Source: Mycobacterium sp. Marseille-P9652
GTDB lineage: Bacteria > Actinomycetota > Actinomycetes > Mycobacteriales > Mycobacteriaceae
Assembly (NCBI RefSeq): GCF_902652685.1
Contig: NZ_CACRUY010000003.1
Span: 62,001 to 126,000 of the forward strand
Direction: 5' to 3'
Length of the DNA stretch: 64,000 nt
Positions within the stretch are counted from its first letter, which is position 1; every line of letters starts with the position of its first letter. The notes under the pieces are model-generated. The model saw nothing but the letters and a program-made list of their open reading frames with translations. It made no database searches and was not told where the DNA came from. Below are positions 1 through 64,000 of the stretch, piece after piece. A program made the position numbers and the translations under genes.

Positions 1-927
1 GGCGTCGCGGTGCGGGTCGCCGGGCGGCACCCACCACCGCTCGGCCGGCGGTGTCAGCCAATCGCGGCCGCGCGCGGACGCCAGCAGCGCGTCCACCACG
101 TTGCGGACGCTGACCCGGTCGTCGTCGCGGCGTCGCAGAAGCGACCACGTCCACAGCGGCACCGGCTCGGCGACGGGCCGCCGGCCGAGGCTGGGCGGGA
201 GCGCGGCGGTGTGGCGCTTGGGGGATGCGAGGACGGCGGCGCCGATCCTGCGCACGTGCGCGTGGAACGCGTCCCCGGTGACGCCGCCATCGTCGATCCT
301 GATGACGCGCGCGCCGGTGTCGGCGGCGAACTGGGTGGCAAACCGATTCCAGGACGACCATGCCGATTCGTCGGCGTCGACCAGGACGTTGAGGCGTTGT
401 GCCGCAATGGGTTCGGAGGATGTCAGCCCGGGACTGACGGCGCCCAGGGGCTCGACGCGCAGCAGCTGCGCGATCAGACCGCGCCGCTCGACGTGCTCGT
501 CGGTGACCCACGCCACCGCGACGTCGAGGGTGCCCTCCGCCACGCGGTCGGCCTGGGCGTGCGACGGCAGCACCCATTCGTCGATGCGCAGCGCCTTGAA
601 CTCCACCATCTCGTTGATGCCGTCGGGCAGCCAACTGACGTAGCCCAGGCGCACCGGGGTGCTGGAGGCGGCCGCCTGCTGCAGCCGGCGCTTGGCGTCG
701 TCGGCCAGGGACAGGATCCTGCGCGCGTCGACGAGCAGCGACCGTCCGGCCTCGTTCAGCCGGACGCTGCGCCGGTCGCGCACGAACAGGTCGGTGCCCA
801 GTTCGCGCTCCAGCGCCAGGATCTGTTGCGACAACGCGGGTCCCGAGATGTGCAGGCGCCGGGCGGCGCGGCCGAAGTGCAACTCCTCGGCAACCGCCAC
901 GAACGAGCGCAGCTGCCGCAGTTCCAT
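1..927 (-). CDS. LysR-family transcriptional regulator (3' end cut by window edge)
   Basis: This is a LysR-type DNA-binding regulator. The first 60 residues hold the winged helix-turn-helix, beginning MELRQLRSFVAVAEELHFGR and running through RRLHISGPALSQQI, the usual LysR recognition region. From about residue 90 onward lies the periplasmic-binding-like effector domain (VRLGYVSW is its first strand). The frame stays open for 309 codons to position 1, so the stop lies outside the window; at about 300 residues the family is almost complete here. The start ATG at 925-927 is chosen because the HTH begins directly after it. The gene lies 10 nt downstream of the IclR gene on the same strand and may be co-transcribed with it. 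The effector is unknown. Confidence 0.9.
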   Translation of the reverse strand, partial: MELRQLRSFVAVAEELHFGRAARRLHISGPALSQQILALERELGTDLFVRDRRSVRLNEAGRSLLVDARRILSLADDAKRRLQQAAASSTPVRLGYVSWLPDGINEMVEFKALRIDEWVLPSHAQADRVAEGTLDVAVAWVTDEHVERRGLIAQLLRVEPLGAVSPGLTSSEPIAAQRLNVLVDADESAWSSWNRFATQFAADTGARVIRIDDGGVTGDAFHAHVRRIGAAVLASPKRHTAALPPSLGRRPVAEPVPLWTWSLLRRRDDDRVSVRNVVDALLASARGRDWLTPPAERWWVPPGDPHRDA

Positions 928-937
928 ACGCCGATTC

Positions 938-1957
938 TCACACCGCGCGATCGACGGCGGCCGCCCGCGGGGGTTCGCTGATCGCCCGCGTCTCGTCGGT
1001 GAGGTGCTTGCCGATGACCCGGATCTGCCGGGCGCTCAGGGGGCACAGCGGGTGCACCGCCACCATCAGGGCAACCTGCCGTTCGTCGAAAACCGGTGCG
1101 GCGATGGTCACCACGGGCCGCTTGCGCCGGCCGGGGTTGTCGTCGGACAGGAAGCCGATGGTGGTGAATTCGACCAGCAGCTGGTCCATGATCTGGCGCA
1201 CCGACGCCGGCATCTCGTTGATGTCCAGCGTGGTCACCACCTGCACGGCCTGCGCCAGGGCGGGCGTGGTCCAGTCCACGTCGAACCCGCGCTCGCGCGT
1301 GTGCCTGAGCACCTGCCGCAGGCGCTCGATGCGATCGGCGTTGTCGCCCGCGCCGCGACGGATCCACGCGCGCTGCTCCTCCTCGGTGTCCCACGCGGCG
1401 ATGGCCACCCCGAACGGCGGGGCGTAGGGGATGCGGTCCCCCGGGATCCCGGACGGCTGGGTGGCGGGCTCACCCTCGAACGCGGTGACCACCAGGGAGT
1501 CGCCGAATCGCTCGACCACCGAGCAGGCGTACCCGACCTGACCCGAGAGCCGCAGCGCCGCGGACCGGGCCGCGTGCGCCAGCGGCCGGGCGGTGTCCGT
1601 CCGCGCCGCCACCACCGCAAGCGCCGGGCCCAGGGTGAACGTCTTGGCGATCGGGTCGCGGCTGGCCCACCCCCGGTCGCACAACGTCTTGAGGATCGCG
1701 TGCGCCGTCGCTTGCGTCAGGTCGAGTTCGCGCACGACGTCGGAGAACCGCAGGCGCGCATTGCCGGACCGGGCCAGGAGCTCGACAACGTCGAGCACCC
1801 TGGCGGTCGGCGCTGACGTCGATCCGCGAATCGCTTGACTCCTCTGCGGCGCCGTTCCTACAGTGAGGCGAACATTCGAGAGTCTATATCGATTATTCGA
1901 GATAGTTAACGGGTAGCAGCGCCGGCATCGTGGTCCAGCCGAACGGAGACGTCGCAT
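938..1957 (-). CDS. IclR-family transcriptional regulator, start uncertain
   Basis: This is an IclR-type regulator. The N-terminal winged HTH spans about residues 52-112 (RVLDVVELLARSGNARLRF, then a recognition helix with LTQATAHAILKTL). The C-terminal effector-binding domain spans about 130-315. The frame gives 339 residues, about 60-80 longer than typical IclR proteins. The extra N-terminal ~50 residues are read across AT-rich DNA that looks like an operator and would overlap the divergent SnoaL start. No in-frame ATG, GTG or TTG lies between 1957 and the GTG at 1798, which sits inside the HTH, so the true start is unresolved (perhaps a rare ATT near 1831). It probably controls the divergent SnoaL/SDR pair and itself; this is inferred from position. 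Confidence 0.82.
   Translation of the reverse strand: MRRLRSAGPRCRRCYPLTISNNRYRLSNVRLTVGTAPQRSQAIRGSTSAPTARVLDVVELLARSGNARLRFSDVVRELDLTQATAHAILKTLCDRGWASRDPIAKTFTLGPALAVVAARTDTARPLAHAARSAALRLSGQVGYACSVVERFGDSLVVTAFEGEPATQPSGIPGDRIPYAPPFGVAIAAWDTEEEQRAWIRRGAGDNADRIERLRQVLRHTRERGFDVDWTTPALAQAVQVVTTLDINEMPASVRQIMDQLLVEFTTIGFLSDDNPGRRKRPVVTIAAPVFDERQVALMVAVHPLCPLSARQIRVIGKHLTDETRAISEPPRAAAVDRAV
1874..1903. promoter_or_regulatory. Candidate IclR operator between divergent genes
   Basis: An AT-rich stretch in otherwise GC-rich DNA. It holds an imperfect inverted repeat, ATATCGA (1886-1892), 4-bp spacer, TCGAGAT (1897-1903). The octamer ATTCGAGA occurs twice (1874-1881 and 1895-1902) in direct orientation exactly 21 bp apart, about two helical turns. 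Its position upstream of SnoaL and inside the doubtful N-terminal extension of the IclR frame suggests an operator. No binding data can be read from sequence. Confidence 0.5.
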
Positions 1958-2369
1958 GACCGAGCGTGAGGACCGTCAGGACATCGCCGACCTGCTGGTG
2001 CGCTACGCCACTGGGATCGACCGACGCGACTGGCCTTTGTTCCGAACGGTTTTCACCGACGACTGCGAGCTCGACTACGGCGTGATCGGCGCATGGCGCG
2101 GCGTCGACGCCGTCACGCAGTTCATGACGGAGGTCCACGCCATGGCGGGCCACACGCTGCACCGTCTGAGCAACCAGGCCATCGCGGTCGACGGCGACCG
2201 GGCCACGGCGCGCACCTACGTCGACGCGCTGATCATGGCCGCGGACAACCGGGGCTGCGTGAACGGGATCGGCTTCTACGACGACGAGTGCGTCCGGACC
2301 CCCGACGGGTGGCGAATCGCCAGAAGACAATTCACGACGGTGCGCGTGAGCGAAGTGGGGAGCCCCTAG
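1956..2369 (+). CDS. SnoaL-like/NTF2-like protein
   Basis: A 137-residue protein of the SnoaL_4/NTF2-like fold, a cone-shaped alpha+beta barrel used by hydratases, isomerases and dehydrase-like enzymes of steroid and aromatic metabolism. Visible family features are the N-terminal helix pair EDRQDIADLLVRYATGIDRR, the segment LFRTVFTDDCELDYG, then HTLHRLSNQAIAVDGDRATA and the closing GWRIARRQFTTVRV. The length fits a complete single domain. ATG 1956-1958 is preceded by GGAG about 8 nt upstream. The stop is followed at once by the GTG of the SDR gene, so the two are an operon. The substrate is unknown. Confidence 0.85.
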   Translation: MTEREDRQDIADLLVRYATGIDRRDWPLFRTVFTDDCELDYGVIGAWRGVDAVTQFMTEVHAMAGHTLHRLSNQAIAVDGDRATARTYVDALIMAADNRGCVNGIGFYDDECVRTPDGWRIARRQFTTVRVSEVGSP

Positions 2370-3182
2370 GTGACGTTCGCCGACAAATACGGGCCCTGGG
2401 CGCTGGTGGCGGGCGCCTCCGACGGCGTGGGCGAAGCGTTCGCCAAGGGCCTCGCCGAGCGCGGGGTCAACGTCGTGCTGATCGCCCGCAGGCAGGCCGT
2501 CCTCGACCGGGTCGCGGCGGAGCTCCAGTCCCAGGCGCGCGTGCAAACCCGGACGCTGGCACTCGACCTCGCGCGGCCGGGGGCGGCGTCGGCGGTCGCG
2601 GAGGCGACCGAAGACATCGACATCGGCACCCTGGTCTACTGCGCGGGGGCCGACCCGGACTTCAGGCCCTTCCTGGCGAACTCGCTGGCGGCGGCCGAGA
2701 CCATGGTGCAGCGCAACTGCATGGTTCCGATGCAGCTGTGCCACCATTTCGCCCGGCCGATGGTCGAGCGGGGCAGGGGCGCGATCGTCATCTTCGGTTC
2801 GGGCGCCGGGCTGGCCGGCGGGCCCAACATGGCCGCCTACGGGGCTTCCAAGGCCTTCGACATGGTGTTCGCCGAGGCGCTGTGGTCGGAACTGCGCGAC
2901 ACCGGCGTCGACGTCCTCGGCCTCATCCTCGGCAAGACCAACACCCCCGCGCTCAGGCAACTCGAACACAGCCGCGGCCAGATCGCCTCGCCGCACGACG
3001 TGCCGCCCGGTGCCGCCGCCGTCGAGGACGTGATCGCGGAGGCATTCGAGAACCTGGCCAACGGTCCGACCTGGTTCGTGGGCGAGAGCCTGCGCGCCGG
3101 CGCGCAACTGCTCGCCTCCCTCGAACGGCGGCAGGCCGTCGAGCTGCTGACCCAGGCCGCCGCAGCGACGATGGGGGATTAG
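2370..3182 (+). CDS. Short-chain dehydrogenase/reductase
   Basis: An NAD(P)-dependent SDR of 270 residues. The cofactor-binding glycine motif GASDGVGEAFA lies near residue 14. The catalytic Ser is in IVIFGSGAGL and the YxxxK pair is in YGASKAFD (about residues 157-161). The segment LVYCAG stands where NNAG is usual. The C-terminal tail (residues 230-270) is longer than in minimal SDRs. The GTG start abuts the SnoaL stop codon with no gap, so translation is likely coupled. With SnoaL it resembles pairs that act on hydroxy/keto groups of lipophilic compounds; the substrate is inferred only at that level. Confidence 0.88.
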   Translation: MTFADKYGPWALVAGASDGVGEAFAKGLAERGVNVVLIARRQAVLDRVAAELQSQARVQTRTLALDLARPGAASAVAEATEDIDIGTLVYCAGADPDFRPFLANSLAAAETMVQRNCMVPMQLCHHFARPMVERGRGAIVIFGSGAGLAGGPNMAAYGASKAFDMVFAEALWSELRDTGVDVLGLILGKTNTPALRQLEHSRGQIASPHDVPPGAAAVEDVIAEAFENLANGPTWFVGESLRAGAQLLASLERRQAVELLTQAAAATMGD

Positions 3183-3477
3183 CGGTGGCCGGGTACGCCG
3201 AGAACGCCGCGGCGGTCGCCGAAAGTCGGCGAGGCACAACCGTCAGGGCGATCTCGGCGCTCGCACCGGGCAAAACGGCACCACCGTCCGCCGAAGGTTT
3301 GCCCAACTTTAGGATCAGGTAACCCTAACTTCGCCCGTCGTACCCCTTTGGCCAGCAAAGACAGCTGCTCACTTCCCCGTCAGCCCCACCACCGGCGACG
3401 TTGCTGGCCGCCGGATCGACGGGTAGCTTCGTAGGCAGATCGCCCGGGCCAGCGAGCCTCCGAGAAGCTCACGAAGG
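3183..3477. other. Intergenic gap with no recognised feature
   Basis: About 295 bp between the SDR and the cation exchanger. I see no convincing gene, RNA or strong hairpin. The last 20 bases hold the ribosome-binding site of the exchanger (GAAGGA). The promoter of the exchanger must lie here, but no clear -10/-35 pair stands out. Confidence 0.5.
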
Positions 3478-4770
3478 ATGACGATGATCGGCACCGAACG
3501 GCCAGCGGTCTCGACCACGTCACGCGGACACCGACGCACCCTGCTGCGTTCGGCGTTCATCACCGTCGCCTTCATCGCCCCCGCCCTGGTGACGCGGATA
3601 GCCGGCCTGCATGCGGATCCGGTCGCCGCCCTGCTGATCTACGGGGCCGCCGTAGTCGCGGCCAGCTTCCTGCTGGCGTGGGCCGCCGAGGCGGCGCAGA
3701 TCGACGTCGCCGGCGGCATCGCGATCGCGGTGCTGGCGCTGGTCGCGGTTCTGCCGGAGTACGCCGTGGACCTGTACTACGCCTTCGTGTCGGGACACAA
3801 CGCCGCGTACACCCAGTACGCGGCCGCAAACATGACCGGATCCAACCGGCTGCTCATGGGGCTGGGGTGGCCGGTGGGGGTCCTGGTCGGCATGCTGGCG
3901 GCGCGCAAGGCCGGCGCGGCCAAAACCCGCGGCGTGGCCCTGCAACCGGCCAACCGCGTCGAACTCGGCTTCCTCCTCATCGCCGGCGTCGTCGCGTTCG
4001 TCATTCCCGCCACCCGCGAGATCCACCTCGTGCTGGGCGTGACGCTCCTGGGCTGGTTCGGTTACTACCTCTACAAGGTCAGCCACGGCGACGTGGAGGA
4101 ACCCGACCTGATCGGCACCGCCGCCGCCATCGGCGACCTGCCCGACCTCCGCCGGCGCATCGCCGTCATCGGTCTCTTCCTGGCGTCGGGCGCGGTGATC
4201 CTGCTGTGCGCCAAGCCGTTCGCCGACAACCTGGTCGACGCCGGCACCGAGCTCGGCGTCGACCGGTTCCTGCTGGTTCAATGGCTGGCACCGCTGGCCT
4301 CCGAGGCCCCCGAGTTCATCATCGCGACGATCTTCGCCGCGCGCGGCAAGGGCACGGCGGCCGTCGCCACGCTCATCTCCTCGAAGGTGAACCAGTGGAC
4401 GCTGCTGGTGGGTTCGTTGCCGGTGGCGCACCTGCTCGGCGGGGGCGGCGCCTCGCTGGCGCTCGACTTCCGGCAGGTCGAGGAGGTGCTGCTCACGGCG
4501 ACCCAGACCCTGATGGGCGTCGCGCTGATCCTCGGGTTGCGCTTCGGCCGGGGCGCGGCGTGGGCCCTGCTGGTGCTGTTCGTCGTCCAGTTCCCGATCA
4601 ACTCCACGCACGGGCGGTTGGCGCTCTGCGCCGTGTACACCGCGGTGGCGGTCGTGGGCCTGATCGTCAACCGCCGCCACCTGCTCGCCACCCTCCGGGC
4701 TCCGTTCTCCGACAGGGCGATCCGCCACAGCGGCCATCCCCACAACGAGGGGCAGGAACCCGGGCACTGA
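3478..4770 (+). CDS. Sodium/calcium exchanger-family membrane antiporter
   Basis: An integral membrane protein of 430 residues with about ten hydrophobic segments, resembling the CaCA (cation/Ca2+ exchanger) superfamily. The two alpha-repeat-like motifs are visible: LVAVLPEYAVDLYYA near residue 85 and LASEAPEFIIATIFAARGKG near residue 280, each carrying the acidic residue expected to bind cations, followed by SSKVNQWTLLVG. It would exchange Ca2+ or another cation against H+ or Na+ across the plasma membrane. ATG 3478 overlaps the GAAGGA ribosome-binding site; the in-frame ATG at 3484 (MIGTERPAV) has better spacing and may be the real start. The gene stands alone, with its own upstream gap. 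Confidence 0.82.
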   Translation: MTMIGTERPAVSTTSRGHRRTLLRSAFITVAFIAPALVTRIAGLHADPVAALLIYGAAVVAASFLLAWAAEAAQIDVAGGIAIAVLALVAVLPEYAVDLYYAFVSGHNAAYTQYAAANMTGSNRLLMGLGWPVGVLVGMLAARKAGAAKTRGVALQPANRVELGFLLIAGVVAFVIPATREIHLVLGVTLLGWFGYYLYKVSHGDVEEPDLIGTAAAIGDLPDLRRRIAVIGLFLASGAVILLCAKPFADNLVDAGTELGVDRFLLVQWLAPLASEAPEFIIATIFAARGKGTAAVATLISSKVNQWTLLVGSLPVAHLLGGGGASLALDFRQVEEVLLTATQTLMGVALILGLRFGRGAAWALLVLFVVQFPINSTHGRLALCAVYTAVAVVGLIVNRRHLLATLRAPFSDRAIRHSGHPHNEGQEPGH

Positions 4771-4828
4771 GGTTGGTGCGGCCCGCCGGTTACCATCCCC
4801 GGACGGGGACTGACTGGGAAGTGGAGCG

Positions 4829-5650
4829 ATGGCTCGTGACGTACTGACCATCATCGGCGTCGGCGGAATGGGCGAGGCGATCGCCAGGAGGCTCGGCTCC
4901 GGAAAGACGGTGCTGCTCGCCGACTACAACGAGGCGACGCTGGCGTCGGTGTCCGAATCCCTTGCGGGACACGGACATCACGTGCAAAGCCGTCGCGTCG
5001 ACGTCGCGTCGGCCGAATCGGTTCACGAGCTCGCCCAATACGCCGCATCGCTGGGAGACGTGACGCAGGTGGCGCACACCGCCGGCCTCTCCCCGGTGCA
5101 GGCCTCGGCCGAGGCGATCCTGGCCGTCGACCTTCTCGGCACCGCGCTGGTGCTACAGGAGTTCGGCGACGTGGTCGCGCGCGGCGGCGCGGGCGTGGTG
5201 GTTGCCAGCATGGCCGGGCACCTGGTGCCCCCGCTGGCGGCCGAGCAAGAACGGGCGCTGGCTCACAATCCGCCGAGCGAACTGCTGCAGCTGGACTTCG
5301 TCAGCGGCATCACCGAGCCGAACTTTGCCTATCCGATCGCCAAGCATGCCAACCAGATTCGCGTCCGCGCGGCCGGCGCGCACTGGGGCAGGCGCGGCGC
5401 GCGCATCAATTCGATCAGCCCCGGCATCATCTCCACGCCGATGGGCCAGCAGGAACTTGCCTCCCCGGTCGGTGACGGCATGCGGGCGATGATCGCGATG
5501 TCCGCGACCGGACGGCTCGGCACGCCCGACGACATCGCCGCGGCCGCCGCGTTCCTGCTGGGACCGGACGCCTCGTTCATCACGGGAACCGACCTGCTGG
5601 TCGACGGGGGCGTCATCGCGGCGGTCAAAGCCGGAAGCGGCCAAGGCTAG
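4829..5650 (+). CDS. Short-chain dehydrogenase/reductase
   Basis: An SDR oxidoreductase of 273 residues. The N-terminal Rossmann motif is GVGGMGEAIARRL, preceded by LTIIG. The catalytic Ser lies in VVVASMAGHL and the Tyr/Lys pair in YPIAKHAN (about residue 170). The C-terminus carries the common ITGTDLLVDGGV signature. Between Ser and Tyr there is an insertion of about 35 residues (PPLAAEQERALAHN and following) that probably shapes the active site. The ATG has GGAG 5 nt upstream. A TACCAT -10-like box lies at 4791-4796, followed by a small CCCC/GGGG hairpin at 4797-4808. Substrate unknown. Confidence 0.88.
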   Translation: MARDVLTIIGVGGMGEAIARRLGSGKTVLLADYNEATLASVSESLAGHGHHVQSRRVDVASAESVHELAQYAASLGDVTQVAHTAGLSPVQASAEAILAVDLLGTALVLQEFGDVVARGGAGVVVASMAGHLVPPLAAEQERALAHNPPSELLQLDFVSGITEPNFAYPIAKHANQIRVRAAGAHWGRRGARINSISPGIISTPMGQQELASPVGDGMRAMIAMSATGRLGTPDDIAAAAAFLLGPDASFITGTDLLVDGGVIAAVKAGSGQG

Positions 5651-5685
5651 CCGCGCGCGACAAGGCGAGATTGCGCCCGCTTGCA

Positions 5686-5691
5686 TATGCT
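5686..5691 (+). promoter_or_regulatory. -10 box (TATGCT) of a leaderless DUF2252 transcript
   Basis: TATGCT fits the TANNNT consensus of mycobacterial housekeeping promoters. The ATG at 5698 lies 6 nt further on, where transcription would be expected to begin, and no Shine-Dalgarno sequence precedes it. This supports a leaderless mRNA and decides the start in favour of 5698 over the TTG at 5671. Confidence 0.5.
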
Positions 5692-5697
5692 GATCGG

Positions 5698-7095
5698 ATG
5701 CCGCAACGCCAGTTGCGTGAACGCCTCATCGACCTCGAGGTCCCTGGCGAGGACGTCGCGCGCGGTCGCGCGCTCAGGAAGTCGACGCCTCGACGCGCAC
5801 TCGCGCAACTGAACCCCGCCGGGCGCACCGCCACCGAGATCCTCGTCGCCCAAAACGACGGCCGGCTCCGCGAACTCGTGCCACTGCGCTTCGCGCGGAT
5901 GCTGGCCGACCCGTTCTCGTTCTACCGGGGCTCGGCCGCGGTCATGGCCGCGGACCTGGCCGCGAGCCCGTCGAGCGGGATCGAGGTGATGTGCTGCGGC
6001 GACGCCCATGTGGCCAACTTCGGCATGTATGCCGCCCCCGACCGCTCGATCGTGTTCGACCTCAACGACTTCGACGAGGCCGCCGTCGCGCCCGGGGAAT
6101 GGGACGTCAAACGCCTCATCACGAGCGCGATCGTCGGCGGCCGCCATGCCGGATACCCCAAACCAGCCATCAAGCGCTGCGTCGAGCAGGCGGTGGAGGG
6201 CTACCAAGCCAGCCTGCAGAGCATGCTCGAGATGAACGTCCTCGACCGCTACTACCTACGCGTCGAACCGGAGCGGCACGCAGGCGAAGTCTCCAAGGGC
6301 ATGCTGGACGTCATCAGGAAGACGACGGCCCGGGCCCGCACACGCACGTCGGCCCGGGTCTTCAGACGAATCACCGAGGTCGGTCCGGACGGGACCACGC
6401 GACTGCGCGAAGACCCTCCGCTGCTGCAGCACGTGGACGAGGACGTCGAGGGGCCACTGGTGGAGTCGATCGAGGAGTACCTGGCCGCGGTCCCGGCCGA
6501 CGTGGCCTTGCTGCTCTCCCATTTCCGCGTCACCGACGTCGCGCTTCGGGTCGTCGGCGTGGGCAGCGTCGGCACCAGGTGCTATCTCGTCATCTTGGTG
6601 GGTCCCAACAACACGCCCCTGATTTTGCAGATCAAGGAGGCGGTCCGATCGGTGCTCGACGAATACGGTCAACGGCGCCAACCCGACTCGCTCACGGCCG
6701 CCGTCGAGGCGAAGGGCCAGGGCGTGCGTGTGGTGGACGGCCAGCTGATCCTGCAGGCGATGTCGGATGTGTTTCTCGGGACGACGCGCAAGGACGGCCG
6801 CGACTACTACGTCCGTCAGTTCCACGACATGAAGGGCACCGTCGAAACGGAAGGCATGTCGCCGTCGACGTTCGGCGAGTATGTGGTGGCCTGCGCGGTC
6901 TTGCTGGCGCGAGCCCACTCGCAGAGCGCGAACGCCTCGGTGCTCCAGGGCTACGTCGGCAGCAGTGACACCGTCCACGCGGCGATCGCCGAGTGGTCGT
7001 ACGCGTACGCCGACAAGTCACTCGACGACTTCCATCAACTGCGCAGGGCGGCCGCGGCGGGCGACATCGAGGTGGCCGACGATCCCGCCCGGTAG
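5698..7095 (+). CDS. DUF2252 family protein
   Basis: A 465-residue protein of the DUF2252 family, thought to have a protein-kinase-like/aminoglycoside-phosphotransferase-like fold. The signature is near residue 100: CCGDAHVANFGMY, followed by VFDLNDFDEAAVAPGEWDVKRL. GDxHxxN and DxND resemble the catalytic loop and metal-binding DFG of kinase-like enzymes. A second block, GRDYYVRQFHDMKG, lies near residue 375. Its biochemical activity is not known to me. The start at 5698 is preferred because a TATGCT -10 box lies 6 nt upstream. The 3' end overlaps the convergent monooxygenase gene by 61 bp. Confidence 0.85.
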   Translation: MPQRQLRERLIDLEVPGEDVARGRALRKSTPRRALAQLNPAGRTATEILVAQNDGRLRELVPLRFARMLADPFSFYRGSAAVMAADLAASPSSGIEVMCCGDAHVANFGMYAAPDRSIVFDLNDFDEAAVAPGEWDVKRLITSAIVGGRHAGYPKPAIKRCVEQAVEGYQASLQSMLEMNVLDRYYLRVEPERHAGEVSKGMLDVIRKTTARARTRTSARVFRRITEVGPDGTTRLREDPPLLQHVDEDVEGPLVESIEEYLAAVPADVALLLSHFRVTDVALRVVGVGSVGTRCYLVILVGPNNTPLILQIKEAVRSVLDEYGQRRQPDSLTAAVEAKGQGVRVVDGQLILQAMSDVFLGTTRKDGRDYYVRQFHDMKGTVETEGMSPSTFGEYVVACAVLLARAHSQSANASVLQGYVGSSDTVHAAIAEWSYAYADKSLDDFHQLRRAAAAGDIEVADDPAR

Positions 7096-8611
7096 CGCTT
7101 CGCGTGGTGGGCCCAATCCCGCGTCCGCAACCGCCAGGTCCGGCGGGCGTACTCCAGTTCGGTGTAGGGCCACTGGGTGACGATGCGGCCGCTGGGCGAG
7201 CGGAAGTAGCTGTCGCACTGCGTCCATATCGAGCGTTCGAGGTCGGCGGAAAGCGCGTCGTTGTAACGCCGTTCGGCCTCGGGACGCACGTCGAGGTAGC
7301 CGCCCCGGCGTGCCACCCGGCTCACCGCGCTGGACACCAGGCGCGCGGCGGCCTCCAGGATGTAGACGATCGAGTTGCCGCCCTGATTCGTATTGGGCCC
7401 ATAGAGCATGAAGAAGTTCGGGAATCCGCTGACGGCGACGCCCAGGTAGGCGCTCGGGTCGTCACCCCAACGCTCGTGCAGCCGTTGCCCGCCGATGCCG
7501 ACGACCTCGATGCCCGAAAGGTAGTGCGACGTCTCGAATCCCGTGGCCAGCACGATGGCGTCGGCGTCGACGACCCGGCCGGTTGTGGTGACGACCCCGG
7601 TCGGGGTGACGCGCGCGATCGGGTCGGTGACGAGTTCGACGTTGTCGCGTTGCAGCGCCCGGTAATAGTCGTGGCCGAGGAGCACCCGTTTGCACCGGAA
7701 CGGGTAGGCGGGGGTCAGCGCCCGGCGCAGCCTCTCGTCGGGCACGGTGCGCTCGAGGAACGACGTGGCGATCCGGCTGCGGGCGTTCACCACCGGATCG
7801 TCGGCGAGGGTGGCGGTGTTGTCGTGCTGGAACTTCCAAATTTGCCAGCGGGTGCGGCGCACGGCGAGGGGATGACGCCTGAACCGTTCCAATTCCGTTG
7901 TGCTGTAGGGCCGGTCGTCCTTCGGGACCATCCACGGCGGTGTCCGCTGGAAGACGGTGAGTCGCGCGGCGGTCTTCGCCAGCTCGGGAACCACCTGGAC
8001 CCCGCTGGCGCCGGTGCCGATCACCGCCACCTTCCTGCCCGCAAGCTCGGCGCCGTGATCCCACCGCGCGGTGTGCATGAGGGTGCCACCGAACCCGGCG
8101 AGGCCGTCGATGTCGGGCAGCCTGACCGCGCCGAAAAGCCCGACGGCACAGACGATGACGTCCGCGGTCAGCGTCTCGGAACGCCCATCGCGCTCGAGCT
8201 CGCAGTCCCACCCCGCGCCGTCCGGGTTCCACCGGACCGAGCGCACGCGCGTGCCGAGCATGAGGTGGCGGCGCAGGTCGAAGTCGTCGGCCACCGACTC
8301 GAGGTAGGCGAGGATCTCCGGCTGCCGGGCGTAGGTGCGGCTCCAGGATGGGTTGGGCGCGAAGGAAAACGAGTACAGGTGGCTCTGGATGTCGCAGGCG
8401 GCCCCGGGATAGGTGTTGCGCCGCCAGGTGCCGCCCACGCCGTCGTCGGCCTCGACGATGGTGAGGTCGTCGATGCCGGCGCGGCGCGGCGCCACCGCGG
8501 CGCCCAGCCCGCCGAACCCGGCGCCGATGATCACCACCCGCGGCGGACGTCCCCGGCGGGTCGCCCCGCGCAGCCGTCCGACGGCGTAACGCCGTCGAGC
8601 CCGCCGGCTTG

Positions 8612-8615
<4 letters not shown>
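7035..8615 (-). CDS. FAD-dependent monooxygenase (Baeyer-Villiger/FMO type), second of a pair
   Basis: A flavoprotein monooxygenase of 526 residues. The FAD-binding motif is VVIIGAGFGGLG (about residues 27-38), the NADPH-binding motif is VAVIGTGASGVQVVPEL (about 193-209), and between them lies FGGTLMHTARWDHG, which matches the FxGxxxHxxxW fingerprint of Baeyer-Villiger monooxygenases. Such enzymes insert oxygen next to a ketone or oxidise a heteroatom using NADPH and O2. The GTG start overlaps the stop of the upstream monooxygenase (GTGA, 8612-8615), so the two are translationally coupled. The C-terminal 20 residues are antisense to the end of the DUF2252 gene, an unusually long convergent overlap. 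Confidence 0.9.
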
Positions 8616-10405
<1,790 letters not shown>

Positions 10406-10430
10406 GCTCCCGGCTTTCTTTCGCGAGGAG

Positions 10431-10452
10431 ACTATATAATCAATCAATTGAT
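10431..10452 (-). promoter_or_regulatory. Monooxygenase promoter with TetR-type operator
   Basis: On the minus strand a TATAGT -10 box (10436-10431) is directly preceded by the perfect palindrome ATCAATTGAT (10443-10452), which lies in the -10/-35 spacer. The 9-mer AATCAATCA (10438-10446) recurs exactly, in inverted orientation, upstream of the neighbouring TetR gene (11136-11144). This shared element suggests that the TetR represses both the monooxygenase operon and its own promoter. Confidence 0.55.
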
Positions 10453-10494
10453 CATATCAAGACCGGGCGCGGACGTGGCTGCTCGGTCAACGCC

Positions 10495-11118
10495 TCAACG
10501 CCGCCGGGAACGGCCGGTCCCGCTCAGCAAATTCCCCCTGACCAGTCGCTTGGCCGATCGCAGCGCGGCGTGGTACTCGGCGGCCGGCAGCGTCGCCGCC
10601 AACTCGGTCAGCCCGTAGATCAGCGCGTACACCGCGTCGACGGCGCCGTCCTGCCGGTTTTGCGCGTCGCCCACGATGCCCTCGATGATCTCGCGGAAGG
10701 CGTGAAACCCCCTGTCGTTCAACGCCGGTTCGCCCAGGGCGGCCGCGCCCTCGGACCGGATGGCCCACTCGAACGCGGCGAGGTCGGGATATTCGCGCAT
10801 CAGCCGGCCCGACTCGTCGAGCACCGCTTCGATTCGCTCGACGACATCGCCGGGGCCGCCGGCGGCCCCGCGCAACCGTGGCAGCGCGATCTCCGTCCGG
10901 GCGGCGATCGCCGCCCTGATCAGTTCGTCCTTGGTCGGGAAGTAGTTGTACAGGCTGGCGCTCGTGACGCCCGCCGTGCGGGCGATCTCGCGGATGGTGG
11001 CGCGCGAGTAACCCTGCCGGGCGACGCAGCGCATCGTGGCCGCGATGATCCGCTGCCGGGTCTCGTCCCCGACGGCACCGACCGGGCGCCCGCGCTGCGC
11101 CCGCCTTCTCGTCGCCAC
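10495..11118 (-). CDS. TetR-family regulator 1 (divergent paralogue pair)
   Basis: A 207-residue TetR regulator. The N-terminal HTH is RQRIIAATMRCVARQGYSRA followed by TIREIARTAGVTSASLYNYF (about residues 20-60). The rest is the helical ligand and dimer domain. It is a close paralogue of the divergent TetR at 11205: the block GRPVGA, RCVA, SRATIREIARTA and SLYxYFPxK is shared. The GTG at 11116-11118 lies 6 nt after a TAATAT -10 box, so the mRNA is probably leaderless. It lies just upstream of the two monooxygenase genes, on the same strand but with a separate promoter between, and shares a DNA element with that promoter. The ligand is unknown; a ketone or lipid substrate of the monooxygenases is a reasonable guess. 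Confidence 0.9.
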   Translation of the reverse strand: MATRRRAQRGRPVGAVGDETRQRIIAATMRCVARQGYSRATIREIARTAGVTSASLYNYFPTKDELIRAAIAARTEIALPRLRGAAGGPGDVVERIEAVLDESGRLMREYPDLAAFEWAIRSEGAAALGEPALNDRGFHAFREIIEGIVGDAQNRQDGAVDAVYALIYGLTELAATLPAAEYHAALRSAKRLVRGNLLSGTGRSRRR

Positions 11119-11124
11119 CGTCGA

Positions 11125-11144
11125 ATATTATCGACTGATTGATT
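11125..11144 (-). promoter_or_regulatory. TetR promoter (-10 TAATAT) with shared operator element
   Basis: The minus-strand -10 box TAATAT (11130-11125) ends 6 nt before the GTG start. The 9-mer TGATTGATT (11136-11144, plus strand) lies 5 bp upstream of it and is the exact reverse complement of AATCAATCA at the monooxygenase promoter, with similar placement relative to the -10 box. Confidence 0.5.
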
Positions 11145-11204
11145 AGCGCCGACCGCGGCGGGGAGGTGTGGTGTGAGCGGTTCACCAGGAGGTTCACCGC
11201 GGGC

Positions 11205-11840
11205 ATGACCGTCACTCCGCCCGTCCTCGGCAGGCCCGTCGGCGCCGACAGCGAGCAGACCCGCGCCCGGATCGTCGCCGCGGCCATGCGCTGCGTGGCC
11301 GAGCTGGGCCACTCCCGCGCCACCATCCGCGAGATCGCGCGCACCGCCGACATGACCAGCGGCAGCCTCTACCACTACTTCCCCAGCAAGTCGGCGCTGC
11401 TCACCGCGACGGTCAGGGAGGTGGACGAGATCGCGTTGCCACGGCTGCGATCCGCCGCGGGCCGCGCGGACGACCCGGCCGAGCGGATCGAAGCGGTGCT
11501 CGACGAGGCGGGCCGGCTGATGCGCGACCATCCATACCTCGCACCCTTCCTGACCGCCTTCGAACGCGCGGAGCGTCCGCGCGGGCGCCGGGCCGTGCCC
11601 CCCGGGCTTAAGGCGTTGCGGGCCATCCTCTCTGACATCGTCGAGGAGGCCGGGGCGCGGGGACGGCTGCCCCGCGGCACCGAGACCAAGGCGACGGTCG
11701 ACGCGCTCGACGCGCTGGCGCGCGGCCTGACCGAACGGGCCGCCGCCCTGGCACCCGACGCCTACGCGGTGACGCTGGAGGCGGCGAAGGCGTTGATCCG
11801 GGGCACCCTGTTCGCGCGCGGCGACGGTGACGCCCGGTGA
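11205..11840 (+). CDS. TetR-family regulator 2 (divergent paralogue pair)
   Basis: A TetR regulator of 211 residues from ATG 11205. The HTH contains RARIVAAAMRCVAELGHSRA and TIREIARTADMTSGSLYHYF, strikingly similar to the divergent regulator at 10495-11118. An AGGAGG lies at 11187-11192, 12 nt before the ATG, a rather long spacing; an upstream in-frame TTG at 11139 would add 22 residues but lies on the shared operator and is unlikely. The C-terminal domain differs more from its partner than the HTH does, suggesting different ligands on similar DNA sites. Its stop overlaps the GTG of the luciferase-like gene (GTGA, 11837-11840), so the two are co-translated. Confidence 0.9.
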   Translation: MTVTPPVLGRPVGADSEQTRARIVAAAMRCVAELGHSRATIREIARTADMTSGSLYHYFPSKSALLTATVREVDEIALPRLRSAAGRADDPAERIEAVLDEAGRLMRDHPYLAPFLTAFERAERPRGRRAVPPGLKALRAILSDIVEEAGARGRLPRGTETKATVDALDALARGLTERAAALAPDAYAVTLEAAKALIRGTLFARGDGDAR

Positions 11841-12814
11841 GTCTGCTCACCGCCCTGCGGCTGAACATGACCAATGTCGCCGACCCGGCGGCACGCCACG
11901 CGGAGCGCTACCAGGCCGCACTCGACATGGCCGAGTACGCCGACGGGCGCGGCTTCACCGCGATCAGCACCGAGGAACACCACCTGGCGGCGACGGGGTG
12001 GCTGCCGTCGCCGTTGATCATGGCCGCCGCGGTCGCGGGGCGCACGCGCCGCGCGCGTATCAGCGTCAACGCGCTGATCCTCCCCCTCTACGAACCGGTG
12101 CGCCTCGCAGAGGACATCGCCGTGCTGGACAACCTCACCCAGGGCAGGTTCAGCTTCGTGGCCGGAATGGGTTACCGCCCAGAGGAGTACCACGCCGCCG
12201 GGAAGGACTGGTCGCAGCGGGCCGCGCTGATGGACCGGTGCCTGACGGTTCTGCTGCGGGCGTGGGGCGACGAGCCGTTCGAATACGGCGGGGCGCGCAT
12301 CAACGTCACGCCCAAGCCCCACACGAAACCGCACCCGATCTTCTTCGTCGGCGGCATGACCGCGGCGGCGGCCAGGCGCGCCGCCCGCTTCGGGCTCCCG
12401 TTCTCCCCGCCGATGGCCCTGCCCGACGTGGAAGCCGTCTACGAGCGGGAGATGGAAAGAAACGGCACCAGCGGCTTCGTCTACCGGCCCGAGAACGGCA
12501 GCACCGTGACCCTGCTGCACAACGATCCCGACACGGCCTGGGCCCGTTACGGCGACTTCCTCATGCACGAGGCCGCCGAGTACACCGCCTGGAAGCGGTC
12601 CGGCGTCCCGCGGCCCAACGAGACGGCGGTCGCGTCGGCCCACGACCTGCGCGACCGCGGTGTCGTCGAGATCCTCACTCCCGCACAGCTGCTCGATCAG
12701 ATTCGCAGGGGGAGAAGCGAAGTCGTGATGAACCCCCTGGCGGGGGGCCTCCCGCTCGAAGAGGGGTGGGCGAGCCTGCACCTGTTGGCCGACGACGTGC
12801 TGCCTTACGTGTGA
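11837..12814 (+). CDS. LLM-class flavin-dependent oxidoreductase
   Basis: A 325-residue luciferase-like monooxygenase or F420/FMN-dependent oxidoreductase with the TIM-barrel fold. Visible family blocks are GFTAISTEEHHLA (about residues 39-51), RISVNALILPLYEPVRLAED (74-93), LDNLTQGRFSFVAGMGYRPEEY (96-117) and the mid-protein HPIFFVGGMTAAAARRAARFG. Whether it uses F420 or FMN cannot be decided by eye. GTG 11837 overlaps the TetR2 stop. The 3' end overlaps the convergent DUF417 gene by 10 bp. It probably acts in the same degradative setting as the flavin monooxygenases nearby. Confidence 0.88.
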   Translation: MSLLTALRLNMTNVADPAARHAERYQAALDMAEYADGRGFTAISTEEHHLAATGWLPSPLIMAAAVAGRTRRARISVNALILPLYEPVRLAEDIAVLDNLTQGRFSFVAGMGYRPEEYHAAGKDWSQRAALMDRCLTVLLRAWGDEPFEYGGARINVTPKPHTKPHPIFFVGGMTAAAARRAARFGLPFSPPMALPDVEAVYEREMERNGTSGFVYRPENGSTVTLLHNDPDTAWARYGDFLMHEAAEYTAWKRSGVPRPNETAVASAHDLRDRGVVEILTPAQLLDQIRRGRSEVVMNPLAGGLPLEEGWASLHLLADDVLPYV

Positions 12815-13290
12815 GCCGCGGCCGCCAGCGCTTCGCCGAGGCTCCATATCGCCACGCCGATCAGCACCAGGTCCTTGAGCAGGAACTGCCCCGGCAACGC
12901 CGACAACACCGGAAGGCCGGCGTAGTGTTTCGCGACCACCCCCGGCGTGGTGAACAGGAAGCTGATCGTGCCCACGAACAGCACGACGGCCAGCGCGCTG
13001 CCCGCCACACACGCACGGGGCGACACCGGCCGCAGCGCGATCAGAAGCGCGGCAACGATTTCCATGGTCCCGAGCCCGCGCGCGACCGTCGTCACGCTGA
13101 ACACGTCGTAGATCCAGCTCATCAGCGGGCTGTGCTCGATGAGCACGCGCGACTCCATCTTCACGTACTTCCCGAAGCCGATCCATGCCAGCACGACCAC
13201 CAGGCCGTAACGGGCGACGAGTTGCCCGGTCTGCGAAAGCGACTCGGCGATGCGACGGTGTGTATCGGCGGTGAGCCCGGTTCTGTTCAC
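12805..13290 (-). CDS. DUF417 (YkgB/RclC-like) membrane protein
   Basis: A 161-residue protein with four hydrophobic segments. It matches the DUF417 pattern: ARYGLVVVLAWIGFGKYVKM near residue 26, then HSPLMSWIYDVFSV, a central hydrophobic hairpin, and GQFLLKDLVLIGVAIWSLGE near the C-terminus. The family includes RclC/YkgB, which belongs to a reactive-chlorine response in enterobacteria; the role in actinobacteria is unclear. It lies tail-to-tail with the luciferase-like gene with a 10-bp overlap and follows the SRPBCC gene on the same strand. Confidence 0.78.
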   Translation of the reverse strand: MNRTGLTADTHRRIAESLSQTGQLVARYGLVVVLAWIGFGKYVKMESRVLIEHSPLMSWIYDVFSVTTVARGLGTMEIVAALLIALRPVSPRACVAGSALAVVLFVGTISFLFTTPGVVAKHYAGLPVLSALPGQFLLKDLVLIGVAIWSLGEALAAAAHT

Positions 13291-13332
13291 CCCTAGTGGA
13301 CGACCCGCGGCGCGGCGGCGTTCAGTAAAGAC

Positions 13333-13806
13333 TCACCTTGCACCGTAACGATCGCGCAACCGCGCCAGCGTGGCCTCGATGCCCTCGGTGTTGCCCTTGC
13401 GGGCGCCGATCCGCTCGTAGTACTTGAGCCCGTTCTTGATCGCGCCGGCATCGCGGTAATCGAAGGTCTCGGTGACCCGCGTCAGCGTGGGCGACAGCGC
13501 CTCGAACTCCCAGCGCCAGCGGTGCCCCATCGGGTGGCGCCATTCCACCACTTCGTTCGGTTTCAGGGCGGTCACGGTGCTGGTGATCCGGTACGGCAGC
13601 CCGTACATTTTCATCTTCGTCGAAAACTTCGACCCGACAGCGAGATTCGCGGGGCAGGTGACGTTGTCGCGGACCGTGCCCGAGCCGTCAAGCTCGTGAT
13701 GACGCCGAGGATCGGCGACCATCGCGTACAGTTCGCCGGCGGGCGCGGCGACTTCGACCGACCGGCTCACCCGGCGGGGCCCCGCATCGACGGTGGTGAC
13801 GGTCAT
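13333..13806 (-). CDS. SRPBCC (START/polyketide-cyclase fold) protein
   Basis: A 157-residue protein of the SRPBCC ligand-binding fold. The opening [20 protein letters not shown] matches the first beta strand and helix of the domain, and [20 protein letters not shown] and [11 protein letters not shown] match the curved sheet that lines the ligand cavity. Such proteins bind or cyclise hydrophobic ligands; the ligand here is unknown. The ATG has a strong AGGAG 5 nt upstream. It is divergent from the mycofactocin-type SDR, with 100 bp between. Confidence 0.82.
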
Positions 13807-13906
13807 GGTGTCTCCTTCCGGCTGTCCGGCATGGCGAGGCCGACGCTACGCTTCGCCGTGTCGGCGAACAAAGGGCGAGACGTCGCCAGAAGGAAACCAA
13901 CGAACG

Positions 13907-14728
13907 ATGAGCCAGTCGCTTCCGGGCAGGGTCGCTCTGATCACCGGCGCCGCACGCGGGCAGGGCCGGGCGCACGCTGTGCGCCTCAGCGGCGAGGGCG
14001 CCGACATCATCGCGGTGGACATCGCCGGGCCGTTGCCGTCCAGCGTTCCCTACGACCCGGCGACGCCCGACGACCTCGCCGAGACCGCGCGACTGGTGCG
14101 CGCCAACGGCGCCCGGGTCGTGTCCGCGGCCGTCGACGTCCGCGACTTCGACGCCCTCGACGCCGCCGTCAGCAAAGCGGTCGCCGAGCTCGGCCGGCTT
14201 GACGTGGTGGTCGCCAACGCGGGCATCTGCAGCCCGGCGGCCTGGCACCGCATCACCCCCGAGGCGTTCCGCGACACGATCGACACGAACGTCACCGGGA
14301 CGTGGAACACCGTCATGGCCGGCGCCCGGCACATCATCGACGGCGCCCGCGGCGGCTCCATCATCCTGATCGGGTCGGCCGCCGGGGTGCGGATGGAGCC
14401 CTTCATGGTCCACTACACCGCCAGCAAGCACGCCGTCACCGGGCTGGCCCGCGCGTTCGCCGCCGAGCTCGGCCGGCACAACATCCGCGTCAACAGCCTG
14501 CATCCCGGTGCGGTCGCCACCCCGATGGGCGGCGGGCGCATGCGCGAAGCGATCCACGAGGCCGGCGACACCTACCCCGAACTGCGGGGCAGGAACAAGT
14601 CGCTGCTGCCCGAGGGCGCAGCCCAGCCCGAGGACATCGCCGACGCGGTGGCCTGGTTGGCCGGCGACCAGTCCCGGTTCGTCACCGGGACGCAGGTCTC
14701 GGTCGACATGGGCATCGCGTACTGCTGA
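13907..14728 (+). CDS. Mycofactocin-coupled SDR family oxidoreductase
   Basis: A 273-residue SDR of the mycofactocin-associated subfamily. Cofactor motif GAARGQGRAHAVRL lies at residues 14-27. An insertion after strand 2 (LPSSVPYDPATPDDLAETAR) is characteristic of enzymes that hold NAD(H) without release and pass electrons to mycofactocin. The catalytic Ser lies in IILIGSAAGV and YxxxK in YTASKHAV. The expected chemistry is dehydrogenation of an alcohol to a ketone or aldehyde. ATG 13907 is preceded by AGAAGGA 12 nt upstream. No mycofactocin biosynthesis gene lies in the window, so the link rests on family features. Confidence 0.86.
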   Translation: MSQSLPGRVALITGAARGQGRAHAVRLSGEGADIIAVDIAGPLPSSVPYDPATPDDLAETARLVRANGARVVSAAVDVRDFDALDAAVSKAVAELGRLDVVVANAGICSPAAWHRITPEAFRDTIDTNVTGTWNTVMAGARHIIDGARGGSIILIGSAAGVRMEPFMVHYTASKHAVTGLARAFAAELGRHNIRVNSLHPGAVATPMGGGRMREAIHEAGDTYPELRGRNKSLLPEGAAQPEDIADAVAWLAGDQSRFVTGTQVSVDMGIAYC

Positions 14729-14773
14729 GCGAACGGTCGCCGCAACGGGCGGAACTGGTTAAGGTGCCTGCTC

Positions 14774-15850
14774 ATGGGCGTCGGGCGCTTCCTGTGGCAA
14801 CGCGTGCTGGCCTTCGACAGGCTGGGTTCCCGCATCCCGCAGCTGGTCCAGATCTGGCTGATGGAGTTCTTCGTCGTGATGCCGCTGATGTTCTTCCTCG
14901 GCAAGGCGATCGACATCCACGGCGCGTTCGGCGTGCCGGGCACCGGTGAGCGGCTCGACGGCACCTTCTGGGGATGCCTCGCCGTCTCGCTGTTCTTCGG
15001 GTTCTTCTTCGTCCGCTCGCTGGTTCGGCCGCGGGTGGTCCAAGGATCGTGGACTCCGACCGTGCACGCCGACGTCGGGCCGCTGACGATCTACGGCGGT
15101 AACCGCGCCTGGAGCGTGTCGTACCCCTACCTGACCAGTCATCCGTCGTACGCACTCCTGCTGCTGATCACGGCGCCCATCCCCGCCGTCATGTGGGCTG
15201 CCACCGTCAACCAGGGAGACAGCACGTTCTATTGGCGGGCGTGCGGCATCGTCGGGCTGATCATCATCGCCTGCATGGCGCTGGCCCGCCTGCTGGCCTG
15301 GTACGTCTTCCGGTTCGGGCGCCGGGAGCTGGACGCGCAGCTGCGCGGCCTGCCGGTTTCGCAGCGCCGGCTCGGCTGGGAGATCGCCTGGAAGCCGGTC
15401 CTGGCGCTGGTGGGCCTGATGTACGCCATCGTGTGCATCCCGCTGGGTGTCATGTGGGTGCAGGAGAAGCGCACGATCGCCCACCTGCCCCTCATCACGG
15501 TCGCCGACGCGCGCCACCCGGGGGAATACCGGCGCGTGCGGGGCGCCGTGGCATCGCGACCGGTCTACTGGGCGCCGCAGGGACGCGGTCGCGGCGGCAA
15601 CAACTATGCGGGCGCCGGCGTGCTGGTGGCGCTGCCCGGGGGCGGTGAGGCGCTGCTGCTCGCCGACTCGATGGCGGTGCCCGACTTCAGGGGCATGATG
15701 GCCGACGTCGACCACGGCGAGCTCAGCGCAACCGGCAAGGTGATCGACGCCGTCAGCCCCGACGACCGCAAGTACTACGGCTTCGACCCGTCCGCCTTCG
15801 CCCCGCCGTCGGCGCAGGGCCGGGTCATGTTGCTGCTCTCGCAGCCTTGA
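14774..15850 (+). CDS. Multi-pass membrane protein of unknown function
   Basis: I do not recognise this 358-residue protein. It has about five membrane segments (around residues 26-46, 64-83, 124-145, 153-175 and 208-232). A soluble C-terminal domain of about 120 residues begins RTIAHLPLITVADARHPGEY and contains RRVRGAVASRPVYWAP, then a Gly-rich GRGRGGNNYAG stretch. A TAAGGT -10-like box (14760-14765) ends 8 nt before the ATG and there is no Shine-Dalgarno, so the message may be leaderless. The gene stands alone between the SDR and the copper-transport pair. It could be a scaffold or enzyme of the cell envelope; nothing here decides this. Confidence 0.7.
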   Translation: MGVGRFLWQRVLAFDRLGSRIPQLVQIWLMEFFVVMPLMFFLGKAIDIHGAFGVPGTGERLDGTFWGCLAVSLFFGFFFVRSLVRPRVVQGSWTPTVHADVGPLTIYGGNRAWSVSYPYLTSHPSYALLLLITAPIPAVMWAATVNQGDSTFYWRACGIVGLIIIACMALARLLAWYVFRFGRRELDAQLRGLPVSQRRLGWEIAWKPVLALVGLMYAIVCIPLGVMWVQEKRTIAHLPLITVADARHPGEYRRVRGAVASRPVYWAPQGRGRGGNNYAGAGVLVALPGGGEALLLADSMAVPDFRGMMADVDHGELSATGKVIDAVSPDDRKYYGFDPSAFAPPSAQGRVMLLLSQP

Positions 15851-15893
15851 CGCCGGCCAGGCAGGAGTCGCCAGCCGGTTAACGCGCGACACC

Positions 15894-15899
15894 TAAACT
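15894..15899 (+). promoter_or_regulatory. Possible -10 box (TAAACT) for the copper chaperone/ATPase pair
   Basis: TAAACT fits TANNNT and lies about 105 bp upstream of the chaperone GTG. No clear -35 is visible and no copper-regulator (CsoR) gene is adjacent. Confidence 0.3.
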
Positions 15900-16004
15900 G
15901 TTGCGACACGCCGGTGCACGTCGCCGGCGTTGATGTTGCGGCGCAACCCCAGCGCGGCCGGCGGTTCGGCGCGCAGCATCCCCCGTGGGTACGAAAGGAG
16001 TTCC

Positions 16005-16213
16005 GTGGCGATCAGTGAGTACCGGGTGAGCGGTATGAGCTGCGGGCACTGCGAGGCCGCGGTGCGCAGCGAGGTCGGCCGGGTGCCCGGCGTCGAGGGC
16101 ATCGACGTCGACGCGCGCTCGGGACGGCTGGTCGTCACCGCCGCCGCGCCGATCGACGACGACGCGGTGCTCAGCGCGGTCGACGAGGCCGGCTTCGAGG
16201 CGGTTCTGGTCGC

Positions 16214-16217
<4 letters not shown>
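16005..16217 (+). CDS. Heavy-metal-associated domain protein (CopZ-like copper chaperone)
   Basis: A 70-residue single HMA domain. The metal site is GMSCGHC (about residues 10-16), a CxxC that would bind Cu(I). The beta-alpha-beta pattern follows ([20 protein letters not shown]). The GTG at 16005 is chosen because AAAGGAG ends 4 nt before it and the HMA fold starts right after; a longer reading from 15930 has no support. Its last bases overlap the ATG of the P-type ATPase (ATGA, 16214-16217). Known CopZ proteins deliver Cu(I) to the ATPase, which matches this coupling. Confidence 0.9.
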
Positions 16218-18418
<2,201 letters not shown>

Positions 18419-18427
18419 CGCGCCGCA

Positions 18428-18443
18428 ACCGCGACTTCGCGGT
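18428..18443 (+). terminator. Short perfect hairpin after the copper ATPase
   Basis: ACCGCGA, 2-nt loop, TCGCGGT forms a perfect 7-bp GC-rich stem 10 nt after the ATPase stop. There is no U-tract, as is common for mycobacterial terminators. Confidence 0.4.
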
Positions 18444-18450
18444 CGACGGA

Positions 18451-19950
18451 GTGGCGGCGCCGGTGTGGGATCATGGGTCCGTCCTACCGTTTCGTGCCCA
18501 GCCACCAAGCACATTTCGCGAAGCGTCGATTGAGCGAAAGCCAGGAGAGTTGCCACAGTTCTTCGGACAGCTGTCCCTGCTGCACGGCTGGCTGCCGCCG
18601 GCGCTGCAGGCGGTCGCGCTCTTCGTGGTTCTCGCCGCGATCGAATGGCGCAAACGCCGCTGGCACAAATGGGTCCTGCCGGGTGCGCTCGTGGCCGCCG
18701 CCGCGCTCACCGCGCTGGCGTACTGGTATCTGGTCTCGCTCGGCGTCGCCGGCGACCCGGCGCCGCTGACCCTGTGGCTCTGGATCGCACTGACCGGACT
18801 GTCGTGCGCCGTGCTGCTGCTGGGCTGGCCCGGCACGCGCTGGTGGCGGCGCGGCCTCGCGGCCGTTTCCGTGCCGCTGTGCGCGCTGTGCGCGGCGCTG
18901 TCGTTGAACATCTGGGTCGGCTACTTCCCGACGGTCTTCGCGGCGTGGAACCAGCTGACCTCGGGGCCGCTGCCCGACCAGGTCGACCGGCTGCGCGTCA
19001 CGGAGATGCAAATCGCCGGGACCAGGCCGAGCAAGGGCGTGGTGGTGCCGGTGGACATCGACGAGAACGCCTCCCACTTCCGCCACCGCCGCGAACTGGT
19101 CTATCTGCCTCCCGCGTGGTTCAACAGCAACCCGCCGCCCAAGCTGCCGGCCGTCATGATGATCAGCTCCGCCTTCAACACCCCGGCCGACTGGCTGGGC
19201 CCCGGCGGCGCCTTCACCGCGATCGACAACTTCGCCGCCGCGCATCACGGGTTCTCACCGGTGCTGGTGTTCGTCGATCCCACCGGCTCGTTCGACAACG
19301 ACACCGAGTGCGTCAACGGCAGCCGCGGCAACGCCGCCGACCATCTGACCAAGGACGTGGTGCCGTTCGTGGTGTCGAACTTCGGTGTCAGCGCCAGCCG
19401 CGACAACTGGGGTGTCGCCGGGTGGTCGATGGGCGGCACCTGCGCGGTGGACCTGGCGGTCATGCACCCGGAGCTGTTCCGCGCGTTCGTCGACATCGCC
19501 GGCGACCGCAGTCCGACGCTCGGCGGCAGCAAGGAGCAGACCGTCGCGAAGCTGTTCGGCGGCGACAGCAACGCCTGGGCGGCGTTCGATCCGATCACTG
19601 TGATCACAAAGCACGGCCGCTACAGCGGGGTGTCGGGATGGTTCGACGTTCCCTCGTCCGGGGATTCCCACACCGTCGCCGAGGAGGCCAACCCCTCCCT
19701 CGCACCCACCGATCCGGCGGCCAACCCGGAGGGCCAGGACGCCGCGGCGAACGCGCTGTGCGCCACCGCCTCCGCCAACGGAATTCCGTGCGCGGTGGTC
19801 GCCCAACCCGGCCAGCACGACTGGCCGTTCGCCGCGCAGGCGTTCGAGGCGGCGCTGCCGTGGCTCGCCGCGACGCTGGGCACCCCGGGCGTCGAGCCCG
19901 TGGCGTTGCCGCACCACGGCGACGCGGCACACAGCGCGCCCGGACCGTAG
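18451..19950 (+). CDS. Membrane-anchored alpha/beta-hydrolase (esterase/mycolyltransferase-like)
   Basis: A 499-residue protein. Residues ~45-160 hold four membrane segments (for example ALQAVALFVVLAAIEW, ALVAAAALTALAYWYLVSL and LWLWIALTGLSCAVLLLGW). The rest is an extracytoplasmic alpha/beta-hydrolase domain with the nucleophile elbow GWSMGGTCAVDLAV (about residue 327) and a late His in QPGQHDWPF (about 454). It resembles the esterase-D/antigen-85-like family of mycobacterial envelope proteins with an N-terminal membrane block. The start is unsure: GTG 18451 gives 33 residues of unconvincing lead, and a TTG at 18550 lies just after AGGAG. Function inferred: esterase or acyltransferase in the cell envelope. 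Confidence 0.8.
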   Translation: MAAPVWDHGSVLPFRAQPPSTFREASIERKPGELPQFFGQLSLLHGWLPPALQAVALFVVLAAIEWRKRRWHKWVLPGALVAAAALTALAYWYLVSLGVAGDPAPLTLWLWIALTGLSCAVLLLGWPGTRWWRRGLAAVSVPLCALCAALSLNIWVGYFPTVFAAWNQLTSGPLPDQVDRLRVTEMQIAGTRPSKGVVVPVDIDENASHFRHRRELVYLPPAWFNSNPPPKLPAVMMISSAFNTPADWLGPGGAFTAIDNFAAAHHGFSPVLVFVDPTGSFDNDTECVNGSRGNAADHLTKDVVPFVVSNFGVSASRDNWGVAGWSMGGTCAVDLAVMHPELFRAFVDIAGDRSPTLGGSKEQTVAKLFGGDSNAWAAFDPITVITKHGRYSGVSGWFDVPSSGDSHTVAEEANPSLAPTDPAANPEGQDAAANALCATASANGIPCAVVAQPGQHDWPFAAQAFEAALPWLAATLGTPGVEPVALPHHGDAAHSAPGP

Positions 19951-20004
19951 CCGTTTCGATGCACAATTCACAGCTGACCCTCCCGTAACGTAACCGACAT
20001 AGAG

Positions 20005-20985
20005 TTGCTGCGTTTGGTACGGTTCGCTGCTGTGGCGACGGATTTCGGCTACCTGCGCACCCCGGGCACCGGGTCGCGCGTGCCGACGTCACACCGCAAA
20101 AATGCCGTGCGTAACCGCCTGGCCACCGGCTCACCGGCCGCCGCAACGCCTCAGCGCGGTGGTGCCGCCCCGGAGCTGAACCGCCGCCGATTCCTTGGCG
20201 CGCTTGCGGCGGCCACCGTTGCCGGTGTGGGCGCGGCCCGGCTCGTCGTCGACCCGCAGCCCCGCACCTTCGCGCAGACGCCGTCGCCCGACGTGGTGAC
20301 CTCGGGGCCGACGGCCCCGGCCGCCCTGTTGCCGCCCCCGCCCCCGGGCGCCCGCATTCCGCTGCCGGGTGGCGGCGCGCTGATGAAGATCCCCGGCGAA
20401 GGCGACCTGCTGGCGGTCACGGTCGACGACGGCGTCAACAGCGAGGTGGTCCGCGCCTACACGCAGTTCGCCAAGGACACCGGCGTGCGTCTGACGTTCT
20501 TCGTCAACGGCATCTACAACTCCTGGACCGACAACGCGGCGATGTTGCGGCCGCTGGTCGACAGCGGGCAGATCCAGCTCGGCAACCACACCTGGTCGCA
20601 TCCGGATCTGACCACCCTGTCCAAGGGTGACATCGCCCAGCAGCTCACCCGTAACGACGACTTCCTCAAGAAGACGTACGGCATCGGGGCCAAGCCCTAC
20701 TGGCGGCCGCCGTACGCGAAGCGCAACGGCGCCGTCGACGCCGTCGCGGCCGACCTGGGCTACCACGTCCCGGTCTTGTGGTCGGGTTCGTTGTCGGACT
20801 CCACGCTCATCACCGAGGACTACATCGTCCAGATGGCCGATCAGTACTTCACGCCGCAGTCGATCGTCATCGGCCACCTCAATCACCTGCCGGTGACCCA
20901 CGTCTACCCGCAGCTGGTCGACATCATCCGCGACCGCGACCTGCGCACCGTCACGCTCAACGACGTCTTCGAGAAGACGCCGTAG
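20005..20985 (+). CDS. Tat-exported polysaccharide deacetylase (NodB domain)
   Basis: A 326-residue carbohydrate esterase family 4 protein. A Tat signal lies around residues 59-75 (NRRRFLGALAAATVAGVG) after a long N-region, followed by a Pro/Ala-rich linker (ALLPPPPPGARIPLP). The NodB domain begins near 133: motif 1 is TVDDGVNS (catalytic Asp pair), motif 2 is GNHTWSHPDL (metal His pair) and motif 3 is YWRPPYAKRNG. It would remove acetyl groups from an N-acetylated glycan outside the membrane, possibly peptidoglycan. The start is uncertain: a GTG at 20032 is preceded by TACGGT and may be a leaderless start. It lies head-on to the Rieske gene, with 8 bp between stops. Confidence 0.88.
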   Translation: MLRLVRFAAVATDFGYLRTPGTGSRVPTSHRKNAVRNRLATGSPAAATPQRGGAAPELNRRRFLGALAAATVAGVGAARLVVDPQPRTFAQTPSPDVVTSGPTAPAALLPPPPPGARIPLPGGGALMKIPGEGDLLAVTVDDGVNSEVVRAYTQFAKDTGVRLTFFVNGIYNSWTDNAAMLRPLVDSGQIQLGNHTWSHPDLTTLSKGDIAQQLTRNDDFLKKTYGIGAKPYWRPPYAKRNGAVDAVAADLGYHVPVLWSGSLSDSTLITEDYIVQMADQYFTPQSIVIGHLNHLPVTHVYPQLVDIIRDRDLRTVTLNDVFEKTP

Positions 20986-20993
20986 CCCCTGGG

Positions 20994-22163
20994 TCAGTCC
21001 GAGGGCGCCAACAGCCGCTCGTCGAGGTTGGCGTGAAAGTGCCCGATCGCACTCTCGTGCCGGCCGAACTCCACGAATTCGTTTGCGCCGGAGCGCAACC
21101 CGCGCTGGACACCCGTCGACATCTCGTTGTCCTCCTCGAGGCCCCGCTCGATGAAGCTGCCCGCGCCCACCAGCCGGTGCGACGGGTCGCGGGAAGCCTG
21201 TTCGGCGACTTCGGGTTTCACCATCGAGTAGGTGCTCACCATGGTGTGATCGACGTCCACCGGGTCGATCACCACAACGGACACCACGCCGGGGAACGTC
21301 GCCACCATGACGTTGGGGAACAAGTGGTAGACGTACGTCACCCGCGCGTCGACGGTCCAGGTCGACTCCGGGCGGTCGCGGAGGCGTTCGATGTTGCGGT
21401 ACGGGAACGTGAGACGACTGTTCGGGCCGAAATGCTCGACGACGTTGAGGTCGTCGTACTGCACCGGGAAGAACGTGTCCCGGTGCGTCGAGCGCAGGTG
21501 ATAGCCCTCCAGGAACTGTTCGACGAGCACCTTCCAGTTCATCGCCCGCAGTACCGAGTCCGCGTGAATGAGTCGCTCTGCGGGGCAGAGCTTTTCGCGC
21601 CACGGGCTGCCGTCGCTCAGCCAGGCCATCGCGTCGCCCTCGGGGGCGCCGGCGCGTTCGACCGGACCGATGACGACGAGGCCGTCGACCTCGCGGCTTC
21701 CGACCTCGACCAGACCGCGGGTCGACATGTCCAGGCCCGGGAAGGCATCGGGGTGCGGCACGTGCGACAGCGAACCGTCCAGCCGATACGTCCAGCCGTG
21801 GTAGCGGCACACCAGCGCGTGCGAACAGCCGGCTTCCTCGACCAGCGCGAACCCGCGGTGCCGGCACGCGTTGCGGAAGACCCGCGCCCGGCCGTCACGC
21901 CCGCGCACGGCGAACAGGGGCACTCCGAAGGCCGTCCGCTCGACGTGGTCCCCGGGGTTGGGAATCGCCGCCGAGGGCACGAAGACGCTCGGCATCGCGC
22001 GCAGCAGTCGCAGTTCGTCGGCGAAACGACCTGGGCTGAGGTAGTTTTCGACGGGCTCGCGCCACGGCGCGCCCTCGTCGGTGGTACCGGCGTCGATGTG
22101 GGCCAGGACGCGCCGGACGATCTCCACGTCGTCGGCGACCAACGTCGTTGTCGGCGAGCTCAT
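20994..22163 (-). CDS. Rieske non-haem iron oxygenase, alpha subunit
   Basis: A ring-hydroxylating oxygenase large subunit of 389 residues. The Rieske [2Fe-2S] site is CRHRGFALVEE through CRYHGWTY (about residues 97-121, 16 residues between the pairs). The mononuclear iron site is NWKVLVEQFLEGYHLRSTH (about 205-223), with the two His spaced HxxxxH and Glu two residues before the first. It would oxygenate a substrate using electrons from a ferredoxin and reductase that are not next to it. ATG 22163 (MSSPTTTL) is preferred over an upstream one. The L7/L12-like gene lies 52 bp upstream on the same strand. Confidence 0.9.
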   Translation of the reverse strand: MSSPTTTLVADDVEIVRRVLAHIDAGTTDEGAPWREPVENYLSPGRFADELRLLRAMPSVFVPSAAIPNPGDHVERTAFGVPLFAVRGRDGRARVFRNACRHRGFALVEEAGCSHALVCRYHGWTYRLDGSLSHVPHPDAFPGLDMSTRGLVEVGSREVDGLVVIGPVERAGAPEGDAMAWLSDGSPWREKLCPAERLIHADSVLRAMNWKVLVEQFLEGYHLRSTHRDTFFPVQYDDLNVVEHFGPNSRLTFPYRNIERLRDRPESTWTVDARVTYVYHLFPNVMVATFPGVVSVVVIDPVDVDHTMVSTYSMVKPEVAEQASRDPSHRLVGAGSFIERGLEEDNEMSTGVQRGLRSGANEFVEFGRHESAIGHFHANLDERLLAPSD

Positions 22164-22215
22164 GGCTGCCAGTATCACACTCGGACGGCACGCGACCAAG
22201 AAGGCCGTCTTCCCG

Positions 22216-22476
22216 CTACAGCGAGTCGACGGCCTCCTTCGCCTCCCGCAGATCGGCGCCCGTCAGCTCGCGGAAAAGCTTGATCGCGGCGATCTTGTTG
22301 CCGGATCGAGCCAGGGCCACCACCTCCGACGGCACTCCGCCCTCGAGTTGCCCCGGCGCGGTGGCGCCCACGTCGCTGCCGAACGTCGGGCACGGAATGC
22401 CAAGCCTTTCCGACAACAGCCGGACCTGTTGCTCGAGCAGGGCGAGGCGGCGGTAAACCACGGCGTCTTCCATCAC
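22216..22476 (-). CDS. Small protein with ribosomal L7/L12 C-terminal-like domain
   Basis: An 86-residue protein. Residues ~8-26 (RRLALLEQQVRLLSERLG) look like a short coiled coil. The C-terminal half (ARSGNKIAAIKLFRELTGADLREAKEAVDSL) matches the helix-turn-helix face of the bL12 C-terminal domain, which in the ribosome contacts translation factors. It lacks the ribosome-anchoring N-terminal domain of true bL12, so it is not the ribosomal protein; such orphan domains are known in actinobacteria without a clear role. Two ATGs in tandem (22476 or 22473) are possible starts. It sits between the oxidase and the Rieske gene, all on the minus strand. Confidence 0.8.
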   Translation of the reverse strand: MMEDAVVYRRLALLEQQVRLLSERLGIPCPTFGSDVGATAPGQLEGGVPSEVVALARSGNKIAAIKLFRELTGADLREAKEAVDSL

Positions 22477-22586
22477 GCATCGATTATGAGGGCGGCACCT
22501 TCGGCGGGCGAGTCGGCCACGGCACCCACGTCGACGTCACGAGTGATCACGCGGGACCCTCCCGGTCACCGATCCGCTGTCCGAGC

Positions 22587-23966
22587 CTAGCGTCGCGCCG
22601 GCGGGATGTTCTGGTTGATGCGGAACACATTGTCTGGATCGTAGGACGCCTTGACCTCGGTCAGCCGCTGATAATTCGGCCCGTACGTCGCCCGGACGCG
22701 GTCGCGGCCCTCGTCCATCATGAAGTTGACGTAGGCGCCGCCGGCCGAGTACGGGTGGGTGGCGTCCCAGTAATCCACCGTCCAGCGCTTGATGAGTTCG
22801 GCGTTGGCCGGGTCCGGATCGACCCCGGCGATGACCTGCGAGAACGTGACATCCCGGTAAGCCCAGGCCGTTTCGGTCTGACCCACCCGGTGCACGGCGC
22901 CGTCGACCGGGTAGAGGTGCATGGTGGAGTGCATGGTCGGGAGCTCTTCGATGAAGCGCGCGTGCGCCTCGACCGCGCCGTCGGGCACCGTCCCGAAGAA
23001 GTCGCCGCGCCAATACCACTGCAGCCCCTTGGGATACAGCGCGTCGAAGGTTGACTGCAGCGCGGGATACGGCGCCTCGCTCAGCCCGTCGAACGCCGGC
23101 GCCATCTCGCGCACGGGCGCGAACACCTCCTCGGCCAGGTCCGGGTCGCCGCTGTAGCACCACACGACCGCGCACGCCTTCTGCAGGTGAAACGCCTCCG
23201 GGAACGGCGCCACGGGCGGGACCGTCATGCCCGCGAAGAACCCGTACAGGTCCTCGTCCTGCGCCGGCAGGAAGTCGCGGTACCAGGACAGGATGTCGGC
23301 GGTTTGCGACGCCGGCCAGGCGGTCGCACCGCAGATGACGTTTCGCATCGGGTGCAGGCGGAAGGTGAACGACGTCACCACCCCGAAGTTCCCGCCGCCA
23401 CCGCGCAGGGCCCAGAACAGTTCGGGATGACGGGATTCCGAGGCGGTCACCACGCGCCCGTCGGCCAGGACGACCTCGGCCTCCACCAGGTTGTCGATGG
23501 TCAGGCCGTGCTTGCGCGCCAGGTAGCCGTGGCCGCCGCCCAGGGTGAGGCCGCCGACGCCGGTGCTGGAGATGATGCCGGAAGGCGTCGCCAGCCCGTG
23601 GGCGTGGGTCGCGGTGTCCACGTCGCGCCAGGTGGCCCCACCCTGCACCCGCGCGAGGCGCCGGCCGGCATCCACGTCGACGCGGTTCATCGGTGACAGG
23701 TCGACGACGAGGCCCGCCTCCACGGTGCCGAATCCCGGACCGTTGTGGCCACCGCCGCGGACGGCCAGCGGGAGGCCGGACCGCCGCGCGAATTCGAGTG
23801 CGGCCGCGACGTCGTCAGCGGATCGGCACCGCACGATGACGGCAGGCCGCTTGTCGATCATGCCGTTGTGCAGCGCCCGGGCCTCGTCGTAGCGGGGGTC
23901 GTCCGGCAGGATGACCTCGCCGCCCAGCCGGGTGCGCAGTTCGTCTGTTGCGGTTGTCAGGCTCAT
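22587..23966 (-). CDS. FAD-linked oxidase, berberine-bridge-enzyme family
   Basis: A 459-residue PCMH-type flavoprotein oxidase. The FAD-binding domain has LPLAVRGGGHNGPGFGTVEA (His of GGGH is the likely covalent flavin attachment, about residue 74) and STGVGGLTLGGGHGYLARKHG (about 135-155), with the final ALRGGGGNFGVVTSF. The BBE C-terminal segment is present: VKASYDPDNVFRINQNIPP. The usual second covalent anchor Cys in the GVGGxxxGGG block is absent, so single attachment through His is expected. Typical substrates are alcohols, sugars or alkaloid-like compounds; unknown here. It is divergent from the LuxR regulator across 147 bp holding a perfect palindrome. Confidence 0.88.
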   Translation of the reverse strand: MSLTTATDELRTRLGGEVILPDDPRYDEARALHNGMIDKRPAVIVRCRSADDVAAALEFARRSGLPLAVRGGGHNGPGFGTVEAGLVVDLSPMNRVDVDAGRRLARVQGGATWRDVDTATHAHGLATPSGIISSTGVGGLTLGGGHGYLARKHGLTIDNLVEAEVVLADGRVVTASESRHPELFWALRGGGGNFGVVTSFTFRLHPMRNVICGATAWPASQTADILSWYRDFLPAQDEDLYGFFAGMTVPPVAPFPEAFHLQKACAVVWCYSGDPDLAEEVFAPVREMAPAFDGLSEAPYPALQSTFDALYPKGLQWYWRGDFFGTVPDGAVEAHARFIEELPTMHSTMHLYPVDGAVHRVGQTETAWAYRDVTFSQVIAGVDPDPANAELIKRWTVDYWDATHPYSAGGAYVNFMMDEGRDRVRATYGPNYQRLTEVKASYDPDNVFRINQNIPPARR

Positions 23967-24058
23967 TGACCCGTACCTCCCTTGTGTCGATGCCGCGACG
24001 CTACGACCGGCGCCGGCCGCGCGTCATGACCACAACGAGGCAATTGCGAACCCCTCCA

Positions 24059-24080
24059 CGATAGTCAGAAATGACTATCG
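24059..24080. promoter_or_regulatory. Perfect 9-bp inverted repeat between divergent oxidase and LuxR genes
   Basis: CGATAGTCA (24059-24067), 4-bp spacer GAAA, TGACTATCG (24072-24080). It lies 33 bp before the LuxR ATG and 92 bp before the oxidase ATG, so it could control both. A TACCTT -10-like box (24102-24107) ends 6 nt before the LuxR ATG, which makes this palindrome overlap the expected -35 region. Confidence 0.55.
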
Positions 24081-24113
24081 ACCTGCACATACCGGTGCCG
24101 TTACCTTGAGGGC

Positions 24114-27023
24114 ATGGCGCAGTGGCTGCCACCGCCGCTCCCGGTCGAGCTGAACACACGCCGGCGCGGCTCATTCGTGGGCCGGGCCGCGGAACTGGCC
24201 GCCTTCGAACAGGTCTGGGAACGGGTACAAACCGGCAACCGCCAGGCGGTCTTCCTCGGCGGGGAACCGGGGGCGGGCAAGACGCGGCTGGCCGCCGAGG
24301 TGGCCGGGACGCTCGCCGACCACGGCGTAGCCGTGCTGGTGGGCAGCTCGACGGCCGACGCGGACGTCCCGTACGCCCCCTTCGCCGCGGCGCTGCACTC
24401 GCTGCTGGCGGCCGCCCCGCCCGGTGCCCTCGCGGCGCCCCTGGCCGACGCCGGACCCCATTTGCGGCGCCTGTCGGCGAACGTCGACCGGCACCTCCCC
24501 GACGCCGGTCCGCTCGAGGACGCCGGCGGGGCTCGCCTCGCGCTTTTCGACGCGGTGACCGGGCTCCTGCGCCGCCTCGCGGTCGACCGGCCCGTCGCCC
24601 TGATCCTCGAGGACCTGCACTGGGCGCAGCTGCCCACCCTCGCGATGCTCGAACACGTGCTGATCGGGTGCGCCGACGTTCGCCTGCTGGTGGTGGCCAC
24701 CTTCCGGAACACCGAGCCCGACCGCTCCGACGACCTCACCACCCGACTGGCCGAACTGCACCGGTTCGACGGCGTCCGCCGCATCGACCTCGCGGGCCTC
24801 GACACCGACGCGATCGCCGAATTCGTCTCGCGCACTGGTCAATTGCCGGCCGCGGCGGCCCGCACGGCGGCGGCGCTGCTGCGGGACAAGACCGGCGGCA
24901 ACCCCTTCTTTCTCACCGAACTCGTCAAGGAGCTCGAATCCCGCGGCGGCATCGCCACTCTCAGCGCGCAGCCGACCGTTCCCGCGTCGATCGGCGACGC
25001 CATCGCCCGCCGCCTCGTCGGTCTCGGACCCGCCGTCCGGGGCGTCATCGAACAGGCGGCGGTGCTCGGCGAATCGTTCGATCTGCCCGCGCTCATCGCC
25101 GCGGGCGAGGCCGATCTGACCGCGACCCTGGCGGCCGTCGACTCCGCCGAGGGTCTGGGATTGATCCGGCCGGTCGACGACTCCGACGGCGAATTCACGT
25201 TCGTGCACGCGCTGACCCGCGAGGCCGTCGTCGAGGGCATGGCCGCGTCGCGGCTGCGGATCATGCACGCGCGCGCCGCCGAGGCGCTCGAGGGCCGCGG
25301 GGACCCGTCACTCGTGCCGCGCCTGGCCAACCACTACCTGCGCGCGCACGTCCTCGGCTACCACGAGCAGGCGCTGCGCTACGCGCGCCAGGCGGCGTCG
25401 ATGGCCGAGCAGAGCCTGGCCTACGAGGTCGCAGCCAAGTGGTTCGAACGCGCCGCGTCGCTGCCGGAACTGACCATGACCGACCGGGCCCGGCTGAGCA
25501 TGCGGGCCGCGGCGAACCATGTGCGCGCGGGCGACTTCGCCCGCGTGCGCTCCATCTACGAGCGCGTCAGCGCCACGGCGGACCCGCTCATCCGGCTCGA
25601 GGCCGCCGTCGGCTACGAGGACGCGAACTGGCGCCGCGGACAAGCGGATTCGAGGGCCGCCGACCTGCTGGCGGCGGCGCTGGAATCGAGCGGGCTGAAC
25701 TCCGACGACCCGCGCTACGTCGCAGCCCTCGGCAATTTCGGGCGCGCCCTGGCCTTCGCCGGCGAAGCCGCCCGCGGGCGGGAGGTCGGCGACCGTGCCA
25801 TCGAGTGCGCGCGGGCGATCGGCGATCCGGCGATTCTGTTGCACACCCTGGCCACCGGCATGTGGCACGGCCTCACGCCGGAGATGGTGGACGTCCAGGT
25901 GGAACGGTCGGCCGAGTTGTCGCGGATGGCGCTCTCGCGGCGCGACCACGAGGCGCTGGGTGTCGCGTCGCACTTCCGCGCGATGGTGAGCTATCTGGAC
26001 GGGCGGCCCGACGACCTGGCCGCGTCGACCGCCGACATGCGGCGGGCGGCACAGTCGTGCGGGCAACCGACCCTCGGTTTCGTCGGCGCGTGCATGGAGC
26101 AGGCGCTGGCCTACCTGCGCGGCGACTTCGCCGGCGCCGAACGGTGGGCCGACATCGCCTTGCGCACAGGCGATCTGTTCGGGGCGGACGACGTGGAGGG
26201 CTCGAACGGCGTCCAGATGTTCATGATCCGTCGCGAGACCGCCGCGCTCAAACGCTTCGGCGCGTTCGTGGACGGCAGCGAAACGTTCGCCGGCCGCTGG
26301 GTGCCCGGCCTGCTCGCGCTCTACACCGAGCTCAAGTGCGAACGGGGAATGCGCCGCGCACTCGGTCAGCTGCTCAACCGCAACCTGGCCGACCGGACCG
26401 ACGAGGCGCAGTGGCCGATGGAGCTGGTGTTCATGGTCGAGGCCGCGCTGAAGTTGAGCGATCGCGAGGCGATTGACGCGCTGCGGCCGTTCGTCGCCCG
26501 CTACGCCGGCACGAACCTGGTGGCCGGTCAGTTCGTCGCCCTGTTCGGCAGCGCCGACCGCTACCTGGCCCGCATGGCGGGGTTGTGCGGTGACAACGAC
26601 GCGGCGGAAAGCCATTTCGCGGCCGCGCTCGAGATGGACCGGCGGATGGGGTCGGTGGTCCACGTGTCCGAGACGCTGGCCCGGCAGGCCTGGTACGCGA
26701 CGTCGCGCGGGCAGGCGGGGGATGCCCGGCGACTGGCCGGTGAGGCCCGCGGCCTCGCCGCGCCGATCGGGCAGGCGCGCATCGTCGAACTGACGGAGCC
26801 GCTGGTGGCGACGGTCGCCGAGGGACCCGATGGCCTCACGGACCGGGAGGTGGAGGTGCTGCGGCTCCTGGCCGAGGGGTTGAGCAACCGGGAGATCGGC
26901 GAGCACCTCTTCATCAGCACCAACACCGCGGCCAACCACGTCCGCAGCATCCTCACCAAGACGGGTGCCGCCAACCGCACGCAGGCGGCGATGTACGCCG
27001 CCGATCGCGAACTGCTGGGGTAG
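24114..27023 (+). CDS. Large LuxR-family ATPase regulator (LAL type)
   Basis: A 969-residue regulator. An N-terminal STAND-type ATPase domain begins GSFVGRAAELAAFEQVW (about residue 22); Walker A is GGEPGAGKTRLAAEVA (about 48-63) and Walker B is VALILEDLHWAQLPT (about 163-177). A central helical-repeat region (about 400-870) probably senses a ligand. The C-terminal LuxR HTH is LTDREVEVLRLLAEGLSNRE through NTAANHVRSILTKTGAANR (about 908-955). It would switch on nearby genes when bound to an inducer and ATP. TACCTT 6 nt upstream of the ATG suggests a leaderless mRNA. Its likely partner is the divergent oxidase; this rests on position and the palindrome between them. Confidence 0.92.
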   Translation: MAQWLPPPLPVELNTRRRGSFVGRAAELAAFEQVWERVQTGNRQAVFLGGEPGAGKTRLAAEVAGTLADHGVAVLVGSSTADADVPYAPFAAALHSLLAAAPPGALAAPLADAGPHLRRLSANVDRHLPDAGPLEDAGGARLALFDAVTGLLRRLAVDRPVALILEDLHWAQLPTLAMLEHVLIGCADVRLLVVATFRNTEPDRSDDLTTRLAELHRFDGVRRIDLAGLDTDAIAEFVSRTGQLPAAAARTAAALLRDKTGGNPFFLTELVKELESRGGIATLSAQPTVPASIGDAIARRLVGLGPAVRGVIEQAAVLGESFDLPALIAAGEADLTATLAAVDSAEGLGLIRPVDDSDGEFTFVHALTREAVVEGMAASRLRIMHARAAEALEGRGDPSLVPRLANHYLRAHVLGYHEQALRYARQAASMAEQSLAYEVAAKWFERAASLPELTMTDRARLSMRAAANHVRAGDFARVRSIYERVSATADPLIRLEAAVGYEDANWRRGQADSRAADLLAAALESSGLNSDDPRYVAALGNFGRALAFAGEAARGREVGDRAIECARAIGDPAILLHTLATGMWHGLTPEMVDVQVERSAELSRMALSRRDHEALGVASHFRAMVSYLDGRPDDLAASTADMRRAAQSCGQPTLGFVGACMEQALAYLRGDFAGAERWADIALRTGDLFGADDVEGSNGVQMFMIRRETAALKRFGAFVDGSETFAGRWVPGLLALYTELKCERGMRRALGQLLNRNLADRTDEAQWPMELVFMVEAALKLSDREAIDALRPFVARYAGTNLVAGQFVALFGSADRYLARMAGLCGDNDAAESHFAAALEMDRRMGSVVHVSETLARQAWYATSRGQAGDARRLAGEARGLAAPIGQARIVELTEPLVATVAEGPDGLTDREVEVLRLLAEGLSNREIGEHLFISTNTAANHVRSILTKTGAANRTQAAMYAADRELLG

Positions 27024-27030
27024 GCCGCGC

Positions 27031-27300
27031 TCAGATCTCGGACAACGCCCCGTCGGGCATGAGGCGGTCCCGCACCTCCACCACGACGTCGGCCGGGAGC
27101 CCGGCGCGCGCGGCCGCGGTGCGGATGGCTTCCGGTGACGGGGCCTCGTAGAGGCAATACGTCTTGCGCTTGTCCGCCGACAGGAACGAGTACATCCAGC
27201 GAATGCCCTCGTCGTCGTTGATCCGGTTGATCCCGTCGGTGAGCTCGAGGTTCGGGTCGAGCTCTTCGGCGAAGGTGCGCTCGACGATGAAGATGGGCAC
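27031..27300 (-). CDS. DUF4242 family small protein
   Basis: An 89-residue protein matching DUF4242 (a dimeric ferredoxin-like fold; one Streptomyces member binds nickel). Visible pattern: PIFIVERTFAEEL at the start, then INDDEGIRWMYSFLSADKRK and TYCLYEAPSPEAIRTAAARA, ending PADVVVEVRDRL. The GTG at 27300 is chosen because AAGGAG lies 6 nt upstream and the conserved strand starts right after; the frame stays open much further upstream but with no family match. It lies tail-to-tail with the LuxR gene (7 bp apart). Function unknown; metal binding is possible. Confidence 0.82.
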   Translation of the reverse strand: MPIFIVERTFAEELDPNLELTDGINRINDDEGIRWMYSFLSADKRKTYCLYEAPSPEAIRTAAARAGLPADVVVEVRDRLMPDGALSEI

Positions 27301-27364
27301 GGCGGGCTCCTTGTCGCTGTCTTGCGTCGAACCTACGCCGTGTTCAACGGATCGGACCAGCGAC

Positions 27365-27814
27365 TTATTCACCCGGTTCGGCGGCAAGCAGCATCCGCAG
27401 GGTCTCCCGCAGCTGGGCCAATCGGCGTTCGCCGAGGACTTCGTTCCACCGGTTTTCGAGAGTGGTTGCATTCGAGCGCATCACGCGCAAGGCCTGGCGG
27501 CCGCGGGGCGTCAGTTCGATGATGCGCGCCCGCGCGTCGGCCGGATCGGGCACACGGACGACGTAGCCGTGGCGCTCCAGCGCGGCCACCCCCTGCGCGA
27601 CGGCCTGACGGCTCACGTTGAGGTGGTCCGCCAGGTCCGACGCGTGCATCCCCCCGCGCGCCAGGGGCACCAAGGCGACCGCCTGCGCCGGCCTGATGTT
27701 GTCCAGCCCCGCAGCCTCGAGGGCCGCTCTCAGGCGGGGCACCCCGGCGGCGGCCACGAGGTTGACCAGGGCCGGGACGGTGGGCTCCCACTCGGCGTCC
27801 GCAACACGTCGCAT
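27365..27814 (-). CDS. MarR-family transcriptional regulator
   Basis: A 149-residue MarR-type regulator. The winged HTH spans about residues 30-100: PAQAVALVPLARGGMHASDL, then ADHLNVSRQAVAQGVAALER and HGYVVRVPDPADARARIIEL, where the wing carries the usual D-x-R pattern. ATG 27812-27814 begins MRRVADAEW. It is divergent from the lipoprotein esterase; a perfect inverted repeat of the MarR-operator kind (27843-27861) lies between the two starts. I infer that it represses itself and the esterase until a small aromatic or lipid ligand binds. Confidence 0.88.
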   Translation of the reverse strand: MRRVADAEWEPTVPALVNLVAAAGVPRLRAALEAAGLDNIRPAQAVALVPLARGGMHASDLADHLNVSRQAVAQGVAALERHGYVVRVPDPADARARIIELTPRGRQALRVMRSNATTLENRWNEVLGERRLAQLRETLRMLLAAEPGE

Positions 27815-27842
27815 GCCGACGAGTGTGCCACGCCGGGGATGA

Positions 27843-27861
27843 TTGACAAGTTGCTTGTCAA
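27843..27861. promoter_or_regulatory. MarR operator (perfect palindrome)
   Basis: TTGACAAG (27843-27850), 3-nt spacer TTG, CTTGTCAA (27854-27861): a perfect 8-bp inverted repeat of 19 bp in AT-rich DNA, 29 bp from the MarR start and 30 bp from the esterase ATG, so it lies almost exactly midway. Confidence 0.7.
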
Positions 27862-27890
27862 ATTGCTCCGCGGGTGCCACGATGGCTTGC

Positions 27891-28823
27891 ATGGGAGCTC
27901 GCGTTCGGGCAATTGCCGCCCTCCTCGTCCCGGTCCTGGCCGTCGCGCTCGGCGGTTGCCTCGGTGGCCACGCGTCGGGAACGCCTGGGGCGCAGGGAAT
28001 TCCGGTCGGCCAGTCGAGCCAGACGCTCCAGGCCGGTGGGGCGGCACGGACCTTCCACCTGTACCGGCCGCAGGGGTTGCCCGAGCCGGCCCCGCTGGTG
28101 GTGATGCTGCACGGCGGATTCGGCAACGGCGCACAGGCCGAGCGTTCGTATCACTGGGACGCCGAGGCGGACGCCGGGCACTTCCTGGTCGCCTACCCCG
28201 ACGGCCTCAACCGCGCGTGGAATGCCGGCACCTGCTGCGGCGAGCCGCAGCGCACGAATGCCGACGACGTCGGCTTCATCACCGCGATGGTGGGGTCGAT
28301 CGAACAGCAGATCCCGATCGATCGCGCGCGCGTCTATGCCACCGGGATGTCGAACGGCGCGATGATGGCGTTGCGGCTGGCATGCCAGACCGACGGCTTC
28401 GCCGCGATCGCCCCGGTGGCCGGAACCTTGCTCACCGACTGCTCGCAGGCGCGGCCGACGTCGGTTCTCCAGATCCACGGCACGGCCGACGATCGGGTGC
28501 CCTACGGCGGCGGACCCGGGAAAGCCTTTGCCATTAACGGGAATCCGCGCGTCGACGGCCCCTCGGTGGAATCGGTCAACGCCACCTGGCGGGCCATCGA
28601 CGGCTGCGGGGCGCCGACGTCGAGCACGGCGGGAAGCGTGACCACTCAGACGGCGGGTTGCCCGGGCGGGCGCACGGTGGAGTTGATCGCGGTGGCCGGC
28701 GCGGGGCACCAGTGGCCCGGTGGCGACCCGAGCCCGCTGGCCGAACTCGCCGGCATCCCGGCCCCCTCGACCGCGCTCGACGCCACCGACACGATCTGGC
28801 AGTTCTTCGCTCATACGCACTGA
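27891..28823 (+). CDS. Lipoprotein esterase, PHB-depolymerase/LpqC-LpqP-like
   Basis: A 310-residue secreted lipoprotein. The signal peptide ends in the lipobox LGGC (VRAIAALLVPVLAVALGGCL), so Cys near residue 23 would be lipidated and the protein anchored outside the membrane. The hydrolase domain has the oxyanion region VVMLHGGFGNG, the nucleophile elbow ATGMSNGAMMALRLAC (about residue 160), an acid in IHGTADDRVPYGG and His in VAGAGHQWPGG (about 279). This matches esterases of the polyhydroxybutyrate depolymerase/feruloyl esterase group. ATG 27891 is chosen because the signal peptide starts there. It is divergent from the MarR gene and probably regulated by it. Confidence 0.88.
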   Translation: MGARVRAIAALLVPVLAVALGGCLGGHASGTPGAQGIPVGQSSQTLQAGGAARTFHLYRPQGLPEPAPLVVMLHGGFGNGAQAERSYHWDAEADAGHFLVAYPDGLNRAWNAGTCCGEPQRTNADDVGFITAMVGSIEQQIPIDRARVYATGMSNGAMMALRLACQTDGFAAIAPVAGTLLTDCSQARPTSVLQIHGTADDRVPYGGGPGKAFAINGNPRVDGPSVESVNATWRAIDGCGAPTSSTAGSVTTQTAGCPGGRTVELIAVAGAGHQWPGGDPSPLAELAGIPAPSTALDATDTIWQFFAHTH

Positions 28824-28830
28824 CTCGCCG

Positions 28831-28883
28831 AACGTCGACTTGTTGCGGTGAATTGGCGCTCCGGGCGGCAACAGGTCGACGTT
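28831..28883. terminator. Strong bidirectional hairpin between convergent genes
   Basis: AACGTCGACTTGTTGC (28831-28846) pairs with GCAACAGGTCGACGTT (28868-28883) in 15 of 16 positions (the odd pair is G-T), with a 21-nt loop. It lies 8 bp after the esterase stop and 9 bp after the TetR stop on the other strand, an ideal place for a two-way terminator. Confidence 0.65.
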
Positions 28884-28892
28884 GGGCGGCCC

Positions 28893-29498
28893 CTACCCGC
28901 GCAGCATCCCGTCGATGAGCCGGTGCAGCACCTCGCCGGTCTCGCGTCGGGCGCGATCCGGGCCCTCCGCGGCGGCGATGTACATGGCCGCCTCGTCGAG
29001 CGCGCCGATCAGGACGTGCGCCAACGGCCGCACCGGCTGGTCCGCCAGCTCACCCGCTTTGATCGCCTCGCTCAGCAGCGTCTCGGTCATGCCCAGGCTG
29101 TACCGCTGCGCGATCTCGCGGAACCCGGCCCAGCCCAGCACGCTGGGGGCATCCAGCAGCATCAGCTGGCGCACCTCCGGATCGCCCGAGATGTCGAGCC
29201 ACGCGTCGACCGCGGCCCGGATGGCGTCGGTGGGCGTCGTCGCTCCCGACCCGCCTACGACCGTGGCCATCCGGGCCATCACGTCCTGCTCCACCGCTTC
29301 GAACACGTCGCGGAAAAGCGCTGCCTTGTCGGCGAATTGGTGATACATCGCCCCACGCGTGACGCCCGCCGCGGTGGCGATCTCGGGCGTCCCCACCTCG
29401 GCGTACCCGCGCTCGCCCCACAGCCGGCGCGCGGCCGCGATCAAGGCGCCCCGCGTCGCCGCGGAGCGCTCTTCCTGGGTCCGTCTCTTGCTTTCCAT
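28893..29498 (-). CDS. TetR-family regulator
   Basis: A 201-residue TetR regulator from ATG 29498 (MESKRRTQEERSAATRGALI). The HTH is RRLWGERGYAEVGTPEIATAA followed by GVTRGAMYHQFADKAALF (about residues 20-60), the common TetR_N arrangement. The C-terminal domain (about 80-195) is of the helical ligand type. It is divergent from an alpha/beta-hydrolase gene with 64 bp between, which hold three 10-bp half-sites. It likely represses the hydrolase and itself. Confidence 0.9.
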   Translation of the reverse strand: MESKRRTQEERSAATRGALIAAARRLWGERGYAEVGTPEIATAAGVTRGAMYHQFADKAALFRDVFEAVEQDVMARMATVVGGSGATTPTDAIRAAVDAWLDISGDPEVRQLMLLDAPSVLGWAGFREIAQRYSLGMTETLLSEAIKAGELADQPVRPLAHVLIGALDEAAMYIAAAEGPDRARRETGEVLHRLIDGMLRG

Positions 29499-29503
29499 AC
29501 AAC

Positions 29504-29539
29504 CTGTTGGTAACTTACGAACAGACAGCCTGTTTGTAA
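29504..29539. promoter_or_regulatory. TetR operator with three half-sites
   Basis: Three related 10-bp half-sites: CTGTTGGTAA (29504-29513), its inverted partner TTACGAACAG (29515-29524) one base on, and CTGTTTGTAA (29530-29539) five bases further. Either neighbouring pair forms an inverted repeat with 9 of 10 matches. The array fills most of the 64 bp between the divergent TetR and hydrolase starts. Confidence 0.65.
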
Positions 29540-29562
29540 ATACATCCGACCTGGGAGCATCC

Positions 29563-30393
29563 ATGCCGACGATCGACATTAGTGCCGGAACCATCCATTA
29601 CGAAGCAACCGGACCCGAATCCGGCAGACCGGTGGTGTTCGTCCACGGCTACATGATGGGCGGCCAATTGTGGCGCGAGGTAAGCCAACGACTCGCCGGT
29701 CGCGGGTTGCGCTGCATCGCTCCCACCTGGCCGCTGGGGGCGCATCCCGAACCACTGCGCCGCGGCGCGGACCGCACGATCGCGGGCGTGGCCGGCATCG
29801 TCGCCGAGACGCTGGCCGCCCTCGACCTGCGGGACGTCGTGCTCGTCGGCAACGACACCGGCGGGGTGGTCACCCAACTCGTCGCCGTCCATCACGCCGA
29901 GCGTCTCGGGGCGCTGGTGCTCACGAGTTGCGATGCGTTCGAACACTTCCCGCCGCCGGTCCTCAAGCCGGTGATCCTGGCGGCCAAGTCCAAGACGACC
30001 TTCAAGGCGGTCGCGCAGGCCATGCGCGTGCCCGCCGCGCGCAAGCGCGCCTTCGACGGCCTCGCGCACACCAACATCGACTCCCTGACCGAGGAATGGG
30101 TGCGGCCGGGGCTGTCGAACCCGGCGATCACCGAGGACCTGCGCCAGTTCACGCTGTCGCTGCGCACCGAGGTCACCACCGCGGTGGCGGCCCGCCTGCA
30201 CGAGGTCGGCGTGCCGACGCTCGTCGCCTGGTCGGCCGGCGATGTGTTCTTCGAACAGGAGGACGGCCGGCGGCTCGCGGCCATCATTCCCGGCGCGCGC
30301 CTGGAAGTGATCGCGGGAGCGCGCACGTTCTCGATGCTCGACCAGCCGGACCGCCTCGCCGACCTGCTCTCCGCGGTCGCGGTGCGCGCCTAG
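29563..30393 (+). CDS. Alpha/beta-hydrolase fold protein, haloalkane dehalogenase-like
   Basis: A 276-residue alpha/beta-hydrolase. The oxyanion region is VVFVHGYMMGG (about residue 24) and the nucleophile elbow is LVGNDTGGVV (Asp, about 96), the GxDxG type of haloalkane dehalogenases and epoxide hydrolases. A candidate acid is Asp in WSAGDVFFEQEDG (about 227). Where a catalytic His is expected the sequence reads AGARTFSMLDQPDRLADLL, with Arg-Thr and no His. So this may be an atypical hydrolase or a non-catalytic binder. ATG 29563 has GGGAG upstream. It is divergent from the TetR gene and probably repressed by it. Confidence 0.8.
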   Translation: MPTIDISAGTIHYEATGPESGRPVVFVHGYMMGGQLWREVSQRLAGRGLRCIAPTWPLGAHPEPLRRGADRTIAGVAGIVAETLAALDLRDVVLVGNDTGGVVTQLVAVHHAERLGALVLTSCDAFEHFPPPVLKPVILAAKSKTTFKAVAQAMRVPAARKRAFDGLAHTNIDSLTEEWVRPGLSNPAITEDLRQFTLSLRTEVTTAVAARLHEVGVPTLVAWSAGDVFFEQEDGRRLAAIIPGARLEVIAGARTFSMLDQPDRLADLLSAVAVRA

Positions 30394-30456
30394 CATGGTT
30401 CGCACTTCGCGGGCGTGACGCCACGGCGGGAATCGAGCGAAATCTCGCCCTGGCGT

Positions 30457-30462
30457 TACGCT
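30457..30462 (+). promoter_or_regulatory. -10 box (TACGCT) of a leaderless SDR transcript
   Basis: TACGCT fits TANNNT and ends 7 nt before the ATG at 30470, with no Shine-Dalgarno sequence between. Confidence 0.5.
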
Positions 30463-30469
30463 CGCGGGC

Positions 30470-31222
30470 ATGCAGACACCACTACACGGCCGACGGATAC
30501 TGGTCACCGGTGGGGCGACCGGTATCGGCGCGGCCGCCGTCGAGGTGCTCGCCGCGGCGTGCGCCCACGTCGCCGCGACGTACCACAACACCGAGCCGCC
30601 CGAGGGGCTCGCGGCCACCTGGCTACGCTGCGACGTCCGCGACCCCGACGCCGTAGCCGCAATGGTGGCCGAAGCCGCCGATCGGCTGGGCGGCCTCGAC
30701 GTTCTGGTCAACGCCGCCGGGCTGTGGCAGGCGGGCATTCCCGGGTACATCGGCGCCGACGACATCTCGTTCCTGCTGGACACCAACGTCAAGGCCACGA
30801 TCCTCACCAACCAGGCCGCGTATGCCGTCATGAAGGGACAAGGCGGCCGGATCATCAACTTCGGCTCGTCGGAAGCCATTATGGGCAGCCCGATCTCGGC
30901 CGTGTACGCCGCCACGAAGGGCGCCGTGCAGGCGTGGACGCGATCTGCCGCCAAGGCCTGGGCCGCCGACAAGGTCACCGTGAACGCGCTGGCGCCGGCG
31001 GTGCAGACGCCCGGCTCCGACCGGTTCCGGGAGTTCCTCGGGCCCGAGGCCGGTGCGCTGATCGACCAGCAGATGCAGATGATGATCCCGCTGGGCGGGA
31101 AGCTCGGTGACCCCGCGCGCGACGTCGGCCCGATGCTGGTGTTCCTCTCCGGCGAAGGATCCGGCTTCATCACCGGGCAGCTGCTGGCCGTGGACGGCGG
31201 CCTGATGATGGTGGGTGGGTAG
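30470..31222 (+). CDS. Short-chain dehydrogenase/reductase (FabG-like)
   Basis: A 250-residue classical SDR. Cofactor motif GGATGIGAAAVEVL lies at residues 14-27, then LVNAAG (about 83) and LLDTNVKA. The catalytic Ser is in IINFGSSEA (about 131-139) and Tyr/Lys in YAATKGAVQAW (about 145). The C-terminus reads FITGQLLAVDGGLMMVGG. The likely reaction is NAD(P)-dependent oxidation or reduction of a hydroxy or keto group. The gene ends 11 bp before the acyl-CoA synthetase and is probably in an operon with it, fitting a role in degrading a lipid-like compound before CoA activation. Confidence 0.9.
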   Translation: MQTPLHGRRILVTGGATGIGAAAVEVLAAACAHVAATYHNTEPPEGLAATWLRCDVRDPDAVAAMVAEAADRLGGLDVLVNAAGLWQAGIPGYIGADDISFLLDTNVKATILTNQAAYAVMKGQGGRIINFGSSEAIMGSPISAVYAATKGAVQAWTRSAAKAWAADKVTVNALAPAVQTPGSDRFREFLGPEAGALIDQQMQMMIPLGGKLGDPARDVGPMLVFLSGEGSGFITGQLLAVDGGLMMVGG

Positions 31223-31233
31223 GGTTTACGCCG

Positions 31234-32868
31234 ATGACCGACGACACGATCCAGGCGTTGCTGCGCAAGCGGATGTCCGACCCGGCAACCGCCGTCAAAC
31301 ACCATGACGTGCAATGGTCTTGGACCGAGTACCTGGCGCAGGCGGCGGCCCGGGCCGCGGCGTTGATCGACGCCGCCGACCGCGACCGGCCGATGCACGT
31401 CGGCGTGCTGCTGGGCAATACCCCCGAGATGCTGGCCCAGATGGCGGCCGCCGGGCTGGGCGGTTACGTGCTGTGCGGCCTGAACACGACCCGGCGCGGC
31501 GAGGCGCCGGCCGCCGACGTCCGCCGCGCCGACTGCCAGTTCGTGGTCACCGACGCCGAACACTGGCCGCTGCTCGAGGGGCTCGACCTCGGCGGCACCC
31601 GCATCCTGGACGCCTCGACGCCGCAGTGGACCGAATTCCTCGGCGGCGCGGGTGATTTCGTCCCGCATCGGGATGTCACGCCGATGGACGCGTTCATGAT
31701 GATCTTCACCTCGGGAACCAGCGGAAACCCCAAGGCGGTGCAGGTGTCTCACCTGATGGCCACATTCGCCGGACTCAGTCTGGTCGAGCGGTTCGCCCTC
31801 ACCCAGCAGGACACCTGTTATGTGTCCATGCCCCTGTTTCATTCGAACGCCGTCGTGGCGGGGTGGTCGCCGGCGGTCGTGTCCGGCGCCGCCATTGTGC
31901 CGGCGAAGTTCTCGGCCACGCAGTTCCTCGACGAAGTGCGCCGGTACGGCGCCACCTACATGAACTACGTCGGCAAACCGCTCGCCTACATCCTCGCGAC
32001 CGCCGAGCGCCCCGACGACGCCGACAACCCGCTGCGGGTGGCGTTCGGAAACGAGGCCAACGACAAGGACATCGAGGAATTCAGCCGCCGCTTCGGCGTG
32101 CAGGTCGAAGACGGCTTCGGTTCGACCGAGAACGCCGTCATCGTGATCCGCGAGCCGGGGACGCCGAAGGGCTCGATCGGCAGGGGTGTCGACGGCGTCG
32201 CCGTCTACAACAGCGACACCGTCACCGAGTGCGCGATCGCGCGCTTCGACGATCGGGGCGCGCTGGCCAACGCCGACGAAGCGGTGGGCGAACTGGTCAA
32301 CACGATGGGGTCGGGCTTCTTCACCGGGTACTACAACGACCCCGACGCGAACGCCGAACGGATGCGCCACGGCATGTACTGGTCCGGGGACCTCGCGTAC
32401 AAGGACGCCGACGGCTGGATCTACCTCGCGGGCCGCACCGCCGACTGGATGCGGGTGGACGGCGAGAACCTGGCCGCGGCGCCGATCGAGCGGATCCTGC
32501 TGCGGCACAGCGCAATAAACCGGGTCGCGGTGTACGCCGTCCCCGACGAACGGGTGGGCGACCAGGTGATGGCGGCGATCGTGCTCAACGAGGGCCGCAC
32601 GCTGGGCCCCGACGAGTTCGAAGCCTTCCTCGATGCGCAGCCCGACCTGTCCCCCAAGGCGCGCCCCCGCTACGTCCGCCTCGCCGCCGACCTGCCCAGC
32701 ACCGCCACCCACAAGGTGCTCAAGCGCCAGCTGACCGCCGAGGGCACGGGGGTGCCGCACGGTGAGACGCTGTGGGAGCGCGAACCCCGCGGCACGGCAT
32801 ATCGGGACGCTACGGATCGCGGGGTGTCCGGCGCCGGATCTGCCCCTTCGGCCGTCGCACCCGTTTGA
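31234..32868 (+). CDS. Acyl-CoA synthetase (FadD-type)
   Basis: An AMP-forming fatty acid/carboxylic acid CoA ligase of 544 residues. The phosphate loop is MMIFTSGTSGNPKAVQ (about 155-170), the adenylate motif is EDGFGSTENAV (about 291), the hinge region is YWSGDLAYKDADGWIYLAGRT (about 383-403) and the late Lys region is TATHKVLKRQL (about 491). It would turn a free acid into an acyl-AMP and then an acyl-CoA. In general form it resembles mycobacterial FadD1/FadD17-like proteins; I do not assign a number. It follows an SDR by 11 bp. Its last 59 bp overlap the convergent PadR gene, so the C-terminal ~20 residues are antisense-coded with it. Confidence 0.9.
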   Translation: MTDDTIQALLRKRMSDPATAVKHHDVQWSWTEYLAQAAARAAALIDAADRDRPMHVGVLLGNTPEMLAQMAAAGLGGYVLCGLNTTRRGEAPAADVRRADCQFVVTDAEHWPLLEGLDLGGTRILDASTPQWTEFLGGAGDFVPHRDVTPMDAFMMIFTSGTSGNPKAVQVSHLMATFAGLSLVERFALTQQDTCYVSMPLFHSNAVVAGWSPAVVSGAAIVPAKFSATQFLDEVRRYGATYMNYVGKPLAYILATAERPDDADNPLRVAFGNEANDKDIEEFSRRFGVQVEDGFGSTENAVIVIREPGTPKGSIGRGVDGVAVYNSDTVTECAIARFDDRGALANADEAVGELVNTMGSGFFTGYYNDPDANAERMRHGMYWSGDLAYKDADGWIYLAGRTADWMRVDGENLAAAPIERILLRHSAINRVAVYAVPDERVGDQVMAAIVLNEGRTLGPDEFEAFLDAQPDLSPKARPRYVRLAADLPSTATHKVLKRQLTAEGTGVPHGETLWEREPRGTAYRDATDRGVSGAGSAPSAVAPV

Positions 32869-33460
32869 CGGGATCCTGCGTTGTGCCCGAAGCGATTTCG
32901 TCGCGCAGTTGAGCGATGTTCGAGATCTCCGCGTACAGGCCGCGGATGGAGTAGTCGAGCACCGCGAGGGAGAAGCGCTGCTCCGGGTCGTCGGTGATGC
33001 CGAGATCGCGCGAGCGCTGCCGCGACCACAGCGCCTCGTCCAGCCGGGCCCGCGTCGCCTCGAGATGCCGGTCGAGGAGGTCCACGACGTGTTCGGGGTT
33101 CTCGCCGCGCGCGAGCCACGTCTGCAGGATGACGGGGTGCTTGATGACGACGCGCTCCTGCTCCGGGAAGTACTGGAGCCAGCGGCGCAACGCGTCGAGT
33201 CCTTCATCGGTGGTTTCGTACACTGTGATGGCGCGCTTGCCGGACTGGACTCCGGTCTCGCGGGCCAGGCCGCGGTCCTGCAATCGGCTCAGCTCGCGCC
33301 GCACGTGGCTGACCGACGGCGACCAGTAGAAGTGGCCCACCGACAGTTCGGCACGCGTCTTGATCTCGCCGGCCGTGAGCTGCTCGTCGTTGGCCGCGAG
33401 CACGCCCAGAACGAGGTAGGCGGTGACCGGCAGGTCGTCGCCGAAGCGGTTGCGGCTCAT
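32810..33460 (-). CDS. PadR-family transcriptional regulator
   Basis: A 216-residue PadR-type regulator. The winged HTH spans about residues 12-85: TAYLVLGVLAANDEQLTAGE, then VGHFYWSPSVSHVRRELSRLQDRG and a wing with ITVYETTDEGLDAL. The C-terminal helical part (about 95-195) is the usual PadR coiled dimer domain. A basic tail RRPKGQIRRRTPRD ends the protein. Its ATG overlaps the stop of the DUF35 gene by 4 bp, so it is the last gene of the thiolase operon; a regulator translated from the operon's own mRNA suggests autoregulation. The 3' end overlaps the acyl-CoA synthetase gene by 59 bp. Confidence 0.88.
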   Translation of the reverse strand: MSRNRFGDDLPVTAYLVLGVLAANDEQLTAGEIKTRAELSVGHFYWSPSVSHVRRELSRLQDRGLARETGVQSGKRAITVYETTDEGLDALRRWLQYFPEQERVVIKHPVILQTWLARGENPEHVVDLLDRHLEATRARLDEALWSRQRSRDLGITDDPEQRFSLAVLDYSIRGLYAEISNIAQLRDEIASGTTQDPVKRVRRPKGQIRRRTPRDP

Positions 33461-33885
33461 GGTGACCCGGTGAAGTAGGGCTGAAAATAGGGCAAAGTCA
33501 CGTCATTGCCCACGGCGTGGAACTCCACCCGCACGCGCATGCCGATCCTCAGCGTGTCGGGCGCGACGCCCACGATATTGGTGAGCATCTGGTAGCCCTC
33601 GTCCAGGGTGACGATGGCCGGCGCATAGGGGGGTGCGAACTCCGCGGTCACCGGCCGGTGCACCACCGTCCAGCTGTACACCTCGCCGAGGCCGTCGCTG
33701 CGCGTCCAGCGCACCTCTGACGAAAGGCACTGCCGGCAGTGCTCGGTGGGCGGGAAGTTCGACGCGCCGCAGTCCGCGCAGCGCTGGTAGCGCAGTTCCC
33801 CGGACCGGCAGCCGTCCCAGAAGGGGACGCTCAGCTGGCTGCTCGCGTGCGGAACGGGGCCCCGCTGGGGCCGGAGCGCGGTCAT
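33457..33885 (-). CDS. DUF35 Zn-ribbon/OB-fold protein, thiolase partner
   Basis: A 142-residue protein of the DUF35 family. A rubredoxin-like zinc ribbon is visible: RCADCGASNFPPTEHCRQC (about residues 35-53, four Cys). An OB-fold with VYSWTVVHRPVTAEFAPPYA follows (about 70-90), then GVAPDTLRIGMRVRVEFHAV. Family members bind acyl-CoA and pair with thiolase-like proteins to form condensing or retro-aldol enzymes (Ltp2 with the DUF35 domain of ChsH2 in cholesterol breakdown). ATG 33885 overlaps the stop of the thiolase gene (ATGA, 33882-33885), a strong sign of a complex. Confidence 0.9.
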   Translation of the reverse strand: MTALRPQRGPVPHASSQLSVPFWDGCRSGELRYQRCADCGASNFPPTEHCRQCLSSEVRWTRSDGLGEVYSWTVVHRPVTAEFAPPYAPAIVTLDEGYQMLTNIVGVAPDTLRIGMRVRVEFHAVGNDVTLPYFQPYFTGSP

Positions 33886-35036
33886 CGCGGTTCGTCTCCC
33901 AGGATCAGGACCGTGGTGAACAGGGCGCCCGCTCCCCCGTTGCTGCACAACGCGATATGCGCGTCGGGCACCTGCAGGTCACCGGCCTCACCGCGCAGCT
34001 GCTGCACGGCCCGGATGGCCCGCTGCATCATCTGCGGATTGGAGCCCGCGTGGCTGAAGGACATTGTGCCTCCGTCCGTGGTGATGGGGTGGCTGCCGTC
34101 GATGGCGATGTGGCCATCGGCGACGAACGGACCGCCCTCGCCGTCCCCGCAGAATCCGAAAGCCTCGAGCTGCCGGATGATCTCGAACGAGAACGGGTCG
34201 TAGAGCTCGAGGACGTCGACGTCGCCGGGGCCCAGCCCGGCGTGGGCGAACGCGCACTGGGCCGCGCGCCGTCCGACGACGCCGTTCACGTCATCGCCGC
34301 GCCGCCCGGCGAGGTCCCAGGCGGGCGGGTGCTGATACGACGGGCCGTGGAAGTCGGCGCCGCTGCCGAGCACGTAGATCGGCCGGCCCGCGGTGTCGAC
34401 CGTCTCGATGTTCGCCACGACCAGTGCGCACCCACCCTCGGAGGTGGTCGCGCAGTCGAGCAGGTGGAACGGTTCGGCGATGGGCCGCGACGCGGTGATG
34501 TCGTCCGGCGTGAAGGGGCCTCTCTGGTAGTACACCGCTTCGGGGTTGCGCGACCCGTTGTTGCGGATGGTCGCGGCCACGAGCGAAAGCTGTTCCCGCG
34601 TAGTGCCGTAGGTGTGCATGTGCCGCCGCGCGATCAGGGCGAACTCGGCCGCCGTGAACATGCCCCAGGGGGCGACGAACTCGTTCTCGGGCCGGGTCCA
34701 CGGGGCGGTGGCCTGGTGGTCGCGGTATTCGCCGGCCTGCGCGGCGACCAGCACCACTACGTCCGCCATCCCGTGCTCGATCGCCGTGGCCGCCTCGGTG
34801 ATCATGCCGACGCCGAAGCCGAGACCCTGCCAGGCCGGCCCGAGGCGCAGGTCGTAGATCAGCGCGGTCGACAGCGGACCGGCGCTGATCCCGTCGACGT
34901 GGTCGAGGGTGAGGCCGGCGTCGTCGAGCGCGCCCCGAATCGCCTTCAGCGCCAGGCTTCGTGACGTCTCACCGTCGAGGCGTCGCCCCTGCCGTGTGTT
35001 GTGCACGCCGACGATCGCCGCCGTTCTAGTTTTCAT
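33882..35036 (-). CDS. Thiolase-like lipid-transfer protein (Ltp2/SCP2-thiolase family)
   Basis: A 384-residue thiolase-fold protein. The N-terminal half (VDGISAGPLSTALIYDLRLG, then TEAATAIEHGMADVVVLVAA) lacks the nucleophilic Cys that degradative thiolases carry before the long helix. The C-terminal half keeps GGTMSFSHAGSNPQM (His region, about 340) and LCSNGGAGALFTTVLIL. Together with the coupled DUF35 gene this fits the Ltp2-type retro-aldolases, which cleave beta-hydroxyacyl-CoA side chains, better than a true thiolase; this is inference. The start overlaps the small unknown gene upstream by 11 bp. The operon also holds a double CoA-transferase and an amidohydrolase. Confidence 0.85.
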   Translation of the reverse strand: MKTRTAAIVGVHNTRQGRRLDGETSRSLALKAIRGALDDAGLTLDHVDGISAGPLSTALIYDLRLGPAWQGLGFGVGMITEAATAIEHGMADVVVLVAAQAGEYRDHQATAPWTRPENEFVAPWGMFTAAEFALIARRHMHTYGTTREQLSLVAATIRNNGSRNPEAVYYQRGPFTPDDITASRPIAEPFHLLDCATTSEGGCALVVANIETVDTAGRPIYVLGSGADFHGPSYQHPPAWDLAGRRGDDVNGVVGRRAAQCAFAHAGLGPGDVDVLELYDPFSFEIIRQLEAFGFCGDGEGGPFVADGHIAIDGSHPITTDGGTMSFSHAGSNPQMMQRAIRAVQQLRGEAGDLQVPDAHIALCSNGGAGALFTTVLILGDEPR

Positions 35037-35349
35037 CCGCGACCACCCCCAGATAGGTGCCGACGATGTCGTAGTCCCGCCCGTCCCGGCGGATGCGGCC
35101 GATCGTGGTGGCTCGGGCCGGCGCGGTTCCGGCCTCTACGACGTCGATTCGCACGTCCACGGGGCGCGCGGTTTCGGGATCGGTGATCTCGACGACCATC
35201 GCCACGGCGCGCTCGGCTTCGTCCCAGTCGACGCCGGTGATGCGGTGGCGGGCGGTCAACTCCATCACCACCGAATCCTGGCGCACCAAAAACCGGACAG
35301 CAGCGCACAATTCGCCCGCGCGCGGCGGCACGCACAGGGTGACCGCCAT
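35026..35349 (-). CDS. Small protein of unknown function in the thiolase operon
   Basis: I do not recognise this 107-residue protein. It is predicted to be mostly beta strands (VVMELTARHRITGV, RAVAMVVEITDPE, PVDVRIDVVEAG, TTIGRIRRDGRDYDIVGTYL) with no membrane segment and no obvious metal motif. It begins one base after the CoA-transferase stop codon ends and overlaps the thiolase start by 11 bp, so it is translated with them. A role as a small subunit or ligand-binding partner of the thiolase/DUF35 pair is possible but not shown. Confidence 0.7.
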   Translation of the reverse strand: MAVTLCVPPRAGELCAAVRFLVRQDSVVMELTARHRITGVDWDEAERAVAMVVEITDPETARPVDVRIDVVEAGTAPARATTIGRIRRDGRDYDIVGTYLGVVADEN

Positions 35350-35350
35350 G

Positions 35351-37681
35351 TCACAGGCCCCTGGGCCGGCTGCTGATCGCGCCGGCCTCGTGCAGCTCGG
35401 CCAGGCCCGATTCGGCGTGCCCCAGCAGGCCGGTCAGGACCTCGGCGGTGTGCTGACCGTACAGCGGCGGGACGCGGCGAATCCAGCGCCGCGGCCTGCC
35501 GGCGAACGCGAACGGCATGCCGGTACACAGGAAGGATCCGGCCACGGGGTGGTCGATCCGTTCCCAGAAGCCGCGCGCGAGCAGCTGTGGGTCGGTCAGC
35601 AGCGCCCCGGCCGGCGTCACAGGCGCGGCCGCCACGCCGCGCCCGCGCAGCGCCTCGACCGCCTCGGCCGGCGAGCGCCGGGCGGCCCAGGCCGAGATCA
35701 GCTTGTCCAACTCGTCGGCGCGGTCCCGCCACTCCGACTCGGCGAGAGGAGGAGCCCCGATCAGGGTCGCCAACCCGGTTCGCGCGGCGTCGTCCAGGGC
35801 GGCCAGCGCGATCCACTCGTCGTCACCCGCACAGGGATACACGCCCTGAGGAGTCGCGCCGGGACCTCGGTTGCCGTTGCGGCGCAGCTCGATTCCGCTG
35901 CCGGAGTACTCCAGCAGCATCTCGGCGGCCACGTTCAGCGCCGACTCCACCATCGTCGCCTCCACCCGCATGCCCACGCCGAGCCGGTCGCGGACGACCA
36001 GCGCGGCGACCGCCGCGAAGGCGGCGTGCAGCCCCGCGATCGGGTCGCACACGCCGCGCGGGATCACCGGCGGGCCGTCCGCGTGCCCCGTCATCCACGC
36101 CATTCCGGTTGCCTGCTCCATGGTCTGGGCGAAGCCGACGCGGTCGCGCCAGGGGCCGTCGAGGCCGAACGCCGGCATCCGGACCATGACGGCGCGGGGA
36201 TTGGCCGCCCGCACGGTGTCCCATTCCAGTCCGAAGTTCTCCATCACCCGCGGCGAGAAGTTCTCGATGACGAGATCGCTTGCCGCGATGAGCCGCAGGG
36301 CGATCGCTCGCCCGGCGGCGGTGCCGAGCTCCGCGGTGATGCCGCGCTTGTTGTTGTTGCTGCACAAGAAGACCGGGCCCCACTCCCACCACCGGTCCCA
36401 GGTGGGCGGGCGGCCGCCGGCGAACCGCAGCCCGTCGGGCCGGCGCACCCCCTCGATCTTGACGACGTCGGCGCCCAGCGCGCCGAGCAGCTGGGTGGCG
36501 ACCGGCCCCGCCCAGAAGGCGGTGAAGTCGGCGATCCGGATGTCCGCCAACGGGAGTACGTCCGAAGCGGTTTCCGTTAGGGCCGCACGCGGCGGCCAGT
36601 GGACGCGGCCGTTGTCGGCGCCGAGGGCGGGCGGATGGCCGGGCGGCCGGGTGAGGATGGCGTCGCTGCGATAGGGCACGCGCGGCTGCAGCGCCCCGCT
36701 GCCCGGCTCGACGAACACCCCCCGCTCGACAAAGTGGTCGATCGTGGGCAGCGTGGCGGGGGTCGCGATGGGCGCCACGGGGATCCGGAAGGCCACCGCG
36801 AGGTCGACTATTTCGTCGGTGGTGCGCCTTCGGGTCCAGCGGGTGACCATGTCCAGGAACTCGTCGCGGCGCGCGACCCGCCCGTCGAACGACGCGAACC
36901 CGTCATCGCCGACCAGGTCGGCGCGGTCGATCATCACCAGGAAGTCCTGGAATTGCTGGGCGGTGATGGTGCAGAAGCCGACCATGCCGTCGGCCGTGGG
37001 AACGATCGACGGCAACTCCAGGCTGCGTTGCTGCAGAGGGGAATCCGCGCCCAGGACGCTTGACGACATGGCCGACAGTCCGCCCATCGCAATGGCCATC
37101 GCCTCGTACGTGGAAACGTCGACGACCTCGCCCCGGCCGGTCCGCAGGGCGTGCCGGGTGGCGGCCGCCGCGACGGCTGCGGCGAACGTGCCCGCCAGCC
37201 ATTCACCGAGGCGGCCCCCGGCCTGGACCGGTTCGTCGCCGGGCCAGCCACGGCCGTGAATCGACCCGCACAGCGCCTGCAGGATGAACTCGTTGGCGAC
37301 GAGCTGCTGGTCGACGTAGGGACCCGACGTCCCGAACGGCGTCACGGCGACCACCACGGCGGCGGGGCCGGTGCGCCGAGAGATGTCACCGAGGGTCCAC
37401 CCGTCGGTCAGGTCCGTGAGCACGACGTCGGCGCCGCGCAGCAGCGCCGCAACCTCGTCCTCGTCGCGGTTGACAATCGACTTCTTGCCGGCGGCGAGGT
37501 AGGCGAACAAGGCGCCAGGCGGCCCACCCGCCGACCAGCACCGCATCGAATCTCCCCGTCCTGACTCGACTTTCACCACGTCGGCGCCCGCGTCGGCGAG
37601 CATCTTGCCGCAGTACGACACCGGGATGCCGTTGGACAGCTCCACCACGCGCCAGTCGGCGAACGGCGCTTGGGCTTCCAC
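35351..37681 (-). CDS. Tandem class III CoA-transferase (CaiB/BaiF, two domains fused)
   Basis: A 776-residue protein made of two CaiB/BaiF-type halves (about residues 1-365 and 375-776), where single-domain family members are ~400. Both begin with the typical LADAGADVVKVESGRGD or LGALGADVVKIEGVRRPDG. The second half keeps the catalytic Asp region VCDPIAGLHAAFAAV (about 540). The matching place in the first half reads AGGRLGEWLAGTFAAA, Glu in place of Asp. It would move CoA between acyl groups, one half perhaps being structural. It starts 3 bp after the amidohydrolase and ends one base before the small unknown, in one operon. Confidence 0.88.
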   Translation of the reverse strand: MEAQAPFADWRVVELSNGIPVSYCGKMLADAGADVVKVESGRGDSMRCWSAGGPPGALFAYLAAGKKSIVNRDEDEVAALLRGADVVLTDLTDGWTLGDISRRTGPAAVVVAVTPFGTSGPYVDQQLVANEFILQALCGSIHGRGWPGDEPVQAGGRLGEWLAGTFAAAVAAAATRHALRTGRGEVVDVSTYEAMAIAMGGLSAMSSSVLGADSPLQQRSLELPSIVPTADGMVGFCTITAQQFQDFLVMIDRADLVGDDGFASFDGRVARRDEFLDMVTRWTRRRTTDEIVDLAVAFRIPVAPIATPATLPTIDHFVERGVFVEPGSGALQPRVPYRSDAILTRPPGHPPALGADNGRVHWPPRAALTETASDVLPLADIRIADFTAFWAGPVATQLLGALGADVVKIEGVRRPDGLRFAGGRPPTWDRWWEWGPVFLCSNNNKRGITAELGTAAGRAIALRLIAASDLVIENFSPRVMENFGLEWDTVRAANPRAVMVRMPAFGLDGPWRDRVGFAQTMEQATGMAWMTGHADGPPVIPRGVCDPIAGLHAAFAAVAALVVRDRLGVGMRVEATMVESALNVAAEMLLEYSGSGIELRRNGNRGPGATPQGVYPCAGDDEWIALAALDDAARTGLATLIGAPPLAESEWRDRADELDKLISAWAARRSPAEAVEALRGRGVAAAPVTPAGALLTDPQLLARGFWERIDHPVAGSFLCTGMPFAFAGRPRRWIRRVPPLYGQHTAEVLTGLLGHAESGLAELHEAGAISSRPRGL

Positions 37682-37684
37682 CGG

Positions 37685-39034
37685 TCAGTCGCCCAGCGTG
37701 GTCGCGCGCCCGGCGATGCCAGCCACCTCCGCCGTCACCGGCGCCGACCCCTGCGCCTGCAGCGCGAACTGGGTCATCCGGGTCCACGCGTCGCGGTCAC
37801 GTTGGCTCGCCCGATGACCGACGTGGGTGACGACGTCGACGTCGGTGGCCTGGGCGCGCAGCTGTCCGGCGCGGGCGTGTTCCTTCGGAATGTGCCGGAA
37901 CGGGTCGAAAGAGTAGGCGGCCATGGCGTTTTCGTGGGTGATCTTGTCGATGACCGCGTCGTCGAGGTGGCCCATGGTCTCCATCACGTCCTCGGGCGCG
38001 AACGGCCAGTTGCTGTCCGAATGCGGAAAGTCGGACTCCCAGCACAGCATGTCCTCGTTGAACCAGTCCATGTTGCGCACGCCGACCTTGTCGCTGATGA
38101 AGCAGGTGTAGAAGTGGCGCTTGAACACGTCGGTCGGTCCCGCGTAGCCCGGCGGGAAACTGGCCAGGGTCCAGCCGGAATGACGCCGGTAGACGTGCTC
38201 GGCCCGCCACAGGAAGTACGGCATCCAGCCGACATCGCCCTCGGTGAGCGAGAACTTGATGTCCGGGAAGTCGGCGTAGAACTGGGCCCAGATCAGTTCG
38301 GTGAAGGTGAACATGCTCATCATCGACGAGGCCGTCATCATCACGCTCGGTGGGGCGTCCGTCGACACCATCGGCGACCGCGAGGCCGACCCCACGTGGG
38401 TGCACAGCACCGTCTTGTTCTCGCAGGCCGCCTCGAACAGCGGGTACCAGTACTTGGTGTGAATGCTCGGCATCTGCAACGCCTCTGGGTTCTCCGAGAA
38501 CGTCACCGCGTGGCAGCCCTTGTCGGCGAGCCGCTTGACCTCGCGGGCGGCCTCGGCCACGTCGAACAGCGGCAGGATGCCGCACGGGATGAACCGGCCG
38601 GGGTGCGCCGCGCACCACTCGTCCACGTGCCAGTCGTTGTAGGCCTTGATCATCACGAGGTTGACGTCGCGGTCGGGCCCCTGGTTGAGCACCTGGCCCG
38701 AGAAGCCCGGGAAGTTGGGGAAGTTCAAGCCGGCCAGCTGACCCCCGGCGTTCATGTCGCGGATGCGCTCGTCGACGTTGAAGCAGCCCGGCCGCATCTC
38801 GTCGTACCGCGAGGCGTCGACGTTGTACATCTCGCGCGGCTTGCCCGCGACGGCGTTGAGCCCCATGTTCCGGCCGCGGATGTCGCCGTAATACCACTGC
38901 TGGATTCCGTCGGGCTCGATGACGACCCGGGGGGCCAGGTGCCTGTACTTCGCGGGAACGTGCGCGTCGAACATGTCTGCCGGCTCGGCGATGTGGTCGT
39001 CCACGCTGATCAGGATCAGGTCGTCCTTGTGCAT
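37685..39034 (-). CDS. Amidohydrolase_2 family metal-dependent hydrolase
   Basis: A 449-residue TIM-barrel hydrolase of the amidohydrolase_2/ACMSD-like group. Metal motifs are visible: ISVDDHIAEPADMF near residue 9 (D-x-H form), LCTHVGSASRSP near 212 (His), LTEGDVGWMPYFLWRAEH near 264 and WESDFPHSDSNWPF near 329 (Asp). Such enzymes catalyse hydrolysis or decarboxylation; mycobacteria hold many linked to lipid and aromatic breakdown. It is the first gene of a tight minus-strand operon leading to the CoA-transferase, thiolase and DUF35 genes. The promoter should lie in 39035-39100, where a 12-bp palindrome is found. Confidence 0.87.
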   Translation of the reverse strand: MHKDDLILISVDDHIAEPADMFDAHVPAKYRHLAPRVVIEPDGIQQWYYGDIRGRNMGLNAVAGKPREMYNVDASRYDEMRPGCFNVDERIRDMNAGGQLAGLNFPNFPGFSGQVLNQGPDRDVNLVMIKAYNDWHVDEWCAAHPGRFIPCGILPLFDVAEAAREVKRLADKGCHAVTFSENPEALQMPSIHTKYWYPLFEAACENKTVLCTHVGSASRSPMVSTDAPPSVMMTASSMMSMFTFTELIWAQFYADFPDIKFSLTEGDVGWMPYFLWRAEHVYRRHSGWTLASFPPGYAGPTDVFKRHFYTCFISDKVGVRNMDWFNEDMLCWESDFPHSDSNWPFAPEDVMETMGHLDDAVIDKITHENAMAAYSFDPFRHIPKEHARAGQLRAQATDVDVVTHVGHRASQRDRDAWTRMTQFALQAQGSAPVTAEVAGIAGRATTLGD

Positions 39035-39068
39035 GGCGCTCCCTCGGTCGGGGACTAGTAGACAATGT

Positions 39069-39080
39069 GTGCGGCCGCAC
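39069..39080. promoter_or_regulatory. Palindrome upstream of the amidohydrolase operon
   Basis: GTGCGGCCGCAC is a perfect 12-bp palindrome, flanked by GACAAT on the left and TGTCAA on the right, 34 bp before the amidohydrolase ATG. It may be an operator for the PadR regulator at the operon's end, but a GC-rich palindrome of this size can also arise by chance. Confidence 0.35.
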
Positions 39081-39263
39081 TGTCAACGGCGGTGGCAGCC
39101 GGCCGCCTCCTACGCCAAGATTGCCGTTGTGGCTGTGATTTGGCGGGATTCATAACCGTCACCGCGAACTCGTGCGATGACCCGGCACGCTCGCCCGGCG
39201 TAGGGACCGCGGACTAATAGTTTCTTTTCCGTCAGGGGTAGCCCCGACGCCCGGCCATGGTCT

Positions 39264-40367
39264 ATGCATATGTCCATGGCCGAGAATGAGGCGTTTCGGG
39301 ATGCCCCGAAATCGCTCGCCGCGTGGCAGTTCTTCCAGCAGATGCTCGCCGACGTCACGAAAGTCGTGACCGAGGACGCCGAGTCGGAGCGCGAGCTGCT
39401 CGAGGGTCTGCGGGTGATCGCGCGGACGTCGTCGCTGTGCGCGCAGCTGTCCGTCGAGGCCGATCCCGACCGGCCGGCGTTCTTCGACATGTGCTCGGAC
39501 ACCAGGATGGTCGGCGGACCCAACCCGGACGGCAACTATTACCTCGCCATGATCCGCGGCGACCGGCGCTACCGGATCACCGGCACCCGGGGCACGACCG
39601 CCTACCTCGGGTTCCAGATCCTCGCCGGCACCGGCCTGACACCGCGGCGCATGGCGAACTACCTCAGCGACGTCGACCTCGTGGTGGACGACGGTGAGTT
39701 CGTGCTGGTGCTTTCAGCGGACGAGCCTGATGACCTCGCCGGCGCGCAGTGGGTGGAGATCCCCGCGGACGCGTCCTCGGTCGTCGTCCGCGAATACATC
39801 GGCGACGCGGCCGCGGAGCAACTCGGCACATTGCGCATCGAGGCCCTGGACCCAGGCCCCGTGGCACCGCTCACCGATGACGAGCTCGCCGACCAGTTCA
39901 CCGCGATGGCGTGGACCCTGATGAAACTCCTGACGCTGCACCGCACCATCAAGCCCGAGCTCCTCGACCGTCCCAACGCGCTGGTGACCGCGGAGGCCGC
40001 CGACCTGGGGGCCGCCGACACCACCCCGGACAACCTGTACATGATGGGCACCTTCCGGCTCGAGCCCGGCGAGGCGCTGCTGCTCGACCTCGAACCGCCG
40101 GATACGCGGTACTGGAATGTCGCGCTGGAAAGCGTCTGGCACGAATGCCTCGAGCCGCGCCGCAGGCACAGTTCGGTGACCAACCGGGCGGTGCGCCCGG
40201 ACGCCGACGGTCGGGTGCGCATCGCGGTCTCGGAGCGCGACTACGGGTTTGGCCACTGGCTTGACACAGGTGGCCGACGGCGCGGGTTCCTGACGGTGCG
40301 CTGGCTCGACAACCCCGCCCCGCCCGATGTGACGGTATCGGTTCGCCGACAAGGCAATCCGGCGTGA
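39264..40367 (+). CDS. DUF1214 domain protein
   Basis: A 367-residue protein ending in a DUF1214 domain. The visible pattern includes GNYYLAMIRGDRRYRITGTRGT, GTFRLEPGEALLLDLEPPDT, YWNVALESVWHECLEPRRRHSSVTN and FLTVRWLDNPAPPDVTVSVR. The function of the domain is unknown; in mycobacteria such genes often sit before a sulfotransferase, as here. Three ATGs lie close together (39264, 39270, 39276), so the exact start is open. Its stop overlaps the GTG of the sulfotransferase (GTGA, 40364-40367). It is divergent from the amidohydrolase operon. Confidence 0.83.
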   Translation: MHMSMAENEAFRDAPKSLAAWQFFQQMLADVTKVVTEDAESERELLEGLRVIARTSSLCAQLSVEADPDRPAFFDMCSDTRMVGGPNPDGNYYLAMIRGDRRYRITGTRGTTAYLGFQILAGTGLTPRRMANYLSDVDLVVDDGEFVLVLSADEPDDLAGAQWVEIPADASSVVVREYIGDAAAEQLGTLRIEALDPGPVAPLTDDELADQFTAMAWTLMKLLTLHRTIKPELLDRPNALVTAEAADLGAADTTPDNLYMMGTFRLEPGEALLLDLEPPDTRYWNVALESVWHECLEPRRRHSSVTNRAVRPDADGRVRIAVSERDYGFGHWLDTGGRRRGFLTVRWLDNPAPPDVTVSVRRQGNPA

Positions 40368-41536
40368 CGCTGCGGGCGCGATTCGACCCCGACCGGCTCG
40401 TCGCCACCGCCTGCGCGGAGACGGGATTCGACGACTTCGGCGACGACGGCTGGCAGGCCGGGCTGCACTGCCTCACCGAGGGCCTCGTCAACGAGGCCCG
40501 GCTCTCGCCCATCGGCGTGGAGATCGCCCACCTCGACGTTATGCGCGCCCTGAAGAACCGGCTCGACGTAATCGGCTGGCGCAAGCAACATCCCGAGATC
40601 GCCGACAAGCCGATCACCCGGCCGATCGTCATCGTCGGCCAGCCGCGCACCGGCACCACCATCCTCTACGACCTGCTCGCCCAGGATCCCGACCTGCGGG
40701 CGCCGCTGACGTGGGAGGTCGACGCGCCGTGCCCGGTGCCGCAGCCCGAAACCTACGAGACCGACCCGCGCATCGCCCAGACCCAGGCCGGCATCGAGCT
40801 CTCCGAGCAGATCGTCCCGGGCTTCCTGGCGTATCACCCCATGGGCGCCCAGGTGGGGCAGGAGTGCGTCCGCATCACGGCCAGCGAGTTCACCAGCATG
40901 ATCTTCTCGGTGCAGTACCGCCTGCCGAGCTACTACCGCTGGCTGCTCTACGAGGCCGACCACACCGGCGCCTACCGCTTCCACCGGATCTTCCTGCAGC
41001 ACTTGCAGTCCGGCGTGCCGGGTCAGTGGCTGCTGAAGTCGCCGGCGCACCTCTGGCACCTCGACAACCTGCTCGCCGAATATCCCGACGCCCTGATCGT
41101 CCAGACGCACCGCGACCCGCTCAACGTCATCTCGTCGATCGCCGCCCTCACCCACCACCTGCGGCGGATGGCCAGCGACGAGTCCGACATCGCCGAGTGC
41201 GCGGCCCAGAATTACGAGGAGATCGCCGTCGGCCTCGACCGCGCGATGGCGCTGCGCGACAGCGGCGTTGTGCCCGAGGGCCGCGTTATCGACGTGCTGT
41301 ACCGCGATTTCGTCGCCGACCCGTGGGCGACGATCGGACACATCTACGAAAGGCTCGGCCGCCAGCTGCTACCCGGCACCGAGCAGAGGATGCGCGACTT
41401 CCTGGCCGCCCACCCCGGCGACGGGGGACGTGGCCGGTACACCTGGTCGGACACCGGGCTCGACGCGGGCGAGGTGCGGGAGCGGGTCAGCGCCTACCAG
41501 GAGCGGTACGGAGTGCCGACCGAGGAATTGAAGTAG
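40364..41536 (+). CDS. Sulfotransferase family protein
   Basis: A 390-residue PAPS-type sulfotransferase. The 5'-phosphosulfate loop is VIVGQPRTGTTILYDLLAQ (about residues 89-107) and the 3'-phosphate-binding strand is LIVQTHRDPLNVISSIAAL (about 245-263). WLLKSPAHLWHL lies between. It would transfer sulfate from PAPS to a hydroxyl of a lipid or sugar, or act as a related nucleotide-using enzyme. It is translationally coupled to the DUF1214 gene. A perfect hairpin follows the stop codon. Confidence 0.88.
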   Translation: MTLRARFDPDRLVATACAETGFDDFGDDGWQAGLHCLTEGLVNEARLSPIGVEIAHLDVMRALKNRLDVIGWRKQHPEIADKPITRPIVIVGQPRTGTTILYDLLAQDPDLRAPLTWEVDAPCPVPQPETYETDPRIAQTQAGIELSEQIVPGFLAYHPMGAQVGQECVRITASEFTSMIFSVQYRLPSYYRWLLYEADHTGAYRFHRIFLQHLQSGVPGQWLLKSPAHLWHLDNLLAEYPDALIVQTHRDPLNVISSIAALTHHLRRMASDESDIAECAAQNYEEIAVGLDRAMALRDSGVVPEGRVIDVLYRDFVADPWATIGHIYERLGRQLLPGTEQRMRDFLAAHPGDGGRGRYTWSDTGLDAGEVRERVSAYQERYGVPTEELK

Positions 41537-41557
41537 CCCGCGCCCGCTCCGCTGGCC

Positions 41558-41573
41558 GAGCCGCTTGCGGCTC
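41558..41573. terminator. Perfect hairpin between convergent sulfotransferase and FadE genes
   Basis: GAGCCGC, 2-nt loop TT, GCGGCTC: a perfect 7-bp stem placed 21 bp after the sulfotransferase stop and 2 bp beyond the FadE stop on the other strand. It can act in both directions. Confidence 0.5.
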
Positions 41574-41575
41574 AA

Positions 41576-43801
41576 CTACTTTCGCGGCAGACCGAGGATC
41601 ATCTGGGCGATGATGTTCAATTGGATTTCCCTGGTTCCGCCGCCGATGAGCTCGGCGGGCAGATGCAAATAGGGTTCCACGATGGCGGGATCGGACTCGG
41701 CCACCATCGCCACCCGACCCGTCAACTGCAAAGTGGCCTGGAAGGTTCGGCGCAACAGCACGTTCATGGCCACCTTGGCGATGCTCGACGCCGGGCCGGA
41801 CGCCTGCCCGTCGAGCAGGCGGATGGTCTCGCGAACCCCGAGCGCGCGGATGGCGTTGGCGTAGGCGTCGAGTTCACCCAGCGCCCGCACGGCGTCGTCA
41901 CGTTCCGGGCCGGGTTCGGCCGCGAGCGCGCGCAATGCCACCGCCCGGTCGAACTTGACGTATCCGCCGATGGCCGAACGCTCTTCGGCCATCGTCGAAA
42001 TGGCCAGGCCCCAACCGTCGGTCGGGCCGCCCAGCAACATGTCGTCGGGAATGAAGACGTCGTTGAGGAAGACCTCGTTGAAGTGTGACTGCCCGGTGGC
42101 GGTCTTGATCGGCTGGACCTCGACCCCGGGCGCCCGCATGTCGAGGATGAAGTAGCCGATGCCGCGGTGCTTGCTGGCTTCGGGGTCGGTGCGCGCCAGC
42201 AGGGCACCCAGGTCTGCGTACTGGGCCAGCGAGGTCCAGATCTTGTGACCGTTGATCTGCCAGCCGCCGTCGACCTTGGTCGCCCGGGTGGTCAACGACG
42301 CGAGGTCTGATCCGGCGCCCGGCTCGCTGAACAACTGACACCACAGGATGTCACCGCGTTGCGTCGCCGGGATCAGCTTCTCCTGCAAGTTTTTTGGCGC
42401 CGCCGCGATCACGGACGGCAGGATCCACTCGGCGATGTTCAGCGACGGCCGGACCAGCCCGGGCCGCTTGGCGAACTCCTCGTCGATGATGAGCTGTTTG
42501 AGCGGATCCGCGTCGACGCCCCACGGCGCCGGCCAGTGCGGGGCCATGAGGCCGGCGTCGGCGATCAGCGTGCGCTGCGGCCCGGTGGCCAGATGCTCGT
42601 AGTCGCCGTTCGGTGCGGGTTTGTCGTTGCGCAACTGCATTGCCGCATCCAGCGTTTCGGCGACCCAGGACCGGAACTCCGATTCGGCGTCACCAAGATT
42701 GACCGACATGTCGCGTTGCAGGGTGCGCGTCAGTTCGCCCAGCCGCCGAGCCCAGCGATTGGCCGGACCGATCGACGCCGCCAGGCTGATGGCCCGACGC
42801 CAGTACAAGTGCACGTCGTGTTCCCAGGTGAAACCGATGGCGCCGAGCATCGTCAGGGAATCAAGAACCAAATCCGGTATCGGCGATACGGCAATCACCG
42901 CGGCCCCGGCCGCGGCCAGGCGGTGCTGGACGGGGGGCTCGTCCACGGCGCGCACCGCATCCCATGCCGCCGCGGTCGCCAACTCGCTGTTCACCAGCAG
43001 CATCGCCGCGCTGTGCTGCAGCGCCTGGAAGGTCCCGATCACCTTGCCGAACTGTTCCCTGGTGCGCAGGTGTGCGGTGACGGCGTCGACGCACCACTGC
43101 GCGATACCGGCGGTCGTGCTGGCCACCAGGCTGACGACGACGTCGGCGGCCCGGTCCGGGTCGATTCCGGTGAGAACGTCGGACGCTGCCGCCTCGTAGT
43201 CGGCCAGCCGCAGCACGGCCACGTCGGCGACGAGGTCGGTGCCGGACACGGATTCTACTGTTGCGGAGCCACTTCCGGTGTCGACAACGATCCACACAAC
43301 GTCGTCGCCCTCGGCCCGGGCGCCGACCAGGACTGCGCGGGCCGCAGCGGCGCCCGGTGTGACCTTCGACGTGCCCGAGACCAGCCAGCTCTGCCCGGCG
43401 GCGCGCGCCCGGAAGTCACCTTCGTCCGGGAGGACGATCGCGGCGGGTGCGCCGGAGGCGAGATCGCGGAGCAGCGATTCGGCGCTCGGGGTGTTGTCGG
43501 CCAATAGGGCCACGGCTCCCGTCGACACGGTGGGCAGCAGCGGCCCAGGCAGCAGCGCCTTGCCCGCCGACTCCAGCACGCACGCGGCGTCGCTCAGCCG
43601 GCCGCCCTGTCCGCCCACATCCTCCGGCAGATGGACCGCGTGAAATCCGTTCGCAACCAGTGCATCCCACCACTCCGGCAGCTCCCCGGCAGCCAGCGCG
43701 TCGAACGTTTCCCGCGTGGCGGCGATGGGAGCGTGCCGGGCGGCGAACTTTTCGACGGCGTCGGCGAGGTCTTGCTCCTCGGGGGTCAGACCCAAAGTCA
43801 T
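41576..43801 (-). CDS. Fused double acyl-CoA dehydrogenase (FadE6/FadE34-like)
   Basis: A protein of about 741 residues made of two acyl-CoA dehydrogenase units; single ACADs are ~380. The N-terminal unit (about 1-360) has TPEEQDLADAVEKFAARHAP, HLPEDVGGQGGRLSDA and GAIGFTWEHDVHLYWRRA. The C-terminal unit (about 370-741) has QLFSEPGAGSDLASLTTRAT (FAD/substrate motif), INGHKIWTSLAQYADLGALL and GGGTREIQLNIIAQMILGLP. Mycobacterial fused FadE proteins work on fatty or steroid side-chain CoA thioesters, with one half active. ATG 43801 starts the family-like sequence. It is divergent from a TetR gene, with a palindromic operator between. Confidence 0.9.
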   Translation of the reverse strand: MTLGLTPEEQDLADAVEKFAARHAPIAATRETFDALAAGELPEWWDALVANGFHAVHLPEDVGGQGGRLSDAACVLESAGKALLPGPLLPTVSTGAVALLADNTPSAESLLRDLASGAPAAIVLPDEGDFRARAAGQSWLVSGTSKVTPGAAAARAVLVGARAEGDDVVWIVVDTGSGSATVESVSGTDLVADVAVLRLADYEAAASDVLTGIDPDRAADVVVSLVASTTAGIAQWCVDAVTAHLRTREQFGKVIGTFQALQHSAAMLLVNSELATAAAWDAVRAVDEPPVQHRLAAAGAAVIAVSPIPDLVLDSLTMLGAIGFTWEHDVHLYWRRAISLAASIGPANRWARRLGELTRTLQRDMSVNLGDAESEFRSWVAETLDAAMQLRNDKPAPNGDYEHLATGPQRTLIADAGLMAPHWPAPWGVDADPLKQLIIDEEFAKRPGLVRPSLNIAEWILPSVIAAAPKNLQEKLIPATQRGDILWCQLFSEPGAGSDLASLTTRATKVDGGWQINGHKIWTSLAQYADLGALLARTDPEASKHRGIGYFILDMRAPGVEVQPIKTATGQSHFNEVFLNDVFIPDDMLLGGPTDGWGLAISTMAEERSAIGGYVKFDRAVALRALAAEPGPERDDAVRALGELDAYANAIRALGVRETIRLLDGQASGPASSIAKVAMNVLLRRTFQATLQLTGRVAMVAESDPAIVEPYLHLPAELIGGGTREIQLNIIAQMILGLPRK

Positions 43802-43854
43802 GCGCAGGGCCGCCAAGGGGCTAGCGTGGGCCGCACGGGCTGATATCCTCCCTT

Positions 43855-43878
43855 ACAAGACGGACCGTCTCGTCTTGT
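43855..43878. promoter_or_regulatory. Nested palindromes between FadE and TetR genes (operator)
   Basis: An outer inverted repeat ACAAGACG (43855-43862) and CGTCTTGT (43871-43878) with 8 bp between overlaps an inner 13-bp palindrome AGACGGACCGTCT (43858-43870). It lies 54 bp from the FadE start and 68 bp from the TetR start. This fits a TetR operator able to take two dimers. Confidence 0.6.
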
Positions 43879-43945
43879 GGGGACATTACGGCGCGCCCTG
43901 TGAGATGTAAAGCTGGGCCGGGCCCGAGGAAGCGGGGATCAGCGG

Positions 43946-44527
43946 ATGCCGACCGACACTCGGGCGAGCGCCCCCAGGCGCCGCAGCGAGCGGTCGCGCA
44001 CCGCGATCGTCACAGCGACCCGGGAGTTGTTGCTCGAGCGCGGATTCGACGGCCTGACGATCGAGGCGGTCGCCGCACGCGCGGGCGTCGGGAAGCAGAC
44101 GATCTATCGCTGGTGGCCCAGCCGGCCCGCGCTCGTCGCCGACGTCATGCTCGAGGACGCCGACACGATCCTCGCGTCGGTCAACCACACCGGCGACCTG
44201 GCCGAGGACCTGGTGCGCTGGGTGGGCAGGCTCGTCGCCAGCCTCACGACGGCCCGCGGCTCGGCCATGCTGCGCATCCTGACCGTCGCCTGCATGGAGC
44301 ACGAGGACACCGCCATTCGGTTGCGCTCCGGGTTCAGCGCGCCGCTGCACGACAGCGTGCGGGCGCGACTGCTGGCCGACGGCATCGACGAGGCGGCCGC
44401 CGAGTCGGCCGCGGACGCCATCGTCGGCGGGGTGGTGTACCCGATAATCTCTGGTGCCCAGCACTATTCGCGTCGGCGCGCTGAGCTGACGACGCGGCTC
44501 ATCGTCGACGCGCTGAACCACGCGTAG
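43946..44527 (+). CDS. TetR-family regulator
   Basis: A 193-residue TetR regulator. The HTH is [20 protein letters not shown] followed by [20 protein letters not shown] (about residues 18-57); the [18 protein letters not shown] form is common in actinobacterial TetRs with a TetR_C_11-type ligand domain. An upstream basic stretch RRRSERSR is present. It is divergent from the fused FadE and is the likely repressor at the palindromes between them. The DUF190 gene follows 7 bp after its stop. Confidence 0.9.
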
Positions 44528-44534
44528 GAGCCGA

Positions 44535-45608
44535 GTGGACGACGACTGCCTGAAGCTGACCGCCTACCTGGCCGAGCGACGCCGCAACCGCGACGGCTTC
44601 GTCTCCGACGCTCTGCTCGGCCTCTACGGACGCCACAACATCGCGACCAGCATCGTGCTGCGCGGCATCGGCGGTTTCGGGTCCGGCCGCCTGCTCAGGA
44701 CCGACGAGTCGCTGACGCTGTCCGAGGACCCGCCCGTGGCGATCGTGGCGGTCGACACCAGGCCCAGGATCGAGGCGCTGCTCGACCCCGTGCTCGCCGT
44801 CAAGCAGCGCGGCCTCGTCACCCTCGAGCGGGCGCGGTTGCTGCGCGACGGGATCGGGCCGGTACGGCCGGCCGACGAGCTGCACGAGGCCGTCAAGCTC
44901 ACCATCTACGTCGGGCGCAGGGAGCGGGTCGACGGCGTGCCCGCGTACGTCGCGCTCTGCGACCTCATGCATCGGCGCCAACTCGCCGGCGCCTCGGTAT
45001 TTCTCGGCGTCGACGGCACCGCCCGCGGGGAGCGCCGGCGCGCCCGGTTCTTCGGACGCAACACCGACGTCCCGATGATGATCGTCGCGGTCGGCTCCGG
45101 GGAGCGCATCGGACGGGTGCTGCCGGAGCTCGCCGGTCTGCTGGAGCAGCCGATGATCACCCTGGAACGGGTCCGCGTGTGCAAGCGCGACGGCGAACTC
45201 CTCGAACGGCCGCACGCCCTGCCCGGCACCGATGAGCGCGGGCTGCCGCTATGGCAGAAGCTGATGGTGTACACCTCGGAATCGGCCCTCCACGGCGGCG
45301 TGCCGATCCACCGGGCGCTGATCCAGCGGCTGTGGGCGCGCAGCACACCCGACGGCGCCACGGTGCTGCGCGGTGTGTGGGGTTTCCACGGCGATCACCG
45401 GCCGCACGGCGACCGACTGCTCGCGCTGAGCCGGCGCGTCCCCGTCGTCACGATCGTCGTCGACACCCCCGCCAACATCGCCGAATCCTTCGACGTGGTC
45501 GACGAATTGACCCGCGACGAGGGCCTCGTCACCAGCGAGATGGTGCCCGCACTGGTGTCGGACGAGGGCGAGAACGGCAGGCCTCCCCTGGCCCATCACA
45601 ACTATTGA
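44535..45608 (+). CDS. Triple-DUF190 (PII-like) protein
   Basis: A 357-residue protein built of three copies of a DUF190-like unit, each ~100 residues. Repeat 1 starts LKLTAYLAERRRNRDGFVSD (about residue 6), repeat 2 VKLTIYVGRRERVDGVPAYV (about 119), repeat 3 QKLMVYTSESALHGGVPIHR (about 240). Each continues with a conserved Gly-rich turn (VLRGIGGFGSG, VFLGVDGTARG, VLRGVWGFHGD) and a closing strand with PPVAIVAVDT, VPMMIVAVGS or VPVVTIVVDT. DUF190 proteins share the PII fold and normally form trimers. A single chain with three units would be a built-in trimer. Function unknown. It follows the TetR by 7 bp; a 55-bp tandem repeat begins at its stop codon. Confidence 0.82.
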   Translation: MDDDCLKLTAYLAERRRNRDGFVSDALLGLYGRHNIATSIVLRGIGGFGSGRLLRTDESLTLSEDPPVAIVAVDTRPRIEALLDPVLAVKQRGLVTLERARLLRDGIGPVRPADELHEAVKLTIYVGRRERVDGVPAYVALCDLMHRRQLAGASVFLGVDGTARGERRRARFFGRNTDVPMMIVAVGSGERIGRVLPELAGLLEQPMITLERVRVCKRDGELLERPHALPGTDERGLPLWQKLMVYTSESALHGGVPIHRALIQRLWARSTPDGATVLRGVWGFHGDHRPHGDRLLALSRRVPVVTIVVDTPANIAESFDVVDELTRDEGLVTSEMVPALVSDEGENGRPPLAHHNY

Positions 45609-45731
45609 TGGCGGCGACCCGCATCGCCCGGCCACGCCGCGCTCGCGATCACCGCGAGACCGATGGCGGCGACCCGCATCGCCCGGCCACGCCGCGCTCG
45701 CGATCACCGCGAGACCGATGGCGGCGACCCG
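45607..45731. repeat. 55-bp tandem repeat, 2.3 copies (VNTR/MIRU-like)
   Basis: Two exact 55-bp units start at 45607 and 45662, with a third partial unit of 15 bp at 45717-45731. Each unit starts GATGGCGGCGACCCG and holds the hairpin CTCGCG, 5 nt, CGCGAG. The first unit begins inside the TGA stop of the DUF190 gene, and TGATGG there offers an overlapping ATG. Such gene-overlapping units recall mycobacterial interspersed repetitive units. Position between convergent genes also suits a terminator role. Confidence 0.85.
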
Positions 45732-45744
45732 TTATTAAGAGAAG

Positions 45745-46638
45745 TCAGCCGGCGACCGAAGCGTCATAGATCGACTGGATCGCCTCGTCCAGCGTCGCGT
45801 TGAACTGCTCGTCGGACTGGTCGACCGACAGCCCCTCGGTCAGCGCGCGGCTGAAGCTGGCGATCAAACCGGTGTTCTTGGCCAGCAGCTCGTTGGCCTC
45901 CTCGCGCGAATAGCCGCCGGAGAGGGCCACCACCCGCATGACCTTCGGGTGCTCGATCAGCGGGCGGTAGAAGTTGACCTCGCTGGGCAGGCTCAGCTTG
46001 AGCATCACCCGCTGGCCGTCCGGCACCGTCTCGAGCTGCTTGGTGATCTCGTCGCGCAACATCTCCTCGGCCTGGGACTTGTCCGGGATCGAAATGGTCA
46101 CCTCGGGTTCGATGATCGGCACGAGGCCATGCGACAGCACCTGATGGGCGACCTCGAACTGCTGGGCGACCACCGCCGCGATGCCGTCGGCGTTGGCGCC
46201 GCCGATCACCGACCGCTCCTTGGTGCCGAAGACTCCCTTGCCGACGGCCCGCTCCAGCAGACCATCGAGGCCGGGCATCGGCTTCATCAGCTGCACGTCG
46301 TGCGAGGCCTCGGCCAGGCCCTTGTCGATCTTGAGGATCGGCACCACACCCTTGGTTTCCCACAGGTAGGTGGTCGACCTCTGTCCCGCGATCTCGCGGT
46401 CCATGGTCTGCTCGAACAGGATCGCCGCGAGCACCCGGTCGCCGTTGAAGACCGGCGAGGTGATGATCCTCGACCGCATCTGGTGGATCAGGTCGAACAT
46501 CTCCTCCTCGGAGGAGTATTCGCTTTCCTCGATGCCGTACAGGCGAAGAGCCTTTGGCGTCGAGCCACCGCTCTGGTCGAGCGCCGCGATGAATCCTTGG
46601 CCCGACGTCATCCGTTCGGCTTGCTTCTCGTTCGGCAT
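45745..46638 (-). CDS. Fructose-bisphosphate aldolase, class I
   Basis: A class I (Schiff-base) fructose-1,6-bisphosphate aldolase of 297 residues; it cleaves fructose bisphosphate to dihydroxyacetone phosphate and glyceraldehyde 3-phosphate in glycolysis. Characteristic blocks: GQGFIAALDQSGGSTPKALR at the N-terminus, VVPILKIDKGLAEA (about residue 100), HGLVPIIEPEVTIS (about 170) and VMLKLSLPSEVNFY, whose Lys fits the Schiff-base residue (about 209-215), then VVALSGGYSREEAN. ATG 46638 is preferred because GGAGAG lies 5 nt upstream; a GTG at 46650 would add four residues. Mycobacteria also have a class II enzyme elsewhere. Confidence 0.93.
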   Translation of the reverse strand: MPNEKQAERMTSGQGFIAALDQSGGSTPKALRLYGIEESEYSSEEEMFDLIHQMRSRIITSPVFNGDRVLAAILFEQTMDREIAGQRSTTYLWETKGVVPILKIDKGLAEASHDVQLMKPMPGLDGLLERAVGKGVFGTKERSVIGGANADGIAAVVAQQFEVAHQVLSHGLVPIIEPEVTISIPDKSQAEEMLRDEITKQLETVPDGQRVMLKLSLPSEVNFYRPLIEHPKVMRVVALSGGYSREEANELLAKNTGLIASFSRALTEGLSVDQSDEQFNATLDEAIQSIYDASVAG

Positions 46639-46726
46639 GAAACTCTCCACTCCCTCGTGGCCCCCAGGCTCGATCTCGGCCGATCATATGCCGTCGGCTA
46701 GCGGCCGTAACTCGGCGCCGACCCGG

Positions 46727-47290
46727 TTACGGCGCCGACTTGCGGGTGGGCCATACCGCCATCCGATCGAGGAGCCGGTCGCGCAGGCCGAACGTGTGGA
46801 ACAGCACCGCGCAGACGTGGGCGGTGAACGCCAGGAAAAGCAGGAGGGCAAGGGCGCCGTGCAGCTGGCGGAGCGCCGCATACACGTCGATGTTGCGCGG
46901 CGCGATCGCGGGCAGGTGGAGGCTGCCGACGAGGATGACGGGTAGCCGGGCCGCCGACAGCATCGCCCAGCCGGTCAGGGGCTGCGCCAGCAGGAGCGCG
47001 TACAGCAGGTACTCCGACAACGACGCGACCCGCCGTTCGGCGGGGCCCATGCTGGCGGGGAAGGGCGGCAGCCGGTGGGCGAACCGGTTGGCCAGGCGCA
47101 CGACGGCGAACAGCAGGATCGCGACGCCGAGCGGCCGGTGGATGGCCAGCAGCAGCGGATAGAGCGCCAGCGACGCGACCATGGCGACGCCGATCAGCAG
47201 CTGTGTGATCACCATCGGCGCCATCAGCCAGTGCAGGATGCGGGACGAGAGCGCGAAACGAGCTGGCGCCGAAGCCTTTTCCGCTGTCAT
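46727..47290 (-). CDS. Cytochrome b561-type membrane protein
   Basis: A 187-residue bacterial cytochrome b561 with four membrane segments. The likely haem-ligand His residues sit in RILHWLMAPMVITQ (about 20), LLAIHRPLGVAILLF (about 51), RQLHGALALLLFLAF (about 143) and TAHVCAVLFHTFG (about 158-166). It would pass electrons from the quinone pool across the membrane. The ATG overlaps the stop of the upstream peroxidase gene (ATGA, 47287-47290). Coupling to an exported catalase-like haem protein suggests that it feeds electrons to that protein or takes them from it. Confidence 0.87.
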   Translation of the reverse strand: MTAEKASAPARFALSSRILHWLMAPMVITQLLIGVAMVASLALYPLLLAIHRPLGVAILLFAVVRLANRFAHRLPPFPASMGPAERRVASLSEYLLYALLLAQPLTGWAMLSAARLPVILVGSLHLPAIAPRNIDVYAALRQLHGALALLLFLAFTAHVCAVLFHTFGLRDRLLDRMAVWPTRKSAP

Positions 47291-48393
47291 TTGAGGACCT
47301 CACTGACGTTGACCGCGCTGGGCGACTTCGGCTCCTCGGCGCGCCGGGTGAACGAGCGCGCGTAGACGGCCGACCTCGCGGCAAGCAGGGGGTCGTCGGA
47401 GGCGGCGATGCCGTCGGGCAGCACGAGCGGGTCGAAGTTGATGTCGCGGGCGTTGCCGGCGGCTTCGGTCTGCACGGCGTCGAGGGTGACGATGCCGGCG
47501 TCGACGGTTCGCCGCGCGGGCGGCCAGGGTTTGGTGGCGTCGTCGGTCGGGTCGCCGGGCTCACCGACCGTGAGCACCAGCCGCCACGCGAGCGGGCGCC
47601 GAGCGAGTGCGCGGATGACATCGTCGAACAGGTAATCCTGTGCCGGGGACGGCGCCACGTCGGACCCCTGTTGCGGAACGACCGACCAGCGCACCGGGAC
47701 CGTGACGCCGGCACCGTTGGTAAAGCGGAAGGCGTTCAGCGAGTGAAAGGCGCTGTCGGCGAACCCCGCACTCGGCGCGGCCTGCTTGATGATCTTCATC
47801 GCCGCGGCCGTCTCGGGGTGACGCGCGAGGAACGCGGCCATCGCCTGCGGGTCCGGCTTGCCCGTCGCGGGCACCGGCTTGGATGCGAGTAAGCGCTCGT
47901 AGAACCCCTGCGGGGTGCTGTCCGGGAACACCGGGATGTTGATCATCGCCGTCCGCCACTGCTGCCCGTCCGAGCTCTGCAAGAGCAAGCCCAGCCCGCG
48001 CACCGTGTCCGGCTTGTCGGCCTGGTCCGGCAGGCCGCCCGACAGGGAGAAGCGGGCGACGACGGGAACGGCGCCCGGCCGGAAGACCGCCGCGCGGGAC
48101 AGCTCCGCGCCGGCGCCGGTGCTGGTGAACGTTCCCGTGGCGCTGAGCCCCTTGGCGTGGTTGCGCCGGAAACCGTCGTGACGGCCGTAGACGCTTTCGA
48201 ACCGGTCGGCGAACCCGGACGGCGTCAGCGTGCTCAGCGGCCCCGGCCGCAGCCAGTCGCCGGCGTAGGCGAACGCGCCCACGTCGACCGCCGCGAACCC
48301 CGCGACCGCCCCCATCCCGAGCAGGGCGTGCCGACGCGTCAGCGCACCGGAGGGCGCGTGTGGCGATTCGTCCGCGTCTCCATCGGTCTCCAT
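47287..48393 (-). CDS. Exported catalase-family haem peroxidase (SrpA-like)
   Basis: A 368-residue protein with the catalase core but shorter than true catalases (~480+). A Tat signal lies at about residues 18-40 (LTRRHALLGMGAVAGFAAVD). The distal His region is FRRNHAKGLSATGTFTSTG (about 76-94), followed by VPVVARFSLSGGLPDQADKP. The proximal haem Tyr region is SAVYARSFTRR near the C-terminus (about 345). SrpA-type proteins are haem peroxidases of the envelope. With the coupled cytochrome b561 it forms a two-gene unit likely to remove peroxide or oxidise a substrate outside the membrane. Confidence 0.87.
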   Translation of the reverse strand: METDGDADESPHAPSGALTRRHALLGMGAVAGFAAVDVGAFAYAGDWLRPGPLSTLTPSGFADRFESVYGRHDGFRRNHAKGLSATGTFTSTGAGAELSRAAVFRPGAVPVVARFSLSGGLPDQADKPDTVRGLGLLLQSSDGQQWRTAMINIPVFPDSTPQGFYERLLASKPVPATGKPDPQAMAAFLARHPETAAAMKIIKQAAPSAGFADSAFHSLNAFRFTNGAGVTVPVRWSVVPQQGSDVAPSPAQDYLFDDVIRALARRPLAWRLVLTVGEPGDPTDDATKPWPPARRTVDAGIVTLDAVQTEAAGNARDINFDPLVLPDGIAASDDPLLAARSAVYARSFTRRAEEPKSPSAVNVSEVLK

Positions 48394-48603
48394 GCCACCG
48401 TCCTTCCCGGGCCGATCAAATGGTCTGCGATCAATCCCTCACGAGTCGGCGCCGCGCGCAACCGCTGGGGTCGCAACTCCCGGTCAAACCACGTGCCGAC
48501 GCGGCGTTTCGTTCGGTCGATCGGACGCGTCGTACGGGCGAGTGGCCGCCCCGCGGGCGCAGCGCTACCGGCGTGGCGCGCCACGTGTCCTACAATCAAC
48601 TGA
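48394..48603. promoter_or_regulatory. Intergenic gap holding a TACAAT promoter box
   Basis: A 210-bp gap between divergent genes. The only clear signal is a TACAAT -10 box at 48591-48596 (plus strand), 7 nt before an ATG at 48604. I see no gene or strong hairpin in the remainder. Confidence 0.45.
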
Positions 48604-48744
48604 ATGCATGTGGCCGCGCAGCACTCGGTGAATCGAGGAGTGCGCTCGCTTCATAACCAGGCGGTTTCCGCGGGGTTGAATCAACAGCCCTGGTCAGCGG
48701 TGGTCTTTGGGAGAGCGAGCGGTGTGCCGCAGAGACGAATGTGA
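48604..48744 (+). CDS. Possible leaderless small ORF upstream of the anti-sigma antagonist
   Basis: A 46-codon open frame starting ATG 7 nt after the TACAAT -10 box, where transcription should begin, and ending with ATGTGA only 8 nt before the ATG of the STAS gene. The product (MHVAAQHSVNRGVRSLHNQA at its start) has no membrane segment or motif I recognise. The start position, tight spacing and lack of Shine-Dalgarno are what leaderless mycobacterial small proteins look like. Its role may be translational coupling rather than a working peptide. Not supported by homology. Confidence 0.35.
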   Translation: MHVAAQHSVNRGVRSLHNQAVSAGLNQQPWSAVVFGRASGVPQRRM

Positions 48745-48752
48745 GATACAGC

Positions 48753-49130
48753 ATGGTCGAACAATTCGGGGAAACAGTCGGTCCGACGCCGTTCCAGGTG
48801 GGCAAACAGCAGGTTGACCAAGCGGTCGTGCTCACCGTCGCGGGCGAGGTGGACATGCTCAGCGCCCCGCAACTGACCGAGGCGATTCAGACGGCCCTGG
48901 CGGCCCGGCCCGCGGCGTTGATCGTGGACCTGTCCAAAGTCGACTTCCTCGCGTCGGCCGGGATGACCGTGCTGGTCACCGCCCAGGCCGAGGTCGAGCC
49001 GCCCACCCGGTTCGCCGTGGTGGCGCACGGGGCGGCCACCAGCCGGCCCATCAAGCTGATGGGCATCGACAGCGTCCTGCCCCTGTACAGCACGCTCGAC
49101 GACGCGCTGAGCGACATCGCCGATCGGTGA
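48753..49130 (+). CDS. Anti-sigma factor antagonist (STAS domain)
   Basis: A 125-residue single STAS-domain protein. The fold is recognisable from VVLTVAGEVDMLSAPQLTEA (about residues 26-45) and LIVDLSKVDFLASAGMTVLV (about 55-74), where the Ser of DFLASAGM is the expected phosphorylation site. In its unphosphorylated form such a protein binds an anti-sigma kinase and frees the sigma factor. It is followed 12 bp later by a HATPase-type kinase gene, the expected partner. An in-frame GTG at 48741 is an alternative start. No sigma-factor gene is next to it, so the controlled sigma (SigF-like in mycobacteria) must be elsewhere. Confidence 0.85.
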   Translation: MVEQFGETVGPTPFQVGKQQVDQAVVLTVAGEVDMLSAPQLTEAIQTALAARPAALIVDLSKVDFLASAGMTVLVTAQAEVEPPTRFAVVAHGAATSRPIKLMGIDSVLPLYSTLDDALSDIADR

Positions 49131-49142
49131 GCGTCTACCGGG

Positions 49143-49634
49143 GTGGGAACGCAGCTGGAACCGTTGGGACGCTCTGATCACCGGCCGAACAACATGCCTG
49201 ACATCGACGACCGATCCCGCTTCGCGCGAACGCGAGTTTCCGCCGACGCACGAAGCGCCGCGCGGGCGCGGGCGGAGTTTTCCGCGTGGCTGAAGGGACG
49301 TTTCTCGCTCGACGATGAGCGGTTCAACGACGTCCTGCTGGCCGTGAACGAGGCCATCGCCAACGCCGCGGAGTTCGCCTACGTCGATGCGCCCGGACCC
49401 GGGACGCTGGACGTCACGGCGGCCTACGACGCCGACTCCGACACCCTCGCGGTCCGCGTCGACGACGAGGGCCGCTGGCGCGAGAAGGTGCCGCAGGCCG
49501 CTGGGGCGCTGCAGCAACTGCGGGGGCGAGGGATCCCCTTGATGCGGACGCTCGCCGACGAGGTCACGATCGACCGCACGCCGGGCGGCACCCGCGTCAA
49601 GCTGATCTGGTCCGGCCTCACCCGCGACCGTTGA
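49143..49634 (+). CDS. Anti-sigma factor, RsbW-type serine kinase (HATPase_c_2)
   Basis: A protein of up to 163 residues with the GHKL ATPase fold. The N box is DVLLAVNEAIANAAEFAYV (about residues 62-80, Asn/Glu of the ATP site), the G1-like box is RVDDEGRWRE (about 103) and the G2 box is GRGIPLMRTLADE (about 125). Such kinases hold a sigma factor and phosphorylate the antagonist. The start is uncertain: GTG 49143 or ATG 49194, neither with a good ribosome-binding site. It lies 12 bp after the STAS gene, completing a partner-switch pair. Confidence 0.83.
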   Translation: MGTQLEPLGRSDHRPNNMPDIDDRSRFARTRVSADARSAARARAEFSAWLKGRFSLDDERFNDVLLAVNEAIANAAEFAYVDAPGPGTLDVTAAYDADSDTLAVRVDDEGRWREKVPQAAGALQQLRGRGIPLMRTLADEVTIDRTPGGTRVKLIWSGLTRDR

Positions 49635-49731
49635 CAGTTCCAGAAATCGGTCGTGTGGCCTGTCGCCCGAGCGCCGTGAGGGATACGCTACGTCAAGTAG
49701 CGAAATAGCCGTCCGGCGCGAGGAGTGACCC

Positions 49732-51495
49732 ATGTTCGACCTGAAGATCACCGGCGGCACCGTCGTCGACGGCACGGGCGCCGAGCGCTACCGCGCCGAC
49801 GTCGGCATCAGGGACGGCAAGGAGGTCGACGTCGTCCGCCGGGCCGCAGACGGGGGCGGCCTCGAGAAGGCCGAGGCGGCCGAAACCATCGATGCGACCG
49901 GGCTTGTCGTCGCCCCCGGATTCGTCGACATCCACACCCACTACGACGGACAGGTCAGCTGGGACAGCCTGCTGGAGCCGTCGAGCGGTCACGGCGTGAC
50001 CACCGTGGTGGTGGGAAACTGCGGGGTCGGCTTCGCCCCCGTCCGGCCGGGGCGGGAGCAATGGCTCATCGAGCTGATGGAGGGCGTCGAGGACATCCCC
50101 GGGACCGCGCTCACCGAGGGCATCACCTGGGGCTGGGAGACCTACCCCGAATACCTCGACGCCATCGGCACGCGGAAGTTCGCGGTCGACGTCGGCAGCC
50201 AGGTGGCACACGGTGCCGTCCGCGCGTACGCGATGGGCGAACGCGGCGCCCGCAACGAGCCCGCCACGCCCGAGGACATCGCGGCGATGGCCCGGCTGGT
50301 TCAGGAGGCCGTCGAGGCCGGCGCGCTCGGGTTCTCGACCTCGCGCACACTCGGCCACCGCGCGATGGACGGCGAACCCGTGCCCGGCACCTACGCCGCC
50401 GAGGACGAGCTGTTCGGTCTCGGCCGCGCGATGGCGGCCGGCGGTCAGGCCGTCTTCGAGCTCGCGCCGCAGGGCGTGGCCGGCGAGGACATCGTCGCCC
50501 CCAAGAAGGAACTCGAGTGGATGCGGCGGCTGGCCGGCGAAATCGATCGCCCGGTCTCGTTCGCGCTCATCCAGGTCGACGCCGACCCGAAGCTCTGGCG
50601 CGAGCAACTCGACCTCTCCGCCGACGCGCACGCGGCGGGCAGCCGGCTCTACCCACAGGTCGCGGCGCGCCCGTTCGGCATGATGATCGGCTTCCAGGGC
50701 CACCACGGATTCAGCCACCGGCCGACCTACCGCAAGCTCAAGGCCGAATGCAGCCGCGAGGAACTCGCGCAGCGCCTCGCCGACCCCGCGGTGAAGGCCG
50801 CGATCCTCTCGGAGGACGACCTGCCCGTCGACCCGACCATGCTGTTCGACGGCATGTTCGCCCTCGTGCAGCACTCCCTGCACCGGCTGTACGCGCTGGG
50901 CAACCCGCCCGACTACGAGCCCACGCCCGACCGCACGGTGGCCGCGATCGCCCAGGCGCGCGGTGAGGATCCGCTGTCGACGCTCTACGACCTGATGCTC
51001 GAGGCGGATGCCACCTCCATGCTGATGCTGCCGCTGTACAACTACGCCGACGGCAACTGCGACGCCATCCGCGAGATGCTGATGCACCCCGCCGGCGTGC
51101 TGGGCCTGTCCGACGGCGGCGCGCACTGCGGGATGATCTGCGACGCCTCCTATCCGACGTTCCTGCTGACGCACTGGGCGCGGGACCGCCGCCGCGGCGA
51201 GAAGCTCTCGCTGGAGTACGTGATCCGCAAGCAGTCGCGCGACACCGCGCACCTGTTCGGGCTGACCGACCGCGGCACCATCGAGCCCGGCAAGAAGGCC
51301 GACATCAACGTCATCGACATGGACAAGATCCGGCTGCACCCGGCGGCAATGGCCTACGACCTGCCCGCCGGCGGAAACCGCATCCTGCAGGGCGCCAGCG
51401 GATACAAGGCGACGGTCGTGAGCGGGGCGGTGACGCGGCGCGACGATGTCGACACCGGGGCCCGCCCCGGCCGCCTGGTGCGCGGGGCGCGCTGA
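49732..51495 (+). CDS. D-aminoacylase-like amidohydrolase
   Basis: A 587-residue metallo-hydrolase of the N-acyl-D-amino-acid deacylase group. The metal motif is [19 protein letters not shown] (HxH, about residue 68). [16 protein letters not shown] (about 96-111) holds the Cys that serves as a zinc ligand in D-aminoacylase, and [13 protein letters not shown] (about 460) holds the late Asp. The final domain [11 protein letters not shown]-like block ([18 protein letters not shown]) is typical. It would hydrolyse an N-acyl or related amide bond. A TACGCT -10-like box lies near 49686 and GAGGAG just before the ATG. The Rieske gene follows 15 bp later, so both may serve one pathway. Confidence 0.9.
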
Positions 51496-51510
51496 GGGTT
51501 CCGCGGTACC

Positions 51511-52830
51511 GTGACCGCCGGCAACCCGGCCCTCACCCGCGACGAGGATGCGATCGGCACCCCGCCGGAAACGCCGTTCCGCGTGCCGGCCGAACGCTAC
51601 TACGACCCCGGGTTCGCCGCGCTCGAGACGGAGCGGATGTGGCCGCGCGTCTGGCAGCTCGCGTGCATGGTCGACCATGTCGCCGAGCCGGGCGACTACT
51701 TCGAATACCGTTGCGGCCCATACGGTGTGCTCATCGTGCGGGGCGACGACGGGGTGCTGCGCGCCTTTCAGAACGCCTGTCGGCACCGCGGCAACTCGCT
51801 CTGTGTGGGTTCGGGCTCCGGGCTGCGTGAGCTCAAGTGCGGCTACCACGGCTGGACGTGGGATCTCGCCGGCGAGCTCAAACGGGTGCCCGGCCGCAAG
51901 GGGTTCGGCTCGCTGCGGCTGTCGGACTTCCCGTTGCTGCCCGCCCGGGTGGACACGTGGGAAGGGCTCGTCTTCGTCAACCTCGACATGAGAGCGATGC
52001 CGCTGGCCGACTATCTGGAGGCGGTGCCCGACGACATCGCCTGGTGCCGGCTCGGCGACTTCCGCTGCTACGCAACGCTGACCGTCGAGGTCGAGGCGAA
52101 CTGGAAGACCATCGCCGACGGCTACAGCGAGACCTACCACGTCCAGACGCTGCACCCGGAATTGCTGCGCTGCGTCGACGATATCCATGCGCCCCAACGG
52201 ATCTGGGGTCATACGGGTAAGTCGGACCAGCCCTACGGGGTGCAGAGCCCGCGCTTCGGCGGCGCGCTGAGCGACGAGGAGGTGTGGGACGCCTACGTCT
52301 ACACCCAGGGCGCGCTGATGGGCGCGGCGGAGGGCGCGCCGTTCCCCGTGGACGAACGTGAGCCGGGTCAGACGGTCGCTGACGTGATCGCGGAACGCAC
52401 GCGCGCGTTCGCGGCCAGCCGCGGGGTGGACCTCTCCTGGGCCGACACCGACCGGGTCACCCGGCTGCACCAATACAACGTCTTCCCGAACATGACGTTG
52501 CTGGCCAACGCCGACCACCTGACCGTCATGTGCTCGCGACCGGGCCCGGACCCCGATCACGGCGAGCTGGTCATGTTCCTGATGATGCGGATGGCGCCCG
52601 GCGCGCCACGAAACAAGCCCGCCGACATGCGCACGACCGCCGGGGAAGCGGAGCCCGGGATCGTCCTCACGCAGGACATCCAAATTCTTGCCGGCCTGCA
52701 GCGTGGGATGCACCAGCCCGGCTTCACCCATCTGGTGCTCTCCAGCGAGGAGCGGCGGGTGATCAACATGCACCGCAACCTCGAGTGCTACCTCGACCTG
52801 CCGCAGTCCGAGCGGATGACCGGCGGCTGA
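51511..52830 (+). CDS. Rieske non-haem iron oxygenase, alpha subunit
   Basis: A 439-residue ring-hydroxylating-type oxygenase. The Rieske cluster motif is CRHRGNSLCVGS through LKCGYHGWTW (about residues 89-113, 17 residues between pairs). The catalytic iron site is NWKTIADGYSETYHVQTLH (about 196-214). An insertion of about 70 residues (ALSDEEVWDAYVYTQGALMG and on) follows. It needs electrons from a ferredoxin and reductase not encoded beside it. GTG 51511 is the first start in frame. It lies 15 bp after the D-aminoacylase-like gene and faces the cyclase-LuxR regulator. The substrate is unknown. Confidence 0.9.
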   Translation: MTAGNPALTRDEDAIGTPPETPFRVPAERYYDPGFAALETERMWPRVWQLACMVDHVAEPGDYFEYRCGPYGVLIVRGDDGVLRAFQNACRHRGNSLCVGSGSGLRELKCGYHGWTWDLAGELKRVPGRKGFGSLRLSDFPLLPARVDTWEGLVFVNLDMRAMPLADYLEAVPDDIAWCRLGDFRCYATLTVEVEANWKTIADGYSETYHVQTLHPELLRCVDDIHAPQRIWGHTGKSDQPYGVQSPRFGGALSDEEVWDAYVYTQGALMGAAEGAPFPVDEREPGQTVADVIAERTRAFAASRGVDLSWADTDRVTRLHQYNVFPNMTLLANADHLTVMCSRPGPDPDHGELVMFLMMRMAPGAPRNKPADMRTTAGEAEPGIVLTQDIQILAGLQRGMHQPGFTHLVLSSEERRVINMHRNLECYLDLPQSERMTGG

Positions 52831-52845
52831 ATACCGGTCGACGCG

Positions 52846-55800
52846 TCAGGCGTGACGCGCGGCCTCTCGGGCGAGTTGGACGCGCGAACGCAGGCCAAGC
52901 TTGGCGTAGACATGCGTGAGGTGGGTCTCGACGGTGCGCGGTGAGACGAAAAGCCGTGTGGCGATGTCCTTGTTGCCCAAGCCTTCCCCGACGAGTTTGA
53001 CGACGTCCAACTCGGTTGGGGTGAGTGAAGCCCAGCCCGTCGAGGGGCGCTTGCGCTCGCCGCGGCCGCGCTGCGCGTAGGCGATCGCTTCCGCCGTGGA
53101 CAGCGCGGCGCCTTCGGTCCAGGCGGCGTCAAAGTCGTTTGGCTCCATCGCATCTCGCAATGAGCTCACCGACTCTTCGTAACCGGCCTGGTAGATCGCG
53201 TACCGCACCTCGCCGGTGCGCTGCCGCATGCCCTCCGCGGCACCGAACAAACGGGTCGCTTCGGGGTAGCTCCCGGCATCCGCGGCCACGCGCCCAAGAC
53301 AGTCGAAAACGTCGGGTACGCCAAGCTCTAGCTTGATCTCCGCCGCGCACGTCAGCGCGTCGTGTAAGTCGCGCTCGGCGGCTTCGGCATTTCCTTCGGC
53401 GAGGGCCACGCGGGCACGAGCATTCAGCGCCTTCACCCGGAACATTCCCGAGGTGGCCGACACCGCTTGATCGGCCGATAGCCGGGCCGCAACGACATCG
53501 CCTGCCGCAAGCTCGGTTTCGGCTCGCCACAACATGTTCGTCATGGAGAAGTCGGCGGCCGCCACGCGACGATAGCCCTCATCGAGGGCGTGCTGCGCCG
53601 CCGCGACATCGCCCCCGGCCAGGTGTGCGGCGCTCAACGACAGGTAGCCGAGCCCCTCGATCGCCGCGCCGAGATCGGCGGCGGACTCGACCGCCGTTTG
53701 GGCCGCGGTGAGCGCCGTTGTTGTCTTGCCCTGCCAGCCCAACACAAAGCTTTGCGTTATCAGGGCGTTGAACTTGGTCAACACGTCACCGGCGGCGTCG
53801 GCGTCGGCGACTACCTCGCGCATCTCTTCCTCAGCGCCGTGGAGGTCTCCCCGAACCGCGCGTCCTCCGGCGAGTCCCCACAAGCGGCACTGACCCGAAG
53901 CGAACCGATCACCGATCGTGTCGGCCAGGTCGCGCCCTTCCACTGCCCCGTGCTCCGTGAACGGGAGACCGGCCATCATCGCCGCATAGGCCTGAAAGCC
54001 GAGCAGTTGACTGAGTCGCCATTTGTCGCCGAGAGCGCGTGCCGACTCGATCGCCTCGGCGAAGTAGGCGGCCGCGTGGTCGGGGTCGAAGGCGGCCGTA
54101 GCGAAGCAGGCGGTGAGGGCGCGGACCAACAGAGACGGCTCGTCGAGTTGGCGCGCAATGGCAAGGGCCTGGGCGGCCTGCTCCTTGCGCTCCGGCACAC
54201 CGACCCAGCCGTCGAACAGTGCCGCGTCGGCCAGCGCCCACGCCGCCACGGCCGGCGCGACCTGGGAGTGGTCGGTGTGCATGTCGGCCAAGGCCTCGTC
54301 GATCCAGTTCATTCCCTCGCGCAGGCGACCGCGGGTGAGCCACAGCGGCTGCAGCGACGACGCGAGCTGCAGTGCGAGTTCGGCGTCACGGTTTTCGCGG
54401 CTCCAGGCGAACGCCGCACGCAGATTGTCGATCTCGGCTTCCACCTGCTCGACGCGCCGCTGGTGGCCGGTGGCCGCGGGAGCGTCGAGTACGGCGGCCA
54501 TCGCGGTGTAGTAGTCGCGGTGACGCGCCCGCACGGCGTCTGCTTCCCCGGACTCGCCGAGCTTTTCCAGGGCGTACTGGCGCACCGTTTCGAGTAGCCG
54601 ATAGCGCGTCCGGCCGCCGGGGTTGTCCGCCACCACCAGCGACTTGTCCACCAGCAACGTCAGCTGGTCGAGGAGCTGATAGCGCTCGACGTCGGTGCCG
54701 GCGGCGACGGCACGGGCGGCGGTAAGGTCGAAGCCACCGAGGAAGGGCGCAAGCCGTCGAAAGAGCGCCCGCTCGGGGTCGGTCAACAGCGCGTGGGACC
54801 AGTCCACCGACGCGCGCAGCGTCTGCTGGCGGCGCACCGCGGTGCGCCGTCCCCCGGTCAACAAGCGGAATCGGTCATTGAGGCTGTCCAGGATTTCCTC
54901 GAGGGACAATGCCCGCGCCCGCGCCGCGGCCAGTTCGATGGCCAGCGGCATGCCGTCGAGGCGACGGCAGATTTCGCGCACCGCCGTAAGGTGCTCGTCG
55001 CTCATGGTGAAATCGGATCGCGCCCGCCACGCCCGGTCGACGAACAGGTCGACAGCCTCGTCGTCCAGCGACAGCGACGGCACCCGCCAGGTCACCTCGC
55101 CGGCCACCCCGATCGGCTCACGACTCGTGGCCAGCAGCACCAACTGCGGACACGCGCTCAGCAGTGCGGTCGTCAGCTCGGCGGTCGCGTCGAGAACGTG
55201 CTCGCAGTTGTCCAGGAGCACCAGCATCCGCCGGTCTTTCACGAACCGGATCAACGTGTCCGTCGTCGATCTGCTCGACTGATCCGTCAGGCCGAGGGCA
55301 CCCGCCATCGCGACCGGCACCAGATCGGGATCCGCGATCGGCGCCAGGTCGACATACCACGCTCCGTGACCGAACTCGGCGGCCGCCTGGCCCGCCACCT
55401 GGATCCCCAGCCGCGTCTTACCGGCACCGCCGGCGCCGGTCAGGGTGACCAGCCGGTTGGCGTCGAGGCTCCGCCGCACCTCGTCGATCTCCTTGGCGCG
55501 GCCGATGAAACTGGTGAGCTGCACCGGCAAATGTTCTCCCACAATGGGTTTCGATGTCCGCAACGCCGGAAAGTCGTTGCGGATATCGGGGTGGCACAGC
55601 TGCACGACCCGCTCGGGGCGGGCGACACCGCGCAGCTCGTGCCTACCGAGATCGGTCAGCCACGCGTCGGCGGGAAGGGCGTCGACGACCAGGTCCTCGG
55701 TGGTTCCCGACAGCACTGTCTGCCCGCCGTGGGCGAGGTCGCGCAGGCGCGCGGCGCGGTTGATGGTCGGACCCATGTAGTTGCCCTCGTCGCGCAACTG

Positions 55801-56151
55801 CACCTCCCCGGTGTGCACGCCGATCCGCAGCCGGATCGGCGCCAGCGGCGCGCGCTGCAGACCCAAGGCACACGCGGCGGCGTCACTCGCGCGGGCAAAC
55901 GCCACCACGAAGCTGTCGCCCTCCCCCTGTTCTACGGGCCGTACCCCGCCATGATCCGCCAGCAAGTCCGTCAGGGTGCGGTCCAGGCGGGCGACCGCCT
56001 CGGTCATCTCGTCGGGTTGGGTCTCCCACAGTCGTGTCGAGCCCTCGACATCGGCGAGCAACAGCGTCACAGTGCCGGTTGGCAGCTCGCCCACGCCCAA
56101 CTCGCTCCAGTTCACCGGCGGCATGTCCGCGCGCCGACCAATGTCGGTCAT
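52846..56151 (-). CDS. Adenylate/guanylate cyclase-ATPase-LuxR fusion regulator (Rv0386/Rv2488c-like)
   Basis: A regulator of ~1,100 residues with three parts. A class III cyclase domain begins [18 protein letters not shown] (about residue 26); it has the metal Asp there and in [11 protein letters not shown] (about 75). The usual substrate-defining Lys and Asp appear replaced by Gln (VEQGEGD) and Asn ([14 protein letters not shown]), as known for M. tuberculosis Rv0386. An NB-ARC-type ATPase follows with Walker [18 protein letters not shown] (about 235) and [13 protein letters not shown], then helical repeats (about 560-1000). The LuxR HTH is [20 protein letters not shown] to [17 protein letters not shown] at the C-terminus. 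The start is uncertain among ATGs 56187, 56163, 56151 and 56127; 56151 is used. Confidence 0.9.
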
Positions 56152-56281
56152 GCTAGCCAGCATCACCCGCGTTGCGGCCGCAAACATCAGTGAAAACCCG
56201 TAGGTGCTTGTTCCTCCGCGCGCGTGGGCGGGCACTCTGCCACTCGCCCGGGCGCCGAGACCGCTGTGGCGGATGTGGCCA

Positions 56282-56301
56282 GTGCGCCCGCTCTGGCGCA
56301 C
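56282..56301. promoter_or_regulatory. Inverted repeat upstream of the cyclase-LuxR gene
   Basis: GTGCGCC (56282-56288), 6-bp spacer, GGCGCAC (56295-56301): perfect 7-bp arms, 131 bp from the cyclase-LuxR start and 137 bp from the small membrane-protein start. It could be an operator; GC-rich sequence makes chance pairing possible. Confidence 0.3.
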
Positions 56302-56423
56302 AACAGCAACATCCGTCACAGGACTTTCGCGCCTCGGCGAATGTGCGTTGTGCCCATCCACGCGCGACAAAAACTGGTGCGAAGGAATCGGTTCAGTACT
56401 CCCGAAAACGGGTAATGGCGAAT

Positions 56424-56429
56424 TAGAAT
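56424..56429 (+). promoter_or_regulatory. -10 box (TAGAAT) of a leaderless membrane-protein transcript
   Basis: TAGAAT fits TANNNT and ends 8 nt before the GTG at 56438. No Shine-Dalgarno sequence lies between, which favours a leaderless GTG start. Confidence 0.5.
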
Positions 56430-56437
56430 CCCGGCTT

Positions 56438-56818
56438 GTGACGAGTCCGTCCGACGCCTGGGGCTACGAACGGCGGCACCTCATGCATCAAGTACAAATG
56501 CGATGCCAGGCACTTGGTCGCCGGCGAGCGCGGCGCCTCTGTCACCACTTCGAGCGCGTGGGGGTGCGGACCGCACCGGAGCGGCTCCGGGCGATGCTCG
56601 CGGGCGCACCGGTCCCCGACAACGAAGTGACCGACGTCAGTTTCGCCCTCATCGCGATTCAGCTCCAGCGTGAAGCGCGCCGCGCCCGGTACAGGCGCTT
56701 CAAGCGACAGGGCACCCGCTCGCTGATGTTCGCCGGCCTGGTGCTGGTGGTGCTGAACTTCCTCTTCTGCATGGCCTACGTCCTGCTGAACCTGGCCCAG
56801 CAGGGTGCGCAGTTGTGA
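56438..56818 (+). CDS. Small C-terminally anchored membrane protein
   Basis: A 126-residue protein of unknown function. The first ~90 residues are soluble, helical and rich in Arg ([20 protein letters not shown], then [20 protein letters not shown]); a single membrane segment [21 protein letters not shown] ends the protein (about 100-120). The open frame extends far upstream but that part has no coding feel; GTG 56438 is chosen because a TAGAAT -10 box ends 8 nt before it. A soluble basic domain with one C-terminal anchor suggests a cytoplasmic-facing protein. It lies tail-to-tail with the small barrel-type gene that follows. Confidence 0.65.
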
Positions 56819-56833
56819 GTCGCCGGCCGCCCG

Positions 56834-57145
56834 CTAGGGCGCTTCGCTGACCAGGCTGAAATAGCGCAGGGCCGGCGGCGGCTCCGACTGGACCGCGACC
56901 GGCTTGGACATCCGGCCGGTTTGATACGCGGCCCGCAGGTTCGCCTTGGCCGTGTCGACGTCGGCGTCGATCTCGTAGAGCGTGATGAAAGACTGCCCGT
57001 CCTCGGCCCGCCAGCGCCGAGCCGAGCTGAAGCCGTCAATCGTCAGCATCTCCGGGATGTGCACATCGTCGTGCCACTTGTTGTACTCGTCGACGAGTTG
57101 TGCTGACTCCGGCCGGGTTTCGACAAGAAGAATTGACTTCGCCAT
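56834..57145 (-). CDS. Small alpha/beta-barrel (EthD/DUF4286-like) protein
   Basis: A 103-residue protein that looks like a dimeric alpha+beta barrel. Typical features: KSILLVETRPESAQLVDEYN, then KWHDDVHIPEMLTIDGFSSA (the His/Pro pattern near residue 28 is common to EthD-like proteins), ARRWRAEDGQSFITLYEID. Members act as small oxygenases, ligand binders or helpers in catabolic clusters. The ATG has GAGGAG 6 nt upstream. It is the last gene of the minus-strand cluster that includes the TauD dioxygenase, 32 bp upstream. Its exact role is unknown. Confidence 0.72.
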   Translation of the reverse strand: MAKSILLVETRPESAQLVDEYNKWHDDVHIPEMLTIDGFSSARRWRAEDGQSFITLYEIDADVDTAKANLRAAYQTGRMSKPVAVQSEPPPALRYFSLVSEAP

Positions 57146-57177
57146 GTGTTGCTCCTCGCGTCTGGGGGGTGGACCGG

Positions 57178-58023
57178 CTACTCGATCGGTTCGTGGCCGA
57201 GGACGGTGGTGCGCAGCATCTCTCGTGAGGAGTCCGGATCGTAGGGCGCCGCGCGGTGCAGGACGCCCTGGTTGTCCCACATCACGGTGTCACCCACCGC
57301 CCAGCTGTGCCGATAGACCTTGTCGGGAGTGGTCGCGCGGTCCAACAGCTCGGCAAGCAGGGCGCGACCCTCCTCGAGGTCCATGCCGACGATGTAGTCG
57401 GCGGAGGCGCCCAGCACGAGCGATTTACGGCCGCTGCGGTGCGTCCACACAAGCGGATGCTCGTGCGTGCGCCGTTGCCGCCACCGGCGCAGTTGCTCGG
57501 GAGTGGGATCGGGGGTCACGCGGCGCTGTGATGCCTCCAGGGAGTGCACCACTCGCAGAGCACCGAACCGTCGCTTCTCCTGGTCGCTCAGCTCTTCGTA
57601 CGCCGCATACGAGTTGGCGAACTCCGTTTCACCCCCGCGCTCGGCGACCGCAACGGCGGTCAGCACGGTGGCCTTCTGTGGGCACTCGTCGTCGATGGGA
57701 GTGCAGCCGTCGATGTGCCAGTCGAAGGTGGCCCGCAAGTACGCGGCCGAAGAGTTCTTCGACGTGTCCAGGGTGATGGGGTAAATGCCCGCCACCGGAT
57801 GGTGGCCGTCGGAGGAATGGTCCACCTCGCCCAACCGGCGGCAGAACCGCACCTGCACCTCGGGATTCATACCCAGCCTCGGGAACACCAAGACTCCGTT
57901 GTCTTCCAGAGCCTCCATCACCGCGTCGGCGAGCACTGGGTCGCAGGTCAACGGGTCGGCGTCGATTCCCGCGACCTCGGCGCCGACCGACGACGTCAGC
58001 TTGTTGATGCTCAGCAGGCTCAT
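57178..58023 (-). CDS. TauD/TfdA-family Fe(II)/2-oxoglutarate dioxygenase
   Basis: A 281-residue non-haem iron dioxygenase. The iron site is TFDWHIDGCTPID (HxD, about residues 100-107) and the distal His with 2-oxoglutarate Arg is GVLHRAAPYDPDSSREMLRTT (about 250-272). FANSYAAYEELSDQEKRRF in the middle is common in the family. It would hydroxylate or cleave a substrate with O2 and 2-oxoglutarate. Its ATG overlaps the stop of the 111-residue unknown gene by 4 bp (58020-58023), so it is co-translated with the Rieske unit. The same substrate may pass through both oxygenases. Confidence 0.9.
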   Translation of the reverse strand: MSLLSINKLTSSVGAEVAGIDADPLTCDPVLADAVMEALEDNGVLVFPRLGMNPEVQVRFCRRLGEVDHSSDGHHPVAGIYPITLDTSKNSSAAYLRATFDWHIDGCTPIDDECPQKATVLTAVAVAERGGETEFANSYAAYEELSDQEKRRFGALRVVHSLEASQRRVTPDPTPEQLRRWRQRRTHEHPLVWTHRSGRKSLVLGASADYIVGMDLEEGRALLAELLDRATTPDKVYRHSWAVGDTVMWDNQGVLHRAAPYDPDSSREMLRTTVLGHEPIE

Positions 58024-58355
58024 GGCGTCGGTTCACCGATGCGATCGAGGACGGCGTCGGCGGCGTCGGTGGGCTTGGGCTGGCCGAAGATCTCGACCGC
58101 CATCGCGACCATCACCAACGAGTAGATGAGGTGCAGCAGATGTAGTGCATCGTCGGGCATGCCGTCGAGGGGGAACTTGTCGCAATACTCGATCGCCTCC
58201 TCGAGTCTCGGGAAGAAGGCGTCGTAGAACTCCCGCATCTCGACCATGTCACTGGCCATCCGCTGGTTCCAGCGTTCGGATTCTGTTGCCAGACACCAGG
58301 TTTGCGCGAACACCTCGAGTTCGGCGAACGCGCTGGGCAGCAGAGTGTCAGCCAT
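58020..58355 (-). CDS. 111-residue protein coupled to a Rieske oxygenase, paralogue 1
   Basis: I do not recognise this family. It is likely all-helical. Key positions: WCL near residue 20, MVEMREFYDAFFPRLEEAI (about 37-55), CDKFPLDGMPDD (about 58-69), LLHLIYSLVMVAMAVE (about 73-88) and a final EPTP. About half of the aligned residues match the protein at 62549-62884. Both lie directly behind a Rieske oxygenase of the same subtype: here 3 bp separate the genes, and the stop overlaps the TauD start. The constant pairing suggests a small subunit, assembly factor or electron-transfer helper for the oxygenase. Confidence 0.8.
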   Translation of the reverse strand: MADTLLPSAFAELEVFAQTWCLATESERWNQRMASDMVEMREFYDAFFPRLEEAIEYCDKFPLDGMPDDALHLLHLIYSLVMVAMAVEIFGQPKPTDAADAVLDRIGEPTP

Positions 58356-58358
58356 GGC

Positions 58359-59627
58359 TCACACCCCCACCGGTTGTGGTCGCGTTTCGCGCTTATATCG
58401 CTCGACCCAGTCGACGACCTCCTTGTGCAGATGACGCACCAGGATTTCCTGGTCGTTCAGCGGAAATGCGTCGACGATGCCGGTTTCCAGGGCCGCCTGC
58501 GTGCCGCCGAGCATTCCGGCGTCCTGCAGCGCGAACTCCTTGAGGACCACGGCGGCCACTTCGTGCTCGATCCGTTCGCGCACGCTGCGTGCGGGGTGGA
58601 AGGCGGTGTAGGCCTCGAACCGGTGCGTGTTGTGCGACGTCGGCCAGTACCGGTAGAGCAGGTACCAGCCGCCGTAGATCAAAATCTCGAGGTTTGGGAA
58701 GATCTGGAAGTTGCTGATGCCCCACGGCTCGATGCCGCCGGGGTTCAGGCCGGCGGGCAGCTCGCCGATATCGGGCGTGCGCCACGGCCCGACGAGGCCA
58801 CTGCGGGTTGCCTTTTCGATCGGGTACATGTACTCCGGCGCCATGAGCCAGCGGCGGGTACCCGCGGTCGACACCACCCGGTGCGGGCGAGAGATTCCGA
58901 AGTGCGCGCACTCGAACCCGGCGTTGGGATCGCGTACGGCCGACGGAACCTGCTGGGGATGGAGGGCCGGGACGTGGTAATACTCCTGGAACGCGTCGGC
59001 GAAGATCTTCCAGTTGCTGTTGTTGTGCGCCAAGAAGTCGTAGCGCTCTGTGAGCTTGCCGAATGGGTAGTCGTCGAGAGCGGTGATCATCGGGCCCAGG
59101 AATTCGCGCAGGCCCTGACGCGGACGCTCGTCGAGGTTGATGAAGACGAAGCCGTTCCACACGTCGCAGTGCACCGGGCGCAGGCCGTAGTCGGCCGTGT
59201 CGAGGTCGAAGAATTCCGAAGGCTGCTGCACGAACGTCAGCGCGCCGTCGAGCCCGTAGCGCCACCCGTGGTATTTGCACGTGAACTGCCGGCACACGCC
59301 GCTGGTCTCCCGGTTGGGGAAGTCGTTCCACACCAGTTTGTTTCCGCGGTGGCGACAGACGTTGTGGAAGGCCCGGATGACCTCGTCCCGGTCCTTGACC
59401 AGGATGACCGAGGCGCGCGCGGCCTCGATCTCCTTGGTGAGGTAGCTGCCGACGCGCGGGAGCTCCTCGACCCGGGCGACGTTGAGCCAGGCGCGCTTGA
59501 AGATCGCCTCGCGCTCGAGTTCGTAGAACTCCGGCGAAGTCGAGTCCCGGAAGGAGATCGGCCCGGTGCCGAGCTCGGGATAATGCTCGGTCCAGCTGCC
59601 CTCCGCCGGCTTAGGCCACCGACCCAT
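58359..59627 (-). CDS. Rieske non-haem iron oxygenase with extended cluster loop, copy 1
   Basis: A 422-residue oxygenase alpha subunit. The Rieske motif starts VCRHRGNKLVWNDFPNRE and ends GVCRQFTCKYHGWRY (about residues 90-120); 23 residues separate the CxH and CxxH pairs, against 16-17 in the two other Rieske proteins of this window, and an extra Cys lies in the loop. The catalytic iron site is NSNWKIFADAFQEYYHVPALH (about 204-223, HxxxxH). The C-terminus LNDQEILVRHLHKEVVDWVE is shared with the copy at the right edge. A ferredoxin and SDR are encoded just upstream, a 111-residue partner just downstream. Substrate unknown. Confidence 0.9.
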   Translation of the reverse strand: MGRWPKPAEGSWTEHYPELGTGPISFRDSTSPEFYELEREAIFKRAWLNVARVEELPRVGSYLTKEIEAARASVILVKDRDEVIRAFHNVCRHRGNKLVWNDFPNRETSGVCRQFTCKYHGWRYGLDGALTFVQQPSEFFDLDTADYGLRPVHCDVWNGFVFINLDERPRQGLREFLGPMITALDDYPFGKLTERYDFLAHNNSNWKIFADAFQEYYHVPALHPQQVPSAVRDPNAGFECAHFGISRPHRVVSTAGTRRWLMAPEYMYPIEKATRSGLVGPWRTPDIGELPAGLNPGGIEPWGISNFQIFPNLEILIYGGWYLLYRYWPTSHNTHRFEAYTAFHPARSVRERIEHEVAAVVLKEFALQDAGMLGGTQAALETGIVDAFPLNDQEILVRHLHKEVVDWVERYKRETRPQPVGV

Positions 59628-59651
59628 CAGAAACCTCCTCTTGTCGCTGAC

Positions 59652-60410
59652 TCACATCACGGCCCCGCCGTTGACGCCCAGCACCTGGCCGGTGATGAAG
59701 CCGGCCTCGTCCGAGCACAGAAAGCCGACGGCAGCGGCGATGTCGGCGCCGGTGCCGAGGTGGCCCATGGGGATGCGACTGGCCAGGGCGTCGTTGGACG
59801 GCAGGTGCCCCTGGTCCTGCGACTGCCGTTGCATCGGGGTCTCTATGCCCGACGGGGGAATGTTGTTGACCGTGATCCCCTTTGCCGCGTACTCGTTGGC
59901 CAGCGACTTCGTCAGTGTGATCACCGCACCCTTGGAAGCCGCATAGTGCGCCATGCGCGGCGACCCCCGCTGCGCGCTCGACGACGAGATCATGACGATG
60001 CGGCCCCATCCCGCATCGAGCATGTCGGGCAGCGCCACCTGGCAGCAGTGGAACGTCCCGGTCAGATTGACGTCGATGATGCGCGACCAGGACTCGGGGG
60101 TGATGTCGAGGAACCGGTCGAAGCCGACCAATCCGGCGCTGGTCACCAGGATCGTCACCGGTCCGAGCTCGCTTCGCACCTTGGCGAAGGCCTCCTCCAC
60201 CGCGGGGCGGTTCGAGACGTCGGCCGCCACGCCGAGCGTCTGGATTCCTCCGGCGCGAAGGTCTTCGGCAACCCGTTGCGCCGCTTCGCCATTGACGTCG
60301 AGCACCGCCACCTTGTGTCCGCGCCGGCCGAGCTCGTGGCACGTGGCCTCGCCCATGCCGGAGGCGCCGCCGGTGACCACCGCCACCCGTGTCAAACGCC
60401 CGTGATTCAT
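59652..60410 (-). CDS. Short-chain dehydrogenase/reductase (FabG-like)
   Basis: A 252-residue SDR. Cofactor motif TGGASGMGEATCHEL is at about residues 13-27, VAADVSNRPAV follows, and TSAG replaces the usual NNAG (about 89). The catalytic Ser lies in IVMISSSSAQ (about 140) and Tyr/Lys in YAASKGAVITL (about 155). The end is FITGQVLGVNGGAVM. It starts 13 bp after the ferredoxin stop and ends 24 bp before the Rieske gene, so it belongs to this operon. A likely role is oxidation of a hydroxylated product made by the oxygenases. Confidence 0.9.
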   Translation of the reverse strand: MNHGRLTRVAVVTGGASGMGEATCHELGRRGHKVAVLDVNGEAAQRVAEDLRAGGIQTLGVAADVSNRPAVEEAFAKVRSELGPVTILVTSAGLVGFDRFLDITPESWSRIIDVNLTGTFHCCQVALPDMLDAGWGRIVMISSSSAQRGSPRMAHYAASKGAVITLTKSLANEYAAKGITVNNIPPSGIETPMQRQSQDQGHLPSNDALASRIPMGHLGTGADIAAAVGFLCSDEAGFITGQVLGVNGGAVM

Positions 60411-60423
60411 GGCTGCCGTCCCG

Positions 60424-60759
60424 TTACTCGTAGACCACCGTGACCGATCGGCTGGTCGGCAGCGACTGGCAGGTCAGGATCCAGCCCTCGGCCACTTCCT
60501 CGTCGGTGAGCGCGTCGTTGTTGATCATCCGCGCGCTGCCCTCGGTCAACTGCGCCATGCACGTCCCGCAGTTTCCGACTTCGCAGGACGAGGGTGCGGC
60601 CAGGCCGGCCATCCGCGCCGTCTGCAGCAGGGTGTCGCCGTGCCGGTAGCCGACGGTCGTGGTCCGCCGATCGAGTTGAATCGTCACCTGCTCGGTCGTC
60701 GTGCCCGCGGCATTGTGCTGAGTAGCCGTTGCGTCGCAATTCGTCCCCACGTTTCCCAT
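60424..60759 (-). CDS. [2Fe-2S] plant-type ferredoxin
   Basis: A 111-residue ferredoxin. The cluster ligands are in SSCEVGNCGTCMAQLTEG (CxxxxCxxC, about residues 59-67) and the fourth Cys in WILTCQSLPTS (about 97). The N-terminal ~25 residues (CDATATQHNAAG region) lie outside the fold. It would carry electrons to the Rieske oxygenases. ATG 60759 is chosen because a TACTCT -10 box ends 7 nt upstream (leaderless); a GTG at 60762 is the alternative. It is the first gene of the ferredoxin-SDR-Rieske-111aa-TauD operon. No ferredoxin reductase gene is in the window. Confidence 0.88.
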   Translation of the reverse strand: MGNVGTNCDATATQHNAAGTTTEQVTIQLDRRTTTVGYRHGDTLLQTARMAGLAAPSSCEVGNCGTCMAQLTEGSARMINNDALTDEEVAEGWILTCQSLPTSRSVTVVYE

Positions 60760-60766
60760 CACGGCG

Positions 60767-60803
60767 AGAGTATCAAGTACTTGTCGTATGTATCAAGTAC
60801 TTG
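60767..60803 (-). promoter_or_regulatory. Ferredoxin operon promoter with twin MarR-type operators
   Basis: The 10-bp palindrome CAAGTACTTG occurs twice, at 60774-60783 and 60794-60803, exactly 20 bp apart, each inside the longer identical stretch TATCAAGTACTTG. The minus-strand -10 box TACTCT (60772-60767) lies directly next to the first copy; the second copy covers the -35 region. A repressor bound here would block the ferredoxin operon. The adjacent MarR gene is the natural candidate. Confidence 0.7.
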
Positions 60804-60844
60804 ACATAGAGGTTCCTGCGCGTCTCGATTGCGTCCACGGCAGG

Positions 60845-61297
60845 CTAGGAGTCGGCGTGGTCGGTGAAAAGGGCATGGCCCGTTCCCTTTTCGACGACGC
60901 GGGCCAGCAGGTCGTGCAGCAGTTGCTGTTCGTCGGCGCTGAGTACCCCGAAGACTCTCTCGTGCGCGGCGAGCGCGTCCGCCAGCACCGCCGTGGTGAT
61001 GGCCCGCCCCTCGTCGGTGAGATACGCCTGCATGATTCGGCCGTGTTGCGGGTCTTGCTTGCGCTCGACCAGACCGCGGCGTTCCAGCGCCGACAGCGCA
61101 AGCTGGGCGCCCTGGGGGCTGATCAGCAGCCGACGGGCCAGTTCCGCGCCCGACAGGCCGGGTTCGTTGGCGAGTTGGCGCATCAGCCCGATCTGAGCCG
61201 TCGTCACGCCGTGGGAGCTGATGGCCTCGTTCACCGTGGTCAGGGAGAAGTGGAACGCCTGCTTGAGCAGCCACAAGATGTTGTCGGTGAGCTCCAC
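60845..61297 (-). CDS. MarR-family transcriptional regulator
   Basis: A 150-residue MarR regulator. The winged HTH spans about residues 28-98: GVTTAQIGLMRQLANEPGLS, then GAELARRLLISPQGAQLALSALERRG and a wing LVERKQDPQHGRIMQAYLTD. Terminal helices form the dimer. Its ATG lies 5 bp downstream of the amidohydrolase stop, so it is expressed from the upstream Rieske-2 unit, while its stop lies about 40 bp before the twin palindromes at the ferredoxin promoter. This placement would let one unit control the other. The inducer is unknown. Confidence 0.9.
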   Translation of the reverse strand: MELTDNILWLLKQAFHFSLTTVNEAISSHGVTTAQIGLMRQLANEPGLSGAELARRLLISPQGAQLALSALERRGLVERKQDPQHGRIMQAYLTDEGRAITTAVLADALAAHERVFGVLSADEQQLLHDLLARVVEKGTGHALFTDHADS

Positions 61298-61301
61298 GCC
61301 G

Positions 61302-62552
61302 TCACGCGCCCTTCTCCAGCCGGTGGACGTTCCCGTCCTTCATGACGAACCGCACGTCGAGGGTCTTCGCGATGTCGCGCGACGGATCGCCCGGCACCGC
61401 AACGATGTCCGCGAGGTAGCCCGCCGCGAGGCGGCCCAGCTCGTGTTCGGCTTCGATGAGCTCGGCGCTGGTCACGGTCGCCGCACGGATCGCCTGCATG
61501 GGCGTCATCCCGCGCTCGACCAGCGCGCACAGCTCCTTCGCGTTCTGCCCGTGCGGGACAGCCGGCGCGTCGGTTCCGCAGGCGATCCGCACCCCGGCGG
61601 CAATGGCCTTGGGCAGCATGGCTTTCGCCCGGGGAAAGACCTCGTCGGCCTTCTTGCGCAGCTCGGGCGCTATCCGGTCGACGGCCATCGCGTCGGTGAG
61701 GTAGGTGGTCGAGACCAGGAAGGTGCCGTGGTCGACCATCATCTGGATCGTGTCGTCGGTCGCCAGGAAACCGTGCTCGATGCAGTCGATGCCCGCCCGG
61801 ATGCAGGCGCGGATCGCGCTGTCGCCGACGGCGTGCGCGGCGACGCGGACGCCGGCGCGATGCGCCTCGTCGGCGATCGCGGCGAATTCCTCGTCGGAGT
61901 ATTGCTGGGCCCCCGGCGCCGTGCTGTGCGACATCACGCCGCCCGAGGCAGACACCTTGATCAGCTTGGCGCCGTGCCGAATCTGGTAGCGCACGCAGGC
62001 CCTAACGTCGGGCACGCCGTTGGCGATGCCCTCGGCCACGGTCAGCGGCATGATGCCCGGCGCCAGCCGCTGGAAGACCGTCGGGTCCAGGTGGCCGCCG
62101 TAGGGAGTGACGGCGTGGCCGGCGGGGATGATCCGCGGCCCGGCGTGCCAGCCCTGATCGATCGCCCGCTGCAGCGCCACGTCCAATAGGTAGCCGCCGG
62201 TCTTGACCATCAGGCCCAGGTTGCGCACCGTGGTGAAGCCGGCGTCCAGCGTGGTGCGGGCATTGACGGCACCACGCAGCGTGCGGTACGCAGGATCGTC
62301 TTGGACACCGTGCATGGGGTTGGGCAAGCCCTCCGGTCCGCCGGGACCGCCGATGAGCAGGTTCAGCTCCATGTCCATCAGGCCCGGCAGCAGGGTCACG
62401 TCGCCCAGGTCGATCTCAGTCGCCGAATCCGGTGGCGCCTCAGCGGGATTGACCGCGGCGATCCGGTTGCCCTCGATCACCAGGACGGCCGGCGAGCGGA
62501 CCGCACCGCCGTCGACGTCGGCCCAGCGGTCGGCCCGCAGCACGATGGTCAC
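61302..62552 (-). CDS. Amidohydrolase (imidazolonepropionase/Xaa-Pro dipeptidase-like) lacking the HxH motif
   Basis: A 416-residue amidohydrolase-fold protein. GTG 62552 overlaps the stop of the 111-residue gene (GTGA, 62549-62552), which decides the start. Later metal and catalytic sites look intact: Lys in LIKVSASGGVMSHS (about 172), His in VAAHAVGDSA (about 218), His in CIEHGFLATDD (about 237) and Asp in ACGTDAPAVPHG (about 314). The first metal motif, usually PGLIDxHxH, reads LLPGLMDMELNLLIGGPGG, with Glu and Asn in place of the two His. It may be a mononuclear or altered enzyme. It sits in the Rieske-2 unit. Confidence 0.85.
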   Translation of the reverse strand: MTIVLRADRWADVDGGAVRSPAVLVIEGNRIAAVNPAEAPPDSATEIDLGDVTLLPGLMDMELNLLIGGPGGPEGLPNPMHGVQDDPAYRTLRGAVNARTTLDAGFTTVRNLGLMVKTGGYLLDVALQRAIDQGWHAGPRIIPAGHAVTPYGGHLDPTVFQRLAPGIMPLTVAEGIANGVPDVRACVRYQIRHGAKLIKVSASGGVMSHSTAPGAQQYSDEEFAAIADEAHRAGVRVAAHAVGDSAIRACIRAGIDCIEHGFLATDDTIQMMVDHGTFLVSTTYLTDAMAVDRIAPELRKKADEVFPRAKAMLPKAIAAGVRIACGTDAPAVPHGQNAKELCALVERGMTPMQAIRAATVTSAELIEAEHELGRLAAGYLADIVAVPGDPSRDIAKTLDVRFVMKDGNVHRLEKGA

Positions 62553-62884
62553 GGGACGGGTTCGGAGACGCAGTCGAGGCTCGAGGCGCCGGAGTCGGGC
62601 ACGCGCGGCTGTTTCCAGCACTCCACCGGAAACGACACCATGATCATCGAGTACAGCAGGTGCATCAGGTTGGTGACGTCCTCGGGCAGGTCGTCGAGGG
62701 GGAACTTGTCGCAGTGGGCAATGGCCTCCTCGGCGCGCGGCGTGATGGCGTCGTAGAACGCCTGCATCTCGGCCATGGAGCTGTTCAACCGCTTGCGATA
62801 ACGCTGGGGCTCGCTGTCCAGGCACCAGGCCGAAAACGGCTCCAGGTCCGCGAATTCGCTTGGCAGCTTGGCGTTCACGGTCAC
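62549..62884 (-). CDS. 111-residue protein coupled to a Rieske oxygenase, paralogue 2
   Basis: The second member of the family seen at 58020-58355, with the same length. Shared positions include WCL, SxMxEMxxFYDA, PRxEEAI, CDKFPLD, LxHLxYSxxMV and a final SEPVP. No metal motif beyond two conserved Cys (near residues 20 and 58) is visible; a helical fold is likely. Its ATG overlaps the stop of the Rieske-2 gene by 4 bp (62881-62884) and its stop overlaps the amidohydrolase start, so all three are co-translated. Function unknown; a partner of the Rieske oxygenase is inferred. Confidence 0.82.
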   Translation of the reverse strand: MTVNAKLPSEFADLEPFSAWCLDSEPQRYRKRLNSSMAEMQAFYDAITPRAEEAIAHCDKFPLDDLPEDVTNLMHLLYSMIMVSFPVECWKQPRVPDSGASSLDCVSEPVP

Positions 62885-64000
62885 ACCCCCACCGAATTGT
62901 GCTGGTATTCGGCGATCCAGGCGGCCGTCTCGTGGTGGAGGTGGCGCAACAGGATCTCCTGGTCGTTGAGCAGAAATTCGCTCACCGCACCCGACTCGAT
63001 CATGCTCTGGGTCGCCTCGAGGGTGTTGGCGTCCTGCAGGCCGTATTCCTTGAACGTCACCGCGGCGAGTTCCTGGGCGACGCGGTCGCGCGGCGTGCGC
63101 GGCTCGGGGAAGTACAGGGTGCCCTCGAAGAGGTGGGTGTGGGGGGACGTCGGCCAGTAGCGGTAGGTCAGGTACCAGCCCTGACTCCAGATCAGGATGA
63201 CGAAGTTGGGGAACAGCTGGAACGAGTCCAGCCCCCAGGGATCACACTTGGCCGGGTTCACCCCGGCGGGCAGCTCGCCGAGATCCGGCTTCTCCCAGGG
63301 CCCGAAAAGCCCACTCTGACAGATGTCTTCGATGGGCTTGCGCATCTCGGCGTCCATCTCCCAGGCGCGGACGCCGGAGGTGCTGACGAGGCGATGCGGT
63401 CCGTCGATGCGGTAGTGCGGGGCCTCGAAGCCGGCCTCGGCCGCGGCCTTGGCGTAGCTGGTGGGCGACTGGTTCGCGTGCAGCACGGGCGCGTGATAGA
63501 ACTCCTGGAACGCGTCCATGTACAGCTTCCAGTTGGCATTCACCTCCGAGCGGTATTGCCAGCGCGAGGTCATCCGCTCGAACGGGTAACCCTCCAACCC
63601 GGTGACCATCGGCCCGAGGAAGTCGCGCAGCGACTGCGCGGGTTGCGCGGCGAAGTTGACGAAGATGAATCCCGCCCACACGTCGCAGTGGACCGGCACG
63701 AGCCCGTAGCGGTCCTTGTCGAGATCGAAGAATTCGCTCTCTTGTTGCACGTGGGTGAGCTTGCCGTCCAGGTCGTAGCGCCACGCGTGGTACTTGCAGG
63801 TGAACTGCCGGCACACGCCGCTGGTCTCTTCCAACGGCATGTCGTTCCACACCAGCTTGTTGCCGCGGTGCCGGCAGATGTTGTGGAACGCGTTGATCGC
63901 ACCCTGCGCGTTGCGGACCACGATGATCGACGTGTTCGCGACCTTGACTTCCTTGGTGAAGTAGCTGCCCTTGCGTGGAAGGCTTTCCACGCGGCCGACA
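62881..64000 (-). CDS. Rieske non-haem iron oxygenase with extended cluster loop, copy 2 (5' end cut by window edge)
   Basis: A partial oxygenase alpha subunit; the frame runs off the right edge, and by comparison with copy 1 about 50 N-terminal residues are missing. The Rieske motif starts ICRHRGNKLVWNDMPLEE and ends CRQFTCKYHAWRY; again 23 residues lie between the two pairs with an extra Cys, and Ala stands where copy 1 has Gly after the second His. The iron site is NANWKLYMDAFQEFYHAPVLH. The C-terminus LNDQEILLRHLHHETAAWIA matches copy 1. It is coupled to the 111-residue gene downstream. An internal ATG at 63990 is not the start, since homologous sequence continues upstream of it. Confidence 0.9.
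   Translation of the reverse strand, partial: VGRVESLPRKGSYFTKEVKVANTSIIVVRNAQGAINAFHNICRHRGNKLVWNDMPLEETSGVCRQFTCKYHAWRYDLDGKLTHVQQESEFFDLDKDRYGLVPVHCDVWAGFIFVNFAAQPAQSLRDFLGPMVTGLEGYPFERMTSRWQYRSEVNANWKLYMDAFQEFYHAPVLHANQSPTSYAKAAAEAGFEAPHYRIDGPHRLVSTSGVRAWEMDAEMRKPIEDICQSGLFGPWEKPDLGELPAGVNPAKCDPWGLDSFQLFPNFVILIWSQGWYLTYRYWPTSPHTHLFEGTLYFPEPRTPRDRVAQELAAVTFKEYGLQDANTLEATQSMIESGAVSEFLLNDQEILLRHLHHETAAWIAEYQHNSVGV

Follow-up and report, generated by a model that had tools for sequence, protein, structure and literature searches.

In the window, by which we mean the whole 64,000-nucleotide stretch of Mycobacterium DNA that was analysed, two homologous genes for a small protein each lie directly behind the gene for a Rieske oxygenase alpha subunit. 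The small protein is paired with the alphas of one clade, the two genes are tightly coupled, the small protein is under purifying selection and has diverged in parallel with its partner, and it matches no known family. Its fold is predicted to be helical and unlike NTF2. From the genomic sequences we propose that it is an undescribed helical subunit of this one Rieske oxygenase clade, needed for a soluble or active enzyme, and we give this reading a probability of roughly 0.55.

The paired genes and their operon in mycobacteria

The two pairs and the genes around them are as follows, with Pfam matches in brackets.

56834-57280, minus strand: small protein with an EthD-type barrel look by eye (no Pfam match)
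57178-58023, minus strand: TauD-type dioxygenase, its first 4 bp overlapping the end of copy 1 (PF02668, 3.2e-56)
58020-58355, minus strand: small helical protein, copy 1, 111 residues (open reading frame with ATG start; AlphaFold2 model)
58359-59627, minus strand: Rieske oxygenase alpha subunit 1, 422 residues (PF00848, 1.6e-47; PF00355, 1.1e-13)
59652-60410, minus strand: short-chain dehydrogenase (PF13561, 6.1e-61)
60424-60762, minus strand: [2Fe-2S] ferredoxin (PF00111, 2.1e-15)
60845-61297, minus strand: MarR-type regulator of the operon (PF12802, 2.2e-14)
61302-62561, minus strand: amidohydrolase, directly following copy 2, with an uncertain start codon (PF01979, 1.1e-38)
62549-62884, minus strand: small helical protein, copy 2, 111 residues (open reading frame with GTG start)
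62881-63999, minus strand: Rieske oxygenase alpha subunit 2, running beyond the window end (PF00848, 4.8e-37)

The first-pass annotation had described two homologous 111-residue reading frames with about half of their residues identical. Their coordinates were correct and both lie on the minus strand, and the alignment showed 54 of 106 identical residues (51%) with 72% positives (E 7e-41). Each had also been placed directly behind a Rieske alpha of one subtype, and this was borne out. Alpha 1 lies upstream of copy 1 with a 3-bp gap between its end at 58359 and the start of copy 1 at 58355, copy 2 overlaps alpha 2 by 4 bp, and the two alphas, both with PF00848 and PF00355, were 57% identical across 369 residues. 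The alpha search of the genomes extended the alpha 2 match past the window, up to G000:C3:126146. A third paralogue in the same genome (G000:C10:55552-55863) adjoins a third alpha of the same subtype, with an amidohydrolase and a SnoaL-like gene downstream.

On the minus strand the gene order is alpha 2, small 2, amidohydrolase, MarR-type regulator, ferredoxin, short-chain dehydrogenase, alpha 1, small 1 and TauD-type dioxygenase. Judged by sequence, the [2Fe-2S] ferredoxin of the operon is the likely electron donor for both oxygenases. A scan of genome contigs with the small protein gave 355 relatives, of which the best 80 were all mycobacterial by title; among these 80 the closest relatives were from Mycobacterium, with 93% to M. 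alsense. Using small 2 as the query we took 80 mycobacterial loci from named genomes and made positional counts in the 68 that were long enough for a comparison of the operon. Alpha 2 and small 2 were present in all 68, as was the amidohydrolase. Next came the regulator (67 loci), the dehydrogenase (66), alpha 1 (64) and the ferredoxin (62). Small 1 and the TauD gene were each found in 55 of the 68. Nine of the 13 loci without small 1 stop within alpha 1 and two stop in or just past the dehydrogenase, and in the stretches fetched for loci L038 and L103 neither the dehydrogenase nor alpha 1 was seen. The EthD-like small protein at 56834-57280 had a counterpart in only 9 of the 68 relatives.

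Pairing of the small gene with one alpha clade

The small gene was found in 28 of 61 genomes, all 28 of them among the 37 genomes of the window's genus. The alpha search covered 37 of the 61 genomes, including 23 of the window's genus, 18 of which gave matches. In these 23 same-genus genomes all 50 small genes adjoined an alpha, one of the 50 pairs having a short alpha match and a 450-bp gap. Conversely, 50 of the 53 alpha places (E <=1e-40) had a small gene just behind, and the three that had none were the weakest matches (142-144 bits). In an actinobacterial sample the gene was present in 9 of 296 genomes and 3 of 192 genera, so it is rare outside mycobacteria within the actinobacteria.

Plasmids showed the same pairing. 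Searches by tblastn found 21 plasmid records with the small protein and 13 with the alpha at a cut-off of E 1e-40, which weaker clade members would escape, and the small gene was next to the alpha in 13 of these 13. Pairs were carried by plasmids of Rhodococcus, Sphingomonas, Sphingobium, Novosphingobium, Azospirillum, Paroceanicella, Burkholderia, Variovorax and Acinetobacter, so that the family extends beyond actinobacteria to proteobacterial plasmids, its breadth outside actinobacteria coming from plasmids only. Detection of the small gene of Azospirillum and Novosphingobium P6W needed a profile. We counted pairs in 17 records, namely 15 of the 21 small-protein records together with the Azospirillum and P6W records from the alpha search; the six left out were five with the lin-plasmid score (see below) and a second Acinetobacter record. 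The 17 records carried 20 small genes, 17 of them with an adjacent alpha, and 42 PF00848 matches, 17 of them with a small gene; some of the 42 are fragments and one falls short of the cut-off, and the pairing was read from coordinates by eye.

The three plasmid small genes without an adjacent alpha were those of Sphingomonas MM-1, Sphingobium indicum B90A and Cupriavidus necator C39. The MM-1 and B90A copies are on lin plasmids cut up by IS6100. An alpha remnant lies about 2.5 kb away on the opposite strand in MM-1, and no PF00848 match was found on the B90A plasmid. Five further records, from Sphingobium TKS, MI1205 and a second MM-1 plasmid, gave a score equal to that of the lin-plasmid copies, and pMI1 of MI1205, the one of the five that was inspected, showed the same linC context. 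In the lin-plasmid copies (L118, L154 and L215) the small gene lies next to IS6100 and is preceded by linC and a gene with an EthD domain. About 4 kb from the small gene, MI1205 (L215) carries a shortened alpha of 963 bp with DNA similarity to the alpha of Sphingobium RSMS; this alpha adjoins another IS6100 and has its own dehydrogenase and EthD-domain genes.

In Sphingobium RSMS itself (L150, 4947-6556) the alpha and the small gene were the only annotated genes between two copies of the IS21-like element ISRsp3, in a gene table that is incomplete. The presence of the pair alone between the two copies suggests that two genes suffice as an oxygenase cassette. In Sphingomonas NBWT7 (L152, 3690-5318) the alpha is split, its Rieske and catalytic pieces lying in different frames before an open small gene.

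Altogether we collected 195 distinct alpha/small pairs. The order was alpha-small in 191, and 93% of these 191 overlapped or had a gap of at most 10 bp; in the other four the order was reversed and the partnership kept. Distances between alphas and between small proteins correlated with r 0.89 across 51 non-redundant pairs (maximum of 1000 permutations 0.295), a value inflated by shared descent. A Rosetta-stone link was rejected, as a fusion of alpha and small protein in one frame was absent from the stop-to-stop frames searched. With the neighbours tabulated, homologues of the small protein were not mostly away from Rieske genes and none matched a known family in the collections searched, and the earlier description of a family of unknown function behind Rieske genes stands.

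The window's genome had 10 PF00848 matches, 3 of them with a small gene. Two of the alphas without a small gene are in the window and served as internal controls.

20997-22262, minus strand: Rieske alpha without a small gene
51496-52827, plus strand: Rieske alpha without a small gene

In a tree of 51 alphas, 38 with the gene and 13 without were separated by a single branch (SH-aLRT 98), and 0 of 500 shuffles gave a value as low as the observed split; the tree was a quick one with no bootstrap, and its flagged long branches were mostly alphas without the gene. It included only alphas aligned over at least 300 residues that were found by a profile grown from the window alpha, and several plasmid alphas fell outside it, being not fetched or shorter than the limit. 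The single-branch split, together with the 3 of 10 matches in the genome, makes the small gene a trait of one alpha clade in our sample.

The alphas had the CxH..CxxH motif in 185 of the 195 pairs and the iron-site pattern in 192. Three residues ahead of the first iron His they have a Glu, as does carnitine monooxygenase CntA. CntA (6y9c, 6y8j) was the best PDB match of the alpha at 5e-28 and 101 bits, compared with 164-248 bits for the 13 plasmid alphas, so there is seemingly no solved structure inside the clade, the two sets of scores coming from different programs and the PDB chains not being on the alpha tree.

Some operons with the pair also contained an NTF2-like gene (Acinetobacter, Novosphingobium EMRT-2, Paroceanicella and Azospirillum). 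The helical protein is therefore not a mere substitute for the NTF2-like one, and its co-occurrence with the latter makes it the constant partner and the NTF2-like protein an optional one. The Paroceanicella and Azospirillum operons (L120, 5001-6571; L144, 5281-6926) have the order alpha, small gene, two cupins and NTF2-like gene, with a ferredoxin and an asparaginase later, an order hinting at an amide or nitrogen-containing substrate.

Family sequence and predicted fold

The small protein was 106-131 residues long in the 195 pairs, and its gene was labelled "hypothetical protein" wherever the plasmid records carry annotation. Across 10 diverse sequences the residues L6, P7, L13, W20, R28, R32, F43, L73 and E88 were constant, and the 51-pair non-redundant set added F10, E14, Y44 and A46 at 90% or more. 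Among copies differing by 3-20% at the protein level, 3227 pairs, not independent of one another, gave a median dN/dS of 0.108. This value, together with the third paralogue beside a third alpha, argues that the small reading frames are not chance. The shared motifs, which the first-pass annotation had taken as the mark of a real constrained family, were present, and the dN/dS agrees with constraint; the motif CDKFPLD, however, proved to be mycobacterial and not family-wide. Its Cys was nearly invariant only in mycobacteria and not constant in the wide set, on which ground a metallochaperone acting through this Cys was rejected. Neither Cys nor His was among the family-wide invariant residues of the 10 sequences or the near-invariant residues of the 51-pair set, and their absence disfavours metal delivery.

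Rieske beta subunits have 160-180 residues and an NTF2 cone. Both window copies matched 0 families in Pfam and NCBIfam, and 10 diverse members, including the window pair, reached a best E of 0.18 in Pfam and nothing in NCBIfam, so that a beta-subunit or SnoaL profile was not matched by any of the 10. Against the PDB by sequence only weak matches were obtained, the best being a designed protein at E 0.0051, and with a profile the matches were at E 0.48 or higher.

The AlphaFold2 model, calculated from 44 sequences (the window pair plus 42 sequences of mycobacterial loci), had a mean pLDDT of 87.2 and a pTM of 0.73. It predicted helices 8-20, 25-34, 37-58 and 68-90 at high confidence and no strands, with a tail that is loose from about residue 91 and partly conserved in the alignment. 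A Foldseek search against the PDB found no chain at E <=0.001 (best 3.5), and none of the 38 fold matches listed, all at E 3.5 or higher, was named an oxygenase beta subunit or NTF2-like. Viral relatives were looked for in BFVD and dropped, with nothing at <=0.001 and a best value of 0.68. Since the model is all-helical and without a PDB fold match, the small protein is not a predicted NTF2-fold beta subunit. The earlier judgement that it does not look like the usual beta subunit thus agrees with the four predicted helices and the profile searches, and an ordinary NTF2/SnoaL beta subunit was rejected on the predicted fold, the profiles and the separate NTF2-like gene of some operons. We also modelled the alpha and small protein of the window as one read-through chain, in which the helices of the small domain were at 432-444, 449-457, 461-482 and 492-515; the tail was still loose and there was no sign of docking in this poor, monomeric model (mean pLDDT 70.8, five models 51-71).

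Role of the small protein and comparison with known systems

In the mechanism that we propose, the small protein would be made together with the alpha and kept as a permanent subunit. It would bind to the alpha trimer through its helices, perhaps with the loose C-terminal tail as well, in a stoichiometry such as alpha3 plus three small chains. The oxygenase would require it in order to be soluble or active, and a need for it in catalysis may be supposed.

The doubtful alternative that comes next is an assembly or folding factor, which would hold the new alpha during insertion of the Rieske cluster and the iron and formation of the trimer, and would leave afterwards. Such a factor would account equally well for the pairing, the coupling and the clade restriction; it might use the loose, partly conserved tail to bind transiently, and most of the traces of a subunit would also be left by a chaperone. 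However, the family-wide Cys or His expected for metal or cluster handling is absent, the genome's remaining Rieske oxygenases lack a neighbour of this kind, and Rieske oxygenases otherwise use the general iron-sulphur machinery. We modestly prefer a subunit to an assembly factor because the RSMS pair is the only one annotated between the insertion sequence copies and because the family has no constant Cys or His.

It is improbable that the small protein is an effector or coupling protein, unrelated to MmoB and like it in role, that binds the mature enzyme and adjusts its electron transfer or the access of substrate. It is small, cognate and one per oxygenase, with ferredoxin genes nearby in several operons, but the MmoB-type effectors of diiron monooxygenases are alpha/beta proteins, in contrast to the predicted all-helical fold, which had no fold match. 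Slimmer still is the chance that the small protein is an enzyme in its own right that acts on what the oxygenase makes: the invariant W20, R28, R32 and E88 could form a site in a catabolic operon setting, but the small gene goes with the alpha clade, and the remaining genes of the pathway differ from operon to operon (amidohydrolase and TauD, CoA transferases, formamidase, cupins, PQQ dehydrogenase). Mere co-inheritance without functional contact is very improbable, for even though operon neighbours can persist by descent and 191 of 195 pairs have one order, the pairing outlasts paralogy, four reversals of gene order and dispersal across two phyla, whereas the other neighbouring genes change.

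Compared with known systems, the proposed helical subunit resembles the NTF2/SnoaL beta subunits of alpha3beta3 enzymes of the naphthalene dioxygenase type in being encoded beside the alpha and in looking non-catalytic. It differs from them in its size of about 110 residues, its four predicted helices and its lack of a Pfam match, and some operons have both. CntA shares the Rieske and catalytic domains with the window alpha and differs in being an alpha3 enzyme alone, as given in section 6 of a 2025 review (PMC12445004). The Rieske architectures tabulated in that section are alpha3, alpha3beta3, alpha3alpha'3 and alpha3alpha3 only, with NdmA/NdmB as alpha3alpha'3 and phthalate dioxygenase as alpha3alpha3 (PMC12445004, section 6). 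As set out there, these last two show the variety of partner chains, and their partners are other alpha chains and not a small helical protein.

We tentatively suggest that the clade, across actinobacteria and proteobacteria, may have an architecture outside this table: an alpha trimer needing an all-helical subunit of unrelated origin, sometimes with an NTF2-like one in addition. If this is true, enzymes of the clade would be inactive or misjudged whenever the alpha is expressed alone. Rieske oxygenases are widely studied in pollutant breakdown and biocatalysis; a strict partner of one clade would mean a further architecture and might account for unsuccessful heterologous expression of clade members, and the small gene could serve annotators as a marker of this alpha clade. 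Searches of a library of openly licensed papers yielded no description of the small protein, which is weak evidence of absence.

The nearest likeness may be PdmAB, the phenylurea N-demethylase of Sphingobium YBL2 that Gu et al. are said to have described in 2013, which reportedly consists of an alpha and a small "beta" without reductase genes. The pdmAB genes of that study reportedly lie between two insertion sequences, and the RSMS cassette of alpha and small gene looks like this arrangement. PdmB, which we take to be the small subunit of this herbicide N-demethylase, may belong to the small-protein family, and the word "undescribed" may then not hold. If PdmB is a member, the family would be less new, it would have a named working representative, and the reading of the small protein as a subunit would gain strongly.
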